From Woeseiaceae bacterium (GTDB lineage Bacteria; Pseudomonadota; Gammaproteobacteria; Steroidobacterales; Woeseiaceae), in contig JASJCQ010000011.1 in assembly GCA_030065915.1 (NCBI GenBank), forward strand, positions 1 to 64,000: a DNA stretch of 64,000 nt. Direction: 5' to 3'. Under the pieces are notes generated by a model. It ran no database searches. It was given only the letters and a program-made list of their open reading frames with translations, and was not told the DNA's origin. Position 1 is the first letter of the stretch, and each line of letters starts with the position of its first letter. Position numbers and translations under genes: made by a program. Shown one piece after another: positions 1-64,000 of the stretch.

Positions 1-316
1 CCCACTGCTCGTTCGGGATGTGGTCCAGTCGGCCGGCCGTGCCGAGGCCTGCGTTGTTGACGAGGATGTCCGGCACCGTGTTGTGGGTGTTGCAGGCCTG
101 GATGACGGCATTGATGCCTGCTTCTTTTGCCAGATCGGCCGGGACGGCGGCTACAAGTGAGTCGCCGGCGGTGTCGATGACGTCGCGCATCGCGTCGTCG
201 GTGATGTCGGTCAGGAACAGCTTTGAGCCGGCATCTTTGAACTGCCTGACCATCTCGCGGCCAAAGCCGCCGCCGGCGCCGGTGATCAGGACTGTTTTGT
301 TGGCTGGGTCGGTCAT
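1..316 (-). CDS. Short-chain dehydrogenase/reductase (SDR), 3' part outside window
   Basis: Only about the first 105 residues are present because the gene runs off the left edge. The N-terminus carries the Rossmann cofactor motif TGAGGGFG (residues 12-19) and the NNAG motif (87-90) typical of classical NAD(P)-dependent SDR oxidoreductases; the catalytic YxxxK lies outside the window. The start is the ATG whose complement is at 314-316. It is divergent from the flavin monooxygenase at 406, with about 90 bases between the starts, so the two may share a control region and act on related alcohol/ketone substrates (inference). The substrate cannot be read from the sequence. Confidence 0.85.
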   Translation of the reverse strand, partial: MTDPANKTVLITGAGGGFGREMVRQFKDAGSKLFLTDITDDAMRDVIDTAGDSLVAAVPADLAKEAGINAVIQACNTHNTVPDILVNNAGLGTAGRLDHIPNEQW

Positions 317-405
317 GGGTGTCTGTCGATAATGTTACTGCATCGCTCGTCAATTCGCTGACGGTTCACATGCTTGGCTTTAGCGTTTGTGGGATGCTTG
401 TACTT

Positions 406-1926
406 ATGGTTGATGAGTACGTCGATGTCGTCATTGTCGGTGCCGGTCTGTCCGGCATCGGGGCTGCCAGGCACCTGCAGGACAACTGCCCGGGCAAGCG
501 CTTCCTGATCCTCGAATCGCGGGAGGCGATGGGCGGCACCTGGGACCTGTTTCGTTACCCGGGCATCCGCTCCGACAGCGACATGTACACGCTCGGCTAC
601 AAGTTCAAGCCGTGGACGGAAGGCAAGGCCATCGCAGATGGGCCCTCAATACTTAAGTACATCAACGAGACCGCGTCCGAGACGGGCATCGATGAGCACA
701 TTCGTTATCAACGCAAGGTCTTATCGGCGGACTGGTCGAGCGAGGATGCGACCTGGTCGGTGATGACCGAGCATACGGCCACCGGCGAGACATCGACAAT
801 CCGCTGCAACTTCCTGCAGGTGTGCGCCGGCTACTACAACTACGAGCAGGGCTACCTGCCCGAGTTCAAGGGCTATGACGACTTCGAGGGCACGCTCGTG
901 CATCCGCAGCACTGGCCCGAAGACCTCGACTACAGCGGCAAGAAGATTCTGGTTGTTGGCTCGGGTGCTACGGCCGTGACGCTGGTGCCGGAGCTTGCGA
1001 AGCAGGCCGAGCATGTCGTCATGCTGCAGCGCTCGCCGACCTACATGGCGCCCTTCCCGGACGTGGACAAGGTCGCCCGGTTCCTGCAGTGGCTGCTGCC
1101 GGCGAAGATGGCCTACGCGATCATTCGCTGGAAGAACATCCGCTTTCAACGCTTCATCTACTGGCAGAGCCGCAAGACGCCGGGGCTGTTGCGCTGGCGG
1201 ATCCTGCGCATGCAAAAGAAGGAGCTTGATAAGGGAGTTATCGACTTTGATAAGCACCTGGTGCCGCGGTATGACCCATGGGATCAGCGGATTTGCCTGG
1301 TGCCTAACGGGGATCTGTTTGAGTCAATTAATGAGGGTAAGGCTTCGATTGTTACCAATACGATCGATACGTTTACCCAGGATGGGATTCGGCTTTCGTC
1401 GGGTGAGGAGCTTAAGGCCGACATTATTGTGACGGCGACCGGGCTGGATCTGTGTGTGATGGGGGATGTGCAGGTTAGTGTGGATGGGGAGGTTGTCGAT
1501 GCTTCGGAGAAGTTCTCTTATAAGTCGATGATGTTCTCTGATGTGCCTAACCTGGTTTCTACGTTTGGGTATATCAATGCTTCGTGGACCCTGAAGTCTG
1601 ATCTTACGGCTGAGTATGCGTGTCGGGTGATTAGTCACCTGGATGAGACAGGGATGCGGCAGGCTACGCCTCGGTTGAAGGCGTCTGAGAAGGGCATGAG
1701 TGGGGGTGACTGGATTAGTGGATTTTCGTCCGGGTATATCCAGCGGAAGACTCATATGCTGCCTAAGCAGGGGGAGCACATGCCCTGGCTCAACACGCAG
1801 AATTATCTTTTGGATAAGAAGGTGATTGGTGACGGGCCCGTTGATGACGGGTATCTGCAGTTCACGAATCCGGCCGGGGCGTCCGAGCGGGCGACTGACC
1901 AGCAGGCCGACAAGACCGCGGCCTGA
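406..1926 (+). CDS. FAD-containing monooxygenase, Baeyer-Villiger type
   Basis: A 506-residue flavoprotein monooxygenase. It has the FAD-binding GxGxxG near the N-terminus (GAGLSG, residues 12-17), the Baeyer-Villiger fingerprint FxGxxxHxxxWP (FEGTLVHPQHWP, about 160-171) and a second NADPH-binding GxGxxA near 185. The family inserts oxygen into ketones to give esters or lactones, or oxygenates heteroatoms. The open frame extends upstream to a GTG at 319, but the ATG at 406 puts the FAD motif at the usual distance, so it is preferred. Codon choice changes sharply from about 1215 to 1840 (many T- or G-ending codons) compared with the C-rich first half. The neighbouring SDR could supply the ketone. 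Confidence 0.85.
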   Translation: MVDEYVDVVIVGAGLSGIGAARHLQDNCPGKRFLILESREAMGGTWDLFRYPGIRSDSDMYTLGYKFKPWTEGKAIADGPSILKYINETASETGIDEHIRYQRKVLSADWSSEDATWSVMTEHTATGETSTIRCNFLQVCAGYYNYEQGYLPEFKGYDDFEGTLVHPQHWPEDLDYSGKKILVVGSGATAVTLVPELAKQAEHVVMLQRSPTYMAPFPDVDKVARFLQWLLPAKMAYAIIRWKNIRFQRFIYWQSRKTPGLLRWRILRMQKKELDKGVIDFDKHLVPRYDPWDQRICLVPNGDLFESINEGKASIVTNTIDTFTQDGIRLSSGEELKADIIVTATGLDLCVMGDVQVSVDGEVVDASEKFSYKSMMFSDVPNLVSTFGYINASWTLKSDLTAEYACRVISHLDETGMRQATPRLKASEKGMSGGDWISGFSSGYIQRKTHMLPKQGEHMPWLNTQNYLLDKKVIGDGPVDDGYLQFTNPAGASERATDQQADKTAA

Positions 1927-1933
1927 ACCTGGC

Positions 1934-3283
1934 CTACCCCTGCGTCGGGTTCAAGGGCAGACGCAGCTCGACCAAAAGACCTTCCTCACTGTTTCGTGCA
2001 TCGATCGAGCCGTCGTGCATGGACACTGCCCTCGCTGCAATCGCCAGGCCCAGGCCGGTGCCATCCCTTTGCTCTGACCCTGTCGCTCGGTAGAACGGAT
2101 CGAACAGGTGCTCGAGGTCGTCTTCTGCGACACCGCCGCCGCTGTCCTGCACGCTGATCAGTAGTTGTTCGTCTTCTTCCGTGAGCGAGATCTGCACGTT
2201 GTCCCCACCGTGAATGACAGCATTGCGGAGGACGTTCTCAATAGCGCTTCGAAGGGCGCCGGCGTGAGCGGTCAGTTCGATGTTGTCGTCGCCACTGAAA
2301 TCGAGGGCAATGTCCCTGCCCTCGTGCTCGAACTTCACGTCATCGATGACGCTCTCGATCAGCTCGGCAAGAATGACCGTCTCGCGATCGCCGCTCATGT
2401 CGGCGTCCAGTTTCGAGAAGGTCAGCAACTGGCCGACCAGCGCGTCGAGTTTCTCGGCCTCGGCGTCGATGCGATCCAGCTCGGACAGTTCGCCGGTCTT
2501 GCGCCTGGCCAGTTCGAGGGCAATCTTGAGTCTTGCGAGCGGCGAGCGCAGCTCGTGGGAGACGTTGCTGGTCAGCTCGCCCTGACGCTGCCACGCGAGC
2601 TGCAGCTTGCGGGCCATGCGGTTGAAGTCCTGTGCCAGTGCGCCGATCTCGTCCTTACGTTTCTCGACCGTGTCGGGGATGCGCGTGTCGAGGTCGCCGC
2701 CGGCGATGGCGACGGTGGATTCGCGGAAGCGGAGGATGGGCTTTGAGATTGCACGCGCCAATAAATAAGAGACGCCGCCGCTGACTAACAGCAACAGGAT
2801 GACAAAGGTCAGGCGACTGCGCTCGGTCACCCAACGTGACACGGCGTTCTGCGGTGGCAGGACAACCAGTGTGTAAGTGTCGCCATCGGGGCCGACCAAC
2901 TGCGTAAACGGACGTGCCGGGCGCACGTTATCGCGGTCTCGCCAGCGTGGCGGGCGCATGCCGCCGAAGCGTTCGAACCGACGGATCACCTGCTTTACCG
3001 GTTGCGGGACCTTGCGGCCGAGCAGGTCTTCATCGCTCTCGTCGAGCACGAATACGATGGAGGCCGTGACCGATGGCAGTGAATCGAGCCAGTCGATGAG
3101 GCCGTCACGCCCGTTCTGTTCGAGTGACTCGCTGGCATCGAGCATCGCCTCGCTGACCTCGAAATTCTCCAGAGACGCGCGAGCGCGCTCGGCGTACAGG
3201 AAGCCGAGCGTCGCTGCCGTCGCGATCGTCAACGCTATTATCAGCCAGAAGCCGAGGAAGAAACGCATCAGCAAGCTTCGCAT
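1934..3283 (-). CDS. cpxA: Sensor histidine kinase, CpxA-like
   Basis: A 449-residue membrane histidine kinase. TM1 (about 9-28) and TM2 (about 158-177) flank a periplasmic sensor of about 130 residues; a HAMP linker follows, then a HisKA domain with the H-box NVSHELRSPLARLK (phospho-acceptor His243) and a HATPase_c domain with N-box ENVLRNAVIHGG, G1 DSGGG and G2 GTGLGLAIA. It starts 2 bases after the stop of the response regulator, so the two are cotranscribed. The order regulator-kinase with a divergent LTxxQ periplasmic protein matches the Cpx envelope-stress system. The symbol rests on that synteny and general resemblance; RstB-like kinases are an alternative. Confidence 0.85.
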   Translation of the reverse strand: MRSLLMRFFLGFWLIIALTIATAATLGFLYAERARASLENFEVSEAMLDASESLEQNGRDGLIDWLDSLPSVTASIVFVLDESDEDLLGRKVPQPVKQVIRRFERFGGMRPPRWRDRDNVRPARPFTQLVGPDGDTYTLVVLPPQNAVSRWVTERSRLTFVILLLLVSGGVSYLLARAISKPILRFRESTVAIAGGDLDTRIPDTVEKRKDEIGALAQDFNRMARKLQLAWQRQGELTSNVSHELRSPLARLKIALELARRKTGELSELDRIDAEAEKLDALVGQLLTFSKLDADMSGDRETVILAELIESVIDDVKFEHEGRDIALDFSGDDNIELTAHAGALRSAIENVLRNAVIHGGDNVQISLTEEDEQLLISVQDSGGGVAEDDLEHLFDPFYRATGSEQRDGTGLGLAIAARAVSMHDGSIDARNSEEGLLVELRLPLNPTQG

Positions 3284-3285
3284 GG

Positions 3286-3975
3286 CTAATCGTCCACCAG
3301 CAGGCTGTAGCCGACGCCGCGACGGCTCTGGATGGTCGGGCTTGTGACGCCGGCGTCTGCGAGTTTCTTGCGCAGGTTGCTCATGTGTGTGTCGAGGCTG
3401 CGGTCGTAGGGCATGTGCTTGCGGCCGAGGGCGCGCTGGGTCAGCTCGTCTTTCGACAGCACGGTGCCTGGCGACTCGGCCAAGCAGACCAGCAGGTCAA
3501 ACTCGCTGCCGGTCAGCTTCAGCGATGTCTTACCGGCCGTTACGCGTTGCGCCTTGAGGTCGATGGAGACTTCACCGGCCTGCAGACTTTGAGACGGCGT
3601 CGCCTCTGCCGTGCCGCGGCGCAGTATGGCCTTGATGCGAGCGAGCAGCTCGCGCGGGTTGAAGGGTTTGGACAGGTAGTCGTCGGCGCCGAGCTCCAAG
3701 CCGACGATGCGATCGATGTCGTCGCCTTTCGCGGTCAGCATGATCGTCGGAACGTTGCTGACCGTGCGAATCTCCTTCAGCACGTCGAGCCCGTTCATGC
3801 CCGGCAGCATGATGTCCAGGATCACGAGCTGGTAGCCGCCATCTTTGAGCGCTTCGATGCCGTCTTCGCCGCTCAATTGATGCGCCACGTCGAGATGCTC
3901 GGCCTCGAGATACTCCGTCAGCATCTCGCCGAGTTCACGGTCGTCATCGATGAGCAATAGTTTCGCGGTCGTCAC
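3286..3975 (-). CDS. cpxR: OmpR-family response regulator, CpxR-like
   Basis: A 229-residue response regulator. The receiver domain has the acidic pocket at D10-D12, the phospho-acceptor Asp54 (VILDIMLPG), the MLTAKGDD switch and the Lys in DDYLSKPF. The C-terminal winged helix (about 130-229) ends with the RGVGYSL motif of the OmpR/PhoB class. It is the first gene of a two-gene operon with the downstream kinase and is divergent from the Spy/CpxP-like gene at 4176. The resemblance to CpxR is clear in the receiver. The control region at 3976-4175 has direct TGACA repeats that could be its binding site. Confidence 0.88.
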   Translation of the reverse strand: MTTAKLLLIDDDRELGEMLTEYLEAEHLDVAHQLSGEDGIEALKDGGYQLVILDIMLPGMNGLDVLKEIRTVSNVPTIMLTAKGDDIDRIVGLELGADDYLSKPFNPRELLARIKAILRRGTAEATPSQSLQAGEVSIDLKAQRVTAGKTSLKLTGSEFDLLVCLAESPGTVLSKDELTQRALGRKHMPYDRSLDTHMSNLRKKLADAGVTSPTIQSRRGVGYSLLVDD

Positions 3976-4050
3976 GGACGCGCCCTGTCATTAAACCAGT
4001 GATCATCCTGTAGCAATCGATACGGCGCTGCAACGCAGGACGCCCGATCC

Positions 4051-4070
4051 TGACAGTTCTTGACACTCCT
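4051..4070 (+). promoter_or_regulatory. Tandem TGACA direct repeat between cpxR- and cpxP-like genes
   Basis: Two copies of TGACA, at 4051-4055 and 4061-4065, are exactly 10 bases apart in the 200-base divergent control region. OmpR-family regulators bind direct half-sites with 10-11 base periodicity, so this is a plausible autoregulatory operator. The second copy also reads TTGACA (4060-4065), a good -35 hexamer, but no convincing -10 follows at the right spacing. Confidence 0.35.
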
Positions 4071-4175
4071 TTGCCAAGCGCCCACCTGTCTCGACGTTCA
4101 ACGCCCTATTCTCAACCCTCACACCGAACGATGGTGCCCCGAAGAGACGAACGAGAAACCGTTAAGGAGAAACCG

Positions 4176-4640
4176 ATGAAAGCAGTAACCGTCATTCTTG
4201 TCGCCGTACTGGCCGTTGCCGGCACCGCGAGTTTTGCATACGCAGGCCCCGGCTTTGGTCCCGGACCGATGGGCGGCTTTGCCCGTGACCCCGAGCTGAT
4301 GCTCGAACACATGACCGATCACCTCGACCTGACCGCCGACCAACAGGCCGCCATCGAGAACATCATCGAGGCGAACCGCGCTGAAGGACAGGCGATTCGC
4401 GAACAGCTCAAAGCCAACCGCCAGGCGATCCAGGCGCTCGATCCCGCCGATGCGTCTTACGAAGCCGAGCTGAACAACATCGCGCTGTCGAACGGTGAAC
4501 TGGCCACGGCCGGCACGCTGCTCGCCGTGCGAGTCAAGAGTGAAGTGAAAGCTGTCCTGACCGATGAGCAAATTGAGAAGCTCCAGCGCGGCAAGGAACG
4601 CATGAAGAAGCGGTTCAAGAAACGTTTTGACCGCGGTTAA
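4176..4640 (+). CDS. Spy/CpxP-like LTxxQ periplasmic protein
   Basis: A 154-residue exported protein with a signal peptide (about 1-23, ending FAYA-GPG), then a Gly/Pro/Met-rich stretch and a helical domain with two LTxxQ-type motifs (LDLTADQQ near residue 51 and VLTDEQIEKL near 128) and a basic tail rich in Lys and Arg. This is the Spy/CpxP fold, which acts as a periplasmic chaperone or as inhibitor of the Cpx sensor kinase. The start at 4176 is fixed by AAGGAGA at 4164-4170; a longer frame from 4071 would lack the signal peptide at its N-terminus. Divergence from the cpxRA-like pair suggests it is a target and feedback regulator of that system. Confidence 0.85.
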   Translation: MKAVTVILVAVLAVAGTASFAYAGPGFGPGPMGGFARDPELMLEHMTDHLDLTADQQAAIENIIEANRAEGQAIREQLKANRQAIQALDPADASYEAELNNIALSNGELATAGTLLAVRVKSEVKAVLTDEQIEKLQRGKERMKKRFKKRFDRG

Positions 4641-4756
4641 GGCCTCAACCTGACAGTACCCCCCGTCGGCGACCTCGGCGACCTGGGCCTCCCCTTCCCA
4701 TGTCGAGGCCGCCTGGCGGTACCTAGCCTTCAAAAGCGTTTGGGAGCAGCGGAGGC

Positions 4757-4789
4757 ACAGCGGACCTTTTGGTCCGCTGTTTTTTTTTG
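4757..4789 (+). terminator. Intrinsic terminator after the Spy/CpxP-like gene
   Basis: A perfect 10-bp stem (4757-4766 with 4771-4780, arms ACAGCGGACC and GGTCCGCTGT) with a TTTT loop is followed directly by a run of nine T. It lies about 115 bases after the stop at 4640. Confidence 0.9.
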
Positions 4790-4840
4790 GGGTATTCCGG
4801 ATGCGTCATTATTGGAGAAAGCAGTGAGCCCCAATTGCCT

Positions 4841-5063
4841 CCTGGATGCGGCGTTCTCAGGGAAGGGAGGATTGATTCTTTGCGTCCTGGATGCGGCGCA
4901 ATGCGCCGCTGCTATCGCTCGCGAGCATGGCTCGCTCCTACAGGGACATTCTCTACGATGCGGCGCTTTGCGTTGCTGCCGTCGCTCGCGATCGTTCTAA
5001 AGACGTGCTCTACGTCGATTCGTCCTCGTAGTAACTATCGTACGAATCGCTCCTATAGGACAG
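4841..5063. repeat. Degenerate REP-like repeat cluster
   Basis: The gene-free stretch 4641-5068 holds, after the terminator, partly repeated units. GATGCGGCG occurs near 4847, 4889 and 4957. The palindromic core CTCGCGAGCATGGCTCGCTCC (about 4918-4938) is followed by TACAGGGACATTCT, and degraded copies follow near 4980-5000 and 5038-5063. Read on the minus strand, the core TGTAGGAGCGAGC...GCTCGCGA resembles the extragenic REP palindromes common in Pseudomonas and relatives. I infer a small cluster of REP-like elements, partly decayed. Confidence 0.55.
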
Positions 5064-5068
5064 TGCTT

Positions 5069-5911
5069 CTAGGGCTCGCCGCCGTAGTAGAAGAAGCTCA
5101 GTGTGGCGACGGTCGCATCGCCGAACAGCTCGGATCGATCGGCACCGATCGCTATTTCCATGTCGACGCGAAGGCTCAAGGGCGTCACCAGGCTCGCCGT
5201 TATCGACTCGTTGCTGCTGCCGGTGATTGCGCCGTCCCATCGGGAGACATCGAGCCCGAGGCGCTGTTCGCCGACGTCGACACCGATGCCGCCGGACACC
5301 CGCCAGTCCGCGAGGCTGCTCAGCACGCTCAATCGGCTGACGACGATCAGGGGGCGAATGCGGTCGGATGACTGTTGAAGGAAGGCGACGCTGTAATCGT
5401 AGTCCATGCCGGAAGCGTAGAGCGTGACGTTGTCGCTCACCTCGAGCCTGCCGTTGAGACCCCAGCCCGTCGCATCGAAGGGGAAGCTGGTGCGATTGAA
5501 GAAATCCGACGGCGGGAGCTCGAACTCGAGACTACGGTCTTCGTAGTTGAGACCGATCGAGCCTCGCTCGCCGCTCAAATACACGGAAGCCTGCAGGTCT
5601 TTCGAATCGAGCACATCCGGATCGCCCCAGTAGGCCGCCGTAAACCGCACGCCAAAAAGGCCGAAGCTGTGGTCGACGCCGAGGTCGGCGTAGATGGAGT
5701 CGGCGTTCGCTGCCTGCGAGAGGTCGGTGGTGCTCTTGCCGAGCGCGCCCGATATCGACGTGTTTTCCCCGACCCCCAAGATGGCGAATGCGGTGGCGGC
5801 GAACCCGTCGGCATCGTCGGCCTGCAGGTCCAGCCCGAGGGTGTAACCCTCATCCGCGTGAGCGGTGGCTGCCAGGAGCGTCAGGAGCAGAATGGGTGCT
5901 AATCGCAACAT
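5069..5911 (-). CDS. Secreted protein, probable outer-membrane beta-barrel
   Basis: 280 residues with a clear signal peptide (MLRLAPILLLTLLAATAHADEG). The mature part is made of alternating polar/hydrophobic strands with many Tyr, Phe and Trp, short turns and an aromatic-rich C-terminus (LSFFYYGG), consistent with a small outer-membrane barrel of about 10-12 strands. No named family is recognised. An upstream in-frame ATG at 5959 would put 16 residues before the signal peptide, so 5911 is chosen. It is monocistronic, separated from the operon upstream on the same strand by a palindromic repeat at 5972-6009. Confidence 0.7.
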   Translation of the reverse strand: MLRLAPILLLTLLAATAHADEGYTLGLDLQADDADGFAATAFAILGVGENTSISGALGKSTTDLSQAANADSIYADLGVDHSFGLFGVRFTAAYWGDPDVLDSKDLQASVYLSGERGSIGLNYEDRSLEFELPPSDFFNRTSFPFDATGWGLNGRLEVSDNVTLYASGMDYDYSVAFLQQSSDRIRPLIVVSRLSVLSSLADWRVSGGIGVDVGEQRLGLDVSRWDGAITGSSNESITASLVTPLSLRVDMEIAIGADRSELFGDATVATLSFFYYGGEP

Positions 5912-5971
5912 GCGGCCTATCTTACATGCCGAATCCACTCCGGCCGTTAAATTGAGCACATTCTGGGGATT

Positions 5972-6009
5972 GGGGACATTCTGCTTTTTCAGAAAAGCAG
6001 AATGTCCCC
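5972..6009. repeat. GGGGACATTCTGC palindrome, copy A
   Basis: A perfect inverted repeat with 17-bp arms (5972-5988 and 5993-6009) and a TCAG loop. The arm begins GGGGACATTCTGC. The same core recurs at 17274-17356, 11 kb away. Each copy lies between genes and could form a strong hairpin in RNA or single-stranded DNA. Similar GGGGACA-type palindromes elsewhere are linked to REP-associated tyrosine transposases; no such transposase is in this window. Confidence 0.8.
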
Positions 6010-6077
6010 TTTTCCCCCTTTTCCCGCGTCCGCGGCATAGTCGACGCCATCGCCAGGCTCGACTATCGGACAGAGCT

Positions 6078-7622
6078 TCAGTCCTCCCACGTGAGGCTAT
6101 TCAGGAAAGCAATAAGCTGGGCGGCCTCTTCGTCGTCAATGTCCAGCGGAAACAGCTCGTGCGCCGCTTCGCCCGACGGGGGATTCCGGTAGAAGGCGAT
6201 GACCGACTCGAGGTCCTTAAAGCGACCGTCGTGCATGTAGGGCGCGGAGTGTTTGACGTTTCTCAGGCTCGGGACCTTGAACGCCCCTTCCAAGGGCACG
6301 TGCGAGCCGCGGTTCAGGAACCGCATCTCCTTGCACGACTCCGGTCGTGCATCGCTGTACGGGCCCAGGCAGCTGAACTCATCCATCGACAGGGCCCGGA
6401 TGCCGAAGACGCGGCCGAAATCCAGACGATCGCCGGAGAAGGTTCCGGTGCCGATGTTGTGGAAGTCGCCGTTGGTCATCCAGCGTCCGTTGTGGCAGCG
6501 AAGGCAGTGCGTCCTTTCTTCGTCCAAAAACAGCTCGAGCCCGGCTCGTTCATCGGCAGTCAGCCATTCCGTTGCCGACTCATCGGGACTGAGCTCAGCC
6601 GCCACGTATCGATCGAAACGCGACACCGGATTCGGCAGGGTACGCTGCCAGGCCGCGAGGGCCTTTCCCAGGTTGGCGAAAACCCGGTTGACCGACTGCT
6701 GGGATCGGCGATCGAGAGCCGACCAGGCCGCTCGAAACGACGAATCGCCAAAGGGACCCGCGGCATCCGGCAACGAGTGCTCTGCCTTATCCAACGGCCA
6801 CGGGCCGAACGCCGCTTCGTAGGCTGCGCGGAGCTGTCTGTCCTTCCCGACCAGCCGCGTGATCGACACCCGGTCAGAGCCCATCTCGTCCGCGGCCTCG
6901 AGTGGCAACAGTGCCTGCGACCACAGCGAGTCACGGCGCCCGTCCCAGTAGAACCACTTAAGATGACCGGCGCCGATGACGGTTGGCGTATTTCGCGCCG
7001 TCTCCTGCATGCCCTGGGCGCGCGGCAAGCCGTCCGTGAAGAAGCGTTCGGGTTGATGGCAGGACGCACAGGACAGTTTGCCATTGGCACTCAGACGCGG
7101 ATCGAAGAACAGCCGCTCACCAAGCTCGGCCGCCTTCGGATTGTCGGCGACCCGGTTCGACGGTGACGGGGGTGGCAGAACGGAGTCGTCCAGCAACAGG
7201 CTTTTGAGTAGCTGCTCCCGATCGTCCTGCCAGGGCTTCACCTGCATCTCGAACACGACGCGATCGCGACTGTTCGCCGTCTCTATGCCGAAGGCGAGTA
7301 CCCACTCGCCCGGCATGCTGAGCTTGACGCCCGCGATGACGTGCCGGCCGTCGCCTAAGTATTCCGTCGCTGCCGGCTGGGTCGGCAATCCGTGGCCGTG
7401 ACCGGGCATCCCACCGCCCACACCGATGCGCACATCACGCAGCGGCGTGTCATCCTCCGCCGTGCGGAGCGTGAGCACCCAGTCCTGGATCTCGCCGATG
7501 CGAACACGTCCGTCGCGCGGGGCGAGGCTGGCCTCGTAAAGCCCGCCATCCGAGCCGGCACTCCATGTCGTGTCCCCAGCGGCCTGCCCGAAGGCAGCCA
7601 GCAGAACGAGCAGCCACGCCAT
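6078..7622 (-). CDS. YtkA-like domain fused to a MauG/cytochrome c peroxidase-type di-heme protein
   Basis: 514 residues. A signal peptide (1-16) is followed by a YtkA-like beta domain (about 25-130) with the metal-ligand-like motif MPGHGHGLP (72-80). A di-heme cytochrome c peroxidase/MauG domain follows, with haem motifs CASCH (185-189) and CLRCH (373-377) and the APYMHDGRF segment (Met463) where the family places a distal ligand or its replacement. The family reduces H2O2 or, in MauG and MbnH, uses it to oxidise a partner protein. It directly follows the 2063-residue oxidase: a possible GTG start at 7667 lies 2 bases beyond that stop, while the ATG at 7622 has GGAGG 12 bases upstream and heads the signal peptide. 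Cotranscription suggests the two act together. Confidence 0.85.
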   Translation of the reverse strand: MAWLLVLLAAFGQAAGDTTWSAGSDGGLYEASLAPRDGRVRIGEIQDWVLTLRTAEDDTPLRDVRIGVGGGMPGHGHGLPTQPAATEYLGDGRHVIAGVKLSMPGEWVLAFGIETANSRDRVVFEMQVKPWQDDREQLLKSLLLDDSVLPPPSPSNRVADNPKAAELGERLFFDPRLSANGKLSCASCHQPERFFTDGLPRAQGMQETARNTPTVIGAGHLKWFYWDGRRDSLWSQALLPLEAADEMGSDRVSITRLVGKDRQLRAAYEAAFGPWPLDKAEHSLPDAAGPFGDSSFRAAWSALDRRSQQSVNRVFANLGKALAAWQRTLPNPVSRFDRYVAAELSPDESATEWLTADERAGLELFLDEERTHCLRCHNGRWMTNGDFHNIGTGTFSGDRLDFGRVFGIRALSMDEFSCLGPYSDARPESCKEMRFLNRGSHVPLEGAFKVPSLRNVKHSAPYMHDGRFKDLESVIAFYRNPPSGEAAHELFPLDIDDEEAAQLIAFLNSLTWED

Positions 7623-7669
7623 CGAAGGGACTCGCCTCCGACGGCGGCTTGCTCGTTTGACCGGCACAG

Positions 7670-10600
7670 CTACTGCAGCAGGAAGTACGAGACGACCTCG
7701 GCAAGGTGCTTGCGTTCGCTGTCTAAGACCTGGTCCTCGTCGTACGCCAGGTCCAGCTCGCCGCCCGCGAGCGGACTGGAGCCATAGAGCAAGGGCCAAC
7801 CGCCGTTATCGCCATTCATGCCAACCGAAGACACGACGCCGGCAGAATAGTTTCCACCAACGCTCGTGGTGTCGGGCGCGCCCTGCAATATGCCGCCAAT
7901 CGATTCCGCCGTCAGGCCGGCCACAAAGTCGACACCTTCGATGCTGCCGCTGCCGGCTTCAATAACGAAGTAGCCGATCGTCTCATCGAGCCTCGATGCA
8001 TCCGGGTCCTCGCCAACGTGCTTGCCGACTCCGAACGAGCTGGCGGTCGGCATACTCCGGTTGCTGCCGCCGCTGTTGGCCCAGAACACGCTCCAGCGCG
8101 CGTCGTTGGCGGACATCACCTGGCCGACCACGACGGGCGTCGTATACGCCTGCTGGTAGGTTTGCGCCGTCGTGACCCAGCTGTTGTGGTTGGAGGTCTG
8201 CGTCGACGTCATCGTGCCGGCCTCCATGGTTATTCCATGGTCGAGCTGGTTGTAAACACCGGCCTGTGCGACGACGTAGTTCACCGTGTAGCCGGCAAGC
8301 GGCTCGCCGCTCGGGTTCTGGACCCGAACGTCGAAGCTGTTACCGCCAGCGTTTCGTACTCTTGCAACGGCGGGCAACGCCGAATCGTCGTATTGCACCG
8401 AAGCGATGACGACCATGTCCGTATACGTGATCGGCACCGTGACCGTCTGCCAGGCGTCCCCGACCAGCGATACGGTTCCGTGCGCCAGCATCGGGCCGTC
8501 GCTGTTCGACAACTCGCTGCCCGATTCCAGTTCGCGGATCAATGCGCCGAGCTGGCCCAGCTCGGTTGCGGTCAGTGCCACACCGCTGTGCGCTGTAATG
8601 GCGGACTCGAGTGTCTGCTCCGAACCGTCGTGCAGGTAGGGAGCCGTTCCCCAGGCGCCGAGAAGCGTCGGCGTGTCGATACCCGTCAGCGGACCGTTGA
8701 GTCGCTGGCCGCTGCTGGCTTCGAGCGTACCTACGTCGTGCATGCCGTCGCCGTCGCTGCTGTCGGTCATCGGTATCGGCGTGTGACAGGTACCACAGCC
8801 CTCCGATTCGAACAGCAGCGCTCCGGCCTGGGCATCCGCGCTGAGTTGCCGGTCGAGACCGCGATAAGGGCTCGCCGGCACATCGCTGAGCGACGACACG
8901 TAAGCCGCCAGCGCGTCCAGGTCCGCACTGATGCCCGCCTTGGGATCGCCGAGTGGCTCCATGCGCGTACCGACGGTCAGGTCGGTTGCATCCATGAGGC
9001 CAAGCCCGCCCGCAAAGGTCCGGATCTGCATCTCGAAGTCCTGAACTTCGTCGAAGTTGGCCGTCCAGTGCAGGTTTCCGTGGTCCGTACCGCCACGTCC
9101 CTCAAGGCTGATGGTGTTGCGCAGGCCTTCGCCGATGCCGGTGAAGTCCCAGACACGCCCGTCTTCTCCGCCTTCGTTGTGGCAGGACGCGCAGCTCATG
9201 TAGTCCAGCGCGGCCAGCCGGTCGTCCCGCGCATCGTAGAAGAACTGCTTGCCGCGGAAGACTTCGGTCGGCAGCGATTCGGTGGCGACCGTTGTGATCG
9301 TCGCGATCTCGCTCGCTGCAACGACGCCCGACCCGATCAGCTGACTGACGTCGTAGATCCCTACGCTGCGGTCCATGAAGTTGTGCACATAGAGCCGCGT
9401 TCCGTCGGCCGATACGGTGACCGCCTGCGGTGCGCGTCCGACGTCGAAACGCAGCAGCTCGACACCGGACATGACATCGACGACGGCCACTTCCCGGTTG
9501 CCTTCGAGCGCGGTAAACAGGTGAATACCGTAAGGGCCGAAGGCAGCATGACTGGCCACGCTGGCGTTATCGTGATCGACACGCATCGTGAAGTTTTCCG
9601 TCATGGCCGGAATCTCGATCTTCGACGTGACGGCACGTACGGTCTGGTCGAAACTCATGCCCTGGCCGCCGCGAAGGGCGCCCGCGAGGACATTGTCCTG
9701 CTTCGACGGCACCCAGGCCGCTGAGCCATCGGGCGAGATGACGGCCGGACCGACGTAGTTCGGCACACCGGGACCGCTGTGCTCGGAGACCAGCCGATCG
9801 CTGTGCTGCAGGACGACCGTGTCCGTCGTTGCGAGGCTCGACGGATTGAGGATCAGGACCTCGGCGCCGTACAAGGTGCCTCCATCGTCCACAACGGGTA
9901 CGCCGATACCTTCGTCGGGCAGCGGCGGGGTGACAAAGAGCGATGCCATGAGCTGCGATTCCGCGCCGTCCAGCGACAGGTGGCGAACGCGATCGCCGAC
10001 CCAGGCGCGGGTGAGTTCGGCGCCCGTGGTTGCGTCAAGTGCCACGACCTCGCCGGTCGCCTCGAGGGCAACGTAGGCCGTCGTCGCGCCGATGACCAGG
10101 CCATGTGGCTGCGAGCCCACGGTCAGGAACAGAACATCGCTGGCCGTGTAGGTCGCGGGATCGATGACCGTGATCGTCGCAGCACCCTTGCTGACGACCC
10201 AGACGCTGCCGTTCGGCGCGATGGCCAGTCCACGAGGTTCATCGCCCACCGGAATCTCGGCCACCACGGCCTGCATCAGGGTGTCGACGACCGTTACCGA
10301 ATCGTTGTCGGGGTTGACGTTCCAGACCTCATCCCGGGAGGCATACTCGACGATACCGCCCGACACGCTGGGCGCATTGGCTGTCAGCGGCAGATGCACC
10401 AGCTGCGTGAATATGAACTCCTGGGTGTTTCCATCGGAGTCGCGGACCGTCAGTGTGACGAGGTGACGACCGGGCGTCGTGAAGACGTGTGTTGCCGTGT
10501 CATTCGTTGTGAACGGTGTCGGACCGTCGCCGAAGTTCCAGCTGTATTCGAGCGTCCCTACGCCGGTCGCGGATGCGACAAAGCTTGCCGTCGAGCCGCT

Positions 10601-13600
10601 TGCCTCCGGTGCGTTGCTTACGCCGGCGATCACGACATCCGCGATGGTCTGCTCCATCGCAATGTACGCGACCTGGTCAGTCGTTCGACTGCGCTCGCTG
10701 TCGGCGATCTGGTCTTCATCGATCGCGAGATCGAGCTCGGCGCCGTTAATCTGCGGGCCGTACAGCAGGGGCCAGCCGCCGTTTCTGCCGTCCATTCCGG
10801 CACTGGCGACGACGGCCACGTTGTAGCTGCCGCTCAGTGAATAGCGATACGGCGGCGCATTGACGACACCGAGGACGGTATCGGCGCCGAGGCCAGCCTC
10901 GTAGGCGACGCCAGCCGCAGTGCCGGAACCGCTTTCAAAGACGAGGTAGCCGACCGTTTCAGCATTCCTTGCGACCGTGGTGTCTTCCGCAACATGTTTA
11001 CCCACATGGAGCGAACTGACCGACGGCGGGTTGCCGCTCGTGCCGTCGGAGGCCCAGAACACACTCCATCGATCGTCGTTGGCGGTCATCACCTGGCCCA
11101 CGACGACCGGGTTGGTGTAAGCCTGTTGATAGGCCCTCGACTCGCCTACCCAGCTGCCGTTCTCGTCGGTCAGCGTCGAAGAATATTTGACGGCCTCCAT
11201 CTTGAGACCGGCCTGGTCGTAGACGCCGGCCTCGACGACGACATAGTTGACCGCGTAGCCGCTGAGCGCAGTGTCGCTCGGATTCTGAACGCGAACGTCG
11301 AAACTGTTGCCTGCGGCGCTTCGGACGCGGGTGACTGCCGGCAACTGGGTATCGTCGTAACGAACGGACGCAACGACGACCGGATCGACGAAGCTCTGTG
11401 ACAGAGTGACCGTCTGCCAATCGCTGCCGACGTTTTCCAGCACGCCGTTCTCGACTTTCAGGTCATTACTCGGCGGCGGCGGTAAGGGCGCGTCGCCGAA
11501 AATCTGTACTTCGGCGAGCTGCAGGTTGTCCTGGCTGGCCAGTTGAATGCGAACGTATCGCCCGTTCGCGCTTACCGCGAAATTCGTCTGCTGGCCGGCT
11601 ACGCCGGGATGGAAGATCTCGACGACGCCAGCCTGTTGACGCGTTTCGAACAGGTCTTGTGACGTGAAAGGCGTCTCCGACACGAGAACGTAGAAGTCGC
11701 TGAGCCGGTCCGCACAGCAGTCGGTGCGATTCCACAAGCGCAGCGTATCGATCCCATAGACCTGTCCGAGGTCGATCTCCCACCACGCGTTCGTGTCGGA
11801 CTGTGTGCTTGCCAGCGAGCCCGAGACCTCGGTTCCGGTCAGGTCACCGTCGATGGCATTCGCCGCGGAAAGATCCCCGGTTCCGGTCGCCGTAGACGAC
11901 TGGCTCACGATTCCGGTCAGTGCGCGGTTCTCGAGGCGCGCATCGACGGCCGTTACGCGGATCACGTGTGCCTCGGAGGGTACGCCGCTGTCATTCACGG
12001 CGAACAGCATCCAGTAGCCCGGCGTCGCAACGTTGGGATTGCTGTGCAGCGTCACGTCGTAGTTGTTGCCACCCGTGGCGGCGAAGGCCGGACGCAGGTA
12101 GCGGACATCGGTGTTCAACCCGTGCGTCGTTGACGACATCTTGATCATCGAGAAGTACGCGATGGACTCCGACGCCCCGATATTGAAAGTGGCGCCGACC
12201 TCGACCTCACCCGATGTGCTTGAAATCACCGGCTGAACGGCAGGCGTGCCGTCCGGGTTGAACAGATACGGCGGCGAGTACACCTGGCCGTCCTGGTGCG
12301 TGGAAGCCGGCACACTGTTCGAGTTGTAACCGCTGCCCGCCGCGAGAACGCGACCGTCCGTCAGCAACAGGGCGACCGAATGGTAGTTTCGCGGGATCGT
12401 CATCGGCGCGCCTTCACGCCACGTCCCCGTGACGGGATTCCAGAACTCCGGCACGAGTATGGCGCCGTCGTCGCTGAATTTGCGGCCGGAGGTATTGCCG
12501 CCAACGACCAGGACCTCACCGGTCGGGAGCATGACGCCGTTCTGGAATTTACGCGCGTGCAGCATCGGTTGCGTAGCGGCGACGACCGGCGCGGGACCGG
12601 TCAGGTCGACGGTGAATGCCTGGTTGGTGCTCCGGGTATTGTTGCCGCTGATCCAGCCACCGGCGGTCAGCAACTTGCCTTCGTCGTACATGACCGTCGT
12701 GCCGTGCTTGTGATACCAGTCGGTGAAGGCACCGCCGACGGCTTCGTAACTGCCGTCGCCAGCGGGATTGATCCAGTGCATCTGCGGCGTTGGGCCCGAG
12801 TGGAACAGTTTTCCGTTCGGCGCAACATGGAGCAGCGGCCACCAGCGGCTTTCACCGTGACTACCCCCCGAGAAATAGTCATCGAGAACCATGTCATTGA
12901 AGTCGATGCCGGTCTGGATCCTCCAGCCACTGTCGGAATTCCAGCGATCGGGGTAGCGCTGGTTGGTGGCGGTACCAATCGCCGTAAACATGTCGCCATC
13001 CGTCAGCGCGACCGTGGTCGGGTACCAGCGACCGCCGGAGGCCATGTTTTCGATCTGTGTCCAGCTGTTGTCACGGTAGTCGAAAAGGCTGGTCCACGGG
13101 CTGTTCGTCTGGTTGCGGCCACCGTTAACGAACACACGACCGTCTTCCGCCATCGCGAGATGTGCACAGAACATGTTGTGCCCGTCGTGGAAGATTTCGA
13201 CGAACTCACCGGTCGCGGGGTCCCAGGTGCCGCTGTAAGTCTGCTCAGTGCTCGGCCATGTGTCGCGTTCCGAGCCGGACCATGTCAGAACGCGGCCGTC
13301 GGGGAGGTTGGCCGCGGACACGGCGACGTGTGGCCAGGGAATCACCGGACCCCACTGCCCGTCGGCGTAAGCATCGGGCGCCGTGCCAATGACTCCGTCA
13401 GACGCTATCGGCTGGCGGCCGTTGCTCGAGTTGCTCCAGCTAACGGCAAGCACCTCGCCACCGCCCTGTTCAAAGAAGGTGACAACGATGGTGTAAGTGC
13501 CGGGAGAGAGAACGATGTTGCCTGACGCGTCGCGCGGCCCGTGCAATCCGTCGTTATCCACAACGAGCGCACCGTCGATGAAGAGTTGCGAGCCATCGTC

Positions 13601-13861
13601 GGAATTGGTGTAGAACGTGTAGGTATCGCTGGTCTCGACGGTGATCGTTCCGGTGAATCGAAAACCGTATTGCGAGTCACGAAGGCGGACGGAAATGTCG
13701 AAGTCTTGGGTAGTACCGGTCGTTACCGGTGTCAGAGCATCGAAGTTGGGCAGGACGCTCCAATTGCCCTCGTAGTACTCGTAGTTATAGTCGGCGAAGG
13801 CGGCCCCGAACCACAGCAACAACAGAAACCCGACAAACGGGCGAACTCGACGTCCACGCAT
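7670..13861 (-). CDS. Giant secreted copper-radical oxidase fused to di-heme cytochrome c and propeller modules
   Basis: 2063 residues with a signal peptide (1-23). In order: PA14-like domain (25-150); galactose/glyoxal-oxidase propeller plus DUF1929-type domain (about 160-640); discoidin-like F5/8 domain (645-790); an unrecognised module (801-1070); PKD domain (1080-1155); YVTN-type propeller (1165-1510); di-heme cytochrome c region with CASCH (1557-1561) and CGTCH (1689-1693); a second copy of the 801-1070 module (1792-2063). All copper-radical ligands are visible: Cys232 (MFCAH) and Tyr280 (GRWYP) for the Tyr-Cys cofactor, Tyr493-His494 (PRNYHS) and His580 (THGLNTD). Such oxidases turn alcohols or aldehydes into H2O2 and aldehyde or acid outside the cell. 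The cytochrome part has APYLHDG where peroxidases usually have APYMHDG. The downstream gene encodes a separate di-heme peroxidase-like protein. Confidence 0.88.
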   Translation of the reverse strand: MRGRRVRPFVGFLLLLWFGAAFADYNYEYYEGNWSVLPNFDALTPVTTGTTQDFDISVRLRDSQYGFRFTGTITVETSDTYTFYTNSDDGSQLFIDGALVVDNDGLHGPRDASGNIVLSPGTYTIVVTFFEQGGGEVLAVSWSNSSNGRQPIASDGVIGTAPDAYADGQWGPVIPWPHVAVSAANLPDGRVLTWSGSERDTWPSTEQTYSGTWDPATGEFVEIFHDGHNMFCAHLAMAEDGRVFVNGGRNQTNSPWTSLFDYRDNSWTQIENMASGGRWYPTTVALTDGDMFTAIGTATNQRYPDRWNSDSGWRIQTGIDFNDMVLDDYFSGGSHGESRWWPLLHVAPNGKLFHSGPTPQMHWINPAGDGSYEAVGGAFTDWYHKHGTTVMYDEGKLLTAGGWISGNNTRSTNQAFTVDLTGPAPVVAATQPMLHARKFQNGVMLPTGEVLVVGGNTSGRKFSDDGAILVPEFWNPVTGTWREGAPMTIPRNYHSVALLLTDGRVLAAGSGYNSNSVPASTHQDGQVYSPPYLFNPDGTPAVQPVISSTSGEVEVGATFNIGASESIAYFSMIKMSSTTHGLNTDVRYLRPAFAATGGNNYDVTLHSNPNVATPGYWMLFAVNDSGVPSEAHVIRVTAVDARLENRALTGIVSQSSTATGTGDLSAANAIDGDLTGTEVSGSLASTQSDTNAWWEIDLGQVYGIDTLRLWNRTDCCADRLSDFYVLVSETPFTSQDLFETRQQAGVVEIFHPGVAGQQTNFAVSANGRYVRIQLASQDNLQLAEVQIFGDAPLPPPPSNDLKVENGVLENVGSDWQTVTLSQSFVDPVVVASVRYDDTQLPAVTRVRSAAGNSFDVRVQNPSDTALSGYAVNYVVVEAGVYDQAGLKMEAVKYSSTLTDENGSWVGESRAYQQAYTNPVVVGQVMTANDDRWSVFWASDGTSGNPPSVSSLHVGKHVAEDTTVARNAETVGYLVFESGSGTAAGVAYEAGLGADTVLGVVNAPPYRYSLSGSYNVAVVASAGMDGRNGGWPLLYGPQINGAELDLAIDEDQIADSERSRTTDQVAYIAMEQTIADVVIAGVSNAPEASGSTASFVASATGVGTLEYSWNFGDGPTPFTTNDTATHVFTTPGRHLVTLTVRDSDGNTQEFIFTQLVHLPLTANAPSVSGGIVEYASRDEVWNVNPDNDSVTVVDTLMQAVVAEIPVGDEPRGLAIAPNGSVWVVSKGAATITVIDPATYTASDVLFLTVGSQPHGLVIGATTAYVALEATGEVVALDATTGAELTRAWVGDRVRHLSLDGAESQLMASLFVTPPLPDEGIGVPVVDDGGTLYGAEVLILNPSSLATTDTVVLQHSDRLVSEHSGPGVPNYVGPAVISPDGSAAWVPSKQDNVLAGALRGGQGMSFDQTVRAVTSKIEIPAMTENFTMRVDHDNASVASHAAFGPYGIHLFTALEGNREVAVVDVMSGVELLRFDVGRAPQAVTVSADGTRLYVHNFMDRSVGIYDVSQLIGSGVVAASEIATITTVATESLPTEVFRGKQFFYDARDDRLAALDYMSCASCHNEGGEDGRVWDFTGIGEGLRNTISLEGRGGTDHGNLHWTANFDEVQDFEMQIRTFAGGLGLMDATDLTVGTRMEPLGDPKAGISADLDALAAYVSSLSDVPASPYRGLDRQLSADAQAGALLFESEGCGTCHTPIPMTDSSDGDGMHDVGTLEASSGQRLNGPLTGIDTPTLLGAWGTAPYLHDGSEQTLESAITAHSGVALTATELGQLGALIRELESGSELSNSDGPMLAHGTVSLVGDAWQTVTVPITYTDMVVIASVQYDDSALPAVARVRNAGGNSFDVRVQNPSGEPLAGYTVNYVVAQAGVYNQLDHGITMEAGTMTSTQTSNHNSWVTTAQTYQQAYTTPVVVGQVMSANDARWSVFWANSGGSNRSMPTASSFGVGKHVGEDPDASRLDETIGYFVIEAGSGSIEGVDFVAGLTAESIGGILQGAPDTTSVGGNYSAGVVSSVGMNGDNGGWPLLYGSSPLAGGELDLAYDEDQVLDSERKHLAEVVSYFLLQ

Positions 13862-14241
13862 TTAGTATCCCCTGTTCTCGATCTAACGGCAGCAGGATCG
13901 GCATGCCCGAGCGCGTTTTTGTCGTCGTCCCGGCTTCGATCCAGCGGTTAGTCACTCTCCCATCGAGATAGCGATGCATAAATCATGCCGGTGCAAGCAC
14001 CCTACAGATTCCTCCTGTAATTCCGCGGTTTGAACCGATCGGGTCCCAAACACCCGTCGAATTGCGCCGCGAAAATGTAAAGAAAACCGACATCAATTCA
14101 GGGAGAAACGGCAGGGCCGCGAACGTCTTCGCGATTCGCCCTCAATGCCAGTTTGATCCGAACAAATGACCCGCAGCGCCGTGCAGGCAATCAGCCCCGG
14201 CTCGTTCTAAACGCATCGATTTTGACAGCAAGCGCCTTCGG
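13862..14241. other. 380-base gene-free stretch upstream of the giant oxidase gene
   Basis: This stretch separates the start of the oxidase operon from the 3' end of the cNMP-binding acyltransferase gene, which is on the same strand. It must hold the operon promoter. I see no conserved promoter pair, repeat or convincing small gene; 14051-14110 is somewhat AT-richer than its surroundings. Confidence 0.5.
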
Positions 14242-16263
14242 CTAGGACGCTTCAACCAGGGCGTGAAACTGCGGTGGCCCGTAGGCTGCTGAACGCGCTT
14301 TCCTGACCTCGTTCGCAAAGTCGTCGCGAAAGCGCCCGATCCAATCACGCAGAGCGGCCGAATCACCGGCCAACGCCTTCGGCACGTGCACAAGCTCACC
14401 GACGCTCGCCACGAGCGGCCCGTCCTTGTAGCGCCGACCGAAGCCCGCGACTGCGACCGGCACGATCGGGCAACCGGCATCGAGCGCGAGACGGAACGCG
14501 CCGCTGTGAAAATGGCCGGGCGACTCGGCCTCGGGCTGGCTCTGGCCCTCGGGGCAGATCAGAAGCGGCGTGCCGGCGGCGAGGATCTTCTTGCCTTCCT
14601 GGCCGAATCGCCGGCCAGCCTCGCGGCGCGCCTCGATGAACGCCTCCTCGCTCATCGACTGCAGGCCCGACTCGACGGTCGGCACGATGATCGGCGCGAG
14701 CTTGCGATAGAAGATGTTGTGGCCGAACTCGGCGCCCGGGCTCTCGCGCACGACACGCACGGCGCTCTTGCCGCGACGCTGCCAGATCAGGCTGCAAGCG
14801 AAGGCCGTATCAAACGAGAAATGGTAGCCGTTCGGCAGCATGTAGTGTTCCGGGCACTGCATGTGATTGATGATGAGAATGTAGCCGCCGCGCTCGGGGA
14901 GTCGTTCTAGGTTGTCGACGCGGCAGTCGAGATGCTCGAAGGCCTCGGTCACGAGACGATCGCAGAGCATGCGCGCGTCTTCCGGCGTCACCGAATCGTC
15001 GATGCTGCTGACTTCATCGGTGGCCTGGACAATTGCCTGGTAGAACGCGTGTTCGGCGGCGAGGTTGTCGGCCATCTCGCGGCACTGCGCCGCGAGCAAA
15101 CGCTCGTGATAGGCGCCGGTCTCCTGCACGTGCTTGAGCGTTGCGAACGCGTTGCCGACGGTCAACTGGTTGCGCAGCAGGTAGGGCAGTTTGAAGAGAT
15201 TCGACGTCACCGGCAGGCGGGCCTGGTTGTTGGCGAGTGTCGCAACGATCGCGGCGATCTCCGGCTCCGCGGAGGCCTCGTCCTGGATGAGCTCGACGGC
15301 GCCGATCAAACCGGCGATGCGCATCAGCAGGCGATGCTGGAACGCGCGCCCGAACTCAGGGTCGCTCATCTGCAGCTGCCGCAGCGGCTTTGCCGGTATG
15401 CGATAAAACCAGCAGTCCGTCTCTGCCCAGACGCCGGCCTCTGCAAGGAACTCGCCATCGGCGTTCGGCACGCCGGCAACGATCGCCGAGCGATCGCGCA
15501 CGCGGCGAAACGGTCTCAACCCCTCGCTGCCTTTATCTTCGAACGCAAGGCTGCAGCGACCGGTCGCCAGCAGTAACAGGCCGCCGGTGTCATCACCTTC
15601 GCGAACGACATTGTCGCCAGCCGCAAAAGACTCGAGCACGGCGATGCCGCTCAGCGCTTCGATGGCCTCGTCATCGAAGGCGGCGAAGAAGGCCGAGCGC
15701 TGCAGGCAGCTGTCGGCGCGTCCGACGACGGGACGGCGTGCACCGGCCTCGCCTGCCGCGGGCGGCTCGAAGAACACGCGGCTGCTTTGCATGCGGCGTA
15801 AGCGAAACCGTTCGAAGGCCTTGCCGACGCTGTCGAGGACGAGGTCGTAGAAGCAGATGCCGAGCTCGGGGTCGGCGTAGAAGTGTGACGCGAGCGCTTC
15901 GTGCGACCAGCAGAGTGCTGTCAGCGTCTCGGCTGCCCGCATCGTACTGCCGTAGCGATACGGCGGCAGGAAGCCGCTCCAGCCGACCGCGGCCTCGGGC
16001 CAGTCGGTTGCGACGCCACTCACCGGTTTGGTGCGATCGGCGCCCTGGCGCTCCTCGGTCGCAGCGCCTTCGAACAGCAGATAGAATGTTGTGGCCGGGT
16101 GGAACTGCTCGAAGACCAGTTCACCGCTCTCATACGTCTGCACGTCGGCCGACTCGAGCAACGCGATCAGTCGGTGCGGGGACAGTTTGGCGAAGACACG
16201 ATGACGAGCCATCGTGTCCAAAAGCCTTTCGCGGATCACCTCGGTGGACATGCGCGCAAGCAT
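14242..16263 (-). CDS. Cyclic-nucleotide-binding-like domains fused to a PlsC-type acyltransferase
   Basis: 673 residues, no signal peptide. Two cNMP-binding-like beta-roll regions (about 22-145 and 190-310) precede a helical linker and a lysophospholipid-type acyltransferase domain (about 450-660). The acyltransferase motif I reads NHMQCPE (466-472), so the usual NHx4D is NHx4E here; motif III is PEGQS (571-575). Family knowledge suggests acyl transfer to a glycerol or lipid acceptor, gated by a nucleotide or similar ligand, but the altered motif leaves activity uncertain. An internal ATG at 16251 is an alternative start. It is divergent from the hydrolase at 16285 with only 21 bases between start codons. 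Confidence 0.7.
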   Translation of the reverse strand: MLARMSTEVIRERLLDTMARHRVFAKLSPHRLIALLESADVQTYESGELVFEQFHPATTFYLLFEGAATEERQGADRTKPVSGVATDWPEAAVGWSGFLPPYRYGSTMRAAETLTALCWSHEALASHFYADPELGICFYDLVLDSVGKAFERFRLRRMQSSRVFFEPPAAGEAGARRPVVGRADSCLQRSAFFAAFDDEAIEALSGIAVLESFAAGDNVVREGDDTGGLLLLATGRCSLAFEDKGSEGLRPFRRVRDRSAIVAGVPNADGEFLAEAGVWAETDCWFYRIPAKPLRQLQMSDPEFGRAFQHRLLMRIAGLIGAVELIQDEASAEPEIAAIVATLANNQARLPVTSNLFKLPYLLRNQLTVGNAFATLKHVQETGAYHERLLAAQCREMADNLAAEHAFYQAIVQATDEVSSIDDSVTPEDARMLCDRLVTEAFEHLDCRVDNLERLPERGGYILIINHMQCPEHYMLPNGYHFSFDTAFACSLIWQRRGKSAVRVVRESPGAEFGHNIFYRKLAPIIVPTVESGLQSMSEEAFIEARREAGRRFGQEGKKILAAGTPLLICPEGQSQPEAESPGHFHSGAFRLALDAGCPIVPVAVAGFGRRYKDGPLVASVGELVHVPKALAGDSAALRDWIGRFRDDFANEVRKARSAAYGPPQFHALVEAS

Positions 16264-16284
16264 AACAACAAGCAGGAGAGACTG

Positions 16285-17268
16285 ATGTCTTTAACTGACA
16301 TCGACAGCTACAACCCGCTCATTGAGGAGCCGTCGGATTTCGACGAGTTCTGGCGGGCCTGTCGCGAGACGATCGCCGAGGTCGAACCGAAGCCGATACT
16401 CGCACGCCAGAAAGCACCGGCCCTGGGCCTGCAGCTCGACAAGCTCGAGTTCACGTCCTTGGGCCAGGTGCCGATCCGGGGCTACCTGCTGACGCATGAC
16501 TCGCCCGAGCCGCGGCCGCTGATCGTGCACTCGCACGGCTACAACTCGCAGCACGACATCATGCTTCACTGGGCGCGCACCGGCTGCAACGTTTGCGGAT
16601 TCGACCTGCGTGGCTTCGGCCGCTCCGGTCGCCTGCCGCTGGCGAAGGGCGGCTGGGTACTGACCGGCATCGAATCGCCGCAGACGAGCATCATCCGCGG
16701 CGCCGTCTCCGACATCGCGCAGGCGATTGCCGTTGCCCGTGAACTGTTGAGCTGGCGCATCTCGACGATCACGCTGAAAGGTTTCAGCTTCGGCGGCGCG
16801 CTCGCGATCATGGAAGCCGCGTTCGACCCGTACGCGAACATGGTCGTCGCCGGGCAGCCGACCTTCGGCTGGAACAAGGAACGCATTCGGCTCGCGAAGG
16901 CCGGCTCGTCGATGGAGATCAAGCGTTTCCTCGAGGCCAACCCGGAAGAAGCCGACCGTGCGCTCGAAACCCTGAACTACTTCGACACGCTGCACTTCGC
17001 GAAGCGCATCCAGAAGCCGACGTTCATCGGCGTGGGCCTCGACGACGACGTCGTGCCGTCACGCTCGGTCATGGGCACGGCGAGCCGTTTGACGTCGCCC
17101 TCGGAGCTTCGCGTCCTTCCCGTATCGCACTCGGACGACCCGCGCGAGTCGCTGTGGAAGAAGTTCGATGACGAGTGGCTGGCCATGACCGTGGGCGGCC
17201 TGCCGGCGAACTTCGGCTCGGACGAGCGTCGTATCCGCAGTATCGGCCTGGAGGCGGATGCGGCTTAA
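16285..17268 (+). CDS. Alpha/beta hydrolase, acetylxylan esterase (AXE1)-like
   Basis: A 327-residue cytoplasmic-looking alpha/beta hydrolase. The nucleophile elbow is GFSFGG (Ser168), the oxyanion region HSHGYNSQ lies at 82-89, and the later Asp (GLDDDVVP) and His (PVSHSDDP) complete a catalytic triad in the order seen in acetylxylan esterase/cephalosporin-C deacetylase proteins. It would hydrolyse acetyl or other short-chain esters; the substrate is not evident. The start is set by AGGAGAG at 16274-16280. The open frame continues upstream to 15901, but that part is antisense to the acyltransferase gene and has no family similarity. Confidence 0.8.
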   Translation: MSLTDIDSYNPLIEEPSDFDEFWRACRETIAEVEPKPILARQKAPALGLQLDKLEFTSLGQVPIRGYLLTHDSPEPRPLIVHSHGYNSQHDIMLHWARTGCNVCGFDLRGFGRSGRLPLAKGGWVLTGIESPQTSIIRGAVSDIAQAIAVARELLSWRISTITLKGFSFGGALAIMEAAFDPYANMVVAGQPTFGWNKERIRLAKAGSSMEIKRFLEANPEEADRALETLNYFDTLHFAKRIQKPTFIGVGLDDDVVPSRSVMGTASRLTSPSELRVLPVSHSDDPRESLWKKFDDEWLAMTVGGLPANFGSDERRIRSIGLEADAA

Positions 17269-17273
17269 GAGGA

Positions 17274-17356
17274 AATTGGGGACATTCTGCTTTTCTGGAA
17301 AAGCAGGGGAAATTGGGGACATTCTGCTTTTCTGGAAAAGCAGAATGTCCCCAATT
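17274..17356. repeat. GGGGACATTCTGC palindrome, copies B (truncated) and C (complete)
   Basis: Two head-to-tail copies lie just after the hydrolase stop. Copy B (17274-17306) has the left arm and loop but only the first 8 bases of the right arm. Copy C (17311-17356) is a perfect inverted repeat with 21-bp arms and a CTGG loop, beginning AATTGGGGACATTCTGC. A related stretch CTGTCCCCATTTACGCC follows at 17361-17377. The core matches copy A at 5972-6009. The tandem arrangement and perfect symmetry suggest a mobile or amplifying palindrome that may also end transcription. Confidence 0.85.
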
Positions 17357-17378
17357 ACGCCTGTCCCCATTTACGCCG

Positions 17379-17531
17379 TCATGCACCCTGCATGACGAAG
17401 TAGAAAAACACCGGGGCGACGAGCCACAACAGCCCCTTGATAAAGAAGAACCAGAAGCCGACGAGGCCGGCTCGTTTCAGCCACTTCGACTTGTCGCCTT
17501 TCGTGGCGGCGGTAGCTATTGCAGTCATCAT
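17379..17531 (-). CDS. Small membrane protein, 50 residues
   Basis: A short frame starting MMTAIATAATKGDKSKWLKR and ending FYFVMQGA. A basic, Ala-rich N-terminus precedes one long hydrophobic segment (about 21-46, rich in Phe, Trp and Leu), so a single-pass inner-membrane protein is likely. GAAGGG lies 8 bases before the first ATG; a second in-frame ATG follows at once. It sits about 75 bases after the MddA-like methyltransferase gene on the same strand and may be cotranscribed with it. No family is recognised and the function is unknown. Confidence 0.6.
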   Translation of the reverse strand: MMTAIATAATKGDKSKWLKRAGLVGFWFFFIKGLLWLVAPVFFYFVMQGA

Positions 17532-17607
17532 GATCGTAACCCTTCAGTGAAGTGACCGGGACCCGCGCAGCCGGCAGGCCCCGGCGCATTGATAAGTGAA
17601 TCGTCGA

Positions 17608-18366
17608 TTAGCTGGCCGCCTGAGCAGCAGGCTTCCTGAACAGCCGGCCGATCGCCGGGATCAGCATCGGCACGCTGCGCTTGTATTCCTCGTACTCCGG
17701 ATGCGCCGACTTCAGGTCGTGCTCCTCGAACTGGATCGCCACCAGGATGTACAGCGTGGTCACGACGGCGAAGAACAGGTGCGCAATGGTCATCGTCGGC
17801 GTCGCCCACATGACGAACAGCCAGCCGACGTACAGCGGATGACGAACGATGCGGTACAGGATCGGCTGCTTGAACACCGGCGGCTCGTAGTCGACACCGC
17901 GCGCGTATCGCCAAGTCTGGCGCAGGCCGAACAGGTCGAAGTGGTCGATGGCAAAGGTGCTGACCAGCACGAGCAGCCAGCCGAAGCCGTAAGCTAAGTA
18001 GAAGGCAATGCTCGCCGCCTGGCTTTGCACCGCCCAGATAACGCCGCCCATCGGCTGCCACAGTGCGAACAGCAGGATTAGCGCGAGGCTGGAGAACAAC
18101 ACATAGGTGCTGCGCTCGGCCGCGTCGGGCACGATCTTCGTCCAGGCCCGCTTGAACCACGGCCGCGCCATGACGCTGTGCTGAACCGCGAAGACGACCA
18201 GTAGCAGCGTGTTGATGAAGAGGGCCGTGCCCAGCGACACGGTGGGCACCGAATCGATGGATTTTGGTACGATCAGGTTGCCGATGAAGCCAATGGCGTA
18301 CAAGAAAGTGGCGAAAAAGATGGCATAACAAAGTACGCCGTAAGCAAGCATTGCGAAGCGTTTCAT
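17608..18366 (-). CDS. mddA: Integral-membrane methyltransferase, MddA-like (methanethiol S-methyltransferase)
   Basis: A 252-residue protein with about six hydrophobic segments. It resembles NnrU/isoprenylcysteine-methyltransferase-type membrane enzymes, and motifs DHFDLFGLRQ, RIVRHPLYVGW, WATPTMT and the Glu-rich EEHDL recall MddA, which methylates methanethiol to dimethyl sulfide with SAM. The start at 18366 has GGAGG 8 bases upstream; a longer frame from 18393 lacks support. It is divergent from the ToxR-type regulator at 18490 and upstream of a 50-residue membrane protein. The MddA assignment is by motif memory; another thiol or prenyl-cysteine methyltransferase is possible. Confidence 0.7.
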   Translation of the reverse strand: MKRFAMLAYGVLCYAIFFATFLYAIGFIGNLIVPKSIDSVPTVSLGTALFINTLLLVVFAVQHSVMARPWFKRAWTKIVPDAAERSTYVLFSSLALILLFALWQPMGGVIWAVQSQAASIAFYLAYGFGWLLVLVSTFAIDHFDLFGLRQTWRYARGVDYEPPVFKQPILYRIVRHPLYVGWLFVMWATPTMTIAHLFFAVVTTLYILVAIQFEEHDLKSAHPEYEEYKRSVPMLIPAIGRLFRKPAAQAAS

Positions 18367-18489
18367 AGGTAGTTCCTCCGTCGTTACATACATAAGTTGT
18401 TGATAAAGAGATTGTTTTCTCTGGGATCAAGTCTGTGGCCGTAGCGGTTCGGAGTCATGACCACGGCGTGACGATATGCTGACGATGCA

Positions 18490-20841
18490 ATGACGGTTGA
18501 TCAGGCGGCCCAAAATGACGGGTCGAGCAGCGTGATCCGCTTCGGCGGCTACACGTTCGACACGAACGCCCGGGAGTTGAGGAAAGACGGCGAGCTCGTG
18601 CCGCTCGAGCCCAAGGTCTTCGACCTGCTCCGCTACCTGATCGAGCAACGCCACCGCGCGGTCAACAAGGACGAGATCCAGGACACGGTCTGGGCCGGCA
18701 CGATCGTCTCGGAGACGGCGCTGACCCGCGCGATCATGAAGGCGCGCCGGGCCGTCGATGACAGCGCCGACACGCAGACCGTCATTCGCACCGTGCACGG
18801 CCACGGCTACCAGTTCATCGCGACGCTGGACGACAGTAAACCGACGGCGGACGCACCGCTTCCCGAGTCGGCGTCGAATAACCTGCGGCTGATCGCCCTG
18901 GCCTTCGTCGCAACCCTGATCGCGTTCTCTGCCTATCTCTGGCCCGACAAACCGGTTACCGACGATGTTCACCTCGCGATCATGCCGGTCGAGAACATGA
19001 CCAATGACAATGAATACGAGTGGGTTCGTCTCGGGCTGCTCGGCTTTGCCGGCGAGCTCGTGTCGCAGACCGGCTCCTTGTCGGTCGTGCGTTCGTCGGA
19101 CGCGATTCGCTTTGCTGAGACCAATGGCCTGCCGGATGACGAGAGCGCGGCGGAAGACCTGACACTGTTGAACGAGGTGTACGGCGCCAGCCACCTGCTG
19201 CGCACGCGCCTGGAGCAGAATGCCGGTTCGCTCAGACTCTCTTACACGCTGCATGCTGCCGACGGCAGCGTGGCGCGCGGCACGATGGTCGGCGATGAGC
19301 CGACGACACTGTTGAAAGGCATGATCAATCGCGTCGCCGGGTCGCTCGACGACAGCGCGGGCAGCGACGTTACGATGATCGCCGAGGACCCGTTCATCAA
19401 CGAGGCCTACTCGCGTGCACTCGCCTATTCGCTGGAGGGCCGCTGCGGCGATGCGCTGCAGCTGTTCGAGGTCGTCAAATCGGCCACCGACTCGATCACC
19501 CGCGCGCATTACGAGTGGGCGGACTGTGCTCGCATCCTCGGCCGCACGCAGGACGCCGAGGACGCGTTCAGGGAAATCATCGACTCGCTGCCGGAAGAGC
19601 CGGCATCGTCACTCAGGGCGGTCGCTCACCATGGGCTCGGCACGGTATACATCCGCAGCGGTCGCGGCGACCTCGCACAGCAGACGCTCGAGGCAGGGCT
19701 GCAGATCGCAAAGGCAGCCGGCGACCGCATCACCGAAGGCAAGATTTACAACAACCTCGCGATCCATGCGAAGGACAAGCGCGAGTACGACGAGGCCCGT
19801 GCGCTGATTGCCAGGGCGAACGTCGCCTATGCCGACGCCGGGCAAGGCATGCTGCCCGGCCAGCTGCCGGCCGCGCTCGCCAACATCGACATGGCCGAGG
19901 GCAAGCTCAGCGATGCGGAAGATCACCTGGCCCAGGCACTCGCGACGTTTCGTGCGACCAACGATCGTCGCAACGAAGCGATGATGCTGAACAACTTCGG
20001 TTACCTGCGTCGCATCCAGGGACGCATCGGCGAGGCCGAGCCGTTGCACCTCGAGTCGCTCGCGATTCGGCGCGAGATCGGCGACCGCGTCGGGCAGGGC
20101 CGGATTCTCGGCATGCTGTCGATCCTGTACGTCAACGAGCAACGCTATGACGACGCCAAGGCCGCGGCGACCGAGGCCTTCGACATTGCCAGCGAGGCCA
20201 ACGACCAGCTGTTCATGGGAACGGCGAAGGCGCAGCTCGCGCAGGCCGAGTTCAGCGCCGGCGACCTCGATGCGGCGCGTGCCGCCTACGCGGAGTCCAA
20301 GTCGATCTTCGAGGGCATCGATGACCTGTCGCGCGGCGCGCAGGTCAATGTGCGTCTCGCCCGCATTGACATACAGGCTCAAGACCTCGACTCGGCAAAG
20401 ACGCGCGTCGATGACATCGTGCAACTCGCCCGTCGCGAAGCCCTGTACGAACCGTTGATCGAGGCGATGGAACTCGACGGCGACATCTCCGCGCTGCACG
20501 AGAAGACCGACGAAGCGATCGATCAGTACCGACAGACGCTCAACGAGATCGACGAGACCGGCTTTGTCGTGACGAAAGACCGGGTCACACGCAAGCTGGT
20601 CGAGCTTCTTCTCGATACCAACGACCTGTCGGCTGCCGAGCCCTTGATCGGCGGCCAGATCGAGAAGGGCGAGACGCCGACCGACATGCGGCTTCGGGCG
20701 CGCTTTACGTTTCTTAAGGGAGATGCGAAGCGGGCGTCGGAAATCCTGGGCGCCATGCAGACGCAGTACGCCGACTACTGGACGGCGCAGGATGACGAGC
20801 AGCTTGCGGAATACCGCGACGCTGCGAACAGCAAGACGTAA
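18490..20841 (+). CDS. Membrane-bound winged-helix regulator with TPRs (CadC/ToxR type)
   Basis: 783 residues. An N-terminal OmpR-type winged helix (about 15-112, ending HGHGYQFIA) is followed by a single TM helix (about 131-150), a FlgO/TolB-N-like alpha/beta domain beginning VHLAIMPVENMTND, and about ten tetratricopeptide-like repeats (about 290-770). The layout is that of CadC/ToxR-type one-component regulators that bind DNA from the inner membrane and sense through a periplasmic part. It starts 123 bases from the divergent MddA-like gene, which could be a target (inference). The signal sensed is unknown. Confidence 0.82.
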   Translation: MTVDQAAQNDGSSSVIRFGGYTFDTNARELRKDGELVPLEPKVFDLLRYLIEQRHRAVNKDEIQDTVWAGTIVSETALTRAIMKARRAVDDSADTQTVIRTVHGHGYQFIATLDDSKPTADAPLPESASNNLRLIALAFVATLIAFSAYLWPDKPVTDDVHLAIMPVENMTNDNEYEWVRLGLLGFAGELVSQTGSLSVVRSSDAIRFAETNGLPDDESAAEDLTLLNEVYGASHLLRTRLEQNAGSLRLSYTLHAADGSVARGTMVGDEPTTLLKGMINRVAGSLDDSAGSDVTMIAEDPFINEAYSRALAYSLEGRCGDALQLFEVVKSATDSITRAHYEWADCARILGRTQDAEDAFREIIDSLPEEPASSLRAVAHHGLGTVYIRSGRGDLAQQTLEAGLQIAKAAGDRITEGKIYNNLAIHAKDKREYDEARALIARANVAYADAGQGMLPGQLPAALANIDMAEGKLSDAEDHLAQALATFRATNDRRNEAMMLNNFGYLRRIQGRIGEAEPLHLESLAIRREIGDRVGQGRILGMLSILYVNEQRYDDAKAAATEAFDIASEANDQLFMGTAKAQLAQAEFSAGDLDAARAAYAESKSIFEGIDDLSRGAQVNVRLARIDIQAQDLDSAKTRVDDIVQLARREALYEPLIEAMELDGDISALHEKTDEAIDQYRQTLNEIDETGFVVTKDRVTRKLVELLLDTNDLSAAEPLIGGQIEKGETPTDMRLRARFTFLKGDAKRASEILGAMQTQYADYWTAQDDEQLAEYRDAANSKT

Positions 20842-20868
20842 AGTTCCGAGACTGCGACGCAGCCCGGG

Positions 20869-21873
20869 TTACTGCTGTGCAGCTTCGGCCTCTTCCTGGC
20901 GCAGGCGCTCTTCGAGCTCACCGAGCTTCGCGAACTTCCCGCCGACCGACTCCGGAATCTGCTTGCCCTCAAAGGCCGGGTGCGCCGATCGCAGGAAGCG
21001 GATCTTGACCTGCAGCAGGTGGATATCTTCGGGGACCTGGTTGAAGGTCGCCGGGTTGTCCTCGCGCTCCGCCTTCACCGTGCGTTCGAGCTTGCGCTCG
21101 ATCGAGCGGAACTCCGTGTCGGGAAGCTGGACCATCTCCAGGTACTCGCGGATGTAGTCGTTCAGTGACGAGTCGATGGACTCGATCGTGGCGTCGATCT
21201 CGTCGATCAACGGGTCGCCCGTGGCCGATACCTCGCTGAAGCCGCTCACCGTGATGGCGGCTGCGCCGACCGCGGCAGTCGTCGTTGCCGCGGCACCGTC
21301 CCGGTACCAGCGCGGCGCGTACGGCCGATCGCAGAACATCAGGTTGAACTCTTCGCGAAAGATCTCCTCGCCCATGTGGTAGACGCGCAGCTTCCACTCG
21401 CCATTCTTGCGTCGGGCGTCGGTCAGCTTCAGGTGGTCGGAGAAGAGCATGACGCCCTGGACCTTGGGTAACAGCCACGCTCCTTTGAAGTCACTGCGAA
21501 CGGGCTCTTCCGGGTCGATGTCGTTGTGCGACCAGCTGAAACGGAAAGGCCGCATCATGTTCTTGTGCTTCGACTCGCTTTTGACCTCGAAATAGACACC
21601 AATGCTCTGCGTCTGCGAGCAATCGACCTGGACGGCCTCGGTCGGGCCGGTGGGTCGCCGAAACACGGTGTCGTGCACCGGTTCGCCGTCAAGGTGGGAC
21701 TGTACGACGACCTTCCAGTTGTAGGCATCGTCTTCCAGTTTGTATGGCCGGACAATGCTGGTCATCGGCAGCACTTCGAGCCGCTTGGACGCGCTCGCTT
21801 CCGGGCTCGCGCACAGCATGGCCGTGCCCAGCGCGAGTGATGTTGCACAGACGTACAGAATCTTCGCGTTCAT
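20869..21873 (-). CDS. Secreted protein of unknown function
   Basis: 334 residues with a signal peptide (about 1-28, ending ASPEASA). The first two thirds look like a beta-rich domain with paired Cys residues (VDCSQTQS and FCDRPYAP); an Ala/Thr-rich segment (about 195-212) could be a short linker or hydrophobic helix; the last third is acidic and helical, ending in a Glu/Gln-rich coiled-coil-like tail. No family is recognised. It is convergent with the ToxR-type regulator and divergent from the GNAT gene at 21966. Confidence 0.65.
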   Translation of the reverse strand: MNAKILYVCATSLALGTAMLCASPEASASKRLEVLPMTSIVRPYKLEDDAYNWKVVVQSHLDGEPVHDTVFRRPTGPTEAVQVDCSQTQSIGVYFEVKSESKHKNMMRPFRFSWSHNDIDPEEPVRSDFKGAWLLPKVQGVMLFSDHLKLTDARRKNGEWKLRVYHMGEEIFREEFNLMFCDRPYAPRWYRDGAAATTTAAVGAAAITVSGFSEVSATGDPLIDEIDATIESIDSSLNDYIREYLEMVQLPDTEFRSIERKLERTVKAEREDNPATFNQVPEDIHLLQVKIRFLRSAHPAFEGKQIPESVGGKFAKLGELEERLRQEEAEAAQQ

Positions 21874-21965
21874 AGGCCAGAGTTTAGCAAAGCGCAGGCG
21901 TTTTCTCTTGGCCCGTTACCTCAGTCTCGCTAGCATGGCCGACACCGGATCTCGGAACTTAAGCG

Positions 21966-22478
21966 ATGGAATTCGACCTGCAACCGACGCTGACGGGCGA
22001 ACGCCTGCTCGTGCGACCGATTGCCAGCGATGACTGGCCGGGACTCTTTGCTGCCGCCGCGGACCCGAAGCTGTGGGAGCTGCATCCGGCGTCAGACCGT
22101 TACAAGGAAGACGTATTTCGCGAATTCTTCGACGTGGCACTCCAAAGCGGAAGCGCGTTCGTCGTCATCGACCGGGAGACCGGCGCCATCATCGGTTCGA
22201 GTCGCTACAACGACCTCGATGCTGAAAGAAGCGAGATCGAGATTGGCTGGACTTTTCTGTCGCGGGACTACTGGGGCGGCACAGCCAATGCGGAACTCAA
22301 GGCGCTGATGCTCGAGCATGCTTTCCGGTTTGTCGACACGGTCGTGTTCTGGGTCGGCGAGACCAACTGGCGCTCGCGACGGGCGATGGAGAAGATCGGC
22401 GGCGCGCTGCGCGACGGGACCGTCCGGAGACCCGGGGCGACTGACAATCACGTCATCTACGAGATCCGCAGAACATAA
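21966..22478 (+). CDS. GNAT N-acetyltransferase, RimJ/RimL-like
   Basis: A 170-residue acetyltransferase of the RimJ/RimL type. It begins with the LTGERLLVRPI strand common to this group, has GAIIGSSRY in the middle strand, the EIGWTFLSRDYWGG loop and SRRAMEKIGG near the C-terminus, where the family binds acetyl-CoA. It would acetylate a protein N-terminus, a small amine or an antibiotic; the substrate is unknown. The length is normal and the gene stands alone. Confidence 0.82.
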   Translation: MEFDLQPTLTGERLLVRPIASDDWPGLFAAAADPKLWELHPASDRYKEDVFREFFDVALQSGSAFVVIDRETGAIIGSSRYNDLDAERSEIEIGWTFLSRDYWGGTANAELKALMLEHAFRFVDTVVFWVGETNWRSRRAMEKIGGALRDGTVRRPGATDNHVIYEIRRT

Positions 22479-22588
22479 GGCCCAAAGCTTTCATTTCGTA
22501 ACCGTTTGTAAAGCTTGAGCCCAGTCTATTGTCGGTGACGGGCCCGACCCTTACCGTGTACTCATATTCTTGTTTATGAGCACACACC

Positions 22589-24019
22589 GTGAGCCACAAC
22601 GTCACTCTCGACGAGACCATCGAGGTCAGCCGTCCCCTGCATGAGGTGTTCGCCTACGTGTCCGAGTTCTCCCGCGTACAGGAGTGGGACCCGGCCGTGG
22701 CGAGCGCGAAGAAGATCACCTCTGGCGCGCCCGGTGTCGGCACTGAGTTCCAGGTCGACATGCGGGCGGGCTTTTCTCTGCAGTACCTCGTCGAAGAGTT
22801 CAAAGCCAACGAACGTATGCTGATGACGGTGGAGTCGCGCTTCTTCACAGCCTGCGAGGAGATCCTGTTCGAAGCAACTGACGAAGGAACGAAGCTTCGC
22901 TACATCGCCCAGTTCGATTTTCCGGCGCCGCTCCTGGCGCTGAACAAGATCTACCCGTCTGCGATGGACCGCGTCGGCAAGACCGCGATGGCCGGCCTCA
23001 AGGCCGCGCTCGAGGACGACTTCGAAACACCGAAGGAATCCGGCTGGCTGGCCGCCGCCGACCGCCTGGTCCTGCCCGGCCTGTGGCGCTTCACGAAACT
23101 CGGCTATCGCGCCTCGCGCCGTGGCTGGAAACCGGTGTCAGCCTACCAGGGCAACCGCCACGCGCTGATCACCGGCGCGACGTCCGGTCTCGGTCTCGCA
23201 GCCGCGAGGCAGCTGGCTGAGCTCGGCGCGCGCCTGACGATCGTCGCTCGAGACAGCGCGAAGGCAGAACAGCTCGTCTATGAATTGAAGGATCAGACCG
23301 GCAACCAGGACATCCATATCCAGATCGCCGACCTGTCGCTGATGTCGGATGTGCACGCACTGGCCGATCGCCTGCTTGCCGAAGGCAATGCGATCGACAT
23401 GCTGATCAACAACGCGGGTGCGTTGTTCAATCCGCGCCAGCAGACGGCGGAAGGTTTCGAGAAGAGCTTTGCGCTGCTGTTGCTGAGCCCCTACCTGCTG
23501 ACAGAAGCGTTGCTGCCGCTTCTGAAAATGTCGACATCGCCGCGCATCGTCAACGTCCTGTCCGGCGGCATGTACACACAGAAGATCGACGTCGACGATC
23601 TTCAGAGCCAGCACGGCGAGTACTCCGGGTCCGTTGCCTATGCCAAGGCGAAGCGTGGCCTGATGATCCTGACCGAGGAATGGGCAGATCGCTGGGACGA
23701 CATCGCCGTCAACGCGATGCATCCTGGCTGGGCCGATACGCCGGGCGTCGAGACGTCGTTGCCCGGTTTCTATCGTGCGACCAAGTGGCTGCTGCGTACG
23801 CCGGAGGAAGGTGCCGACACGATTGTCTGGCTGGCCGCGTCCACCGAGGCAGCAAGAGTGTCCGGCAAGTTCTGGCTGGATCGGGACCAGCACCCGAGCC
23901 ACCTGTCGGACCGCACGCTCGAGTCACAGGAAGAGCGCCAGCGGTTCCTCGAGCTGCTGGCCGATCTCGGCGAATCGACGCGCTCAGGCGTTCAGGAAGG
24001 CTTGAGAAAAAGCGCCTGA
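22589..24019 (+). CDS. SRPBCC (polyketide-cyclase-like) domain fused to a short-chain dehydrogenase
   Basis: 476 residues. The N-terminal part (about 1-145) is an SRPBCC hydrophobic-ligand-binding domain with the typical EVSRPLHEVFAYVSEF start. The C-terminal part (about 180-460) is an SDR with TGATSGLGLA, NNAG and YAKAK (YxxxK), so NAD(P)-dependent oxidoreductase activity on a lipid-like or polycyclic substrate is likely. The start is GTG; the nearby ATG at 22576 is out of frame. The fusion implies that substrate binding and reduction are combined in one chain. Confidence 0.82.
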   Translation: MSHNVTLDETIEVSRPLHEVFAYVSEFSRVQEWDPAVASAKKITSGAPGVGTEFQVDMRAGFSLQYLVEEFKANERMLMTVESRFFTACEEILFEATDEGTKLRYIAQFDFPAPLLALNKIYPSAMDRVGKTAMAGLKAALEDDFETPKESGWLAAADRLVLPGLWRFTKLGYRASRRGWKPVSAYQGNRHALITGATSGLGLAAARQLAELGARLTIVARDSAKAEQLVYELKDQTGNQDIHIQIADLSLMSDVHALADRLLAEGNAIDMLINNAGALFNPRQQTAEGFEKSFALLLLSPYLLTEALLPLLKMSTSPRIVNVLSGGMYTQKIDVDDLQSQHGEYSGSVAYAKAKRGLMILTEEWADRWDDIAVNAMHPGWADTPGVETSLPGFYRATKWLLRTPEEGADTIVWLAASTEAARVSGKFWLDRDQHPSHLSDRTLESQEERQRFLELLADLGESTRSGVQEGLRKSA

Positions 24020-24034
24020 CCTTCGCCAGGCGCT
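24011..24034 (-). terminator. Possible terminator between convergent genes
   Basis: An 8-bp perfect stem (24011-24018 with 24027-24034, arms AGCGCCTG and CAGGCGCT). On the minus strand it is followed by CTTTTTCTC, so it may end the membrane-protein transcript from 24820. It overlaps the last codons of the convergent SRPBCC-SDR gene. Confidence 0.45.
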
Positions 24035-24052
24035 CGTGGGCCCGGAAAGGGG

Positions 24053-24820
24053 TCAGGCCCTCGTGGCCGTTGCCGCTTTGACGGCTGCGGGCTTCGGCTT
24101 CTTGTAACGTTTCGACATTCGATTGATGGCAATCGTTCCAATGACCGGGGCGATAATCCAAGAGACTACCTGCCACTGGCCCGGCAAGAGCTCTGCGAAA
24201 AAGCGTGAGCCGCCGAAGGCGAAGAACGCGGTGTAGGCGCCGATACCGGAACCGATCAACCCACCGAGATGCGCGACCAGGCGCTCTTTCGCGTCCAGGC
24301 GGTCGGGCAGCGTCTCGCGGAACATGCCGAAGGACGCGAACATCGAGATTCCGCCGAAGATCGTCAGCAGGATCGCTTCACTGCGAATGCCGATGATGCC
24401 GACGGTGATGCCCAATACGCCGAGCGTCACGATCATGCCCCGGTGCCACGGCGTCTTCAGGATGCCCGGTGACCTGCGTTCACGAAGTGCCATCAGGCCG
24501 TGGTGCACGCTCGAGAAGACCAGCACGGACAGCATCAGCAGGAACAGGCTCGACGTGCGAAAACTGGCAGCCAAACGGTCGGCGACCTCGGGGTCGAGCT
24601 CCATGCCGGGCCGCCGGATGCCGATCGGATCTGCAAGCACCATGACCGACGCGAAGAATGCCGTGATCGAGACGACGTACATCGCCGTCGTGTATGCCTT
24701 GCCGGCGCCGACGTGGATACGACTGCCCTTCTTCGCGAGCATCGGTATCCAGAACAACACCAGTGCCGCTGCACCAACAACGATATGAGAGGTGACGAGA
24801 AAGCTGTGTAATGCGGTCAT
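24053..24820 (-). CDS. Multi-pass membrane protein, DUF2306-like
   Basis: 255 residues with about seven hydrophobic helices and a basic C-terminal tail (KRYKKPKP). The start MTALHSFLVTSHIVVGAAAL and the HVGAGKAY motif recall DUF2306-type membrane proteins of unknown function. His residues (SHIVVG, IHVGAG, SVHHG) could lie in the membrane. The ATG at 24820 has GGAGA about 6 bases upstream and is preferred to 24847. It is divergent from the DesK-like kinase at 24950, so it may be controlled by that two-component pair (inference). Confidence 0.6.
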   Translation of the reverse strand: MTALHSFLVTSHIVVGAAALVLFWIPMLAKKGSRIHVGAGKAYTTAMYVVSITAFFASVMVLADPIGIRRPGMELDPEVADRLAASFRTSSLFLLMLSVLVFSSVHHGLMALRERRSPGILKTPWHRGMIVTLGVLGITVGIIGIRSEAILLTIFGGISMFASFGMFRETLPDRLDAKERLVAHLGGLIGSGIGAYTAFFAFGGSRFFAELLPGQWQVVSWIIAPVIGTIAINRMSKRYKKPKPAAVKAATATRA

Positions 24821-24949
24821 GATGATCTCCCGAGTGTTGATCGTCATGCTAGGCGGCGGCGTCCCGTACGATCAGTGCCGCTGGTCATCAATCCAAACCG
24901 TGACTTTCGGCCTATGGCCTCGATGAGTGGCAGCGGCCAGAATAGACGC

Positions 24950-26074
<1,125 letters not shown>

Positions 26075-26077
26075 CTC

Positions 26078-26722
26078 GTGGCTATCCGCGTTGCACTGAT
26101 CGACGACCAGACGCTGGTGCGCCAGGGCATCCGCGGGCTGCTCACCCTGTCCGACAAGGTCGAGGTCGTTGCCGAGGCCGATGATGGTGACGGCGCGATA
26201 GCGCTTGTCGAGAAGCACCAACCGGACGTTGTGTTGATGGACATGCGCATGCCGAGGATGTCCGGGGCCGAGGCCACCCGGGCGCTGGTCAGTGCCGGAC
26301 ACGATACGCCAGTCATCATCCTGACGACCTTCGACGATCACGAGCAGGTGCTCGAGGGGATACGCGCGGGTGCGAAAGGCTACCTGCTGAAAGACGTGTC
26401 ACTGGAAAACCTGATCCAGGCGATCGAGTCGGTCGCGAACGGCGAGACGATGATCCAGCCCGCGATCACCGAGGCACTGTTGAAGGGTCTGTCGCGGCAG
26501 GAATCGGAATTCGCGAGCAGCGCGATGCCTGAACCGCTGACGCCGCGTGAGACCGAAGTCATCCGCCTGATGGCCGGCGGCTACAGCAACCGCGAGATCG
26601 CGACGGCGCTGTCCAAGTCTGAAGGCACGATCAAGAACCACGTGTCCAACATCCTCGCGAAGCTTGGGGTACGCGACCGGACGCGTGCGGTGCTGAAGGC
26701 GATCGAACTGGGGGCGCTCTAG
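26078..26722 (+). CDS. NarL/LuxR-family response regulator
   Basis: 214 residues starting with GTG. The receiver domain has Asp9-Asp10 and the phospho-acceptor Asp55 (VVLMDMRMP) with the KGYLLKD loop. The C-terminal LuxR-type helix-turn-helix (about 150-208) contains LTPRETEVIRLMAGGYSNRE. It follows the DesK-like kinase by 3 bases. Its stop codon TAG is part of a repeated element (26721-26738). Confidence 0.92.
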   Translation: MAIRVALIDDQTLVRQGIRGLLTLSDKVEVVAEADDGDGAIALVEKHQPDVVLMDMRMPRMSGAEATRALVSAGHDTPVIILTTFDDHEQVLEGIRAGAKGYLLKDVSLENLIQAIESVANGETMIQPAITEALLKGLSRQESEFASSAMPEPLTPRETEVIRLMAGGYSNREIATALSKSEGTIKNHVSNILAKLGVRDRTRAVLKAIELGAL

Positions 26723-26874
26723 CCCGACTATCTCACCGATTCGTCGGCGAGGTCGGTCAGGCCGCTGCCTGCGCAAGGGATTTTCCGGTTGAGCGGAATA
26801 CCGGAGTGCAATTCCGAATGAGGAGAAGGCTTTGTGCAGGCCCGGGCCAGCGCAGCCGGTGAGATAGTCGGGCT
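26721..26874. repeat. Inverted pair of the AGCCCGACTATCTCACCG element
   Basis: AGCCCGACTATCTCACCG at 26721-26738 and its exact reverse complement at 26857-26874 bound a 154-base unit with no coding content. The left copy overlaps the TAG stop of the response regulator. A near-identical copy (one mismatch), preceded by GCGCAGC as in the right copy here, lies at 38708-38731 and overlaps the stop of the nitroreductase gene. The arrangement is MITE-like, but no flanking target duplication was identified. Confidence 0.65.
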
Positions 26875-26885
26875 GGCTTTCGCAG

Positions 26886-26914
26886 ACAAAAAAACAGGCA
26901 CGGTATCCGTGCCT
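26886..26914 (-). terminator. Intrinsic terminator of the Sel1-repeat gene
   Basis: A perfect 10-bp stem (26892-26901 with 26905-26914; arms ACAGGCACGG and CCGTGCCTGT, loop TAT). On the minus strand it is followed by a run of seven T. It lies 40 bases after the stop of the Sel1-repeat gene. Confidence 0.9.
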
Positions 26915-26953
26915 GTCATTCAGTCCTCTTTCGAACCGTATTGTTGTTGCTTG

Positions 26954-27571
26954 CTATTCGATACCTGCGTGCAGCGTTTCTTTCGGATGCGTCTCCATCC
27001 ATGCCGTTGCTTTCGCGGTTGCTGCCGTGATGTCCTCGGCCGACATCTTCTCGGCGAGTGCATCTCTTTTGACGACCGCGTCGAGATCGCCCAGCTGTGC
27101 GCCGATCTCGTACCACATGAAGCCTTCGATGACGTCTTTCTCAATGCCGATGCCGCGTGAGTTGACGTAGGCAAGACCGTTGACCGCCGGCAGGAATCCC
27201 TGCTCAGCAGACAGGCGATAGAGCCTTGCAGCCTCGACATCATTCATCGGTACGCCCCATCCGTTGGCGTGCATGACGCCCAGGTTGAACTGCGCGGGCG
27301 CGTAGCCACCTTCTGCAGACAGTCCGTACCACTTCAATGCTTGCGCATCGTCCATGTCAACGCCGAAACCGTTGGCGTACAGACGGCCGACGCAGAACTG
27401 TGCGACGGGATCGCCTTTCTCCGCATCCGGCATGCACATGTTGATGCAGGTGGCGTAGTCGCCGATGTTGTATGCCTCGATGCCTTTCTTGACTTCTTTG
27501 GCATCGCCGAACGCCGATGTCGCGAACAGCACAAGGACCATAACAAACAGCAGTTTGATGAATTTGCTCAT
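26954..27571 (-). CDS. Secreted Sel1-repeat protein
   Basis: 205 residues with a signal peptide (about 1-22, ending TSAFG) and three to four Sel1-like repeats (for example KGDPVAQFCVGRLYANGFGV and GYAPAQFNLGVMHANGWGV). These alpha-solenoids mediate protein-protein contacts in the periplasm. A strong GGGAGGG lies 7 bases before the ATG at 27571, so the ATG two codons upstream is not used. It is convergent with the NarL-type regulator, and a terminator follows it. Confidence 0.85.
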   Translation of the reverse strand: MSKFIKLLFVMVLVLFATSAFGDAKEVKKGIEAYNIGDYATCINMCMPDAEKGDPVAQFCVGRLYANGFGVDMDDAQALKWYGLSAEGGYAPAQFNLGVMHANGWGVPMNDVEAARLYRLSAEQGFLPAVNGLAYVNSRGIGIEKDVIEGFMWYEIGAQLGDLDAVVKRDALAEKMSAEDITAATAKATAWMETHPKETLHAGIE

Positions 27572-27803
27572 AAACATGCCCTCCCTTACTTAGCGCGGCC
27601 AAAGGTAGGGCCGCAGCCTCGTTACATTGGGGCAGTCGGCCCTGTTTTGTTCAATCGGGATTAGTACCTAATCTTTCAGTTGAAACCGAAATGGGCGGCT
27701 TGTTTCGGCGGGGCGCGCGCCAGACGACCATGCCGGTACGCGGGAACCCATCGTCGCAGCAAATGGTCGAATGTCTGCCACATGCTAGACTGGCCAGACA
27801 GTT

Positions 27804-29360
27804 ATGCGAATAAAGCAAGAACAAAGCATTCGCGCTGCCAAGAGCCTATTTCTGATCCTGCTTGTCGTTGCCGGCCTCTCGGCCTGCTCGGGCGACAAGG
27901 AGCCTGATGCGGAAAAGCCGGTTGAAGCGGAGACGGTCTCCGAGCCTGTTGCCGAGACGCCGACGATCCAGGATGTGCTGCCGATGTCGTATGGCGAGAT
28001 GTGGGCGCCGTGGACGGGCGACTTCGACGGCATGGTCGAACGCCGCACGATCCGTGTCGTCACGCCATACGGCGGCTACATGTATTACTTCGAGGACGGC
28101 ATGCCCAGGGGCGCGGCCTGGGAGCTGGCCAATCGGCTCGAAGATCACCTTAACGAAGCGCTGGGCCGCCGGAACGTCCGCGTGTTCGTCGTCGTCATTC
28201 CGCTGAGTCGCGACCGGCTGATCCCTGCGGTGCTCGAAGGCCATGCCGACATCATTGCGGCCGACCTCACGGTTACCGGCATGCGTAGCCAGCAGGTCGC
28301 ATTCACTCGGCCGTTGCTCAAGGACATCAACGAGGTCGTCGTCACGGGCGCCGACATCGACGACATCGCGACGCTGGACGATATCGCCGGCCGGGAGATT
28401 CACGTGCGTCGCTCCAGCAGCTACTTCGAGCACCTGCAGGCACTGTCGGCGTCGATGCAGGAGAGGGATCTCGAGCCACCGACGATTGTCGAGCTCGACG
28501 AACTGCTGGAAACCGAGGACATCATGGACATGCTCAACGCCGGCATGATCGATATGACGGTGCTCGATGACTACAAGGCCGGCTTCTGGTCAGAGGTGTT
28601 CCCGAATGTTGCCGTACGGGACGATCTCGTCATCAACGAAGGCGGCTCGATCGCGTGGGTCACGCGCAAGGACAGCCCGGCGCTGATGAACCGATTGAAC
28701 TCGTTCCTCGCCAGATACGGGCGCGGCACGCTGATCGGCAACGACACGTACAATCGCTACCTCAAGGACGCCCATGACCTGCGCTGCACGCGGACGATCA
28801 CCGACAGCGATCGGCTGCAGGCGCTGGCCGAGACCTTCAAGGAATATGCCGATCGTTACGATTTCGACTGGTTGAAGCTGGTCGCACAGGCGTTCCAGGA
28901 GTCAGGGCTCCGGCAGGACCGAAGGAGCAGTGCCGGCGCCATCGGCATCATGCAGATTAAACCGACTACCGCGGCTGACCCGAACGTCGGCATCGACGAC
29001 GTGACGACCGTCGACAGCAATGTCCACGCCGGCGCGAAGTACATGCGTTTCCTGTCGGACCGGTATTTCTCAGCACCAACTTTAACCGACCTCGATCGCT
29101 GGCTCTTGACCCTCGCCGCGTACAATGCGGGCCCGACGCGACTGATCCGAATACGCGAGGAGGCGCGCGACAAGGGCTACGACCCGAATGCGTGGTTCAA
29201 CAACGTCGAGATCATCGCGGCGCGGCGCATCGGGCGTGAGACTCCGCAATACGTCAGCAATATCTTCAAGTACTACAGCGGCTACCAGATGGCGCTCGCG
29301 AAGATCGACGAGAGCCAGCGCAGGCATGGCGAGCTGCTCGGAGCCTGCAGCGACACGTGA
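27804..29360 (+). CDS. mltF: MltF-like lytic murein transglycosylase (SBP_bac_3 + SLT)
   Basis: 518 residues. The lipobox-like VAGLSAC (Cys28) suggests outer-membrane lipoprotein processing. A periplasmic solute-binding type-3 domain (about 80-325) precedes an SLT domain (about 345-480) with the catalytic Glu366 in QAFQESGLRQ and the GAIGIMQIKP and LAAYNAGPTR motifs. This is the MltF architecture; it cleaves peptidoglycan to 1,6-anhydro-muropeptides, with the N-terminal domain as an allosteric ligand sensor. Length matches the family. It is monocistronic. Confidence 0.88.
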   Translation: MRIKQEQSIRAAKSLFLILLVVAGLSACSGDKEPDAEKPVEAETVSEPVAETPTIQDVLPMSYGEMWAPWTGDFDGMVERRTIRVVTPYGGYMYYFEDGMPRGAAWELANRLEDHLNEALGRRNVRVFVVVIPLSRDRLIPAVLEGHADIIAADLTVTGMRSQQVAFTRPLLKDINEVVVTGADIDDIATLDDIAGREIHVRRSSSYFEHLQALSASMQERDLEPPTIVELDELLETEDIMDMLNAGMIDMTVLDDYKAGFWSEVFPNVAVRDDLVINEGGSIAWVTRKDSPALMNRLNSFLARYGRGTLIGNDTYNRYLKDAHDLRCTRTITDSDRLQALAETFKEYADRYDFDWLKLVAQAFQESGLRQDRRSSAGAIGIMQIKPTTAADPNVGIDDVTTVDSNVHAGAKYMRFLSDRYFSAPTLTDLDRWLLTLAAYNAGPTRLIRIREEARDKGYDPNAWFNNVEIIAARRIGRETPQYVSNIFKYYSGYQMALAKIDESQRRHGELLGACSDT

Positions 29361-29897
29361 TCGGGGTTGACAGTGGCATCATCGGTAAAATCGCCTAAAA
29401 TCCACAAAATAGCGGCTAAAATGGCCTATTTATCGCGATTTCCTATAAAAGTGCCACTTTTTCCAGCTTCTCGAAGAAACTTCCTTTGCGGACACACCGT
29501 CCTGTCTGTCCTTAAGTTCGGGAAAATAGTCGGTAAAAAGCGGCAATTTCAGAAAAAATCCGATAAATCTCGTCTCTGAGCGTGTCGTGGCCCTCTCCTG
29601 CAGGCGCTTGCGGGCGCCTGAACACCTGGATTTCGCAAGACTTCACGGTGGAAACCCCGGAACTTCACGAAAAGTCCGTGAAAGTTGCCGTTTATGGCGA
29701 GATTTTGCAGCGAAAACGTTGAATTTTCGAGAAACTCGACATTTCCGACAGAATTGAGTCTGGAGACGAAACGGGCTGCGTGAAAAAGTCTCTCCTGAGC
29801 CTCAAGAAAATCCAATCGCGGCCGATCCTAGTAATAAGTTAAGTCCGGTTCGGTCCGGAGCCAACAATGCCGGTCATCTGGTAGCAGGAGCAGGCTG
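29361..29897. other. 537-base AT-richer gene-free stretch
   Basis: The region between MltF and the FimV/MshK-like gene is distinctly AT-richer than its neighbours. 29385-29440 has TAAAAT or AAAAT every 9-12 bases (GGTAAAATCGCC, CTAAAATCC, ACAAAATAG, CTAAAATGG), and AAAATCC/GAAAA-type runs continue to about 29720. The frames here are short and lack ribosome-binding sites or family features. The last 60 bases must hold the promoter and start signal (AGGAG) of the downstream gene. It may be a regulatory or transferred segment. Confidence 0.5.
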
Positions 29898-31022
29898 ATG
29901 TATATAAGGCTTTTTGCAGTAGCCCTCGCGACTCTCGTAATCGCGCAGTTATCTATGGCCCAGGGGAGCAGCCCTGGCGCCGGCGATTCTCAGCAGTACC
30001 GGCTGTCCGGCGTATTGGTCTCCGACAAGCGCAAGACCGCACTATTAAATGGGCGTCTCGTTCACGAGGGCGCCAACGTTGGCGGGGCAATCATCGAGTC
30101 CATCGATGCCAGGGAAATACAGGTTCGATTCGGTACAGTCCGGCAACGCGTCAGGATCGGCGGTTCGTTTACGGCCGGGCCTTCGGGCAAAGAAGATCGG
30201 GCCATGATGGTGGTGCGGCGCTCCGCACCCGTCAATGAGCGCCTGGCTAACACGTCCGGCGATAGAGCGCGCGCCGCTCCCAAACTCGAAGACAGTAGTC
30301 GCAGCTACAGCGTATCCGTCCGCCGTTCATCCCCTGTGCATAGCGCCGCAAGCCCATCGCAGGTCGCGCATGTGGTCGCAAGAGGTGAGACTTTGTCCGG
30401 CATAGCGCTGCACTACCGACCGGACGGCATCACGATCAACCAGATGATGCTCGCTCTGTTCGAGGCCAATCCGACGGCGTTCAGCGGCAACATCAACAGG
30501 CTGAGCGCCGGCGCTACCTTGTACATACCGGACAGTAGTGAAGCTGGCGGCCATTCTGTGTCTGCTGCGATGGCCGAGGTGACGCGTCAGAACGAAGACT
30601 GGCGTCAGGGCTCAGCTGGTACTGTGGTTCAGTTGGCGAGCACCGGTCCGCCCATCGACGAAGCGGTGGAGGCAAGGAACGATACGTACGGACCCGTTCG
30701 ACGCGGTGACACGCTGTCAGACATTGCGCTCGATCTTAGTCGCGTACGGGACGATTTCAGCGCTGACCAGTTGATGATCGCCCTGTACCGGACGAACCCG
30801 CATGCGTTTGGCCGCAGCATCGGCGTCGTCTTCGAGGGGGCCGTGCTTCAGCTGCCAGACAATACCGTCATTGCCTCGCTGACCCCGGCGGACGCAGCCG
30901 CTGAAGTTCACCGGCAGATGTCGATTGCGCGCGCCGGTGGCGACAGCTCAAACCCTGTTTTCGATATCGAGACCGTAGTTTCGGCTGAGGATCATGAGCT
31001 CCTGAAAGCTCAATACTGGTGA
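29898..31022 (+). CDS. Secreted FimV/MshK-like protein with two LysM-type repeats
   Basis: 374 residues with a signal peptide (1-21). The N-terminal part (about 33-90) contains KTALLNGRLVHEGANVG and later RFGTVRQ, which resembles the MshK/PilP-like pilus biogenesis domain. Two FimV-type LysM-like repeats follow (about 155-212 and 262-320), each of the form V-xx-G-[ED]-T-L-S-x-I-A with NPxAF and a final LPD/IPD. FimV binds peptidoglycan and organises type IV pili and polar complexes. The start ATG has AGGAG 7 bases upstream. No other pilus genes are nearby, but the ATPase-FHA gene at 31898 could be related. Confidence 0.72.
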   Translation: MYIRLFAVALATLVIAQLSMAQGSSPGAGDSQQYRLSGVLVSDKRKTALLNGRLVHEGANVGGAIIESIDAREIQVRFGTVRQRVRIGGSFTAGPSGKEDRAMMVVRRSAPVNERLANTSGDRARAAPKLEDSSRSYSVSVRRSSPVHSAASPSQVAHVVARGETLSGIALHYRPDGITINQMMLALFEANPTAFSGNINRLSAGATLYIPDSSEAGGHSVSAAMAEVTRQNEDWRQGSAGTVVQLASTGPPIDEAVEARNDTYGPVRRGDTLSDIALDLSRVRDDFSADQLMIALYRTNPHAFGRSIGVVFEGAVLQLPDNTVIASLTPADAAAEVHRQMSIARAGGDSSNPVFDIETVVSAEDHELLKAQYW

Positions 31023-31112
31023 CCAGACCAATCGCCCACAATGAGACACGCTTACACGTCGCGCACCGGTAGCTCGCGCTAGGATTGCGTTTGGTTGCGA
31101 ATGGCTGTGACT

Positions 31113-31841
31113 ATGAAACGCATTGTTAGCCTGCTACTAGTGTTGGCGGGCGCACAGGCTACTGCTGACGTTTATCGCTGCACCGGCGAGGACGGCTCTG
31201 TGACGTTTTCGCAGACGCCTTGCTCCAATGCTGCGGAACTCGTTTCCGTCGAGACGGGCACGTCTGCCACAGCTACGTCGAAGAACTGCAAGCACGCGGG
31301 ACATTTCTCCGATGCCGTTGCGCGGTTGATGCGCCAGGGCATGGACAAATCAGACCTGCTGGATCAGTTTGGCGGGGCGGACGCATTCAGTCGCGACTCG
31401 ATGCGTCTCGTCAACTACGTGTACCAGTTCAAGAGCGCACAGAGCATGTCGCGGGAACGCATCGTCTCGCTGACGACGACGCAGTGCGAGGCCGGCACGC
31501 TGGGCAATGTCGGTTGCAGTGCGCTGCCCGAGAAGTACACGCAAGCGGGCGGTGGCTGCAGCAGCCGTTTCTCGCCCGGCACCGCGGCCCCGCAGGCCTT
31601 CACGTTCGGCGCGGCCAACGCGGCAAGAGCCAAGAGAGACCGCGAGATGCACGAGAAAACCGCGGAGCAAGGCAGGAAGATGGCGGAACAGCGTGAAAAG
31701 GATCGCAGGATCGACGCGTGCCGCGCGGAGTTTCAGACCCGTATCGACCAGATCCAGGCGCAGATGCGCATGGGCTCAGATCCGAGCCGGCATCGGGTCG
31801 AACTGCAGCGACTGCAGCGCAAGATGGGCGAGTGCCGCTAG
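31113..31841 (+). CDS. DUF4124-type secreted protein
   Basis: 242 residues with a signal peptide (about 1-18, ending QATA). The mature start VYRCTGEDGSVTFSQTPC is the DUF4124 signature found in many gammaproteobacterial periplasmic proteins of unknown role. The middle has several Cys residues, and the C-terminus (about 175-242) is a charged helical, coiled-coil-like tail with many Lys, Arg and Glu. The ATG at 31113 is chosen because it heads the signal peptide; in-frame ATGs at 31095 and 31101 are alternatives. It may be cotranscribed with the FimV-like gene 90 bases upstream. Confidence 0.72.
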   Translation: MKRIVSLLLVLAGAQATADVYRCTGEDGSVTFSQTPCSNAAELVSVETGTSATATSKNCKHAGHFSDAVARLMRQGMDKSDLLDQFGGADAFSRDSMRLVNYVYQFKSAQSMSRERIVSLTTTQCEAGTLGNVGCSALPEKYTQAGGGCSSRFSPGTAAPQAFTFGAANAARAKRDREMHEKTAEQGRKMAEQREKDRRIDACRAEFQTRIDQIQAQMRMGSDPSRHRVELQRLQRKMGECR

Positions 31842-31897
31842 CGCGGTCGAATCGTTAATCGAGCGCCGGGCGATGACCCGCGTGCCAAGACTGAGAA

Positions 31898-33124
31898 CTA
31901 ACTGCTCTTGTCGAGCGTCGTGTCCCTGACGACGTAGAGCGTCGCGTCTGACTTGCTTTGACGCATATCGTCCAGCGTCTTCATACGGCTGGTGTCACCT
32001 TGATCGACACCAATATGGTCTTCGGCGCCTTCCGGTGCGTTGACGACCTTCAGCCGGAAGCTCGAGATCGCAAGAATGTCGTCGCTCCGAAGGAGCGTGC
32101 TTTTGACGAGACGCGAATTGACCGAGGTTCCGTTCGCGCTGTTCAGGTCGGCGATAACCAGCGCATCCGAGTACAGCAGTAACAGCGCGTGAAACTTGCT
32201 GACACGCTCGTCCTGAATCTGGATGTCGGCGAGGCTGGACCGGCCGATCGTTATTTTCTTATCGCTGAGCTCGTATTCGGCGACGACATCTCCGTTCTGG
32301 CTGACAATCAGCTTCGGCTTCGAGCGCTTCTTCTGCGCGACCGTGTGTGACTTCTCAATGTCGACCAGCGTCGCCGGGAACGATACGGCCTGCTGCAGCG
32401 TCCCGCGCGCTATCCTGCAGAGTTGACCTGGGTTGCCTCCGGAGAGTTCATGCATCCGATCGCAGACGTCGATAGGCAGTATCGAGTCCGGCTGGTTGAC
32501 GTCGCAGGCCTCGAGGCGACCGTGAAGGTACAGCATCGATTCGTGGGGCGTCAGGGGTTCGAGTTCGTAGATGGACTCGATTCGGTCGGCAAGTGCCTTC
32601 ATGCTGCTCAGGTCGAGGAGCTTGCGAGAGTCGATCGTGCCGGTGACGACTATCCGCAAGGCGTACTGGCCCTGGAACGTAATGCCGGCCAGCAGACACA
32701 GTGTACGAAGTGCCGCCGGGCGCATACGCTCGAGATTCTCGACAATGATGACCGGAGGTTGCACGACTCTCGTCTGCTGGACTGCGAAGACGTTGACCAT
32801 CTTCAAGAGGTCGTCGGCGGATTCGAGCTCGGCCTGGTAACCGAACTGTTTGAGAATGTTGGTGAGCAGTTGCTCAGAGGTCTGTCCGGCACCGTCGGTC
32901 ATTGCTACGGCGATGTCGCGGCGAAGCAGTGACCGGAAGCGGTCGATGACCGTGGTCTTGCCGGATGACTCGGGCCCGATCAGCGCCCGGACGCCGTAAG
33001 TATCCTTAACAATGGACAGCAGGTAGCTGACTGCGCTCTGCTGCGTTTGCAGCGGCACAACGGTCCGCGTCTCGCTCTGTTTCCCGAAGGCTCGCTCCGG
33101 GAACCAGGTGGTGATTTCAGGCAT
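31898..33124 (-). CDS. ExeA/GspA-type ATPase with C-terminal FHA domain
   Basis: 408 residues, cytoplasmic. An AAA ATPase domain (about 25-265) has Walker A GPESSGKTT, Walker B PPVIIVENLE and an arginine-rich second half, like the ATPase domains of ExeA/GspA or TniB-like proteins. An FHA domain (about 275-365) has the phosphothreonine-binding signature IGRSSLADIQI...VSKFHA...NSANGTSVN. FHA modules recruit Thr-phosphorylated partners, so the ATPase may be targeted by a Ser/Thr kinase signal; no kinase gene is in the window. It is convergent with the DUF4124 gene. Confidence 0.78.
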   Translation of the reverse strand: MPEITTWFPERAFGKQSETRTVVPLQTQQSAVSYLLSIVKDTYGVRALIGPESSGKTTVIDRFRSLLRRDIAVAMTDGAGQTSEQLLTNILKQFGYQAELESADDLLKMVNVFAVQQTRVVQPPVIIVENLERMRPAALRTLCLLAGITFQGQYALRIVVTGTIDSRKLLDLSSMKALADRIESIYELEPLTPHESMLYLHGRLEACDVNQPDSILPIDVCDRMHELSGGNPGQLCRIARGTLQQAVSFPATLVDIEKSHTVAQKKRSKPKLIVSQNGDVVAEYELSDKKITIGRSSLADIQIQDERVSKFHALLLLYSDALVIADLNSANGTSVNSRLVKSTLLRSDDILAISSFRLKVVNAPEGAEDHIGVDQGDTSRMKTLDDMRQSKSDATLYVVRDTTLDKSS

Positions 33125-33631
33125 AACTTGTCACTTCCAGTCAGGCCGTCCCTGGGTTCATTCGTCCAGGCATCGCTTGCGAGCTTCGCCTGTATGCCCC
33201 GCCCTCCTGGCAGGACCCTGCGCTTCTGCGTAGCTATCGGCCGAACGGCTGACGTCTTGAGTGTTCGCCGCCGGTCCCTTCAGTCTCTAACGGACTCTAG
33301 AAAGCCATACGGGCTTACCATGCCACGAAGCGCTGTGAAGGTGACTGTCCGCATTTTGCGACAGTCCCTGTGACATAACGTGCGGGTGCGTCACTGCCGA
33401 TCCCGGAACCGCCGTGTGGACAGGGAAAATACCGAGGGATTCCAAGGCATTGTGCGTGGGGCAGACGACAGGCGGGGTGAGGTTGGCCGGCAATTGGGCG
33501 AGGCACTCTCTTCGGTATCGTGTTGTGTTTTGCCGGCAAGACCTGCGCGACCGGCCTCAGGCAGCGCAAAAAAAACCGCCCTGCGCAGGAGCGCGGGGCG
33601 GTCGTCAGTGTTTCGTGCGACGCCTAAGTCA
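33125..33631. other. 507-base gene-free stretch between minus-strand genes
   Basis: This stretch lies upstream of the ATPase-FHA gene and downstream of the DUF305 gene, both on the minus strand. It is GC-rich, with several short potential stems (for example around 33155-33230), but I recognise no riboswitch, repeat or gene. The left part must hold the ATPase-FHA promoter; the right end has the terminator at 33567-33603. Confidence 0.4.
33567..33603 (-). terminator. Intrinsic terminator of the DUF305-LVIVD gene
   Basis: A stem formed by ACCGCCCTGCGC (33575-33586) and GCGCGGGGCGGT (33591-33602), with one G-T pair and an AGGA loop, lies about 30 bases after the stop. On the minus strand it is followed by a run of eight T (A-run 33568-33575). 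Confidence 0.85.
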
Positions 33632-36127
33632 TCAGGAGCGCAGTTTGTCGGCAATGCCCTCGAGCGTGTCGGCCAGCGCGGTCTTCTGTCCGCCGGCGAT
33701 CTCGTTGACGTCGTCTGCCTTGTTCAGCGACTTGACGAGGCCACGCAGTTCGCGCGCCAGGCCACGATCGCCGTTGCCACTCTCGAGGCTTGCGTCCGCT
33801 TTGTCGAGCGCGGCGGCCAACTCGGCCATCAGGTCGGCCGGCAGCCCGTCAACGCGCGCCAGCTGGTCCATGTAAGCCCGGGCGACGACGGGTACGGCCG
33901 GCCAGGTCACCGGAAGCTGCTTCTGCGGGTTGAAGACCTCGCCATGATCCGCGAGTGCCGCCGCGGCGATCTCGTTCTCGGTCATGTAGTCACTCGGCGC
34001 CAGCTCGAACGTGTCCAGCCCACGAGAGATCTCGGTGCCATAGATGCGGCCGTTGAACCAGTAGGTCGACCAGTAGCCGCCGACGATCATTTCCTCGGCA
34101 TCGATCGGGCCACGATCGAAGTAGGCGATCTCCTTCGGCTGCGATGAGTCCGTGAAGTCGACCACCGAGATTCCACCCTGGTACCAGGCCTGGACGAATA
34201 TGTCGCGACCGGGCACAGGGATGATGGATCCGTTGTGCGCGACGCAGTTCTCCTGCTCGCCCTGCGGGGCCGGCATCTTGTAATGGCTGCGGTACACCAG
34301 TTCATTGTCGACGATGTCGTAGATCGCGTCGGCGCCCCAGTCCAGCGGGTCGTAGGCGCGGCAACGCGCGCGACCACCGCCGCCCCATTCGTCGGTGAAG
34401 ATGACCTTCGTGCCGTCGTTGTTGAACGTCGCCGAGTGCCAGTACGCGAAGCCCTTGTCGACGACGTCGTCGATGCGCTTGGGCTCGCGCGGGTTCGAGA
34501 TGTCGAAGATGATGCCGTTGCCCGAGCACGCGCCCGCCGCGATGCCGGCGGCCGGGAACACCGTGATGTCGTGGCACTGGTTGGTCACCCTGCTTTCCTG
34601 CGTGCCCTCGCCGTGATCACCGCCGCGCCATAGCCCGGCCAGCTCACCGGTCTCTTCGTCCGCGAAGACAGCCGGGCTGTCGATGATCTTTGCATTCCAC
34701 GGGTAGTTCATCGGGATCTCGATGACGTCAATGCGGAACAGTGCCGTGCGAGTGTCACCCGGGATTTCGCCGATGCAGCCTTCGAGCTCTTCGTATTCGC
34801 GAACCGATGACGTGCCGGAATTGTAGACGATGATCTTGCCGTCCTTGTCCGGGCCGGACACGACAGAGTGCGTGTGCGAGCCGCGGCAGGTCTGCACGGC
34901 GCCAACCTGCTTCGGCCGCGTCAGGTCGCTGATATCGAAGATGCGAAGACCGCGGAATCGGTCCGCGCTGACGTCTTCGGTGATGCCCTGCAGGCCACAA
35001 TCGAGTCGACCGCGGGTCTGCTCAACCGACATGATCAGCAAGTGGCCAACGATGGAGACGTCACCCTGGCCGCCGGGGCAGACGATAGAACTCAGCAGCA
35101 CCGGGATGCCTGCGTCGTCGAGCTTGTAGATGTTGTAACCGTGGTAGTTACCAGCCACGAGCACGTCGCCGGCGAAAGCCATATCGGTGTTCGCGAAGTC
35201 GAGCAGCGGACCACGCTCCGGTGATTCCATGTCCTCCTCGTCTTCCTCCTCCTGGCGCGCTTCTCGGTCGCTAACGACAGGGATCTCTTCGCCTGCGGCT
35301 CTCGCTTCCTCGGCCTGGATTTCCTGCAGGCGCTCCCAAGACAGGCCCGCCGGGTTCTCCGGGTCGTAGAAGCCGGTCGGCTTCTGCTGCGAGTTGATCA
35401 GCTTGAGATTTGAGATCGCCTCACCCGCGTCGAGGAACCCGGCCGCGAGCGTTGCGCGCGGATCGGCATCCAGCTCGAGCAGCATGCCGTGCATGCGGCG
35501 GATTTCCGCGCGCTGGTCGCTGCGAACGTCGGAGACGAAGTCGAAGAGCACCGGGTCGTAGGCCGAGCCGGGCTGCTCCAGCAGGTCCTCGACCATCGTG
35601 ATGGCGCCTTCGTGGTGCGTGATCATCAGCTCGAGGAACAGGCGGTCGAAGTCTGTGCTTTTCGAGTCCGCCAGGCGGGCCATCTGCTCGGGCGAAGCCA
35701 TGCCAGCCATCGGCGGCATGTCGTGTTTGCCGTGGTGGTTATGGTGGGCCATCGGGTCGGCCGCTTCCTCGCCGCGGTCGGTCAGCCAGCCCTGCATGAA
35801 TTCGATCTCGTCAGACTGCGATGCGTTGATGCGCCCGGCGATGTCGATGACCTCGGCGTTGTTGGTGCGGTCGGCCACCAGCTCCGCCATTTCGAGGGCC
35901 TGCTGGTGATGCGGGATCATGCCGCGCATGAAATCAAGGTCGGCGTCCGTGTAGCCGGTGTCGGCGATCTCGATGGCCTCTTCGGCGCTGAGCTCTCGCG
36001 TCGGTTCGCCCGGGGCGCCGGGCTGGACGATCGGCGCCTGCTGCGCTGACGCCAGCGATGACAGGACGAGGAATGCAGTGCCCGTGGCCGCAGCCAGGAG
36101 GCGGTGGGTTTCGGAGATGACGTTCAA
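33632..36127 (-). CDS. Secreted DUF305-LVIVD beta-propeller protein
   Basis: 831 residues with a signal peptide (about 1-28). Two DUF305-type helical units (about 55-215) carry the His-pair motifs MIPHHQQALEMAE and MITHHEGAITMVED; DUF305 proteins are thought to bind metal, often copper or iron. A His-rich stretch HHNHHGKH lies between the units and an acidic linker (about 270-300) follows. The C-terminal 500 residues form an LVIVD-repeat propeller (LRIFDIS, GIIFDISNPREP, ISVVDFTDSSQP). The start is TTG with AGGAG 7 bases upstream (complement 36134-36138). The role is unknown; metal binding or storage at the cell surface is inference. Confidence 0.8.
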   Translation of the reverse strand: MNVISETHRLLAAATGTAFLVLSSLASAQQAPIVQPGAPGEPTRELSAEEAIEIADTGYTDADLDFMRGMIPHHQQALEMAELVADRTNNAEVIDIAGRINASQSDEIEFMQGWLTDRGEEAADPMAHHNHHGKHDMPPMAGMASPEQMARLADSKSTDFDRLFLELMITHHEGAITMVEDLLEQPGSAYDPVLFDFVSDVRSDQRAEIRRMHGMLLELDADPRATLAAGFLDAGEAISNLKLINSQQKPTGFYDPENPAGLSWERLQEIQAEEARAAGEEIPVVSDREARQEEEDEEDMESPERGPLLDFANTDMAFAGDVLVAGNYHGYNIYKLDDAGIPVLLSSIVCPGGQGDVSIVGHLLIMSVEQTRGRLDCGLQGITEDVSADRFRGLRIFDISDLTRPKQVGAVQTCRGSHTHSVVSGPDKDGKIIVYNSGTSSVREYEELEGCIGEIPGDTRTALFRIDVIEIPMNYPWNAKIIDSPAVFADEETGELAGLWRGGDHGEGTQESRVTNQCHDITVFPAAGIAAGACSGNGIIFDISNPREPKRIDDVVDKGFAYWHSATFNNDGTKVIFTDEWGGGGRARCRAYDPLDWGADAIYDIVDNELVYRSHYKMPAPQGEQENCVAHNGSIIPVPGRDIFVQAWYQGGISVVDFTDSSQPKEIAYFDRGPIDAEEMIVGGYWSTYWFNGRIYGTEISRGLDTFELAPSDYMTENEIAAAALADHGEVFNPQKQLPVTWPAVPVVARAYMDQLARVDGLPADLMAELAAALDKADASLESGNGDRGLARELRGLVKSLNKADDVNEIAGGQKTALADTLEGIADKLRS

Positions 36128-36310
36128 TGGATTGCTCCTGAATATTATTCTTCGGTCGCCGCGCGGCAGCTTGGCTATTGCGGGGCCGATAATCTAGCAG
36201 AATCAGGGCCTCTTTGCGGTCACAAAACGTAACTGGGGATGTACGCGCCAGGCCTTTTGCACGGGCCGGGCGATAGCGGCAACATAGCGCCAGATTCTTA
36301 GGTACCAGCC

Positions 36311-37309
36311 ATGAGCACGCAACTGATCGACGTTATCGGCAATACACCACTGATCCGGCTGAACAGGCTCTCCGACCAGACGGGCTGCGAGATCCTGGGC
36401 AAGGCGGAGTTCATGAACCCCGGCGGGTCGGTCAAAGACCGGGCCGCGCTGGGCATGGTGCGCGCCGCGCTCGCATCCGGCGACCTGAAGCCGGGCGGCA
36501 CGATCGTCGAAGGCACCGCCGGCAACACGGGGATCGGCCTCGCGATGGTCGGCAGCGCGCTGGGGCACAAGACCGTCATCGTCATGCCGGAGAACCAGAG
36601 CCTGTCGAAGATCACGACACTGCGTGCCTACGGCGCCGATGTGCGCCTTATCCCGGCCGTCCCGTTTAGAAACCCGAACCACTTCGTTCACACGTCGGAG
36701 AGGCTGGCGGCCGAGCTCAACGAGACCAGCGAACACGGCGCGTTCTGGGCGAACCAGTTCGACAACGTCTCCAACCGCGACTTCCATGAGCAGACAACCG
36801 GCGTCGAGATCTGGGACCAGACCGACGGCTCGGTCGACGGGTTTATCTGCGCCGCCGGTACCGGCGGCACGATTGGCGGCGTCGGGCGAGCGTTGAAAGC
36901 ACGCAACCCGGGAATAACGATCGGCCTGGCCGACCCGGGCGGCTCGGGGCTGCACAACTATTATGCGCACGGCGAGATTCGCATCGAGGGCCAGTCGATC
37001 TCGGAGGGAATTGGCAACAGCCGAATCACGGCGAACCTGGCCGATTCGCTGATCGATATCAGCTGGCAGGTGCCGGATACGGATGCGATACCGCTGGTCT
37101 TCGACCTGGTGCAAGACGAGGGCCTCGTGCTCGGTGGGTCCAGCGGCATCAACGTTGCCGGAGCCGTCGCGCTCGCCCGCGAGCTCGGGCCCGGCCATAC
37201 GATCGTCACGATCCTGTGCGACTCGATGCTGCGCTACCAGGAGCGGATGCTCAACCGCAGCTTCCTCGCATCGCACGGTCTGTCGATGCCGGAATGGCTT
37301 GTGCTGTAA
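36311..37309 (+). CDS. PLP-dependent cysteine synthase-like enzyme
   Basis: 332 residues. It has NPGGSVKDR with the PLP-binding Lys42, the EGTAGNTGIGLA substrate/PLP phosphate loop, the AAGTGGTIGG phosphate-binding loop and SSGIN near the C-terminus. The family (CysK/CysM, cystathionine beta-synthase) makes cysteine from O-acetylserine and sulfide. Length is typical. The TAGNTG rather than TSGNTG loop places it nearer the subgroup with fungal Cys-12-type enzymes (memory-based). It stands alone, divergent from the DUF305 gene. Confidence 0.85.
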   Translation: MSTQLIDVIGNTPLIRLNRLSDQTGCEILGKAEFMNPGGSVKDRAALGMVRAALASGDLKPGGTIVEGTAGNTGIGLAMVGSALGHKTVIVMPENQSLSKITTLRAYGADVRLIPAVPFRNPNHFVHTSERLAAELNETSEHGAFWANQFDNVSNRDFHEQTTGVEIWDQTDGSVDGFICAAGTGGTIGGVGRALKARNPGITIGLADPGGSGLHNYYAHGEIRIEGQSISEGIGNSRITANLADSLIDISWQVPDTDAIPLVFDLVQDEGLVLGGSSGINVAGAVALARELGPGHTIVTILCDSMLRYQERMLNRSFLASHGLSMPEWLVL

Positions 37310-37405
37310 GGCCCCGGAAGCCGGGGGACTCAGGCCTGAGCAAACGTTTCAGTCTGTTTCCCAGCCTCGTGGCCTGTTCTTGCAGCTGGCATACTTCGTC
37401 GCCTG

Positions 37406-38032
37406 ATGTCTGATCTCACCGTCAAGAACGAACGCGGCACCGCCGTAGCAACGCAGCCACCGGGTAACCCGGACGGCAAGGGCGCGAACGGTTTCATGCT
37501 CGACTGGTATCGCACCGAGCCGCGGGGCCTCGTCGCCAAGCCGCGGCGACAGGTGCTGGCTGAGTTCTTCACGTCGATGCTGATCCTTTCTTCGCAGTTC
37601 AAGTACAAGCCGGCGATTGGCGTCAGCAACTACCTGTACCGCGTCGACGACGAATGGACGCTAAGCCTGATCGCACCCGAGCAGTGGTCCGAGAAACACC
37701 GCCGGGGATTCGTCGGCAACTGTGTGCTGCAGGCTGACCAGACCTGGACCATCGAGCCATCGGAGCAACTGCTGGAGTCCGGCCCATTGACCGAAGCCGT
37801 TGGCCGTTTTTTCGACGCCTTTGCTGAGAAAATGGACACCGACCTGACGCTTGAGGAAATCCTGCCGTTCTACGTCCGCGGCCTGCCCTACTGGCAGCGC
37901 CTGCATGCGAGCGCACTGAGCCGTTCGATTCGTGGCAGCGTAAAACTCGGTGGCCAGGCTTCGATTCGGGCGCGCGACTGGCGGCTGGCGCTGCCAGGCT
38001 CCGGCGAGACCTTGCTGCTCGGCGACGCCTGA
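37406..38032 (+). CDS. Conserved hypothetical protein, possibly DUF2452-like
   Basis: 208 residues, soluble, no signal peptide. The N-terminus is polar and Gly/Pro-rich (NPDGKGANGFMLDWYRTEPRG), which recalls DUF2452-type proteins, but the assignment is weak. The rest is a mixed alpha/beta domain with several Trp and Leu residues. It begins 96 bases after the cysteine-synthase-like gene and may be cotranscribed with it. The function is unknown. Confidence 0.6.
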   Translation: MSDLTVKNERGTAVATQPPGNPDGKGANGFMLDWYRTEPRGLVAKPRRQVLAEFFTSMLILSSQFKYKPAIGVSNYLYRVDDEWTLSLIAPEQWSEKHRRGFVGNCVLQADQTWTIEPSEQLLESGPLTEAVGRFFDAFAEKMDTDLTLEEILPFYVRGLPYWQRLHASALSRSIRGSVKLGGQASIRARDWRLALPGSGETLLLGDA

Positions 38033-38140
38033 AGTACCAGCCCTCGCCCGCAACAGCTGACGACAGCAGGCCCGATGCACTCGCGCTGACGGGCAGAGCG
38101 TCGTGTCACGGCGAAACGCTCGAATTTAACCGAAGCATTA

Positions 38141-38156
38141 TGTGACCTGCGTCACA
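38141..38156. promoter_or_regulatory. CRP/Vfr-type binding site
   Basis: TGTGACCTGCGTCACA is a perfect TGTGA-N6-TCACA site, and the symmetry extends one base on each side (ATGTGA...TCACAT). It is centred about 102 bases before the start of the I9-like gene at 38250. This is the consensus for cAMP-CRP and its homologues (Vfr, Clp), so control of 38250 by CRP is likely. Confidence 0.65.
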
Positions 38157-38249
38157 TTCGCGGCGAGCCTGGTCGATTCGCCTGCACGCCTCGATCGGGA
38201 CACTGGGTGTTGAAATGCTCCCACGAAACGATACCAACGGAAGAAGACG

Positions 38250-38573
38250 ATGAAGGACCTGATCTCGGTATTTCTTGTCGCGATATCGCTGTCCCTGCTT
38301 GCTGGTTTCGGTGGGGCAACATTGCACGCCAACGAGACTGAAGCTGCCGAAGCAGCGACGCAGTCTTACATCATTCAAGCACAGTCATTGGACGAAGCCG
38401 TCTGGGCGGTAGAGGCCGTTGGTGGCGAGATTACGCATGAACTACGGATCATCAATTCCGTCACTGCGCTGTTGACAAAGACCCAGCTTGAGGAAGTCGC
38501 TTCGAAGAAAGGCGTCATTCGCACGTCGATCGACGGCTCGGTTGGCGCCTCTCCCGCTACACCAGGGAACTAG
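38250..38573 (+). CDS. Stand-alone secreted I9-inhibitor-like protein
   Basis: 107 residues with a signal peptide (about 1-28). The mature part begins SYIIQAQSLDEAVWAVEAVG and continues GEITHELRIINSVTALLT, which is the pattern of the I9 inhibitor / subtilisin propeptide domain. In related bacteria this domain normally precedes an S8 serine protease; here it ends without a protease domain, so it is either a free inhibitor/chaperone or a remnant. The start ATG has GGAAGAAG upstream. A CRP-type site lies about 100 bases upstream, and a terminator follows the stop. Confidence 0.65.
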   Translation: MKDLISVFLVAISLSLLAGFGGATLHANETEAAEAATQSYIIQAQSLDEAVWAVEAVGGEITHELRIINSVTALLTKTQLEEVASKKGVIRTSIDGSVGASPATPGN

Positions 38574-38626
38574 GCCGGCGTTTTCGACACCCCCTTGCGA
38601 CCGGCCCGAGAGCAAGGCCCGAACCA

Positions 38627-38653
38627 GCCCCGCCGAACGGCGGAGCTTTTTTG
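38627..38653 (+). terminator. Intrinsic terminator after the I9-like gene
   Basis: A 9-bp stem with one mismatch (GCCCCGCCG / CGGCGGAGC, AA loop, about 38627-38646) is followed by a run of T (38647-38652). It lies about 55 bases after the stop at 38573. Confidence 0.8.
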
Positions 38654-38707
38654 TGCCCGAACGAAAACCTCTGGCCAGAAAAACTTACCGTTTCGCGGGT
38701 AAGGCCG

Positions 38708-38731
38708 CGCAGCCGGTGAGATTGTCGGGCT
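38708..38731 (+). repeat. Third copy of the CGGTGAGATnGTCGGGCT element
   Basis: GCGCAGCCGGTGAGATTGTCGGGCT matches the right-hand copy at 26850-26874 except for one base (T for A). It overlaps the TAG stop codon (complement 38730-38732) of the nitroreductase gene, exactly as the copy at 26721 overlaps the stop of the NarL-type regulator. Confidence 0.7.
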
Positions 38732-39422
38732 AGATCCAGCTCGAGATTTCCTCGAGCGTCTTTTTCCTACCGCCGTGCACGGGCACCTGGCAGTCCGGCT
38801 TGGGATAGCCGACGACGAGCAGGATCGTCGCCTTTTCATTCTTCGGGCGTTCACAGACTTCGTTCAGGAAACGCATCGGGTTCGGTGTGTGTGTCAGCGT
38901 TGCAAGGCCGGCATTGTGCAAAGCGGCAATCAGGAAGCCTGTCGCGATACCGACCGACTCCGGATAGTAGTAGTGGCTGTACTTCGAACCATCCGGGTTG
39001 ATGCCGTATTTCTGGGCGAAGATCGCGATCAGCGCCGGCGCTTCTTCCAGAAACGGTTTCTGCGTATCGGTGCCGAGTGGCGCCAGCGCATCCAGCCACT
39101 CCTTCGGCGCGCGATGCTCATAGAACTCTCGCTCTTCGGCTTCGGCGGCTTCCCGAACACGCTTCTTGTTTTCCGGGCTGGTGATGACGGAAAAATGCCA
39201 GGGCTGCTGGTTGGCCCCCGACGGCGCCGTACCCGCCGCAAGCAGGCAATTCTCGATGATGCCCTCCGGTATCGGGCGACTGTCGAAGTCGCGGACGCTG
39301 CGGCGCCTGGCGATGTCGTCGTAGAACGCCTGTGCGCGCTCCTGCATCGCGGTCGCAGGGTACTCTACGTAGTTCGATAGCGGCTCGAGTTCGAGCGCGT
39401 CCGAATGGGCGGTGTCGTTCAC
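38730..39422 (-). CDS. Nitroreductase-family flavoprotein, iodotyrosine-deiodinase-like
   Basis: 230 residues. It has the FMN-binding [15 protein letters not shown] start, the [14 protein letters not shown] loop and the [15 protein letters not shown] strand near the C-terminus. The [11 protein letters not shown] stretch and the long [21 protein letters not shown] region match the iodotyrosine deiodinase-like subgroup, which removes halogens from phenols; bacterial members may act on other halogenated or nitro compounds. Length and start are normal. Its stop codon lies within a repeat element. It is convergent with the I9-like gene. Confidence 0.82.
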
Positions 39423-39518
39423 GTGCGTCTCCTGTCTCGGTCATGGCGACCGGGGCAGGCACATTCTAAGCAGCATCGCGCCAATAAGCACTCCAGGGAT
39501 GCGGCGCTACTTCCGGGC

Positions 39519-39554
39519 AAAAAAAAGCGGCAGCACCGTTTCCAGTGCTGCCGC
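39519..39554 (-). terminator. Intrinsic terminator of the 43-residue small-protein gene
   Basis: A perfect 10-bp stem (39527-39536 with 39545-39554, arms GCGGCAGCAC and GTGCTGCCGC) lies 20 bases after the stop at 39574. On the minus strand it is followed by a run of eight T. The presence of a strong terminator supports a real transcript from the small gene. Confidence 0.9.
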
Positions 39555-39573
39555 CGTTTCAGGCCTTCGTCTC

Positions 39574-39705
39574 TTACACTGCGACAGCAGCAAAGACGAA
39601 CGCGTAGAAGGCCACGAGAGCAGCCACGCCGAAGCGAAGCACTTTATGTTCGGCAAACGGCATGTACTGCATGGTCCTCAGATACTGTACAGGTACAATG
39701 TTCAT
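39574..39705 (-). CDS. Small membrane protein, 43 residues
   Basis: A short frame, sequence start MNIVPVQYLRTMQYMPFAEH and hydrophobic C-terminal half (about 24-43, Ala/Val/Phe-rich). GGAGAA lies 5 bases before the ATG and a strong terminator follows the stop by 20 bases, so the gene looks like a complete transcription unit. It is a predicted single-pass membrane protein. No family is recognised. The upstream region (39706-40009) is AT-rich near 39800-39850. Confidence 0.65.
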   Translation of the reverse strand: MNIVPVQYLRTMQYMPFAEHKVLRFGVAALVAFYAFVFAAVAV

Positions 39706-40009
39706 AGTCTTCTCCAAGCGATTGGAAATCTGCGGCCCGCGGACAGAGGTTTTGCGAGCAGCTTCTGAACAAATGATAGGGTCGGCCGGTCGTTCAACAA
39801 CCGAAAAAAATTACGCTCATAGTTGAGAAAAACTCATGATTGAGCATTGGCGCGGGCTCCAGCCGTAGCGTCCGTATTTCATTTGTTTCGATTTGTGACA
39901 GGCCTCTCGTCGCCGTTGATTTGCAGGGATTCGGGCTTGAAACAGGCCCGCACCCTTGACTGGCCGGCCGGCTCAGACAGAATGGAGAATCTCAGTCTCG
40001 GAGAAGAAC
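39706..40009. other. 304-base control region between small-protein gene and protease gene
   Basis: This divergent intergenic stretch holds the promoters of the 43-residue gene and the retropepsin-like gene. TTGACT (39956-39961) and CAGAAT (39978-39983), 16 bases apart, form a fair sigma-70 promoter for the protease gene. Around 39808-39845 there is an AT-rich part with GAAAAAAATTACGCTCATAG. No gene or repeat was recognised. Confidence 0.4.
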
Positions 40010-40903
40010 ATGCCGCGTCTCGTCTTGCTCGTCCTGCTCTTTGCTTTCCAAGCTGAGGCTTTTGTCTCTGACTGGATCCCGTTCGAGCAGGTCCGCGGCC
40101 ACATCACGATCCCGGTCACGCTGAACGGCATTCGGACGACGGCGATACTCGACAGCGGTTCTTCCGGCAACGGGATCGCGAAGGCATTCCTGATCCAGAA
40201 CGAAGGATCGTATGGCTACGGCCGCGCGATCAATATGCGGGGTGTCTACGGCGTCCAGCGAGTTCGACTCGTCGAGGGCATCGATGTCGGCATCTTCGGT
40301 GCGCGCATGACGATGGGCGAACTGATGCCGATGAGTCTCGGGCAGCACGGCTTCCTCGTTGGTCTGCCGTTCTTCGAAAACTACATCGTGCAGATCGACT
40401 ATCCGAACAATCGATTGAGAATCGCCAGTCGCGAGTCGATGAACCTGAAGAAAGTCGCCAACGTCAAGATGAAGATCTCGAAGGCCTCGTCTCACCCGCT
40501 GGTCAAGGTCAACCTGAACGACGAGTACAAGACCTGGCTGACGCTCGACACCGGCAATTCCGGCGGTATTTTTCTCAAGCGCTTCGATGCGGAGCGCTTC
40601 GATTGGCTGGAGCGCTTCGGCTACGAAGACACCCTCGGCAAGGGCGTCACCGGCAAAGTCAACGAGATGGATACGTTCAACTTGCCCACGCTGGAGCTCG
40701 GGCCGTTCGAACTCGAGAACGTCGTCGTAACCGTCCCCGATGAAGGTGTTGAGACCAACATCGGTCGCGATCGCTCAAACGTCTGGAGACGCGAGCTCAA
40801 CAACACGAAGTCGAGTGGGCTTCTTGGCTACGACGTGCTTCGACACTTCGTCGTAACGATGGACTTCAAGCGCAAGCTGCTGCACTTCGAAGCCGCTGAG
40901 TAG
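40010..40903 (+). CDS. Secreted retropepsin-like aspartyl protease with two DxG motifs
   Basis: 297 residues with a signal peptide (1-17, ending FQAEA). Two aspartic-protease-type motifs are present, AILDSGSSGNG (Asp48) and LTLDTGNSGGIF (Asp180), each followed by a hydrophobic-Gly sequence (LVGLPFF; SGLLGYDVLRHF). The chain therefore holds two retropepsin-like lobes, which may pair like pepsin; most bacterial relatives have one motif and dimerise. The ATG at 40010 has GGAGAAG upstream and heads the signal peptide. It is alone and convergent with the DUF2892 gene. Confidence 0.75.
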   Translation: MPRLVLLVLLFAFQAEAFVSDWIPFEQVRGHITIPVTLNGIRTTAILDSGSSGNGIAKAFLIQNEGSYGYGRAINMRGVYGVQRVRLVEGIDVGIFGARMTMGELMPMSLGQHGFLVGLPFFENYIVQIDYPNNRLRIASRESMNLKKVANVKMKISKASSHPLVKVNLNDEYKTWLTLDTGNSGGIFLKRFDAERFDWLERFGYEDTLGKGVTGKVNEMDTFNLPTLELGPFELENVVVTVPDEGVETNIGRDRSNVWRRELNNTKSSGLLGYDVLRHFVVTMDFKRKLLHFEAAE

Positions 40904-40911
40904 ACAACGTC

Positions 40912-41142
40912 TCAAGCAGCGGAGGCCGCCATCTCGGCTTCAGTCTTCAGGCCGAACGCCTTCTGCATGACAATCGCCGCCGGGCAGAACCCGGTGAAGG
41001 ACTGCTGGAACAGGTTTACGCCAACGAACACGGTCAACCAGACGAAGCCGGGGTGCACGAAGTAAGTCAGTACAACGGACAACAGCACCATGAATCCTGC
41101 GAAGGCCTCGACGGCGTGTTCCAGTGACAATTTCTTGTTCAT
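40912..41142 (-). CDS. DUF2892 inner-membrane protein
   Basis: 76 residues. Two hydrophobic segments (about 12-30 and 33-50) and the FTGFCPAAIVMQKAFG motif identify the DUF2892 (YgaP C-terminal-like) family, which is often found with rhodanese and sulfide/sulfane-sulfur genes. GAGAGG lies 8 bases before the ATG. It is the last gene of the SQR operon and starts 11 bases after the barrel gene's stop. Confidence 0.85.
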   Translation of the reverse strand: MNKKLSLEHAVEAFAGFMVLLSVVLTYFVHPGFVWLTVFVGVNLFQQSFTGFCPAAIVMQKAFGLKTEAEMAASAA

Positions 41143-41153
41143 CGAATTTCCTC

Positions 41154-42428
41154 TCAATAGTTGAAGCGGACGCGCAGGTAGACATTGGTCGCGTCACTGA
41201 GCTGGTTGAAAAATGTCTGCGGCTCGTCGCCGCCGAACAGGTTGCCGCCCGCGGTCAGCGACCATTGGTCGCTGTGGCGATACGTGTACGCCGGGCGAAG
41301 GTAGTAGTCGCTGTCGCTCGGCGAGAAGAAGGTGAATAAGGAAAACGTATGGCGATCCCTGGCCGCCCGGTACGTCAGCCGATTCGTCAGCAGGTGACGG
41401 TAGCGGTCGGGCTCGAGCGTCGGATTCGGCGAATTTGCCTCGAGCTCGTCATAGTCGAGCGTGGCTTCGAGGTAGTACTGAAGCCCCACTGTGAAGTTTG
41501 GCCGGGCCTCCCACTCGTAACCTGCCAGGGCGCGGAACTGGTCGTTGGGCAGTAGCGGATCGGTTCCATCCCTGTCGTCCAGCGAACTGTAGTAGACGAC
41601 TTCCGCGTTGAAGAGTCCGGGCCCCATCGGCCGCCGCAGGCTCGCGCCGAAGGCCGCCAGCGGGGCAAACGTCGGCACCAGCGACGCGGTCAGTGCATTG
41701 GGTTGCTTGAAATAGCCCCGGTACGCATACGCTGCGTATTCGTTGCCCTCGATATTGCGGAACACTCGCAGGGCAAACTCCCCGTCGCCGATGCCTTCGT
41801 CGGGTTCTAGCGCCGAAAGGGGAGGGCTTGGGGCGACGTTGCCACCAGCGACGGGGGAGAAAAAGGAGTAGCGATTACCGTCCAGGTAGATGTCAGGATC
41901 GAAGACGGGCGACCAGACGAGGTCGACGTTAAACGCGGTGCCGAAGCGCGACAGCCTGATCGAGTTACCCGGCGCTTTGAGGTACTCGTCATCGCGCCCG
42001 GAAAAGAACGACACGAAGTCTTTCGGGAACAGGTCATTCAGGAACACGAGATCGCCGGTGCCCCAGGTCTGCACCTGGCGGCCGATTTTGACGTCCACGT
42101 TGTCGCCCACCCGAAACGCCACTGACAGGTCTCGGACCTCGGCCTCGACACCGTTTTCGATGTCGTCGTACCACGCGTCGGCCTTCAGGCTCAGCGTCGC
42201 GCGGCCGGGCGTCCATTCGGCCTCTAACCTCGCCCGCAGATCGGCGAGCGTCAGGTCTCGGTCAATGAACGGGTCATCCTGCAGGCGGAATCCGGCCCCG
42301 GCTTCGATGAAACCGGCGAACGGCAGTCCGGCCTCCTCGTCTTCCCACTCTTCGTCCCAGAAGTCGTCGTCCTGGGCGAAGCTGAGGCCGGGAAGCAGCA
42401 GTATGAGCAGCAATAATCTCACGAGCAT
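41154..42428 (-). CDS. Outer-membrane beta-barrel protein of an RND operon
   Basis: 424 residues with a signal peptide (1-18, ending LSFA). An acidic segment (QDDDFWDEEWEDEE) is followed by a repetitive beta pattern with many Tyr, Phe and Arg and the ending YLRVRFNY, whose C-terminal aromatic is typical of outer-membrane barrels recognised by BamA. Similar barrels (DUF1302-like) are commonly encoded with MMPL/RND exporters and LolA-like proteins. It follows the LolA-like gene by 6 bases within the operon. It is inferred to be the outer-membrane partner of the exporter. Confidence 0.72.
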   Translation of the reverse strand: MLVRLLLLILLLPGLSFAQDDDFWDEEWEDEEAGLPFAGFIEAGAGFRLQDDPFIDRDLTLADLRARLEAEWTPGRATLSLKADAWYDDIENGVEAEVRDLSVAFRVGDNVDVKIGRQVQTWGTGDLVFLNDLFPKDFVSFFSGRDDEYLKAPGNSIRLSRFGTAFNVDLVWSPVFDPDIYLDGNRYSFFSPVAGGNVAPSPPLSALEPDEGIGDGEFALRVFRNIEGNEYAAYAYRGYFKQPNALTASLVPTFAPLAAFGASLRRPMGPGLFNAEVVYYSSLDDRDGTDPLLPNDQFRALAGYEWEARPNFTVGLQYYLEATLDYDELEANSPNPTLEPDRYRHLLTNRLTYRAARDRHTFSLFTFFSPSDSDYYLRPAYTYRHSDQWSLTAGGNLFGGDEPQTFFNQLSDATNVYLRVRFNY

Positions 42429-42434
42429 GCGTCC

Positions 42435-43229
42435 CTATTCGCTGGAGCGCTCGAGCCAGTTTCGCGGCGGGCTTCTCAGCGACCGTTCGGTGAACACGTC
42501 GTCGGACAGGCCGAGGTCGTAGCTGATGAAGCGGAACTGCATGTCGGTCTGGCCGCCACCGATGTGATCGGAGACGCGGCTCCTCGTTACCGTCGCGTGC
42601 CCGTCGATGTCTTCGACTTTCAACACCTCGACGGAGCGGTAGAGCTTGCCGGCATCGTTCAGGTATTCGATCTTCATCGGGATGAACGTCTCGCGGTGGA
42701 TCCACGTTGTGTAGCTCGCAAACTCGACACTCGATGCATCGAGCGGGACGTGCTTAAGGACGTAGTACTCGTCGGTGGTCTCCATGAGCTCGTGCGTGTC
42801 GTCCGACGGCCGCCGGCCAGACACGTCTTCGTAGAAGTAATGTGCGCCGACGAAGGACGTTCGCTTGTCGCCTGCCGAGATTCGCTTGACGAGGTCGAGC
42901 CCGGGCAGGTACAGCCAGCGGTCGTCGTCCCGATCCAGGTGCTTGTGCACGAGGAACACCGTGTTGCGCACGTCGGATGGCTGACTGAACACGACGAGAA
43001 ACTGCTGCCCGCCACCTTCCTCGACGTCGCGGCGCAGCACGGTGAACTGTCGACGCTGCTTCCTGCCCTGCGCATCGGCGATCAGCATGCGCACCTCGGA
43101 CCGGCCGTCGGCACCGGCGTAGTAGGACGCGAGATTGGCGCGCTCCACAATGGCATCGGCGTCGGTCATGTCCGACGCGATGGCATGAGCCGCCGTCAGT
43201 AGGGTCGCAAGAATGATAGCTCTGAACAT
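42435..43229 (-). CDS. LolA-like outer-membrane lipoprotein-sorting protein
   Basis: 264 residues with a signal peptide (about 1-19). The mature protein has the LolA/LppX-like half-barrel pattern with motifs such as RWLYLPGLDLVKRIS and TFIPMKIEYLND, as in proteins annotated as outer-membrane lipoprotein-sorting protein. TAGGAG lies 7 bases before the ATG at 43229; the start overlaps the end of the upstream exporter gene's region by 0-10 bases depending on frame. In MMPL operons such proteins are thought to carry a lipid or lipophilic ligand across the periplasm. Confidence 0.78.
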   Translation of the reverse strand: MFRAIILATLLTAAHAIASDMTDADAIVERANLASYYAGADGRSEVRMLIADAQGRKQRRQFTVLRRDVEEGGGQQFLVVFSQPSDVRNTVFLVHKHLDRDDDRWLYLPGLDLVKRISAGDKRTSFVGAHYFYEDVSGRRPSDDTHELMETTDEYYVLKHVPLDASSVEFASYTTWIHRETFIPMKIEYLNDAGKLYRSVEVLKVEDIDGHATVTRSRVSDHIGGGQTDMQFRFISYDLGLSDDVFTERSLRSPPRNWLERSSE

Positions 43230-43239
43230 GTCAATACTC

Positions 43240-45819
43240 CTAAGCCGTCGCCGCTGCATCCGGCGAAGGCGCAGACCGTCCGACGTCGCCGCCGAACAGC
43301 CAGCCGCCTGCCCATGACAACAGTGCAGGCAGCAGCACCAGCGTCGTGGCGCCGGACAGCGCCATGATGGCCGCCATGAACGCGCCTACCGTGATGTAGG
43401 GCACCAGCGGCGCAAAGAACAGCGGCGTAAATCCGATAGCGATAACGATCGCGTTGCGAGCGATGGCTCGGGCCGGCTCTTCGAAGATCTGCTGACTCGT
43501 TGTCTCGAATGAGCCCGTGCTGCGCAGCAGCGCTCGCGTGCGTTCGATGAAGTGGATCGCGAAGTCGACGGACAGGCCGAGCGTCAGCGAAGACAGCACG
43601 GCGATCGGCATGTCATAGTCCTTGCCGATCCAGCCGATCAGGCCATAGACGCCGAGGATCGTCACGGACAGCGGCACCATCGCCAGAAGCCCGAGGCGCA
43701 CGCTCCTGAAGAGCAAGGTCATCATCAGGAACACGGCGCCGAATGCGCCGACGAGGCTTATGAGCATGCCCTTGACCATCGCGTCCTGCCAGACGACGTT
43801 GATAAACGTCTTGCCGGCCCAGCGGGCCTCGACACCGGCGGGCAGCGGGTGTTTCGCGAGGTGATCGTCCATCGCAGCGATGACGTTGCTCATGTCCTGG
43901 TTGTCGCCACTCTTTAGTTGCAGCCAGATCGCCGTCGACGTGTAATCGGGCGTCACCATGTGCCATAGATCCTGTGGCCGGTGCGAAGACTGGTACTGCA
44001 GCAGCGTCTGTGCGACGGCCGGTACCGAGCCCGGAATGTCATAATGCGCTTCGTCGCCGCCACGCAGCTCGCGATTGACGACCTTGACGACGTCGGGCAA
44101 CGCATTGGTCTTGCCGACGTAGCCGGACGCATCCAGCGCCGCCTGGATGCCCTCGATCTCGGCAAGAACGTCCGGCCGCTGGAAGTAACGAGACGCCGAC
44201 TGCGCGTCCTCGGCGAGTGCGATCAGGCTCTCGAGCGCCGCCATCGAATTGTCGTCACCCGTTTCGAACAACGCGTCGTCGGCTGTGGCGATGATGGCGC
44301 CGTAGAAGTCACTGTCGCTGCTGTTGCCCAGCTGCTCCGCCAGGGTTGACGCATACGGCTCTTCGATGTCGGCCAGCAGTGCCTGAGCTTCAGAGATGAA
44401 GCCTTCGGTGGCTTTCGTATCGGAGTGCGTCAACACGAAGAACGCGTCGTAGGTGCCGGCGAAGTGTTCGTTCAGCACGGTGTCGGCGACCCGGATCGGG
44501 TGGCTGGCCTTGAACCACCGAACGGGGTTGTCGTTGATCTCGATCCGCGAAATTCCGGCGATGCTCACCGCGATGAACAACACGGCGACACCGGTAATCA
44601 GTTTGCCGCGACGCATCGAGAAACGCCCCAGGCGACGCAGCATGCGCGCCAGCGGCGTCTCCGTGTGCGCAGTCTTGCTCTCGGAAGCGAGGCGCTCTAG
44701 GGCGCCGGGCGACAGCCGGACGATGTAGGCCGGGATCAGCAGGATCGTCAGCAGGAAGGCCAGGAGAATGCCGAAGGCGACGAAAGCGCCGAAGATCTGC
44801 ACCGGCGGAATCGGTGTCAGCAACAATGACAGGAAGCCGACGGCGGACGTCAGCGATGTGAACAGCATCGGCGTATACAGGTGGCCAACGACTTCCGAGA
44901 TGACGGCCTTCGCGTCTTTGTCGGGCCGATAGCGATCGGCGAACTCCGACATGATGTGCACCGAGTCGACGACGGCGATTGGCATCAGGAAGATCGGGAT
45001 CATCGAGCTCATGATGTGCACGGTGAAACCGAAGCCGATCAGAAGGCCCATGCTGACGATGACCGTCGCCATGGCGACCAGCATGGGTGCGATGACCAGC
45101 AGCGCACTGCGGAAGAAATACAGCATCAGCAGGAAGATCATCAGGCCGGCGAGCGGCGCCGATATGCCCATCTGCACGAACATGTCGTGACCGAAGGTGT
45201 CTTCGGCGACCGGCAGGCCCGTCACGTGGAACTCGTCGTTTGACTGGAGCGACTCGGTCAGCGCCAGGATCTCCTGCGAGATCGGGTAACTGAGGTCCTT
45301 GCTTTCGATCGGCACATAGATCGCGGCGGCGCGACCGTCGCCGGACACCAGCGTGTCCTTCAGCAGCGGCAGGCGGCTGACCTTGTCGCGAATGGACTCG
45401 GCCTGGGCTGCCGTCGTCGGTGCATCGCGCATCATCCATTCGAAGCGAATCGTGCCCGGCCCTTCCTGGCCGATGTTGTCGGCGACAGCCAGCGACATCA
45501 GGTCCGGTTCGATGACGCCCTCGATGTTCAGGATCGATTCGCTTAGCGCATGCAGACTCGTCAGCGTGTCGACATTGAAGATGCCCTCATCGTGGTTGCG
45601 ATTGACGATGCCGACAACGATGGCGTCGTGCAACACGAAGCGGTCTTCAACCTGGTTGTGAAAGACGCGATCGGACTGGTCCGGCGGCAACATGTTCTCC
45701 GGGTCCGTATCGATCTCGAGGCGGATCATCAGCGCCGCGGTGACCAGGACCAGCGACAGTACGATCGCATAGACGACGCGCGGCTTTTCCGTCGCGAGCC
45801 GGATGATGCTGTTCTTCAT
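43240..45819 (-). CDS. RND/MMPL-superfamily exporter
   Basis: 859 residues with a TM helix at about 15-35 and two clusters of TM helices (about 215-400 and 685-835), with two large periplasmic loops, as in COG1033-type RND exporters (HpnN, MmpL-like). The polar residues in TM4 (VVDSVHIMSEFADRY) match the Asp-containing proton relay. The start at 45819 shares ATGA with the stop of the SQR gene; a longer frame from 45951 is antisense-like. It belongs to the SQR operon and probably exports a lipid or hydrophobic sulfur compound (inference). Confidence 0.85.
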   Translation of the reverse strand: MKNSIIRLATEKPRVVYAIVLSLVLVTAALMIRLEIDTDPENMLPPDQSDRVFHNQVEDRFVLHDAIVVGIVNRNHDEGIFNVDTLTSLHALSESILNIEGVIEPDLMSLAVADNIGQEGPGTIRFEWMMRDAPTTAAQAESIRDKVSRLPLLKDTLVSGDGRAAAIYVPIESKDLSYPISQEILALTESLQSNDEFHVTGLPVAEDTFGHDMFVQMGISAPLAGLMIFLLMLYFFRSALLVIAPMLVAMATVIVSMGLLIGFGFTVHIMSSMIPIFLMPIAVVDSVHIMSEFADRYRPDKDAKAVISEVVGHLYTPMLFTSLTSAVGFLSLLLTPIPPVQIFGAFVAFGILLAFLLTILLIPAYIVRLSPGALERLASESKTAHTETPLARMLRRLGRFSMRRGKLITGVAVLFIAVSIAGISRIEINDNPVRWFKASHPIRVADTVLNEHFAGTYDAFFVLTHSDTKATEGFISEAQALLADIEEPYASTLAEQLGNSSDSDFYGAIIATADDALFETGDDNSMAALESLIALAEDAQSASRYFQRPDVLAEIEGIQAALDASGYVGKTNALPDVVKVVNRELRGGDEAHYDIPGSVPAVAQTLLQYQSSHRPQDLWHMVTPDYTSTAIWLQLKSGDNQDMSNVIAAMDDHLAKHPLPAGVEARWAGKTFINVVWQDAMVKGMLISLVGAFGAVFLMMTLLFRSVRLGLLAMVPLSVTILGVYGLIGWIGKDYDMPIAVLSSLTLGLSVDFAIHFIERTRALLRSTGSFETTSQQIFEEPARAIARNAIVIAIGFTPLFFAPLVPYITVGAFMAAIMALSGATTLVLLPALLSWAGGWLFGGDVGRSAPSPDAAATA

Positions 45820-47099
45820 GAAGCGGTTTCCTTCAGGCGAGTTGCGCCGACCATCTTCAGCACGGTCTTCTCGTAGTAGGGCTCGGTCTTGGCCGCCTTG
45901 ACCTTGTGTAGGAAGTACTTCTCGTACGCGACCTTGGCGAGGTGCACCCACTTGCCGCGGGATGCCCAGTTCGTGTTGCGCGGCGGGATTTGCGGGATGG
46001 CAACGAAGGCGACACCACTATCACCGAAGTCGGCGAGGCAAACCGCGTTCCACGTCGCGCGCTGGTCCGGCTCCTTGTCTTCGATCGCGTTTGCGATGTT
46101 GTGGGTCGTTGCGGACACCATTGACTCGATCATGTAACCGGTTTTCGGAGCCCCGGTCGGGACCGGCGTCGCCGATACCGGCGGGATGGCGACACAGACG
46201 CCGACGGCGTAGATGTTCTGGAACGTCGGATTGCGCTGGTACTTGTCGATCAGGATGAAGCCGCGAGGATTTGTCAGCCCTTCGATGTCGTTGACTGCAT
46301 CGACGCCTTTGAACGCCGGCAGGATCATCGAGTGCTTGAACTCGAGGTCATGTTCCCTCTTCTCGTTGCCGTCTTCATCGTACTCGGTAAAGCGTATGTT
46401 GCCGTCAACGACGCTTTCGATCTTTGCGTTGCAGGTCCAATGGATGTGGCGGTCGCGGAGCTCTGACTCCATCAGTCCCTTCGTGTCACCGACGCCGTCC
46501 AATCCCAGGTGTCCGATGTAGGGCTCCGGGGTGACGAAGTGCATCGGCACCTTGTGCCGGATCTTTCGTTTCTTCAGTTCCGTGTCGAGGATGAACGCGT
46601 ATTCGTAAGCCGGGCCGAAGCAGGACGCGGCCGGCGCGGCGCCAATCACGACCGGGCCGGGGTCTGCGGCCAGTTTCTCGAAGTTGGAGAACGAGGTTTC
46701 TGCATGACCGGTCTTGCAGATTGACTGCGTGTAGCCGTTCTCGGGTCCGAGACCGTCGACCTCTTCGAACGCCAGCTTCGGTCCGGTGGCGATGACGAGG
46801 TAGTCATACGAGACGGTCGAGTCATCGTTCAGTTCGAGTTCGCTCTTGTCCGGGTGGAGCCTCCTGACGCCGACTGAATTGAAGCCGATGTCGTACTTCT
46901 TCATCAGCTTCGGCAGCTCGATCGTGATCTGCTTCGCCTTGCGCCAGCCGACGGCAACCCATGGATTGGATGGCGTGAACTCGAACGTCTCAGAATCGCC
47001 GAACAGCAGGACCTCGTGTTCCTTGCCAAGCTGCTTCTTGAGTTCGTAGACCTGTGTGATACCGCCAATGCCGGCGCCAACTACTGCGATCCTCGCCAT
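45816..47099 (-). CDS. sqr: Sulfide:quinone oxidoreductase
   Basis: 427 residues. FAD-binding GAGIGG (9-14) at the N-terminus and the SCFGPAYE motif identify SQR. Cys128, Cys160 and Cys354 match in position the three essential cysteines of Rhodobacter capsulatus SQR (127, 159, 353). The enzyme oxidises sulfide to polysulfide or sulfane sulfur, passing electrons through FAD to the quinone pool at the inner membrane. No signal peptide is seen. It heads an operon with an RND exporter (ATGA overlap), a LolA-like protein, a barrel and DUF2892, and is divergent from the persulfide-sensor-type regulator. Confidence 0.88.
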   Translation of the reverse strand: MARIAVVGAGIGGITQVYELKKQLGKEHEVLLFGDSETFEFTPSNPWVAVGWRKAKQITIELPKLMKKYDIGFNSVGVRRLHPDKSELELNDDSTVSYDYLVIATGPKLAFEEVDGLGPENGYTQSICKTGHAETSFSNFEKLAADPGPVVIGAAPAASCFGPAYEYAFILDTELKKRKIRHKVPMHFVTPEPYIGHLGLDGVGDTKGLMESELRDRHIHWTCNAKIESVVDGNIRFTEYDEDGNEKREHDLEFKHSMILPAFKGVDAVNDIEGLTNPRGFILIDKYQRNPTFQNIYAVGVCVAIPPVSATPVPTGAPKTGYMIESMVSATTHNIANAIEDKEPDQRATWNAVCLADFGDSGVAFVAIPQIPPRNTNWASRGKWVHLAKVAYEKYFLHKVKAAKTEPYYEKTVLKMVGATRLKETAS

Positions 47100-47127
47100 T
47101 TCTCTTTCCCTTGGGTGACTTGGGCCT

Positions 47128-47156
47128 AATATATGCGGTTTTGCTAAAGTAGTAAA
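47128..47156 (-). promoter_or_regulatory. Putative sqr operon promoter
   Basis: On the minus strand TTTACT (47151-47156) and TATATT (47128-47133) are 17 bases apart, a reasonable sigma-70 pair in a region that is otherwise AT-rich. The -35 lies inside the TAGTAAATACTA palindrome, so binding of a repressor there would block transcription. Confidence 0.4.
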
Positions 47157-47184
47157 TACTAATTTATTTATTTCTAATTTAGAA
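47150..47184. promoter_or_regulatory. Two palindromic operator candidates for the ArsR/SqrR-type regulator
   Basis: TAGTAAATACTA (47150-47161) and TTCTAATTTAGAA (47172-47184) are AT-rich inverted repeats centred about 22 bases (two helical turns) apart in the divergent region between sqr and the regulator. ArsR-family repressors such as BigR and SqrR bind AT-rich inverted repeats that overlap the promoter. The first palindrome covers the predicted sqr -35. Confidence 0.45.
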
Positions 47185-47230
47185 TCCGCTATATTTGGTT
47201 CACTTCAAGCGAGCCGCTACGGGCCCCAAG

Positions 47231-47572
47231 ATGCCGGAATCCAGACAAATCAAGGAAAATCAGGAATTTAAGCTCCCGAGCAGCGACGACATGCGAAAGC
47301 ACGCCGCCGAGGCCGCCGGCGTCATGAAAGCACTGGGTAATGAAAGCCGGCTGATGATCCTGTGCCTGCTCGCAGAGGGCGAGCGCTCGGTCGGTGAAAT
47401 CAACGACGTGATTCCCTTGAGCCAGTCGGCCCTGTCGCAGCAGCTCGCCAAGCTGCGGCAGCAGGGGCTGGTCGACACCCGGCGAGAGTCCCAGACCGTC
47501 TACTACCGGCTGGCCAGCGGACCGGCCGACAAGATCATTCACCTGTTGCACGATATTTACTGCGGCACATAA
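47231..47572 (+). CDS. ArsR-family regulator, SqrR/BigR persulfide-sensor type
   Basis: 113 residues. A winged helix with PLSQSALSQQLAKLRQQGLV is framed by Cys45 (RLMILCLLAEG) and Cys111 (LHDIYC). The pair is 66 residues apart, as in SqrR (Cys41/Cys107) and BigR (Cys42/Cys108), which form a tetrasulfide or disulfide bridge when exposed to persulfides and then release DNA. The ATG at 47231 is preferred; a TTG at 47195 overlaps a TATATT box. It is divergent from the sqr operon and starts a plus-strand group with DUF302 and a coiled-coil protein. Role as sulfide-responsive repressor is inference from these residues and context. Confidence 0.85.
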   Translation: MPESRQIKENQEFKLPSSDDMRKHAAEAAGVMKALGNESRLMILCLLAEGERSVGEINDVIPLSQSALSQQLAKLRQQGLVDTRRESQTVYYRLASGPADKIIHLLHDIYCGT

Positions 47573-47590
47573 GCCGCTGAGAGAAAGGCT

Positions 47591-47983
47591 ATGCGCAGCG
47601 ACTTTGGTTTCGGGAAGCTCGTCGGGCAGGACTTCGACGCGGCAATCGATAATGTAACTGCAGCACTCGAGCAGGAGGGCTTCGGCGTGCTGTCGGACAT
47701 CGACGTCGCGGACAAACTCAACACGAAGCTGGGCGCGGACATGAAGCGCTACCGCATCCTCGGCGCCTGCAATCCGAGCCTCGCACACCAGGCGATCCAG
47801 GCCGTGCCCGATATCGGCCTGCTGCTGCCCTGCAACGTCCTCGTTCGGGAGACGGACAGCGGCGACGTGGAAGTCAGCTTCATGGACCCGGCAAGCGTCA
47901 TGTCACTTGTGGATCATCCGGATGTCGCTGGACTTGCTTCTGACGTAAAAGAGAGACTGGAGAGAGTGCGTGACGCGCTCTGA
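47591..47983 (+). CDS. DUF302 protein
   Basis: 130 residues. The DFGFGKLVGQDFDAAIDNV start and the NPSLAHQAIQAVPDIGLLLPCNVLVRE core match DUF302, a small alpha/beta fold common next to sulfur, sulfide and cytochrome genes; Cys residues in GACNPS and LLPCNV could bind a ligand. GAGAAAGG lies 6 bases before the ATG. It follows the ArsR-type regulator by 18 bases and precedes a short coiled-coil protein by 12, so all three form one unit. Confidence 0.85.
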   Translation: MRSDFGFGKLVGQDFDAAIDNVTAALEQEGFGVLSDIDVADKLNTKLGADMKRYRILGACNPSLAHQAIQAVPDIGLLLPCNVLVRETDSGDVEVSFMDPASVMSLVDHPDVAGLASDVKERLERVRDAL

Positions 47984-47995
47984 CAGGAGGGGGTT

Positions 47996-48241
47996 ATGGC
48001 TGACTTCGACGACATTCTTGAAGAACTGAAACAAAAGCGCGACGAGCTTCGCGTTCAGATGCACCTTGCATCGAAAGACGCCCAGGATGAATGGGAAGAA
48101 CTTGAAGGCAAGATGAAGGAATTCTCGCAGCGGGCCCAGCTGGAACGCACCGGCGAGGACGTCGGTGATGCGCTGGGAAGTCTCGGACACGAGATCAAGC
48201 TCGGATACCAGCGGCTTCGGGACGCGATCAAGAGCGACTGA
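47996..48241 (+). CDS. Small coiled-coil protein
   Basis: 81 residues, highly charged and helical, with heptad-like Leu/Ile spacing (ILEELKQKRDELRVQM and EWEELEGKMKEF). AGGAGG(G) is found about 6 bases before the ATG at 47996. It is the third gene of the SqrR-DUF302 group. No family is recognised, though short coiled-coil proteins of this type are often found near membrane stress genes. Confidence 0.7.
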   Translation: MADFDDILEELKQKRDELRVQMHLASKDAQDEWEELEGKMKEFSQRAQLERTGEDVGDALGSLGHEIKLGYQRLRDAIKSD

Positions 48242-48285
48242 GCCGATTTCAGGAGCGAACAGTCCAACAGGGTGAATAAACCAGG

Positions 48286-48311
48286 CGGGCAACGAAACGC
48301 GTCGTTGCCCG
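48286..48311. terminator. Hairpin after the coiled-coil gene
   Basis: A perfect 10-bp stem (48286-48295 with 48302-48311; arms CGGGCAACGA and TCGTTGCCCG) with a 6-base loop lies 45 bases after the stop at 48241. There is no clear T-run, so it may be a Rho-dependent or processing site instead of an intrinsic terminator. Confidence 0.45.
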
Positions 48312-48364
48312 TTGGTCAGCTCATACTTTGCAGGCGGCCTGGCTAGCCGATCCTCGGCCGAACG

Positions 48365-48460
48365 TCAGCCGATCGCGATTCCAATCTGCAGTGAAAGAAT
48401 ACCGATGACGATAAACAGGACGGCTATAAAGACCGTGAGTGTTTTCGCCTTACTCATCAT
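48365..48460 (-). CDS. Small membrane protein, 31 residues
   Basis: A short frame beginning MMSKAKTLTV and then a single hydrophobic helix (about 8-30, rich in Ile, Val, Leu and Ala). AGGAGAG lies about 4 bases before the first of two consecutive ATGs. It lies alone between the coiled-coil gene and an esterase gene. No family is recognised. The strong ribosome-binding site and lack of any overlapping gene support it as a real small protein. Confidence 0.55.
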   Translation of the reverse strand: MMSKAKTLTVFIAVLFIVIGILSLQIGIAIG

Positions 48461-48607
48461 CTCGCTCTCCTTGGCGTATGCGGATTTTCTTCTTCTTACC
48501 CTCTATTTATAGACCCGCCGCGGCAGCTGCGCCAGCCTTTTCGGGTAGGTATTTTCCCTCTAGGCTGAAAGGCCCGAATCCAGCGGGCCGCAGCGGGCTT
48601 TCGACCG

Positions 48608-49465
48608 CTATTCGCCGGCCGCTGAAGCCGCGCGACGCAGTCCGGCGACACGCTCGACCTCATCGAGGAGCAGCGGAAATGCCGGCTCCGTCATCGAGTG
48701 GCCGTAGCCCTTCAGTTCGATGATGCGCGTATCCACGTGGCCCGCTACTGTCATCATGCGCATGAAATAGGCGTTCTCCTCGTAGCGACCGAGCAGCTCC
48801 TTTTCCCGGTCACCGGTAATAAGCAGTATCGGCGGTGCGTCTTCGCGCACGTGGTAGATCGGGGCCAGGTCATCGATGACAGGGGTCTCGCCGGGCAGCC
48901 CGCGCTCCTCGCGAATCGTGAAGTGCGTGATCGTGTGACCGCTCATCGGGATCAGCCCGGCCACAACGTTTGCGTCAATGTCGTGCGCCTCGAGCCACCG
49001 CTTATCCATCGTCAGCATCGACGACAGGTAGCCGCCTGCAGAATGACCGGACAGGAAGATCAGCGACGGATCGCCCCCATAGTCGGCGATGCTGTCGAAA
49101 ACCCATGCTACGGCGGCCGCCGCATCCTCGATGTAGGCCGGCGACAGGACCTTGGGAAACAGCCGGTAGTTCGGGGATACGACGCAGACACCCTTGTCGA
49201 CCAGCGCGTCGGGCAGGTGCTTCTCTCCACCGCGAATGCCGCCGGCGTGAAACCAGACGATGACGGGCTGGGGCATCTCGCTGTCGGGGCAGTAGACGTC
49301 CAGCCTGGCTCGGCTGTCGATGTAGTCATCCGCAGAACGTATCGACTCCGGGTAGTAGGGAATGTCTCTCTGGACGGATACGCTATCGTCGGCCTGGATC
49401 GATGTGGCGATCAGCAGGAACGAAGCTGCAGACAGGCATCGCAACGGCCTTGCGCTCACCGGCAT
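48608..49465 (-). CDS. Secreted alpha/beta hydrolase, esterase/lipase type
   Basis: 285 residues with a signal peptide (about 1-25). It has the oxyanion motif WFHAGGIRGG, the nucleophile SGHSAGG, an Asp in TGDREKEL and the catalytic His in GYGHSMTEP. This is the hormone-sensitive-lipase/BD-FAE-like group that cleaves short-chain esters, for example feruloyl or acetyl groups. It starts 3 bases after the stop of the SIMPL gene on the same strand, so the two are probably cotranscribed. Confidence 0.82.
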   Translation of the reverse strand: MPVSARPLRCLSAASFLLIATSIQADDSVSVQRDIPYYPESIRSADDYIDSRARLDVYCPDSEMPQPVIVWFHAGGIRGGEKHLPDALVDKGVCVVSPNYRLFPKVLSPAYIEDAAAAVAWVFDSIADYGGDPSLIFLSGHSAGGYLSSMLTMDKRWLEAHDIDANVVAGLIPMSGHTITHFTIREERGLPGETPVIDDLAPIYHVREDAPPILLITGDREKELLGRYEENAYFMRMMTVAGHVDTRIIELKGYGHSMTEPAFPLLLDEVERVAGLRRAASAAGE

Positions 49466-49468
49466 CGG

Positions 49469-50185
49469 CTAGTCGACGAGGGCGAAAGTCACGTTCACCG
49501 TCGCATTGAACGTCAGCTCGCCGGGGTTGTAAGACGCGGGCGCAGCCGCGCTTTCGGCGACGGAGAACAAGTTACCGCCCGCACGAGGCTGAAACGGCAC
49601 GGCGCTGCTGGCGTTAACCTTGATCGCATCTCCGAGGCTGGCGCCCAGCGTCGAGGCGAGGATCTCGGCGTTGCTTCTCGCGTTTAGCGCCGCCCGTTTC
49701 AGCGCCTCCCGATAGGCGGCCTCGCGGCCTGCGCTCTGCAACACGGGAGACGACACCTGGTTGACGCCGGCACTGACAGCGCCCTCGATCAGCTGCCCGA
49801 GTATCTCCAGTTCCTCGACGGTCACGCTGATCCGGCGCTCGGCGATGTAGCCGACGAACTCCTGCTGCTCTGTATTCCGGTTCCAGCGATACTCGGGACG
49901 CACGTTAGCGCCCGTCGTATCGATTTTGCTCCGGTCGATGCCAAGTTTGTCGGTGGCCTCGAGCAGCGCGTTTGTTTGCTCGGCGACACGGCTCTGCGCC
50001 TCACCGAGCTGCTTCGACCTGACTACGATACCCATATCCACCAGCGCACTGTCAGGCGTTGCCGACGCCGTGGCGTTACCGGACACGGAAACCGTTCTCT
50101 CGGTTTCAGGGTTCGCCCTGCCCTCATCTGCCACCGTGCATGCGCTTGCCACGAGAAGCGAACAAAGAATAATGACTCGTATCAT
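49469..50185 (-). CDS. SIMPL-domain (DUF541) exported protein
   Basis: 238 residues with an N-terminal export signal and a possible lipobox (VASAC, Cys16). The core TVSVSGNATASATPDSALVD start and the LGIDRSKIDTTGANVRPEY and ALKRAALNARSNAEILA stretches identify the SIMPL/DUF541 family (YggE-like), periplasmic proteins often linked to oxidative or envelope stress. It lies between the M48 protease and the esterase genes, all on the minus strand. Confidence 0.85.
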   Translation of the reverse strand: MIRVIILCSLLVASACTVADEGRANPETERTVSVSGNATASATPDSALVDMGIVVRSKQLGEAQSRVAEQTNALLEATDKLGIDRSKIDTTGANVRPEYRWNRNTEQQEFVGYIAERRISVTVEELEILGQLIEGAVSAGVNQVSSPVLQSAGREAAYREALKRAALNARSNAEILASTLGASLGDAIKVNASSAVPFQPRAGGNLFSVAESAAAPASYNPGELTFNATVNVTFALVD

Positions 50186-50302
50186 TTTGCTTGATCCTCA
50201 AAGATTGATTCGAAACGGCTCAGGCGATGTACCACGCTATTCGCGATGCGGCATCGCGCAATGAGCCCTTACTGTGTAAACGCACGGTCTTCGTCGCACG
50301 GG

Positions 50303-51829
50303 TCACTCGGCGACCTCGGCCCGGGTGATGCGCGCCGGGCAATTGCCGCCGGTGTATGGCCCCAGTCCCGTGTTGACACCGGCGATCTGCCCCGACGCGA
50401 TCGGACCTCGAATCCGCTGCAGGATGTCACGTGCGGTCCCGCCACTGCCGACGGTAACGGCGATCTCGATGTTCCTGACGGCAATCGGCGCATCGTTTCG
50501 AACCTGGACGATCAGGTTTCCGTTGTTGTCCGCCGAGCAGCCTCGCTTGATGTAGTTGCCGGGGTTGTCGGCCAGGTCCAGCCGGACCAGCCGTGTCGAC
50601 GCTGCCTTGCCGTATTCGCCGCGGTCGGATGACGCCACCGTCCGGAAGTGCTCGATCGCGCGGCCCCGGTTGCCCCGCTCCTCGGCGATTGTTCCCAGCA
50701 CGTAGTGCGCCGGCGCGGTCGGCAATAGCGAGTTGGCACGCTCGAGGTCGGCCACGGCCGCATCTTTCTGGCCGAGTTCGTTGCGGGCCAGACCGCGCTG
50801 CAGGTGGTAGTAGAAGAACTCGCTGCGACGTTCGATCGCGCGCGTGTAGTTCGTGACCGCCCAGTCGTAGTTCTTCTGCACGAGACGAACATCGCCCCTG
50901 AGGCTGTGGAAGTGCGCCTCACCGTTGAAGAGATTAATTGCCCCTTCGGCCTTGGCCACGGCTTCGTCGTAGCGCTTCTCGGCCAGCGCCTTGCGGCCTT
51001 CATCGTAGAGTTTATAAGCGGGCTCGAGCTGCCGCGTCCGCTTCAGGGCAGCCTCGTAGCGTTCGACGCCGAGTTCGCCGCCGGGCGGTAGCGTCGCGGC
51101 CGTTGCGACGTTTGCCTGCACGCGCTCACGCGATGGCGGGTGGCTCGCGAACAGGCCGGACAGCCAGTCCGTTCGCCTGCCTTCGCTCAGGCGGACGAAG
51201 GTCTCCTGCAGCTGGACTGCTCCGGAAGGGTCGTAGCCGGCGGCACGCATGTATTTCATGCCGTATTCGTCGGACTCAAGCTCGGCGCTGCGCCCGTAGC
51301 GTGCCAGGAACGCCTGAGAGCCCAGCGTCGCGCCGCCGATCGCGAGATCACCGTAATCGCTGTCGCTGGTTGCCACGGCCGTGCCCACGACGAGGATCTG
51401 CGTCAGCATGCCCCGCGTCATCTGCTGCGCCGAATGCCTGGCCGCAGCGTGCACGATCTCGTGGCCCAGCACGGCGGCGAGCTCGGCTTCCGAGTTCATC
51501 TCGGTCAGCAGTCCGCGGTTGATGGCAATCTTGCCGCCTGGCAGTGCCCACGCATTGGGTATGGAATTGTTCAGCACGACGAACTCGTAGGGCAGCGGAT
51601 TGTCGCTGTAGGCGGCGATCTTCTGCCCGACGCGACTGACATAGGCGTTTAACGCGGGGTCGACGTCATAGACCCCGCCCTGCGATTGCTGAGACGGCAC
51701 GTAGGCCTGCTCGCCCATCTGCAGCTCCTGCTGCGGGCTTGCGAGGATCAGTTGGCGCTCGCCGGTGACGGGGTTAACCGAGCAACCCCACAGGAGAAAC
51801 AAAACGAGCAGCAGTGTAAAGTTGCGCAT
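50303..51829 (-). CDS. M48 metalloprotease with TPR-like tail, BepA-like
   Basis: 508 residues. The N-terminus has a lipobox-like LLWGC (Cys16). The zinc motif is HEIVH (His123, Glu124, His127) with SDEYG supplying a later Glu ligand, as in the M48 family. The C-terminal part (about 260-400) contains TPR-like helical repeats and ends in a small beta domain. BepA-type enzymes monitor outer-membrane assembly in the periplasm. The ATG at 51829 is preferred to 51838 since it heads the signal peptide. It is divergent from the HAD gene at 51915. Confidence 0.85.
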   Translation of the reverse strand: MRNFTLLLVLFLLWGCSVNPVTGERQLILASPQQELQMGEQAYVPSQQSQGGVYDVDPALNAYVSRVGQKIAAYSDNPLPYEFVVLNNSIPNAWALPGGKIAINRGLLTEMNSEAELAAVLGHEIVHAAARHSAQQMTRGMLTQILVVGTAVATSDSDYGDLAIGGATLGSQAFLARYGRSAELESDEYGMKYMRAAGYDPSGAVQLQETFVRLSEGRRTDWLSGLFASHPPSRERVQANVATAATLPPGGELGVERYEAALKRTRQLEPAYKLYDEGRKALAEKRYDEAVAKAEGAINLFNGEAHFHSLRGDVRLVQKNYDWAVTNYTRAIERRSEFFYYHLQRGLARNELGQKDAAVADLERANSLLPTAPAHYVLGTIAEERGNRGRAIEHFRTVASSDRGEYGKAASTRLVRLDLADNPGNYIKRGCSADNNGNLIVQVRNDAPIAVRNIEIAVTVGSGGTARDILQRIRGPIASGQIAGVNTGLGPYTGGNCPARITRAEVAE

Positions 51830-51914
51830 CGCACGCATCCGGATTCAGTCGAAGGGATTCGATTATACCGCCGGTCGGTTCAGCACGGATGTTAAGGATT
51901 ACCGAGAGGACATC

Positions 51915-52742
51915 ATGGAACTGATCGTATTCGATCTCGATGGAACGCTTTTGAATGAGCGCGGCAGGATCTCAGAGGGCACGGGCGATACGCTGGCGGC
52001 GCTCGCCGAGCGTGGCGTCGCGTATACCGTCGCGACGGGCCGCTCGCTGCACGCGTCGAGGAACATCCTGAGCGCGCACGCCTTCCACCTTCCGCACGTG
52101 TTGAAGAACGGCGTCATGATCTGGGACCCGCGGACCGACGAAGCCAGTTGGCAGAATTGCCTGACGCTCGACGAGATCGAGCACGTCATGACCGAGATGT
52201 TGAAGCAGAAGGTCTCGCCGTTCGTGTCGACGATCGAGCCGGGCGACCGCCACGGCATCTATCACCCGCCGATCCAGCATGCCATCGAGAAAGGCCTCGC
52301 CGACTATTACGCGAAAAGCGACGGCCTGCACGTCGCGCCGTTGTCGGAGCTGCCGGCGGACGCGGACATCGTCAGCATCAGCGCGATTGGCGCGTCTGCA
52401 TCCATCCGGCACGTGGAGACCGTGATCGGACCCGAGCCACACCTGCTCGCCTACGCCGCACCGGCGCTTGAAGGTGGCGACTGGCGCTGGATCGACATAC
52501 ATCACACCGACGCGAACAAGGGCGGTGCGGTCTTGAGTCTGAAGCGGCAGCTCGGCGCGTCTCGAGTCGTATGTTTCGGCGACGGGACCAACGACATCAG
52601 CATGTTCGAGGCAGCCGACGAGAGCTACGCGCCCGAAAACGCCGAACCAGAGGTCAAGAAGGCCGCTACGGCCATCATCGGGCATCACGACGAAGACGGT
52701 ATCGCGGAGTTCCTGCGCGAGCGTTTCGACCTGCCGGGCTAG
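51915..52742 (+). CDS. HAD-superfamily phosphatase, Cof type
   Basis: 275 residues. The HAD motif I is VFDLDGTLL (about 5-13), motif II is the TVATGRS threonine, a Lys lies in ANKGGAVL and motif IV is FGDGTNDISMF. The large C2 cap places it in the Cof/IIB group, which dephosphorylates sugar phosphates, nucleotides or flavin precursors. The start at 51915 follows GAGAGG by 5 bases; the open frame upstream to 51765 overlaps the divergent M48 gene and is not used. Confidence 0.88.
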   Translation: MELIVFDLDGTLLNERGRISEGTGDTLAALAERGVAYTVATGRSLHASRNILSAHAFHLPHVLKNGVMIWDPRTDEASWQNCLTLDEIEHVMTEMLKQKVSPFVSTIEPGDRHGIYHPPIQHAIEKGLADYYAKSDGLHVAPLSELPADADIVSISAIGASASIRHVETVIGPEPHLLAYAAPALEGGDWRWIDIHHTDANKGGAVLSLKRQLGASRVVCFGDGTNDISMFEAADESYAPENAEPEVKKAATAIIGHHDEDGIAEFLRERFDLPG

Positions 52743-52750
52743 CGCGGCAA

Positions 52751-55700
52751 TCAGTCAGGTTGCGTTCTAAGCCGCGACGTGCGCCACAGCAGGAACAGCG
52801 CCGGGACCACCATCAGCGTCAGTATTGTTGCGCTGACCATACCGCCCACCATTGGCGCGGCAATCCTGCGCATGACCTCGGAGCCGGTCCCGGTGCCGAG
52901 CATGATGGGCAGCAGTCCGGCGATCGTCGCCGTAACCGTCATCATGATCGGTCGCACGCGTAGCAGCGCGCCCTCAGTGACGGCCGCCTCGACGTCGGCC
53001 CTTCGCAAGCTCACGCCCTGCGCCGCCGCCTGTTCGCGTCGTCGCTGGATCGCCTGGTTCAGGTAGATGAGCATGACAACGCCGATCTCCACGGCGACAC
53101 CCGCAAGCGCTATGAAACCGACGCCGACCGCAACGGACAGCTGGTAGTCGAGCAAGTACAGCAGCCAGACCCCGCCGATCAGTGCGAGTGGCAGCGTGCC
53201 CAGGATAATTGCGACCTCCAGCAGACGCCGGAAGCTGAAGTAGAGCAGCAGCACTATGATCGACAGCGTCAGCGGCCCGATCACCGTCAGGCGTTCCTTG
53301 GCCCGGACCATGTACTCATACTGGCCCGACCAGCTGATCGAGTAGCCGGCGGGCAACTCGACGTCGCGCGCGACGACTCGCTGCGCCTCAGCAACGTAGG
53401 TGCCGATGTCCCGGTCTGCGATGTCCACGTACACCCAGCCGTTCGGCCGCGCGTTCTCACTCTTGATGACCGGCGGACCGCCCTCGACGCGGACGTCGGC
53501 CACATCGGCCAGCGCGATGTGCGCGCCAGCCGGCGTGACGAGCGGCAGCAATCGGAGCCGCTGGACGGAGTCACGCACCCGTTGCGGGTAGCGAACGTTG
53601 ACCGGGTAGCGCTCGAGACCTTCGATGGACTCCGTGACATTCATGCCCCCGACGGCGGTGCGCACAATGGTCTGGATGTCTTCGATGTTCAGCCCGAACC
53701 TGGAGGCGCTGACGCGATCGATGTCGACGATGACGTAGCGCCCACCGGCAACGCGCTCGGAATAAGCCGACGCGGTGCCGTCGACGCCCTCGAGCGCCTG
53801 TTCGATCCGCTGCCCGATCTGCTCGATGACGTCGAGATCGGCGCCGGAAATCTTGATACCGACCGGCGTCTTGATTCCGGTTGCGAGCATATCGATACGG
53901 GTTTTGATCGGCATTACCCAGGCATTGGTCAGGCCCGTGTACTGCACGGTCCTGTCGAGTTCGGTCCGAAGACTCTCGGGCGTCACGCCCTCGCGCCATT
54001 CACTGCGCGGTTTGAACTGGATGACCGTCTCGATCATCGTCAGCGGCGCAGGGTCGGTCGCCGTCTGCGCGCGCCCTATCTTGCCGAACACTCGAGAGAC
54101 TTCGGGGATGCTGGCGATCATCTTGTCGGTGTGCTGCAGGATCTCGCGGGCCTTGTCGACGGAAAGCCCTGGGTAGGTCGTCGGCATATACATCAGGTCA
54201 CCCTCGTCCAGCGACGGCATGAACTCCGAACCGATTCGAGTGAGCGGCCACAGTCCGATCACGGTGATCACGACCGCCATCGCAAGCGTCGCGCGCGGAT
54301 GGCGTATGACCCGCCGAATTACGGGACCGTAAGCGGCGATCAGGACACGGCTCACCGGGTTGCGACTCTCGGGCAACGCCCTGCCCCGGATGAAGTAACC
54401 CATCAGGACCGGAACCAGCGTCACGGCGATGCCTGCCGCAGCCGCCATCGCGTAAGTTTTCGTGAACGCCAGCGGTGCGAACAGCCGCCCCTCCTGGGCC
54501 TCGAGTGCGAATACGGGCAGGAAACTCAGGGCGATGATCAGCAGCGAGAAGAAGATTGGCGGGCCGACCTCCTCGGCCGCCTCCGAGACGACCTGCCAGC
54601 GATTTCTGTCATCGAGCGGCGTCGACTCGTTGCGCTTGTGCACATTCTCAATCATGACGATCGCCGCATCGACCATCGCGCCGATGGCGATCGCGATGCC
54701 GCCCAGGGACATAATGTTTGCGTTGATGCCCTGCAGCCGCATGACGATGAATGCCGCGAGGATGCCGAGCGGCAGCGTGATTACGACGACCGCTGCGGAG
54801 CGCAGGTGCAGGAGGAACACGGCACACACGAGCGCTACAACGATGAGCTCCTTGATCAGCGTATCGGTCAGCGTCGCGATCGCCCGGTCGATCAGTCCCG
54901 ATCGATCGTAAGTCGGAACAATCTCAACGCCTTCCGGCAGACTTCGCTGCAGTTCTGCCAATCGCTGCTTGACGCCGTCGATGGTCTCCAGTGCGTTCTC
55001 TCCCCATCGCATGACAACGATGCCGCCGACGACCTCGCCTTCACCGTCGAGATCCGCTATGCCCCGGCGCATCTGCGGGCCTAGTCGCAACAGCGCGATA
55101 TCCGACAACAGGATGGGCGTTCCCTGGTCATTGACGCCGACCGGGACCGACGACAGGTCGTCGAGGCCGGAGATGTAGCCCGTTGCACGCACCATGTATT
55201 CGGCTTCACCCATCTCGATGACCGAACCGCCCGCCTCCTGGTTTGCGGCGCGTATCGCGGCAGTCACTTTAGATAGCGGTATGCCGAAGGCGCGCAAGCG
55301 CTCCGGATCGACAACGACCTGGTACTGCTGGACCATGCCGCCGACAGTCGCAACTTCGGCGACGCCCGGCACGGTCTGTAATTCATATTTAAGGAACCAG
55401 TTCTGCAGGCTCGTCAGCTCGGCGAGGTCGCGCTGGCCGGTGCGATCGACCAGCGCATACTCATAGACCCAGCCGACGCCCGTCGCGTCGGGCCCGAGTT
55501 CCGGTGCCGCCCCGGCCGGGAGCTGGCTCGATACCTGGCTCAGGTACTCGAGCACGCGGGAACGAGCCCAGTAAATGTCTGTGCCGTCCTCGAAGATCAC
55601 GTAAACGAAGGAGTCTCCGAAGAACGAGTAGCCCCTGACGGTCACAGCCTTGGGCACAGACAGCATTGCCGTCGTCAGGGGATACGTGACCTGCTGCTCG

Positions 55701-55882
55701 ACGACCTGCGGTGCCTGGCCCGGAAACTTCGTCTTGATGATGACCTGTACATCGGACAGGTCGGGCAGTGCGTCGACGGGCGTCTCACGAACAGAGTAGA
55801 GCCCGCCGACCGCGACGAAGATCGCCAGCAACAACACCAGCACGCGGTTGCGTATCGACCATCGGATGATCGCGGCGATCAT
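52751..55882 (-). CDS. cusA: Heavy-metal RND efflux pump, CusA type
   Basis: 1043 residues with the RND topology of 12 TM helices and two large periplasmic loops. VDALPDLSDVQVIIKTKFPGQAP near the N-terminus and the Met-rich TNAWVMPIKTRIDMLATGIK segment are hallmarks of Cu(I)/Ag(I) pumps. TM4 carries the proton-relay Asp (AMVDAAIVMIENVHK). It exports copper or silver from the periplasm or cytoplasm through an adaptor and an outer-membrane channel. It overlaps the adaptor gene by 4 bases (ATGA). Confidence 0.92.
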   Translation of the reverse strand: MIAAIIRWSIRNRVLVLLLAIFVAVGGLYSVRETPVDALPDLSDVQVIIKTKFPGQAPQVVEQQVTYPLTTAMLSVPKAVTVRGYSFFGDSFVYVIFEDGTDIYWARSRVLEYLSQVSSQLPAGAAPELGPDATGVGWVYEYALVDRTGQRDLAELTSLQNWFLKYELQTVPGVAEVATVGGMVQQYQVVVDPERLRAFGIPLSKVTAAIRAANQEAGGSVIEMGEAEYMVRATGYISGLDDLSSVPVGVNDQGTPILLSDIALLRLGPQMRRGIADLDGEGEVVGGIVVMRWGENALETIDGVKQRLAELQRSLPEGVEIVPTYDRSGLIDRAIATLTDTLIKELIVVALVCAVFLLHLRSAAVVVITLPLGILAAFIVMRLQGINANIMSLGGIAIAIGAMVDAAIVMIENVHKRNESTPLDDRNRWQVVSEAAEEVGPPIFFSLLIIALSFLPVFALEAQEGRLFAPLAFTKTYAMAAAAGIAVTLVPVLMGYFIRGRALPESRNPVSRVLIAAYGPVIRRVIRHPRATLAMAVVITVIGLWPLTRIGSEFMPSLDEGDLMYMPTTYPGLSVDKAREILQHTDKMIASIPEVSRVFGKIGRAQTATDPAPLTMIETVIQFKPRSEWREGVTPESLRTELDRTVQYTGLTNAWVMPIKTRIDMLATGIKTPVGIKISGADLDVIEQIGQRIEQALEGVDGTASAYSERVAGGRYVIVDIDRVSASRFGLNIEDIQTIVRTAVGGMNVTESIEGLERYPVNVRYPQRVRDSVQRLRLLPLVTPAGAHIALADVADVRVEGGPPVIKSENARPNGWVYVDIADRDIGTYVAEAQRVVARDVELPAGYSISWSGQYEYMVRAKERLTVIGPLTLSIIVLLLYFSFRRLLEVAIILGTLPLALIGGVWLLYLLDYQLSVAVGVGFIALAGVAVEIGVVMLIYLNQAIQRRREQAAAQGVSLRRADVEAAVTEGALLRVRPIMMTVTATIAGLLPIMLGTGTGSEVMRRIAAPMVGGMVSATILTLMVVPALFLLWRTSRLRTQPD

Positions 55883-57141
55883 TTCGGCGCGTCCAACTCT
55901 TGATCGTGCATGTGCTGGTGGCTGCCGTGATCGTCACTTGCCGACATGCGGTCGAACGCCATTGCCCTGTTCGACTCCGAGTCGATCAGGAACTGTGCCG
56001 ACGTCACAACCTGCTCGCCGGCTTCGAGACCGGCACGAATCGCAATCCTGTCCCCGGACTCGATGCCAACGCGAACGGCTCGGGATTTGAATCGGCCGCT
56101 GCCGATGTCAATGACGACCCGGTTCTCGTCACCACCCCGAACGACAGCCTCGCGGGGAACGTGCACGACCGGACCTGTCGGGCGACCGTCAATGCGGACA
56201 CGCGCGAACATGTTCGGCAGCAGGCCGGCTCCCGGGTTTTCGAAGCGCAGGCGCACGCGTAGCGTGCGACTCTGACGATCAAGCTCGGGATAGACGTAGT
56301 CGACCTCACCGACGATCTCGGTGCCGGGCCGATAGTCGAGTGTCACGCGTGCCGCCTGGCCCGGCGCGACCCACGCCGCCTGCCGTTCAAAAACCTCGGC
56401 GTAGACCCAGACCGTGTCGAGGTTTGCGATCGACAGAACCTCGGTTTCAGGCTTGACGAACATGCCCTCTCTTACACCCAGGTGATTGACGATGCCGCTT
56501 CGATCGGCCGTGACGCTGACCCTTTGCTGCACGACACGCTCTCTCGCAAGAGTCCTAACGGCGGCGGGGGCCATGCCCAGCGCGACGAGGCGTTCCTCCG
56601 ACGCGGTTTTGAGCGCGGCATTGTTACTTCTTAGCGCGGACAGGTACTCCTGCTGTGCGTTGACCAACGCCGGCGAATACAGCTCGAACAACAGCTGGCC
56701 TGCCTCGACCGAGTCGCCACTGGATGTGATCGCGAGATTCTCGATCCAGCCCTCCACTCGCGTGTGCACGTGCTGCACCGTTTCCTCGTCGTAGTTTACG
56801 TAGCCAACAGTATCTATCCTTCGCGGCAGCGAACTCCGCTCGGCTGTGGCGGTTCTTACGCCGAGATTGTTGACGACGACGGGGTCAATCGTGACGACAC
56901 CAGACTCCGAATCGACCTCTCCCGCGTAGACCGGCACCAGGTCCATGCCCATCGGGGACTTGCCGGGTTCGTCGCGCCGAAAATTCGGGTCCATCGGAGC
57001 GACCCAGTACAGGATCTCCTGACGCTCCGCTACCGAAGATTCGACTGACGCCTGATGATCGTCGATGGAAAGACGGCCCAGGAAGACGCCGACCGCACCA
57101 GCGACTAAGACGGCGAGGATGATGCTCGTTGACTTGTTCAT
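55879..57141 (-). CDS. cusB: Periplasmic adaptor (membrane fusion) protein, CusB type
   Basis: 420 residues with an N-terminal anchor (about 8-25). A heavy-metal-binding segment WVAPMDPNFRRDEPGKSPMGMDLVPVY is typical of CusB adaptors. Barrel-sandwich and helical-hairpin regions follow, and the C-terminus is His/Met-rich (DHGSHQHMHDQE). It links the RND pump to the outer-membrane channel and hands Cu(I)/Ag(I) to CusA. It overlaps cusA by 4 bases and follows the TolC-like gene by 2. Confidence 0.9.
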   Translation of the reverse strand: MNKSTSIILAVLVAGAVGVFLGRLSIDDHQASVESSVAERQEILYWVAPMDPNFRRDEPGKSPMGMDLVPVYAGEVDSESGVVTIDPVVVNNLGVRTATAERSSLPRRIDTVGYVNYDEETVQHVHTRVEGWIENLAITSSGDSVEAGQLLFELYSPALVNAQQEYLSALRSNNAALKTASEERLVALGMAPAAVRTLARERVVQQRVSVTADRSGIVNHLGVREGMFVKPETEVLSIANLDTVWVYAEVFERQAAWVAPGQAARVTLDYRPGTEIVGEVDYVYPELDRQSRTLRVRLRFENPGAGLLPNMFARVRIDGRPTGPVVHVPREAVVRGGDENRVVIDIGSGRFKSRAVRVGIESGDRIAIRAGLEAGEQVVTSAQFLIDSESNRAMAFDRMSASDDHGSHQHMHDQELDAPK

Positions 57142-57143
57142 GT

Positions 57144-58457
57144 TTATTCTCCTCCCAGGTTCGTTATTGATGCGCGGCTCCTGGCTCGCTCGACTTCGAG
57201 TCGAACGAACTCCACTCGTGTGTCGAGTTCGTCGATATACGCGCGCATAACGTCTGAAAAATCGGCGGTGTCGCTCTGGTACGCCAGCATCGCAGCCTCG
57301 GCACTGGCGCCCGACTGTTCGAGAATTCGGTTGCTGTAGAGTTCGAGGCGACGGCTCAGGTCAGTGAAGCGGGCGTGCTCTGAGGCGAGCGTCGAACGAA
57401 GCTGTCTACGCAGGTGCTCGCGTTCCGCCTGCTCGGCGCTCCGGTTGCTCACGGCTGCCAGCAGATCACTGTCCACGGAGCGTTTGCGGAAGAAAGGCAG
57501 GTCAACGGTTACCCCGAGCGTCACGAAATCCGAACGCGGATTGCCAGATGGCAACGAACCGTCCCGATAGCTGTAGCCAACATCCACGGCCCAGGACGGC
57601 TTTGACTTCTGCTCGGCAAGCTGCGTGGCAATATCCGCTGCCGCGACGCTGGCATCAGCGGCCTTCAGAGCCGGGTGAGCGGCGAGGTTTTCTTCGAGCT
57701 CCTTCAGCGATGGCAAGCTCTCGATCGCAGGCAGGGATGATGGTAACGAGCGGTAAGCGGCGTCATCGATCCACCGGGCTAGCCCAGCTCTAGCCTGTGC
57801 CTCTGCACGGCTGACGTCGATAAGCCGGTCGTCCAGCCGGCTCAGTTCGAGCTCGGAACGCAGGACGTCCTGCTGGCTCTTACGGCCGACGGAGTACAGG
57901 GATCGCGTCGTGTCGACAAGGTCCTCGAAGAACGGCCTTGAGGTAGTCAGCAGCTCTTCGACCCGGCTCCAATAGAACACATCCAGCCAGGCTTCGCTGA
58001 CCCACTGACCGACATCACGGCTTCGGGCATCGGCGCCCTGGTCGAGCGACAGCGCCTGCCGCTTGTGCAGTGCGGTGCTCAGCTCCCGTGTCTTGCCCCG
58101 CGGCATCGACTGGCGAAACGTGATGCCGGCATTGGTCATGCCTTCGGTTGAAAAGCCGCCGCTTTCGATGGGGAAATTATTGACGCCGGCTCGCAGCGTT
58201 GGGGCGGGCAGCTCGCCGACGGCAACAGCCGAGGCCTCCCGGGCGCGAGCGCGATCGCGCAGTGCGCGCTGGCCGGGCTCGGAGACCAACGCGATGTCCT
58301 GCGCCTCGCCGAGCGTGAGCACTGGGCCTTGCTGCGCGCGGCCGTGATCCGGGACGGCAATAGCTAACAGCGCGAGTAGCGTGAATGTCAGGCGACTGGC
58401 GCGAGCACCGTCGCATAATTTGAGGTCGGGTCTGGACCCGATGGATGCATACATCAT
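57144..58457 (-). CDS. TolC-family outer-membrane efflux protein
   Basis: 437 residues with a signal peptide (about 21-41 after a longer N-terminus; the first ATG may not be the true start). The LTLGEAQDIALVSEPGQ start and repeated long helices with SELELSRLDDRLIDVSRAEAQ are typical of the TolC/CusC channel. It forms the outer-membrane exit of the Cus-type pump. It is cotranscribed with the adaptor and pump genes. Confidence 0.88.
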   Translation of the reverse strand: MMYASIGSRPDLKLCDGARASRLTFTLLALLAIAVPDHGRAQQGPVLTLGEAQDIALVSEPGQRALRDRARAREASAVAVGELPAPTLRAGVNNFPIESGGFSTEGMTNAGITFRQSMPRGKTRELSTALHKRQALSLDQGADARSRDVGQWVSEAWLDVFYWSRVEELLTTSRPFFEDLVDTTRSLYSVGRKSQQDVLRSELELSRLDDRLIDVSRAEAQARAGLARWIDDAAYRSLPSSLPAIESLPSLKELEENLAAHPALKAADASVAAADIATQLAEQKSKPSWAVDVGYSYRDGSLPSGNPRSDFVTLGVTVDLPFFRKRSVDSDLLAAVSNRSAEQAEREHLRRQLRSTLASEHARFTDLSRRLELYSNRILEQSGASAEAAMLAYQSDTADFSDVMRAYIDELDTRVEFVRLEVERARSRASITNLGGE

Positions 58458-58507
58458 GAGAACTCCGAAACAGGAAACCGAAAGTGCGGTTTAGTTTTCG
58501 GAGCTCT

Positions 58508-58999
58508 CTAATCCCGATAGACGCAGTGCAGTGCGTGGAGCCGTACGGTGACGGCGAGTGATCCGGGCGGCCCGGTAGCGAGGCGTTCGCCCTTCGATCC
58601 GATCAGCGGATCTAAGCAGGCTGATTCCCAGGCAACCGGCGGCAGCGTACCGGCGTCCCTGTCGAGCTTCTTGGCGCCGTCGCTGGTGATGACGTCGTCC
58701 AGCGCACAACAGTCATCGTCTGACGTGCACGGGTGCCCGTCTGAGTCTGCACCGTGGATCGCGTGCGCCGCGGCGGGGGCAGGATGCTGCAGATCTGCAG
58801 CACCGCCGAGTCCCGACAGGTGCTCGTGATGCGCCGTTTTGGCTTTGGACGGACAGTCGGGAACGGGCCCCTGATCCGCGACACCGGCAGCCATCGTGCA
58901 CGGCAGCATCGCGAGGTTCAGCCACAGCAGCGAGACGAACGTCGTCAGTCGACGCGGCCGTCGTCTCAGCATTCTGCGGACTGTCAGTGAGCTGCCCAT
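58508..58999 (-). CDS. Cys/His-rich exported protein upstream of the cus operon
   Basis: 163 residues with an N-terminal hydrophobic segment after a basic run (RRRPRR). The mature part is rich in Cys and His (DCPSKAKTAHHEHLSG, HAIHGADSDGHPCTSDDDCC, HALHCVYRD), suggesting metal binding. The ATG at 58999 is chosen; an ATG at 59050 and one nine codons further in are alternatives, none with a clear ribosome-binding site. It is 50 bases upstream of the TolC-like gene, so it probably belongs to the Cus operon as a periplasmic copper-binding or regulatory protein. No family is recognised. Confidence 0.6.
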   Translation of the reverse strand: MGSSLTVRRMLRRRPRRLTTFVSLLWLNLAMLPCTMAAGVADQGPVPDCPSKAKTAHHEHLSGLGGAADLQHPAPAAAHAIHGADSDGHPCTSDDDCCALDDVITSDGAKKLDRDAGTLPPVAWESACLDPLIGSKGERLATGPPGSLAVTVRLHALHCVYRD

Positions 59000-59150
59000 C
59001 TCGGCAGTATTAAGCAATATCGCGAACGAATTCAAGGAACTGGCGCGCATCGGGCCGGCGCCCTAGAAGGTCGAACGACGAAAATCAACGGTGACATGCG
59101 GAGAAGGACGTCAGATACTGCGTCGCCCCTGATTCACATATTCGCTCTCC

Positions 59151-64000: not shown

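Follow-up and report, generated by a model that had tools for sequence, protein, structure and literature searches.

Copper-radical oxidases have been linked to heme proteins in fungi and in Streptomyces. According to passages of PMC9770985, a fungal alcohol oxidase forms a tandem with a heme peroxidase that activates this copper-radical oxidase, and EPR supports a one-electron oxidation. In Streptomyces, passages of PMC4736821 link GlxA to the DyP-type peroxidase DtpA and to Sco: when copper is low, GlxA requires both in order to mature. Oxidation of Sco-bound Cu(I) by DtpA is what the authors propose, and the mutant can be rescued by supplying copper. It is already pointed out there that sco adjoins oxidase genes in some Burkholderia. 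For the CRO-catalase tandem of Verticillium, the portion of PMC13390370 considered gives no sign of a shared role. On the heme side, the closest described systems are the di-heme peroxidases with MauG and BthA, and hydrazine synthase (HZS) beta-gamma, whose relatives are, according to passages of PMC12758564, very common among environmental bacteria. The potential of heme II of HZS gamma is reported to be ~-330 mV.

We have analysed a gene of a Woeseiaceae bacterium (GCA_030065915.1) in a window, meaning the whole stretch of DNA that was studied, of 64,000 nucleotides of contig JASJCQ010000011.1. The fungal tandem comprises two proteins and another class of heme enzyme, and the Streptomyces genes are separate, whereas here a part with two c-type heme sites is fused to the oxidase in one chain. 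No description of this fusion appeared among the listed open-licence PMC matches (titles and abstract starts), and the word "cytochrome" gave no match in a survey from 2013 on proteins resembling galactose oxidase (PMC3543389).

Gene architecture and the copper-radical half

The gene is an uninterrupted reading frame of 2063 aa starting at an ATG, and its features are the following (residue numbers refer to the protein).

7670..13861, minus strand: whole gene, copper-radical oxidase + PKD + propeller + di-heme module, 2063 aa
13793..13861, minus: likely Sec signal peptide, residues 1-23, judged by eye
13400..13669, minus: PA14 domain, residues 65-154 (Pfam, E 1.9e-13)
11942..13384, minus: copper-radical oxidase, residues 160-640, galactose oxidase-like kelch propeller and E-set (Pfam and solved-structure match)
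13166..13168, minus: Cys232, presumed cross-link partner of Tyr280 (alignment)
13022..13024, minus: Tyr280, presumed radical tyrosine (alignment)
12380..12385, minus: Tyr493-His494, presumed copper ligands (alignment)
12122..12124, minus: His580, presumed copper ligand (alignment)
11528..11905, minus: F5/8 type C (discoidin) domain, residues 653-778 (Pfam, E 8e-12)
10652..11455, minus: repeat copy A, residues about 803-1070 (54% identity with copy B in an alignment of 272 columns)
10421..10606, minus: PKD domain, residues 1086-1147, preceding the propeller (Pfam PKD_4, E 1.3e-12)
9275..10384, minus: YVTN-type beta-propeller, residues about 1160-1529 (NCBIfam YVTN repeat and structure-profile matches)
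8558..9274, minus: di-heme module, residues 1530-1768 (profile matches)
9179..9193, minus: heme I site CASCH, 1557-1561
8783..8797, minus: heme II site CGTCH, 1689-1693
8588..8590, minus: His1758, candidate second ligand of heme II (aligns with a Met of 3o5c and 1iqc)
7673..8488, minus: repeat copy B, residues about 1792-2063 (self-comparison with copy A)
6078..7622, minus: separate downstream MauG/CcP-type di-heme gene (CCP_MauG match; sub-threshold YtkA-like match)

The protein is apparently secreted. An earlier note on this DNA had described one polypeptide joining a copper-radical oxidase to a di-heme cytochrome, and this description holds: the frame is single and open, and the arrangement recurs in other assemblies. 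The PA14, discoidin, PKD and propeller modules that it listed are likewise recovered, the first three by Pfam and the last by the NCBIfam YVTN repeat. Among fusion members, the modules of sugar-binding type around the core (PA14, discoidin, lectin, Ig-type) differ. A PKD domain is usual between oxidase and propeller; it is not a constant feature, L023, L024 and L025 showing none. In the short fusion of Leptothrix sp. C29 (L056), a PKD at 623-696 is the sole Pfam domain in this interval. The chain also holds two copies of a repeat of ~270 aa, which the earlier note did not mention.

The oxidase half matches solved galactose oxidase (9g8h/9g43) with an E of 3.8e-89 and has in common with the galactose oxidase/GlxA type the kelch propeller and E-set, the Cys-Tyr pair and the Tyr/His/His ligands. 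Its GO-like E-set (residues 544-636) scores 76.3 bits in Pfam, above the cut-off of 25, whereas the GlxA equivalog NF052501 of NCBIfam gives 153 bits where 800 are required. All five residues put forward as the copper-radical site align with those of solved galactose oxidase and of fused ORFs elsewhere. Conservation was read from 77 aligned rows, from a genome scan in which the best 80 of 411 relatives were kept: Tyr493-His494 and His580 are present in 77/77, Tyr280 in all 73 rows with sequence there, and Cys at position 232 in 70 of 71 such rows. Ala replaces this Cys in L064. Read from these alignments, the oxidase site is complete and of the galactose/glyoxal-oxidase type. The solved matches have 488-714 residues, in agreement with the remark that known enzymes of this kind are much shorter, and the fusion adds about 1400 residues with the propeller and two heme sites.

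Propeller and di-heme module

Both heme-binding motifs reported earlier are present and near-invariant, with C, C and H in 82/82 aligned rows for heme I and in the 81/81 rows with sequence there (82 in total) for heme II. The term "peroxidase-like" that had been applied to this region was only partly right, given that the CCP_MauG match is partial and that a hydrazine synthase beta-gamma profile matches as well, though far below its cut-off. With di-heme peroxidases, MauG and BthA the module shares the two CxxCH sites, a YxHDG region and weak CCP_MauG and MauG profile matches. The Pfam CCP_MauG match (residues 1537-1586) covers only profile positions 7-56 of 149, and the TTQ_mauG equivalog scores 28 of the 443.85 bits required. 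The best PDB profile match is instead HZS gamma (5c2v_C, E 6.7e-18), and the NCBIfam hydrazine synthase beta-gamma profile (hydrazine_BC) matches residues 1470-1712 with an E of 8.9e-9. The order of propeller and di-heme part is also that of hydrazine synthase beta-gamma, from which the fusion differs in the attached oxidase and in a hydrazine_BC score far below the cut-off (34.1 bits against 1250 required).

In addition, His1758 takes the place of a Met of 3o5c and 1iqc, which we take to be the axial ligand of their C-terminal heme. This His is conserved in at least 97% of aligned rows and in 25/25 proteins chosen by the analyst as complete and diverse. The part-length CCP_MauG match and His1758 in place of Met rule out a canonical di-heme peroxidase, and a His at this position suggests a low-potential heme II, unlike that of classical CcPs.

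Recurrence and neighbouring genes

The scan was run with the propeller and di-heme part as query, and the named loci lean towards fused forms because they are the best 80 of 411 relatives. Within this set, the oxidase is also present in 76/81 module-bearing ORFs, and the remaining five run off the contig start. A search for other proteins joining both halves had been proposed, and the fusion was found in many bacteria; a consistent loss of the cytochrome part or of the radical ligands among homologues was not seen, both sites being kept in these 76 ORFs. When genomes were drawn evenly (top 3-4 candidates scored per genome; in one scan 35/40 listed places, short matches of <=167 model positions, left uncounted), the module stood with an oxidase in 4/7 places and apart from it in 3/7, so that it does not always carry one. 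Oxidases without the module also occur; in L119 a DHOR di-heme gene lies about 130 nt downstream of a stand-alone oxidase.

Over 79 rows, divergence of the oxidase runs at about 1.8 times the rate of the module (median ratio 1.78), and the two sets of distances correlate (Mantel r 0.54, reached by 0/999 permutations). We read this as a redox half that may stay steadier while the oxidases in front of it change. A quick LG+G4 oxidase tree does not support one origin for all fused forms, with five label changes, at least four of them forced by starred branches; of the ten rows labelled free, however, L022 and L110 stop at the edge of a contig and may be fused as well.

Neighbours differ by lineage, and their counts, all from the best 80 of 411, are lower bounds since flank lengths differ between loci. 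On the source contig, the ATG (7622) of the downstream MauG/CcP-like gene, absent from the earlier note, lies 47 nt past the fusion stop. It spans CCP_MauG profile positions 2-146 of 149, with 141.5 bits for TTQ_mauG, below 443.85. A MauG-like neighbour was found on the source contig and in 14/80 named loci, which rules it out as an obligatory partner; L029-L032 and L048 among them are apparently contigs whose copies (L016-L020) helped to build the eight-row search model. The gene is on the opposite strand in L041, and L053, L078, L080 and L085 score low. An SCO copper chaperone gene adjoins the fusion in 28/80 loci, with no overlap with the MauG loci, and in one further locus, L082, SCO is fused into the same chain as the oxidase (SCO1-SenC, E 5.4e-35).

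Possible roles of the fused heme half

Our best reading is that the protein would unite in one chain what is known elsewhere as a pair of separate proteins, an oxidase and a heme peroxidase. The secreted copper-radical oxidase would thus have a redox partner covalently bound to it, which would keep the Cu-radical site active and use its H2O2. We give it a probability of about 0.42. The oxidase half would oxidise an alcohol or aldehyde at a surface or in a polysaccharide, reducing O2 to H2O2. The di-heme module would consume this H2O2, with heme I as the reaction site and a bis-His heme II exchanging electrons with a small c-type cytochrome. Such use of H2O2 could help the Tyr-Cys copper site to reach its active oxidation state or to stay in it, and would clear peroxide at the same time. 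In favour we count both sites intact and almost invariant in a recurring fusion, the correlated distances with a slower-changing module, the SCO, cytochrome c and MauG neighbours, the DHOR gene beside the oxidase of L119, and the fungal and Streptomyces precedents. Against it we count the non-canonical heme module, the variable linker, the finding of module and oxidase each apart, the maturation role suggested for DtpA, which differs from radical activation (passages of PMC4736821), and the Verticillium tandem (portion of PMC13390370). That the protein both makes and uses H2O2, as proposed earlier, is something we infer, since HZS gamma, and not a classical di-heme peroxidase, is the closer relative of the heme half.

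It is also conceivable, if unlikely, that the heme half only scavenges peroxide, reducing oxidase-made H2O2 by way of a small cytochrome c and protecting the cell with no role at the copper site. A gene for such a cytochrome lies beside the fusion in 14/80 named loci (best 80 of 411), every one an SCO locus, with CxxCH visible in 10/12 named alignment rows; none was matched in the examined flanks of the other 66, and the probably low-potential heme II again departs from classical CcPs. We would give a similarly small chance to two tethered catalysts, in which the heme half acts on a polymer or another small molecule and the fusion merely shares targeting modules. The oxidase-free modules (G372, G754 twice) fit such an arrangement, as they follow Big_5 and in 2/3 cases also LVIVD and LamG; so do a lone Anoxybacillus protein of 651 aa, the module at 30% identity, and the prevalence of HZS beta-gamma relatives in passages of PMC12758564. 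The oxidase in 76/81 module ORFs (best 80 of 411) and in 4/7 evenly sampled places speaks against it.

More doubtful is the broader proposal of a widespread enzyme class with a copper-tyrosyl-radical site and c-type hemes on one electron path, its copper-radical chemistry coupled to respiratory cytochromes that would serve as donor, activator or acceptor, and in some members provided with its own copper chaperone; such an enzyme would be no free-standing O2 oxidase. Delivery of electrons to heme rather than O2, the other option of the earlier note, looks less likely. The protein would then be a copper-radical dehydrogenase, a reading of low probability, whose reduced copper site would pass electrons through the hemes to a membrane cytochrome, making little H2O2. 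Both centres share one chain, and small cytochrome c and SCO genes adjoin the fusion in 14 loci (best 80 of 411); however, oxidase and propeller are separated by anything from 97 to 1055 aa in 76 ORFs of the same scan, which argues against a fixed wire and does not imply a fixed docking geometry, and a bis-His heme near the potential of HZS gamma heme II would presumably lie uphill from the copper centre. An assembly or frame error merging two genes is effectively ruled out: many other assemblies have this arrangement in a single open frame, their oxidases being between 97% and 34% identical to the source copy, and the frameshift that had been considered is therefore not needed.

Galactose oxidase is usually run with peroxidase and catalase added. 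Both are included in the reagent lists of two papers. With the putative partner of the preferred reading in one chain, activation and upkeep of the radical state become testable through deletions and point mutants, and the fusion could be a self-contained biocatalyst. That the same joined protein recurs in many bacteria suggests that the copper enzyme may have its partner built in.

Architecture of the fusion protein

The window fusion is read in a frame that stays open throughout and likely carries an N-terminal export signal, as judged by eye from its sequence. Residues 160–640 align with solved galactose oxidases (best E 3.8e-89), and comparison with these bore out the copper-radical ligands claimed in the earlier note, with C232, Y280, Y493, H494 and H580 all at ligand positions. 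GO-like E-set matches number one in the window's genome and none in any of 14 control genomes. The fusion also holds a repeat of about 270 residues in two copies (10652–11455 and 7673–8488), which are 54% identical.

Fusion protein and adjoining gene in the window
7670–13861, minus strand: fusion protein, 2063 residues
Fusion residues about 1160–1529, minus strand: YVTN propeller
Fusion residues 1530–1768, minus strand: domain with two CxxCH motifs
6078–7622, minus strand: MauG/CcP-type gene, beginning 47 nt past the fusion stop

Pfam scanning found GO-like E-set, CCP_MauG and PKD domains in each of 25 fusions, besides PA14 in 17, He_PIG in 15 and F5/8C in 8, and seven further fusions (L020, L023, L024, L025, L026, L051 and L082) all have E-set and CCP_MauG. 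PKD was ruled out as a constant part, there being no PKD match in L023, L024 and L025; matched in 29 of the 32 fusions scanned, it is usual, not constant. The distance from oxidase end to propeller start ranges from 97 to 1055 residues (median 398, 76 ORFs). From these scans and this variable stretch, the constant parts are the oxidase, propeller and di-heme, while the remaining modules are swapped between members. The relative L023 has an H-type lectin match between oxidase and propeller.

The profile search with the di-heme part ranked hydrazine synthase (HZS) gamma first (E 6.7e-18), followed by bacterial peroxidases, BthA (6e1c) and MauG. His1758 of the fusion occupies the position of a Met in the bacterial peroxidases 3o5c and 1iqc; at least 97% of module rows retain it, as do 25/25 of the set of 25 fusions. 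HZS gamma is described as having an active heme I and a bis-His heme II, the proposed electron acceptor from a cytochrome c (PMC12607021). Given this comparison, the profile ranking and His1758, we infer that the module resembles an HZS beta-gamma relative whose second heme is probably bis-His. HZS beta-gamma relatives are reported to be highly prevalent in environmental bacteria, in a paper whose main text has zero occurrences of 'galactose oxidase' (PMC12758564).

Conservation and recurrence

The oxidase alignment comprised 77 rows (76 fused ORFs and the window). All of these rows have Y493, H494 and H580, and among rows with sequence at the position Y280 is kept in 73/73 and C232 in 70/71. 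A Leucothrix mucor MAG fusion (L064:2328–7157) has Ala in place of Cys232. Both heme motifs are intact in the module rows (82/82 for the first, 81/81 with sequence there for the second), and W1599 is kept in 80/81. Directly before the radical Tyr, 57 of 73 fused oxidase rows have W, 13 have G, 2 have A and 1 has Y, and a solved bacterial galactose oxidase has G at this position; one heme module may be common to different oxidase types.

With the oxidase domain as query, 12 of 119 near genomes gave a match, the window's own included. Outside the window, 10 of 13 places carry the oxidase together with both heme motifs in a single frame, contig ends interrupt two (L022, L028), and one (L027) is a 552-residue oxidase without heme sites. 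A profile scan of genome contigs with the propeller and di-heme alignment gave at least 411 relatives, the best 80 loci being kept. Among these, 76 of 81 module-bearing ORFs also hold the oxidase, so that the single chain noted earlier exists well beyond the window; the five without it all start at a contig edge. The fusion architecture is real and recurrent, and no description of it was found in the open literature searched. The closest named relative among the matches listed is L029, a Woeseiaceae MAG contig, at 94% identity in the module. The 81 ORFs are labelled Pseudomonadota (64), Verrucomicrobiota (11), Myxococcota (3), Planctomycetota (2) and Chloroflexota (1), many labels coming from MAGs and some possibly being wrong. 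A contig labelled Phycisphaerae (L098) has a module copy 72% identical to the window's, possibly a binning error, and a Planctomycetota copy (L096:3535–7884) has its frame broken between the heme sites.

Separate halves and their inheritance

Evenly drawn samples of 274 genomes (class) and 398 genomes (phylum) yielded a near-full-length module at seven places besides the window. At four of them (G161, G306 twice, G450) the ORF also holds the oxidase; at the other three (G372, G754 twice) it does not. These three have Big_5 instead, with LVIVD and LamG also in G754. L109, L131 and L132, which lack the oxidase, have the propeller and di-heme module preceded by Big_5 (L131 and L132 also LVIVD and LamG) and are a sister architecture to the fusion. 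Oxidase ORFs without the module were found as well.

Tree distances of the oxidase and of the module are correlated over 79 rows (r 0.54, reached by 0/999 permutations), with divergence about 1.8 times greater in the oxidase. Sixteen of 21 starred oxidase splits (at least four rows each) are compatible with all starred module splits, and the five largest conflict with some. This pattern fits co-inheritance of the halves within lineages, with some exchange. The fused oxidases do not form one side of any branch in the oxidase tree.

Neighbouring genes and possible mechanism

Among the 80 named loci (the best 80 of at least 411 relatives), a MauG/CcP-type gene adjoins the fusion in 14, a separate SCO-like gene in 28, and a small cytochrome c in 14, all of them SCO loci. 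The one SCO-like neighbour checked with Pfam (L059) is SCO1-SenC. In a 29th locus, the single Woeseia MAG L082, the SCO domain lies within the fusion ORF itself, in the order oxidase, PKD, propeller, di-heme, Ig repeats, SCO1-SenC.

SCO domain in the L082 fusion
L082:3–7166: fusion ORF, with the SCO part at 6684–7067
Residues 2228–2355 of 2388: C-terminal SCO1-SenC (E 5.4e-35)

On a Comamonadaceae plasmid the fusion is annotated as 'discoidin domain-containing protein'; next in order come the cytochrome, annotated as a hypothetical protein, and SCO. In the window's MauG/CcP-type gene, a Tyr after the YMHDG motif aligns with a Tyr of 6e1c, and there is a sub-threshold YtkA-like match. Histidine kinase and response regulator genes lie on the same strand at 1934–3975, about 3.7 kb past the fusion stop. 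L119:36–3890 encodes a stand-alone copper-radical oxidase that has RTX repeats; a gene for a DHOR di-heme oxidoreductase comes about 130 nt after it, and the pair may be a two-gene version of the fusion.

Copper-radical oxidases are described as resting in a non-radical form that needs one-electron oxidation, which a fungal tandem peroxidase performs on its oxidase (PMC9770985). In Streptomyces, GlxA maturation at low copper needs DtpA and Sco; the authors proposed two tasks for DtpA, the oxidation of Sco-bound copper and the removal of H2O2, and already noted that sco adjoins oxidase genes in some Burkholderia (PMC4736821). The fusion has its heme part in the same chain and, at many loci, SCO next to or within it, an arrangement that agrees with the activation, copper and H2O2 tasks of these pairs. 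The architecture, ligand residues, distribution and neighbours of the fusion are established here; in the proposed scheme, the oxidase half would produce H2O2, and the heme half, with its predicted heme ligation, would activate the copper-radical site and use the peroxide. With a stretch of such variable length between the halves, contact or local transfer of peroxide is more likely than a fixed wire. Heme partners of copper-radical oxidases are already known, and as a system the fusion varies that pairing in a new way.
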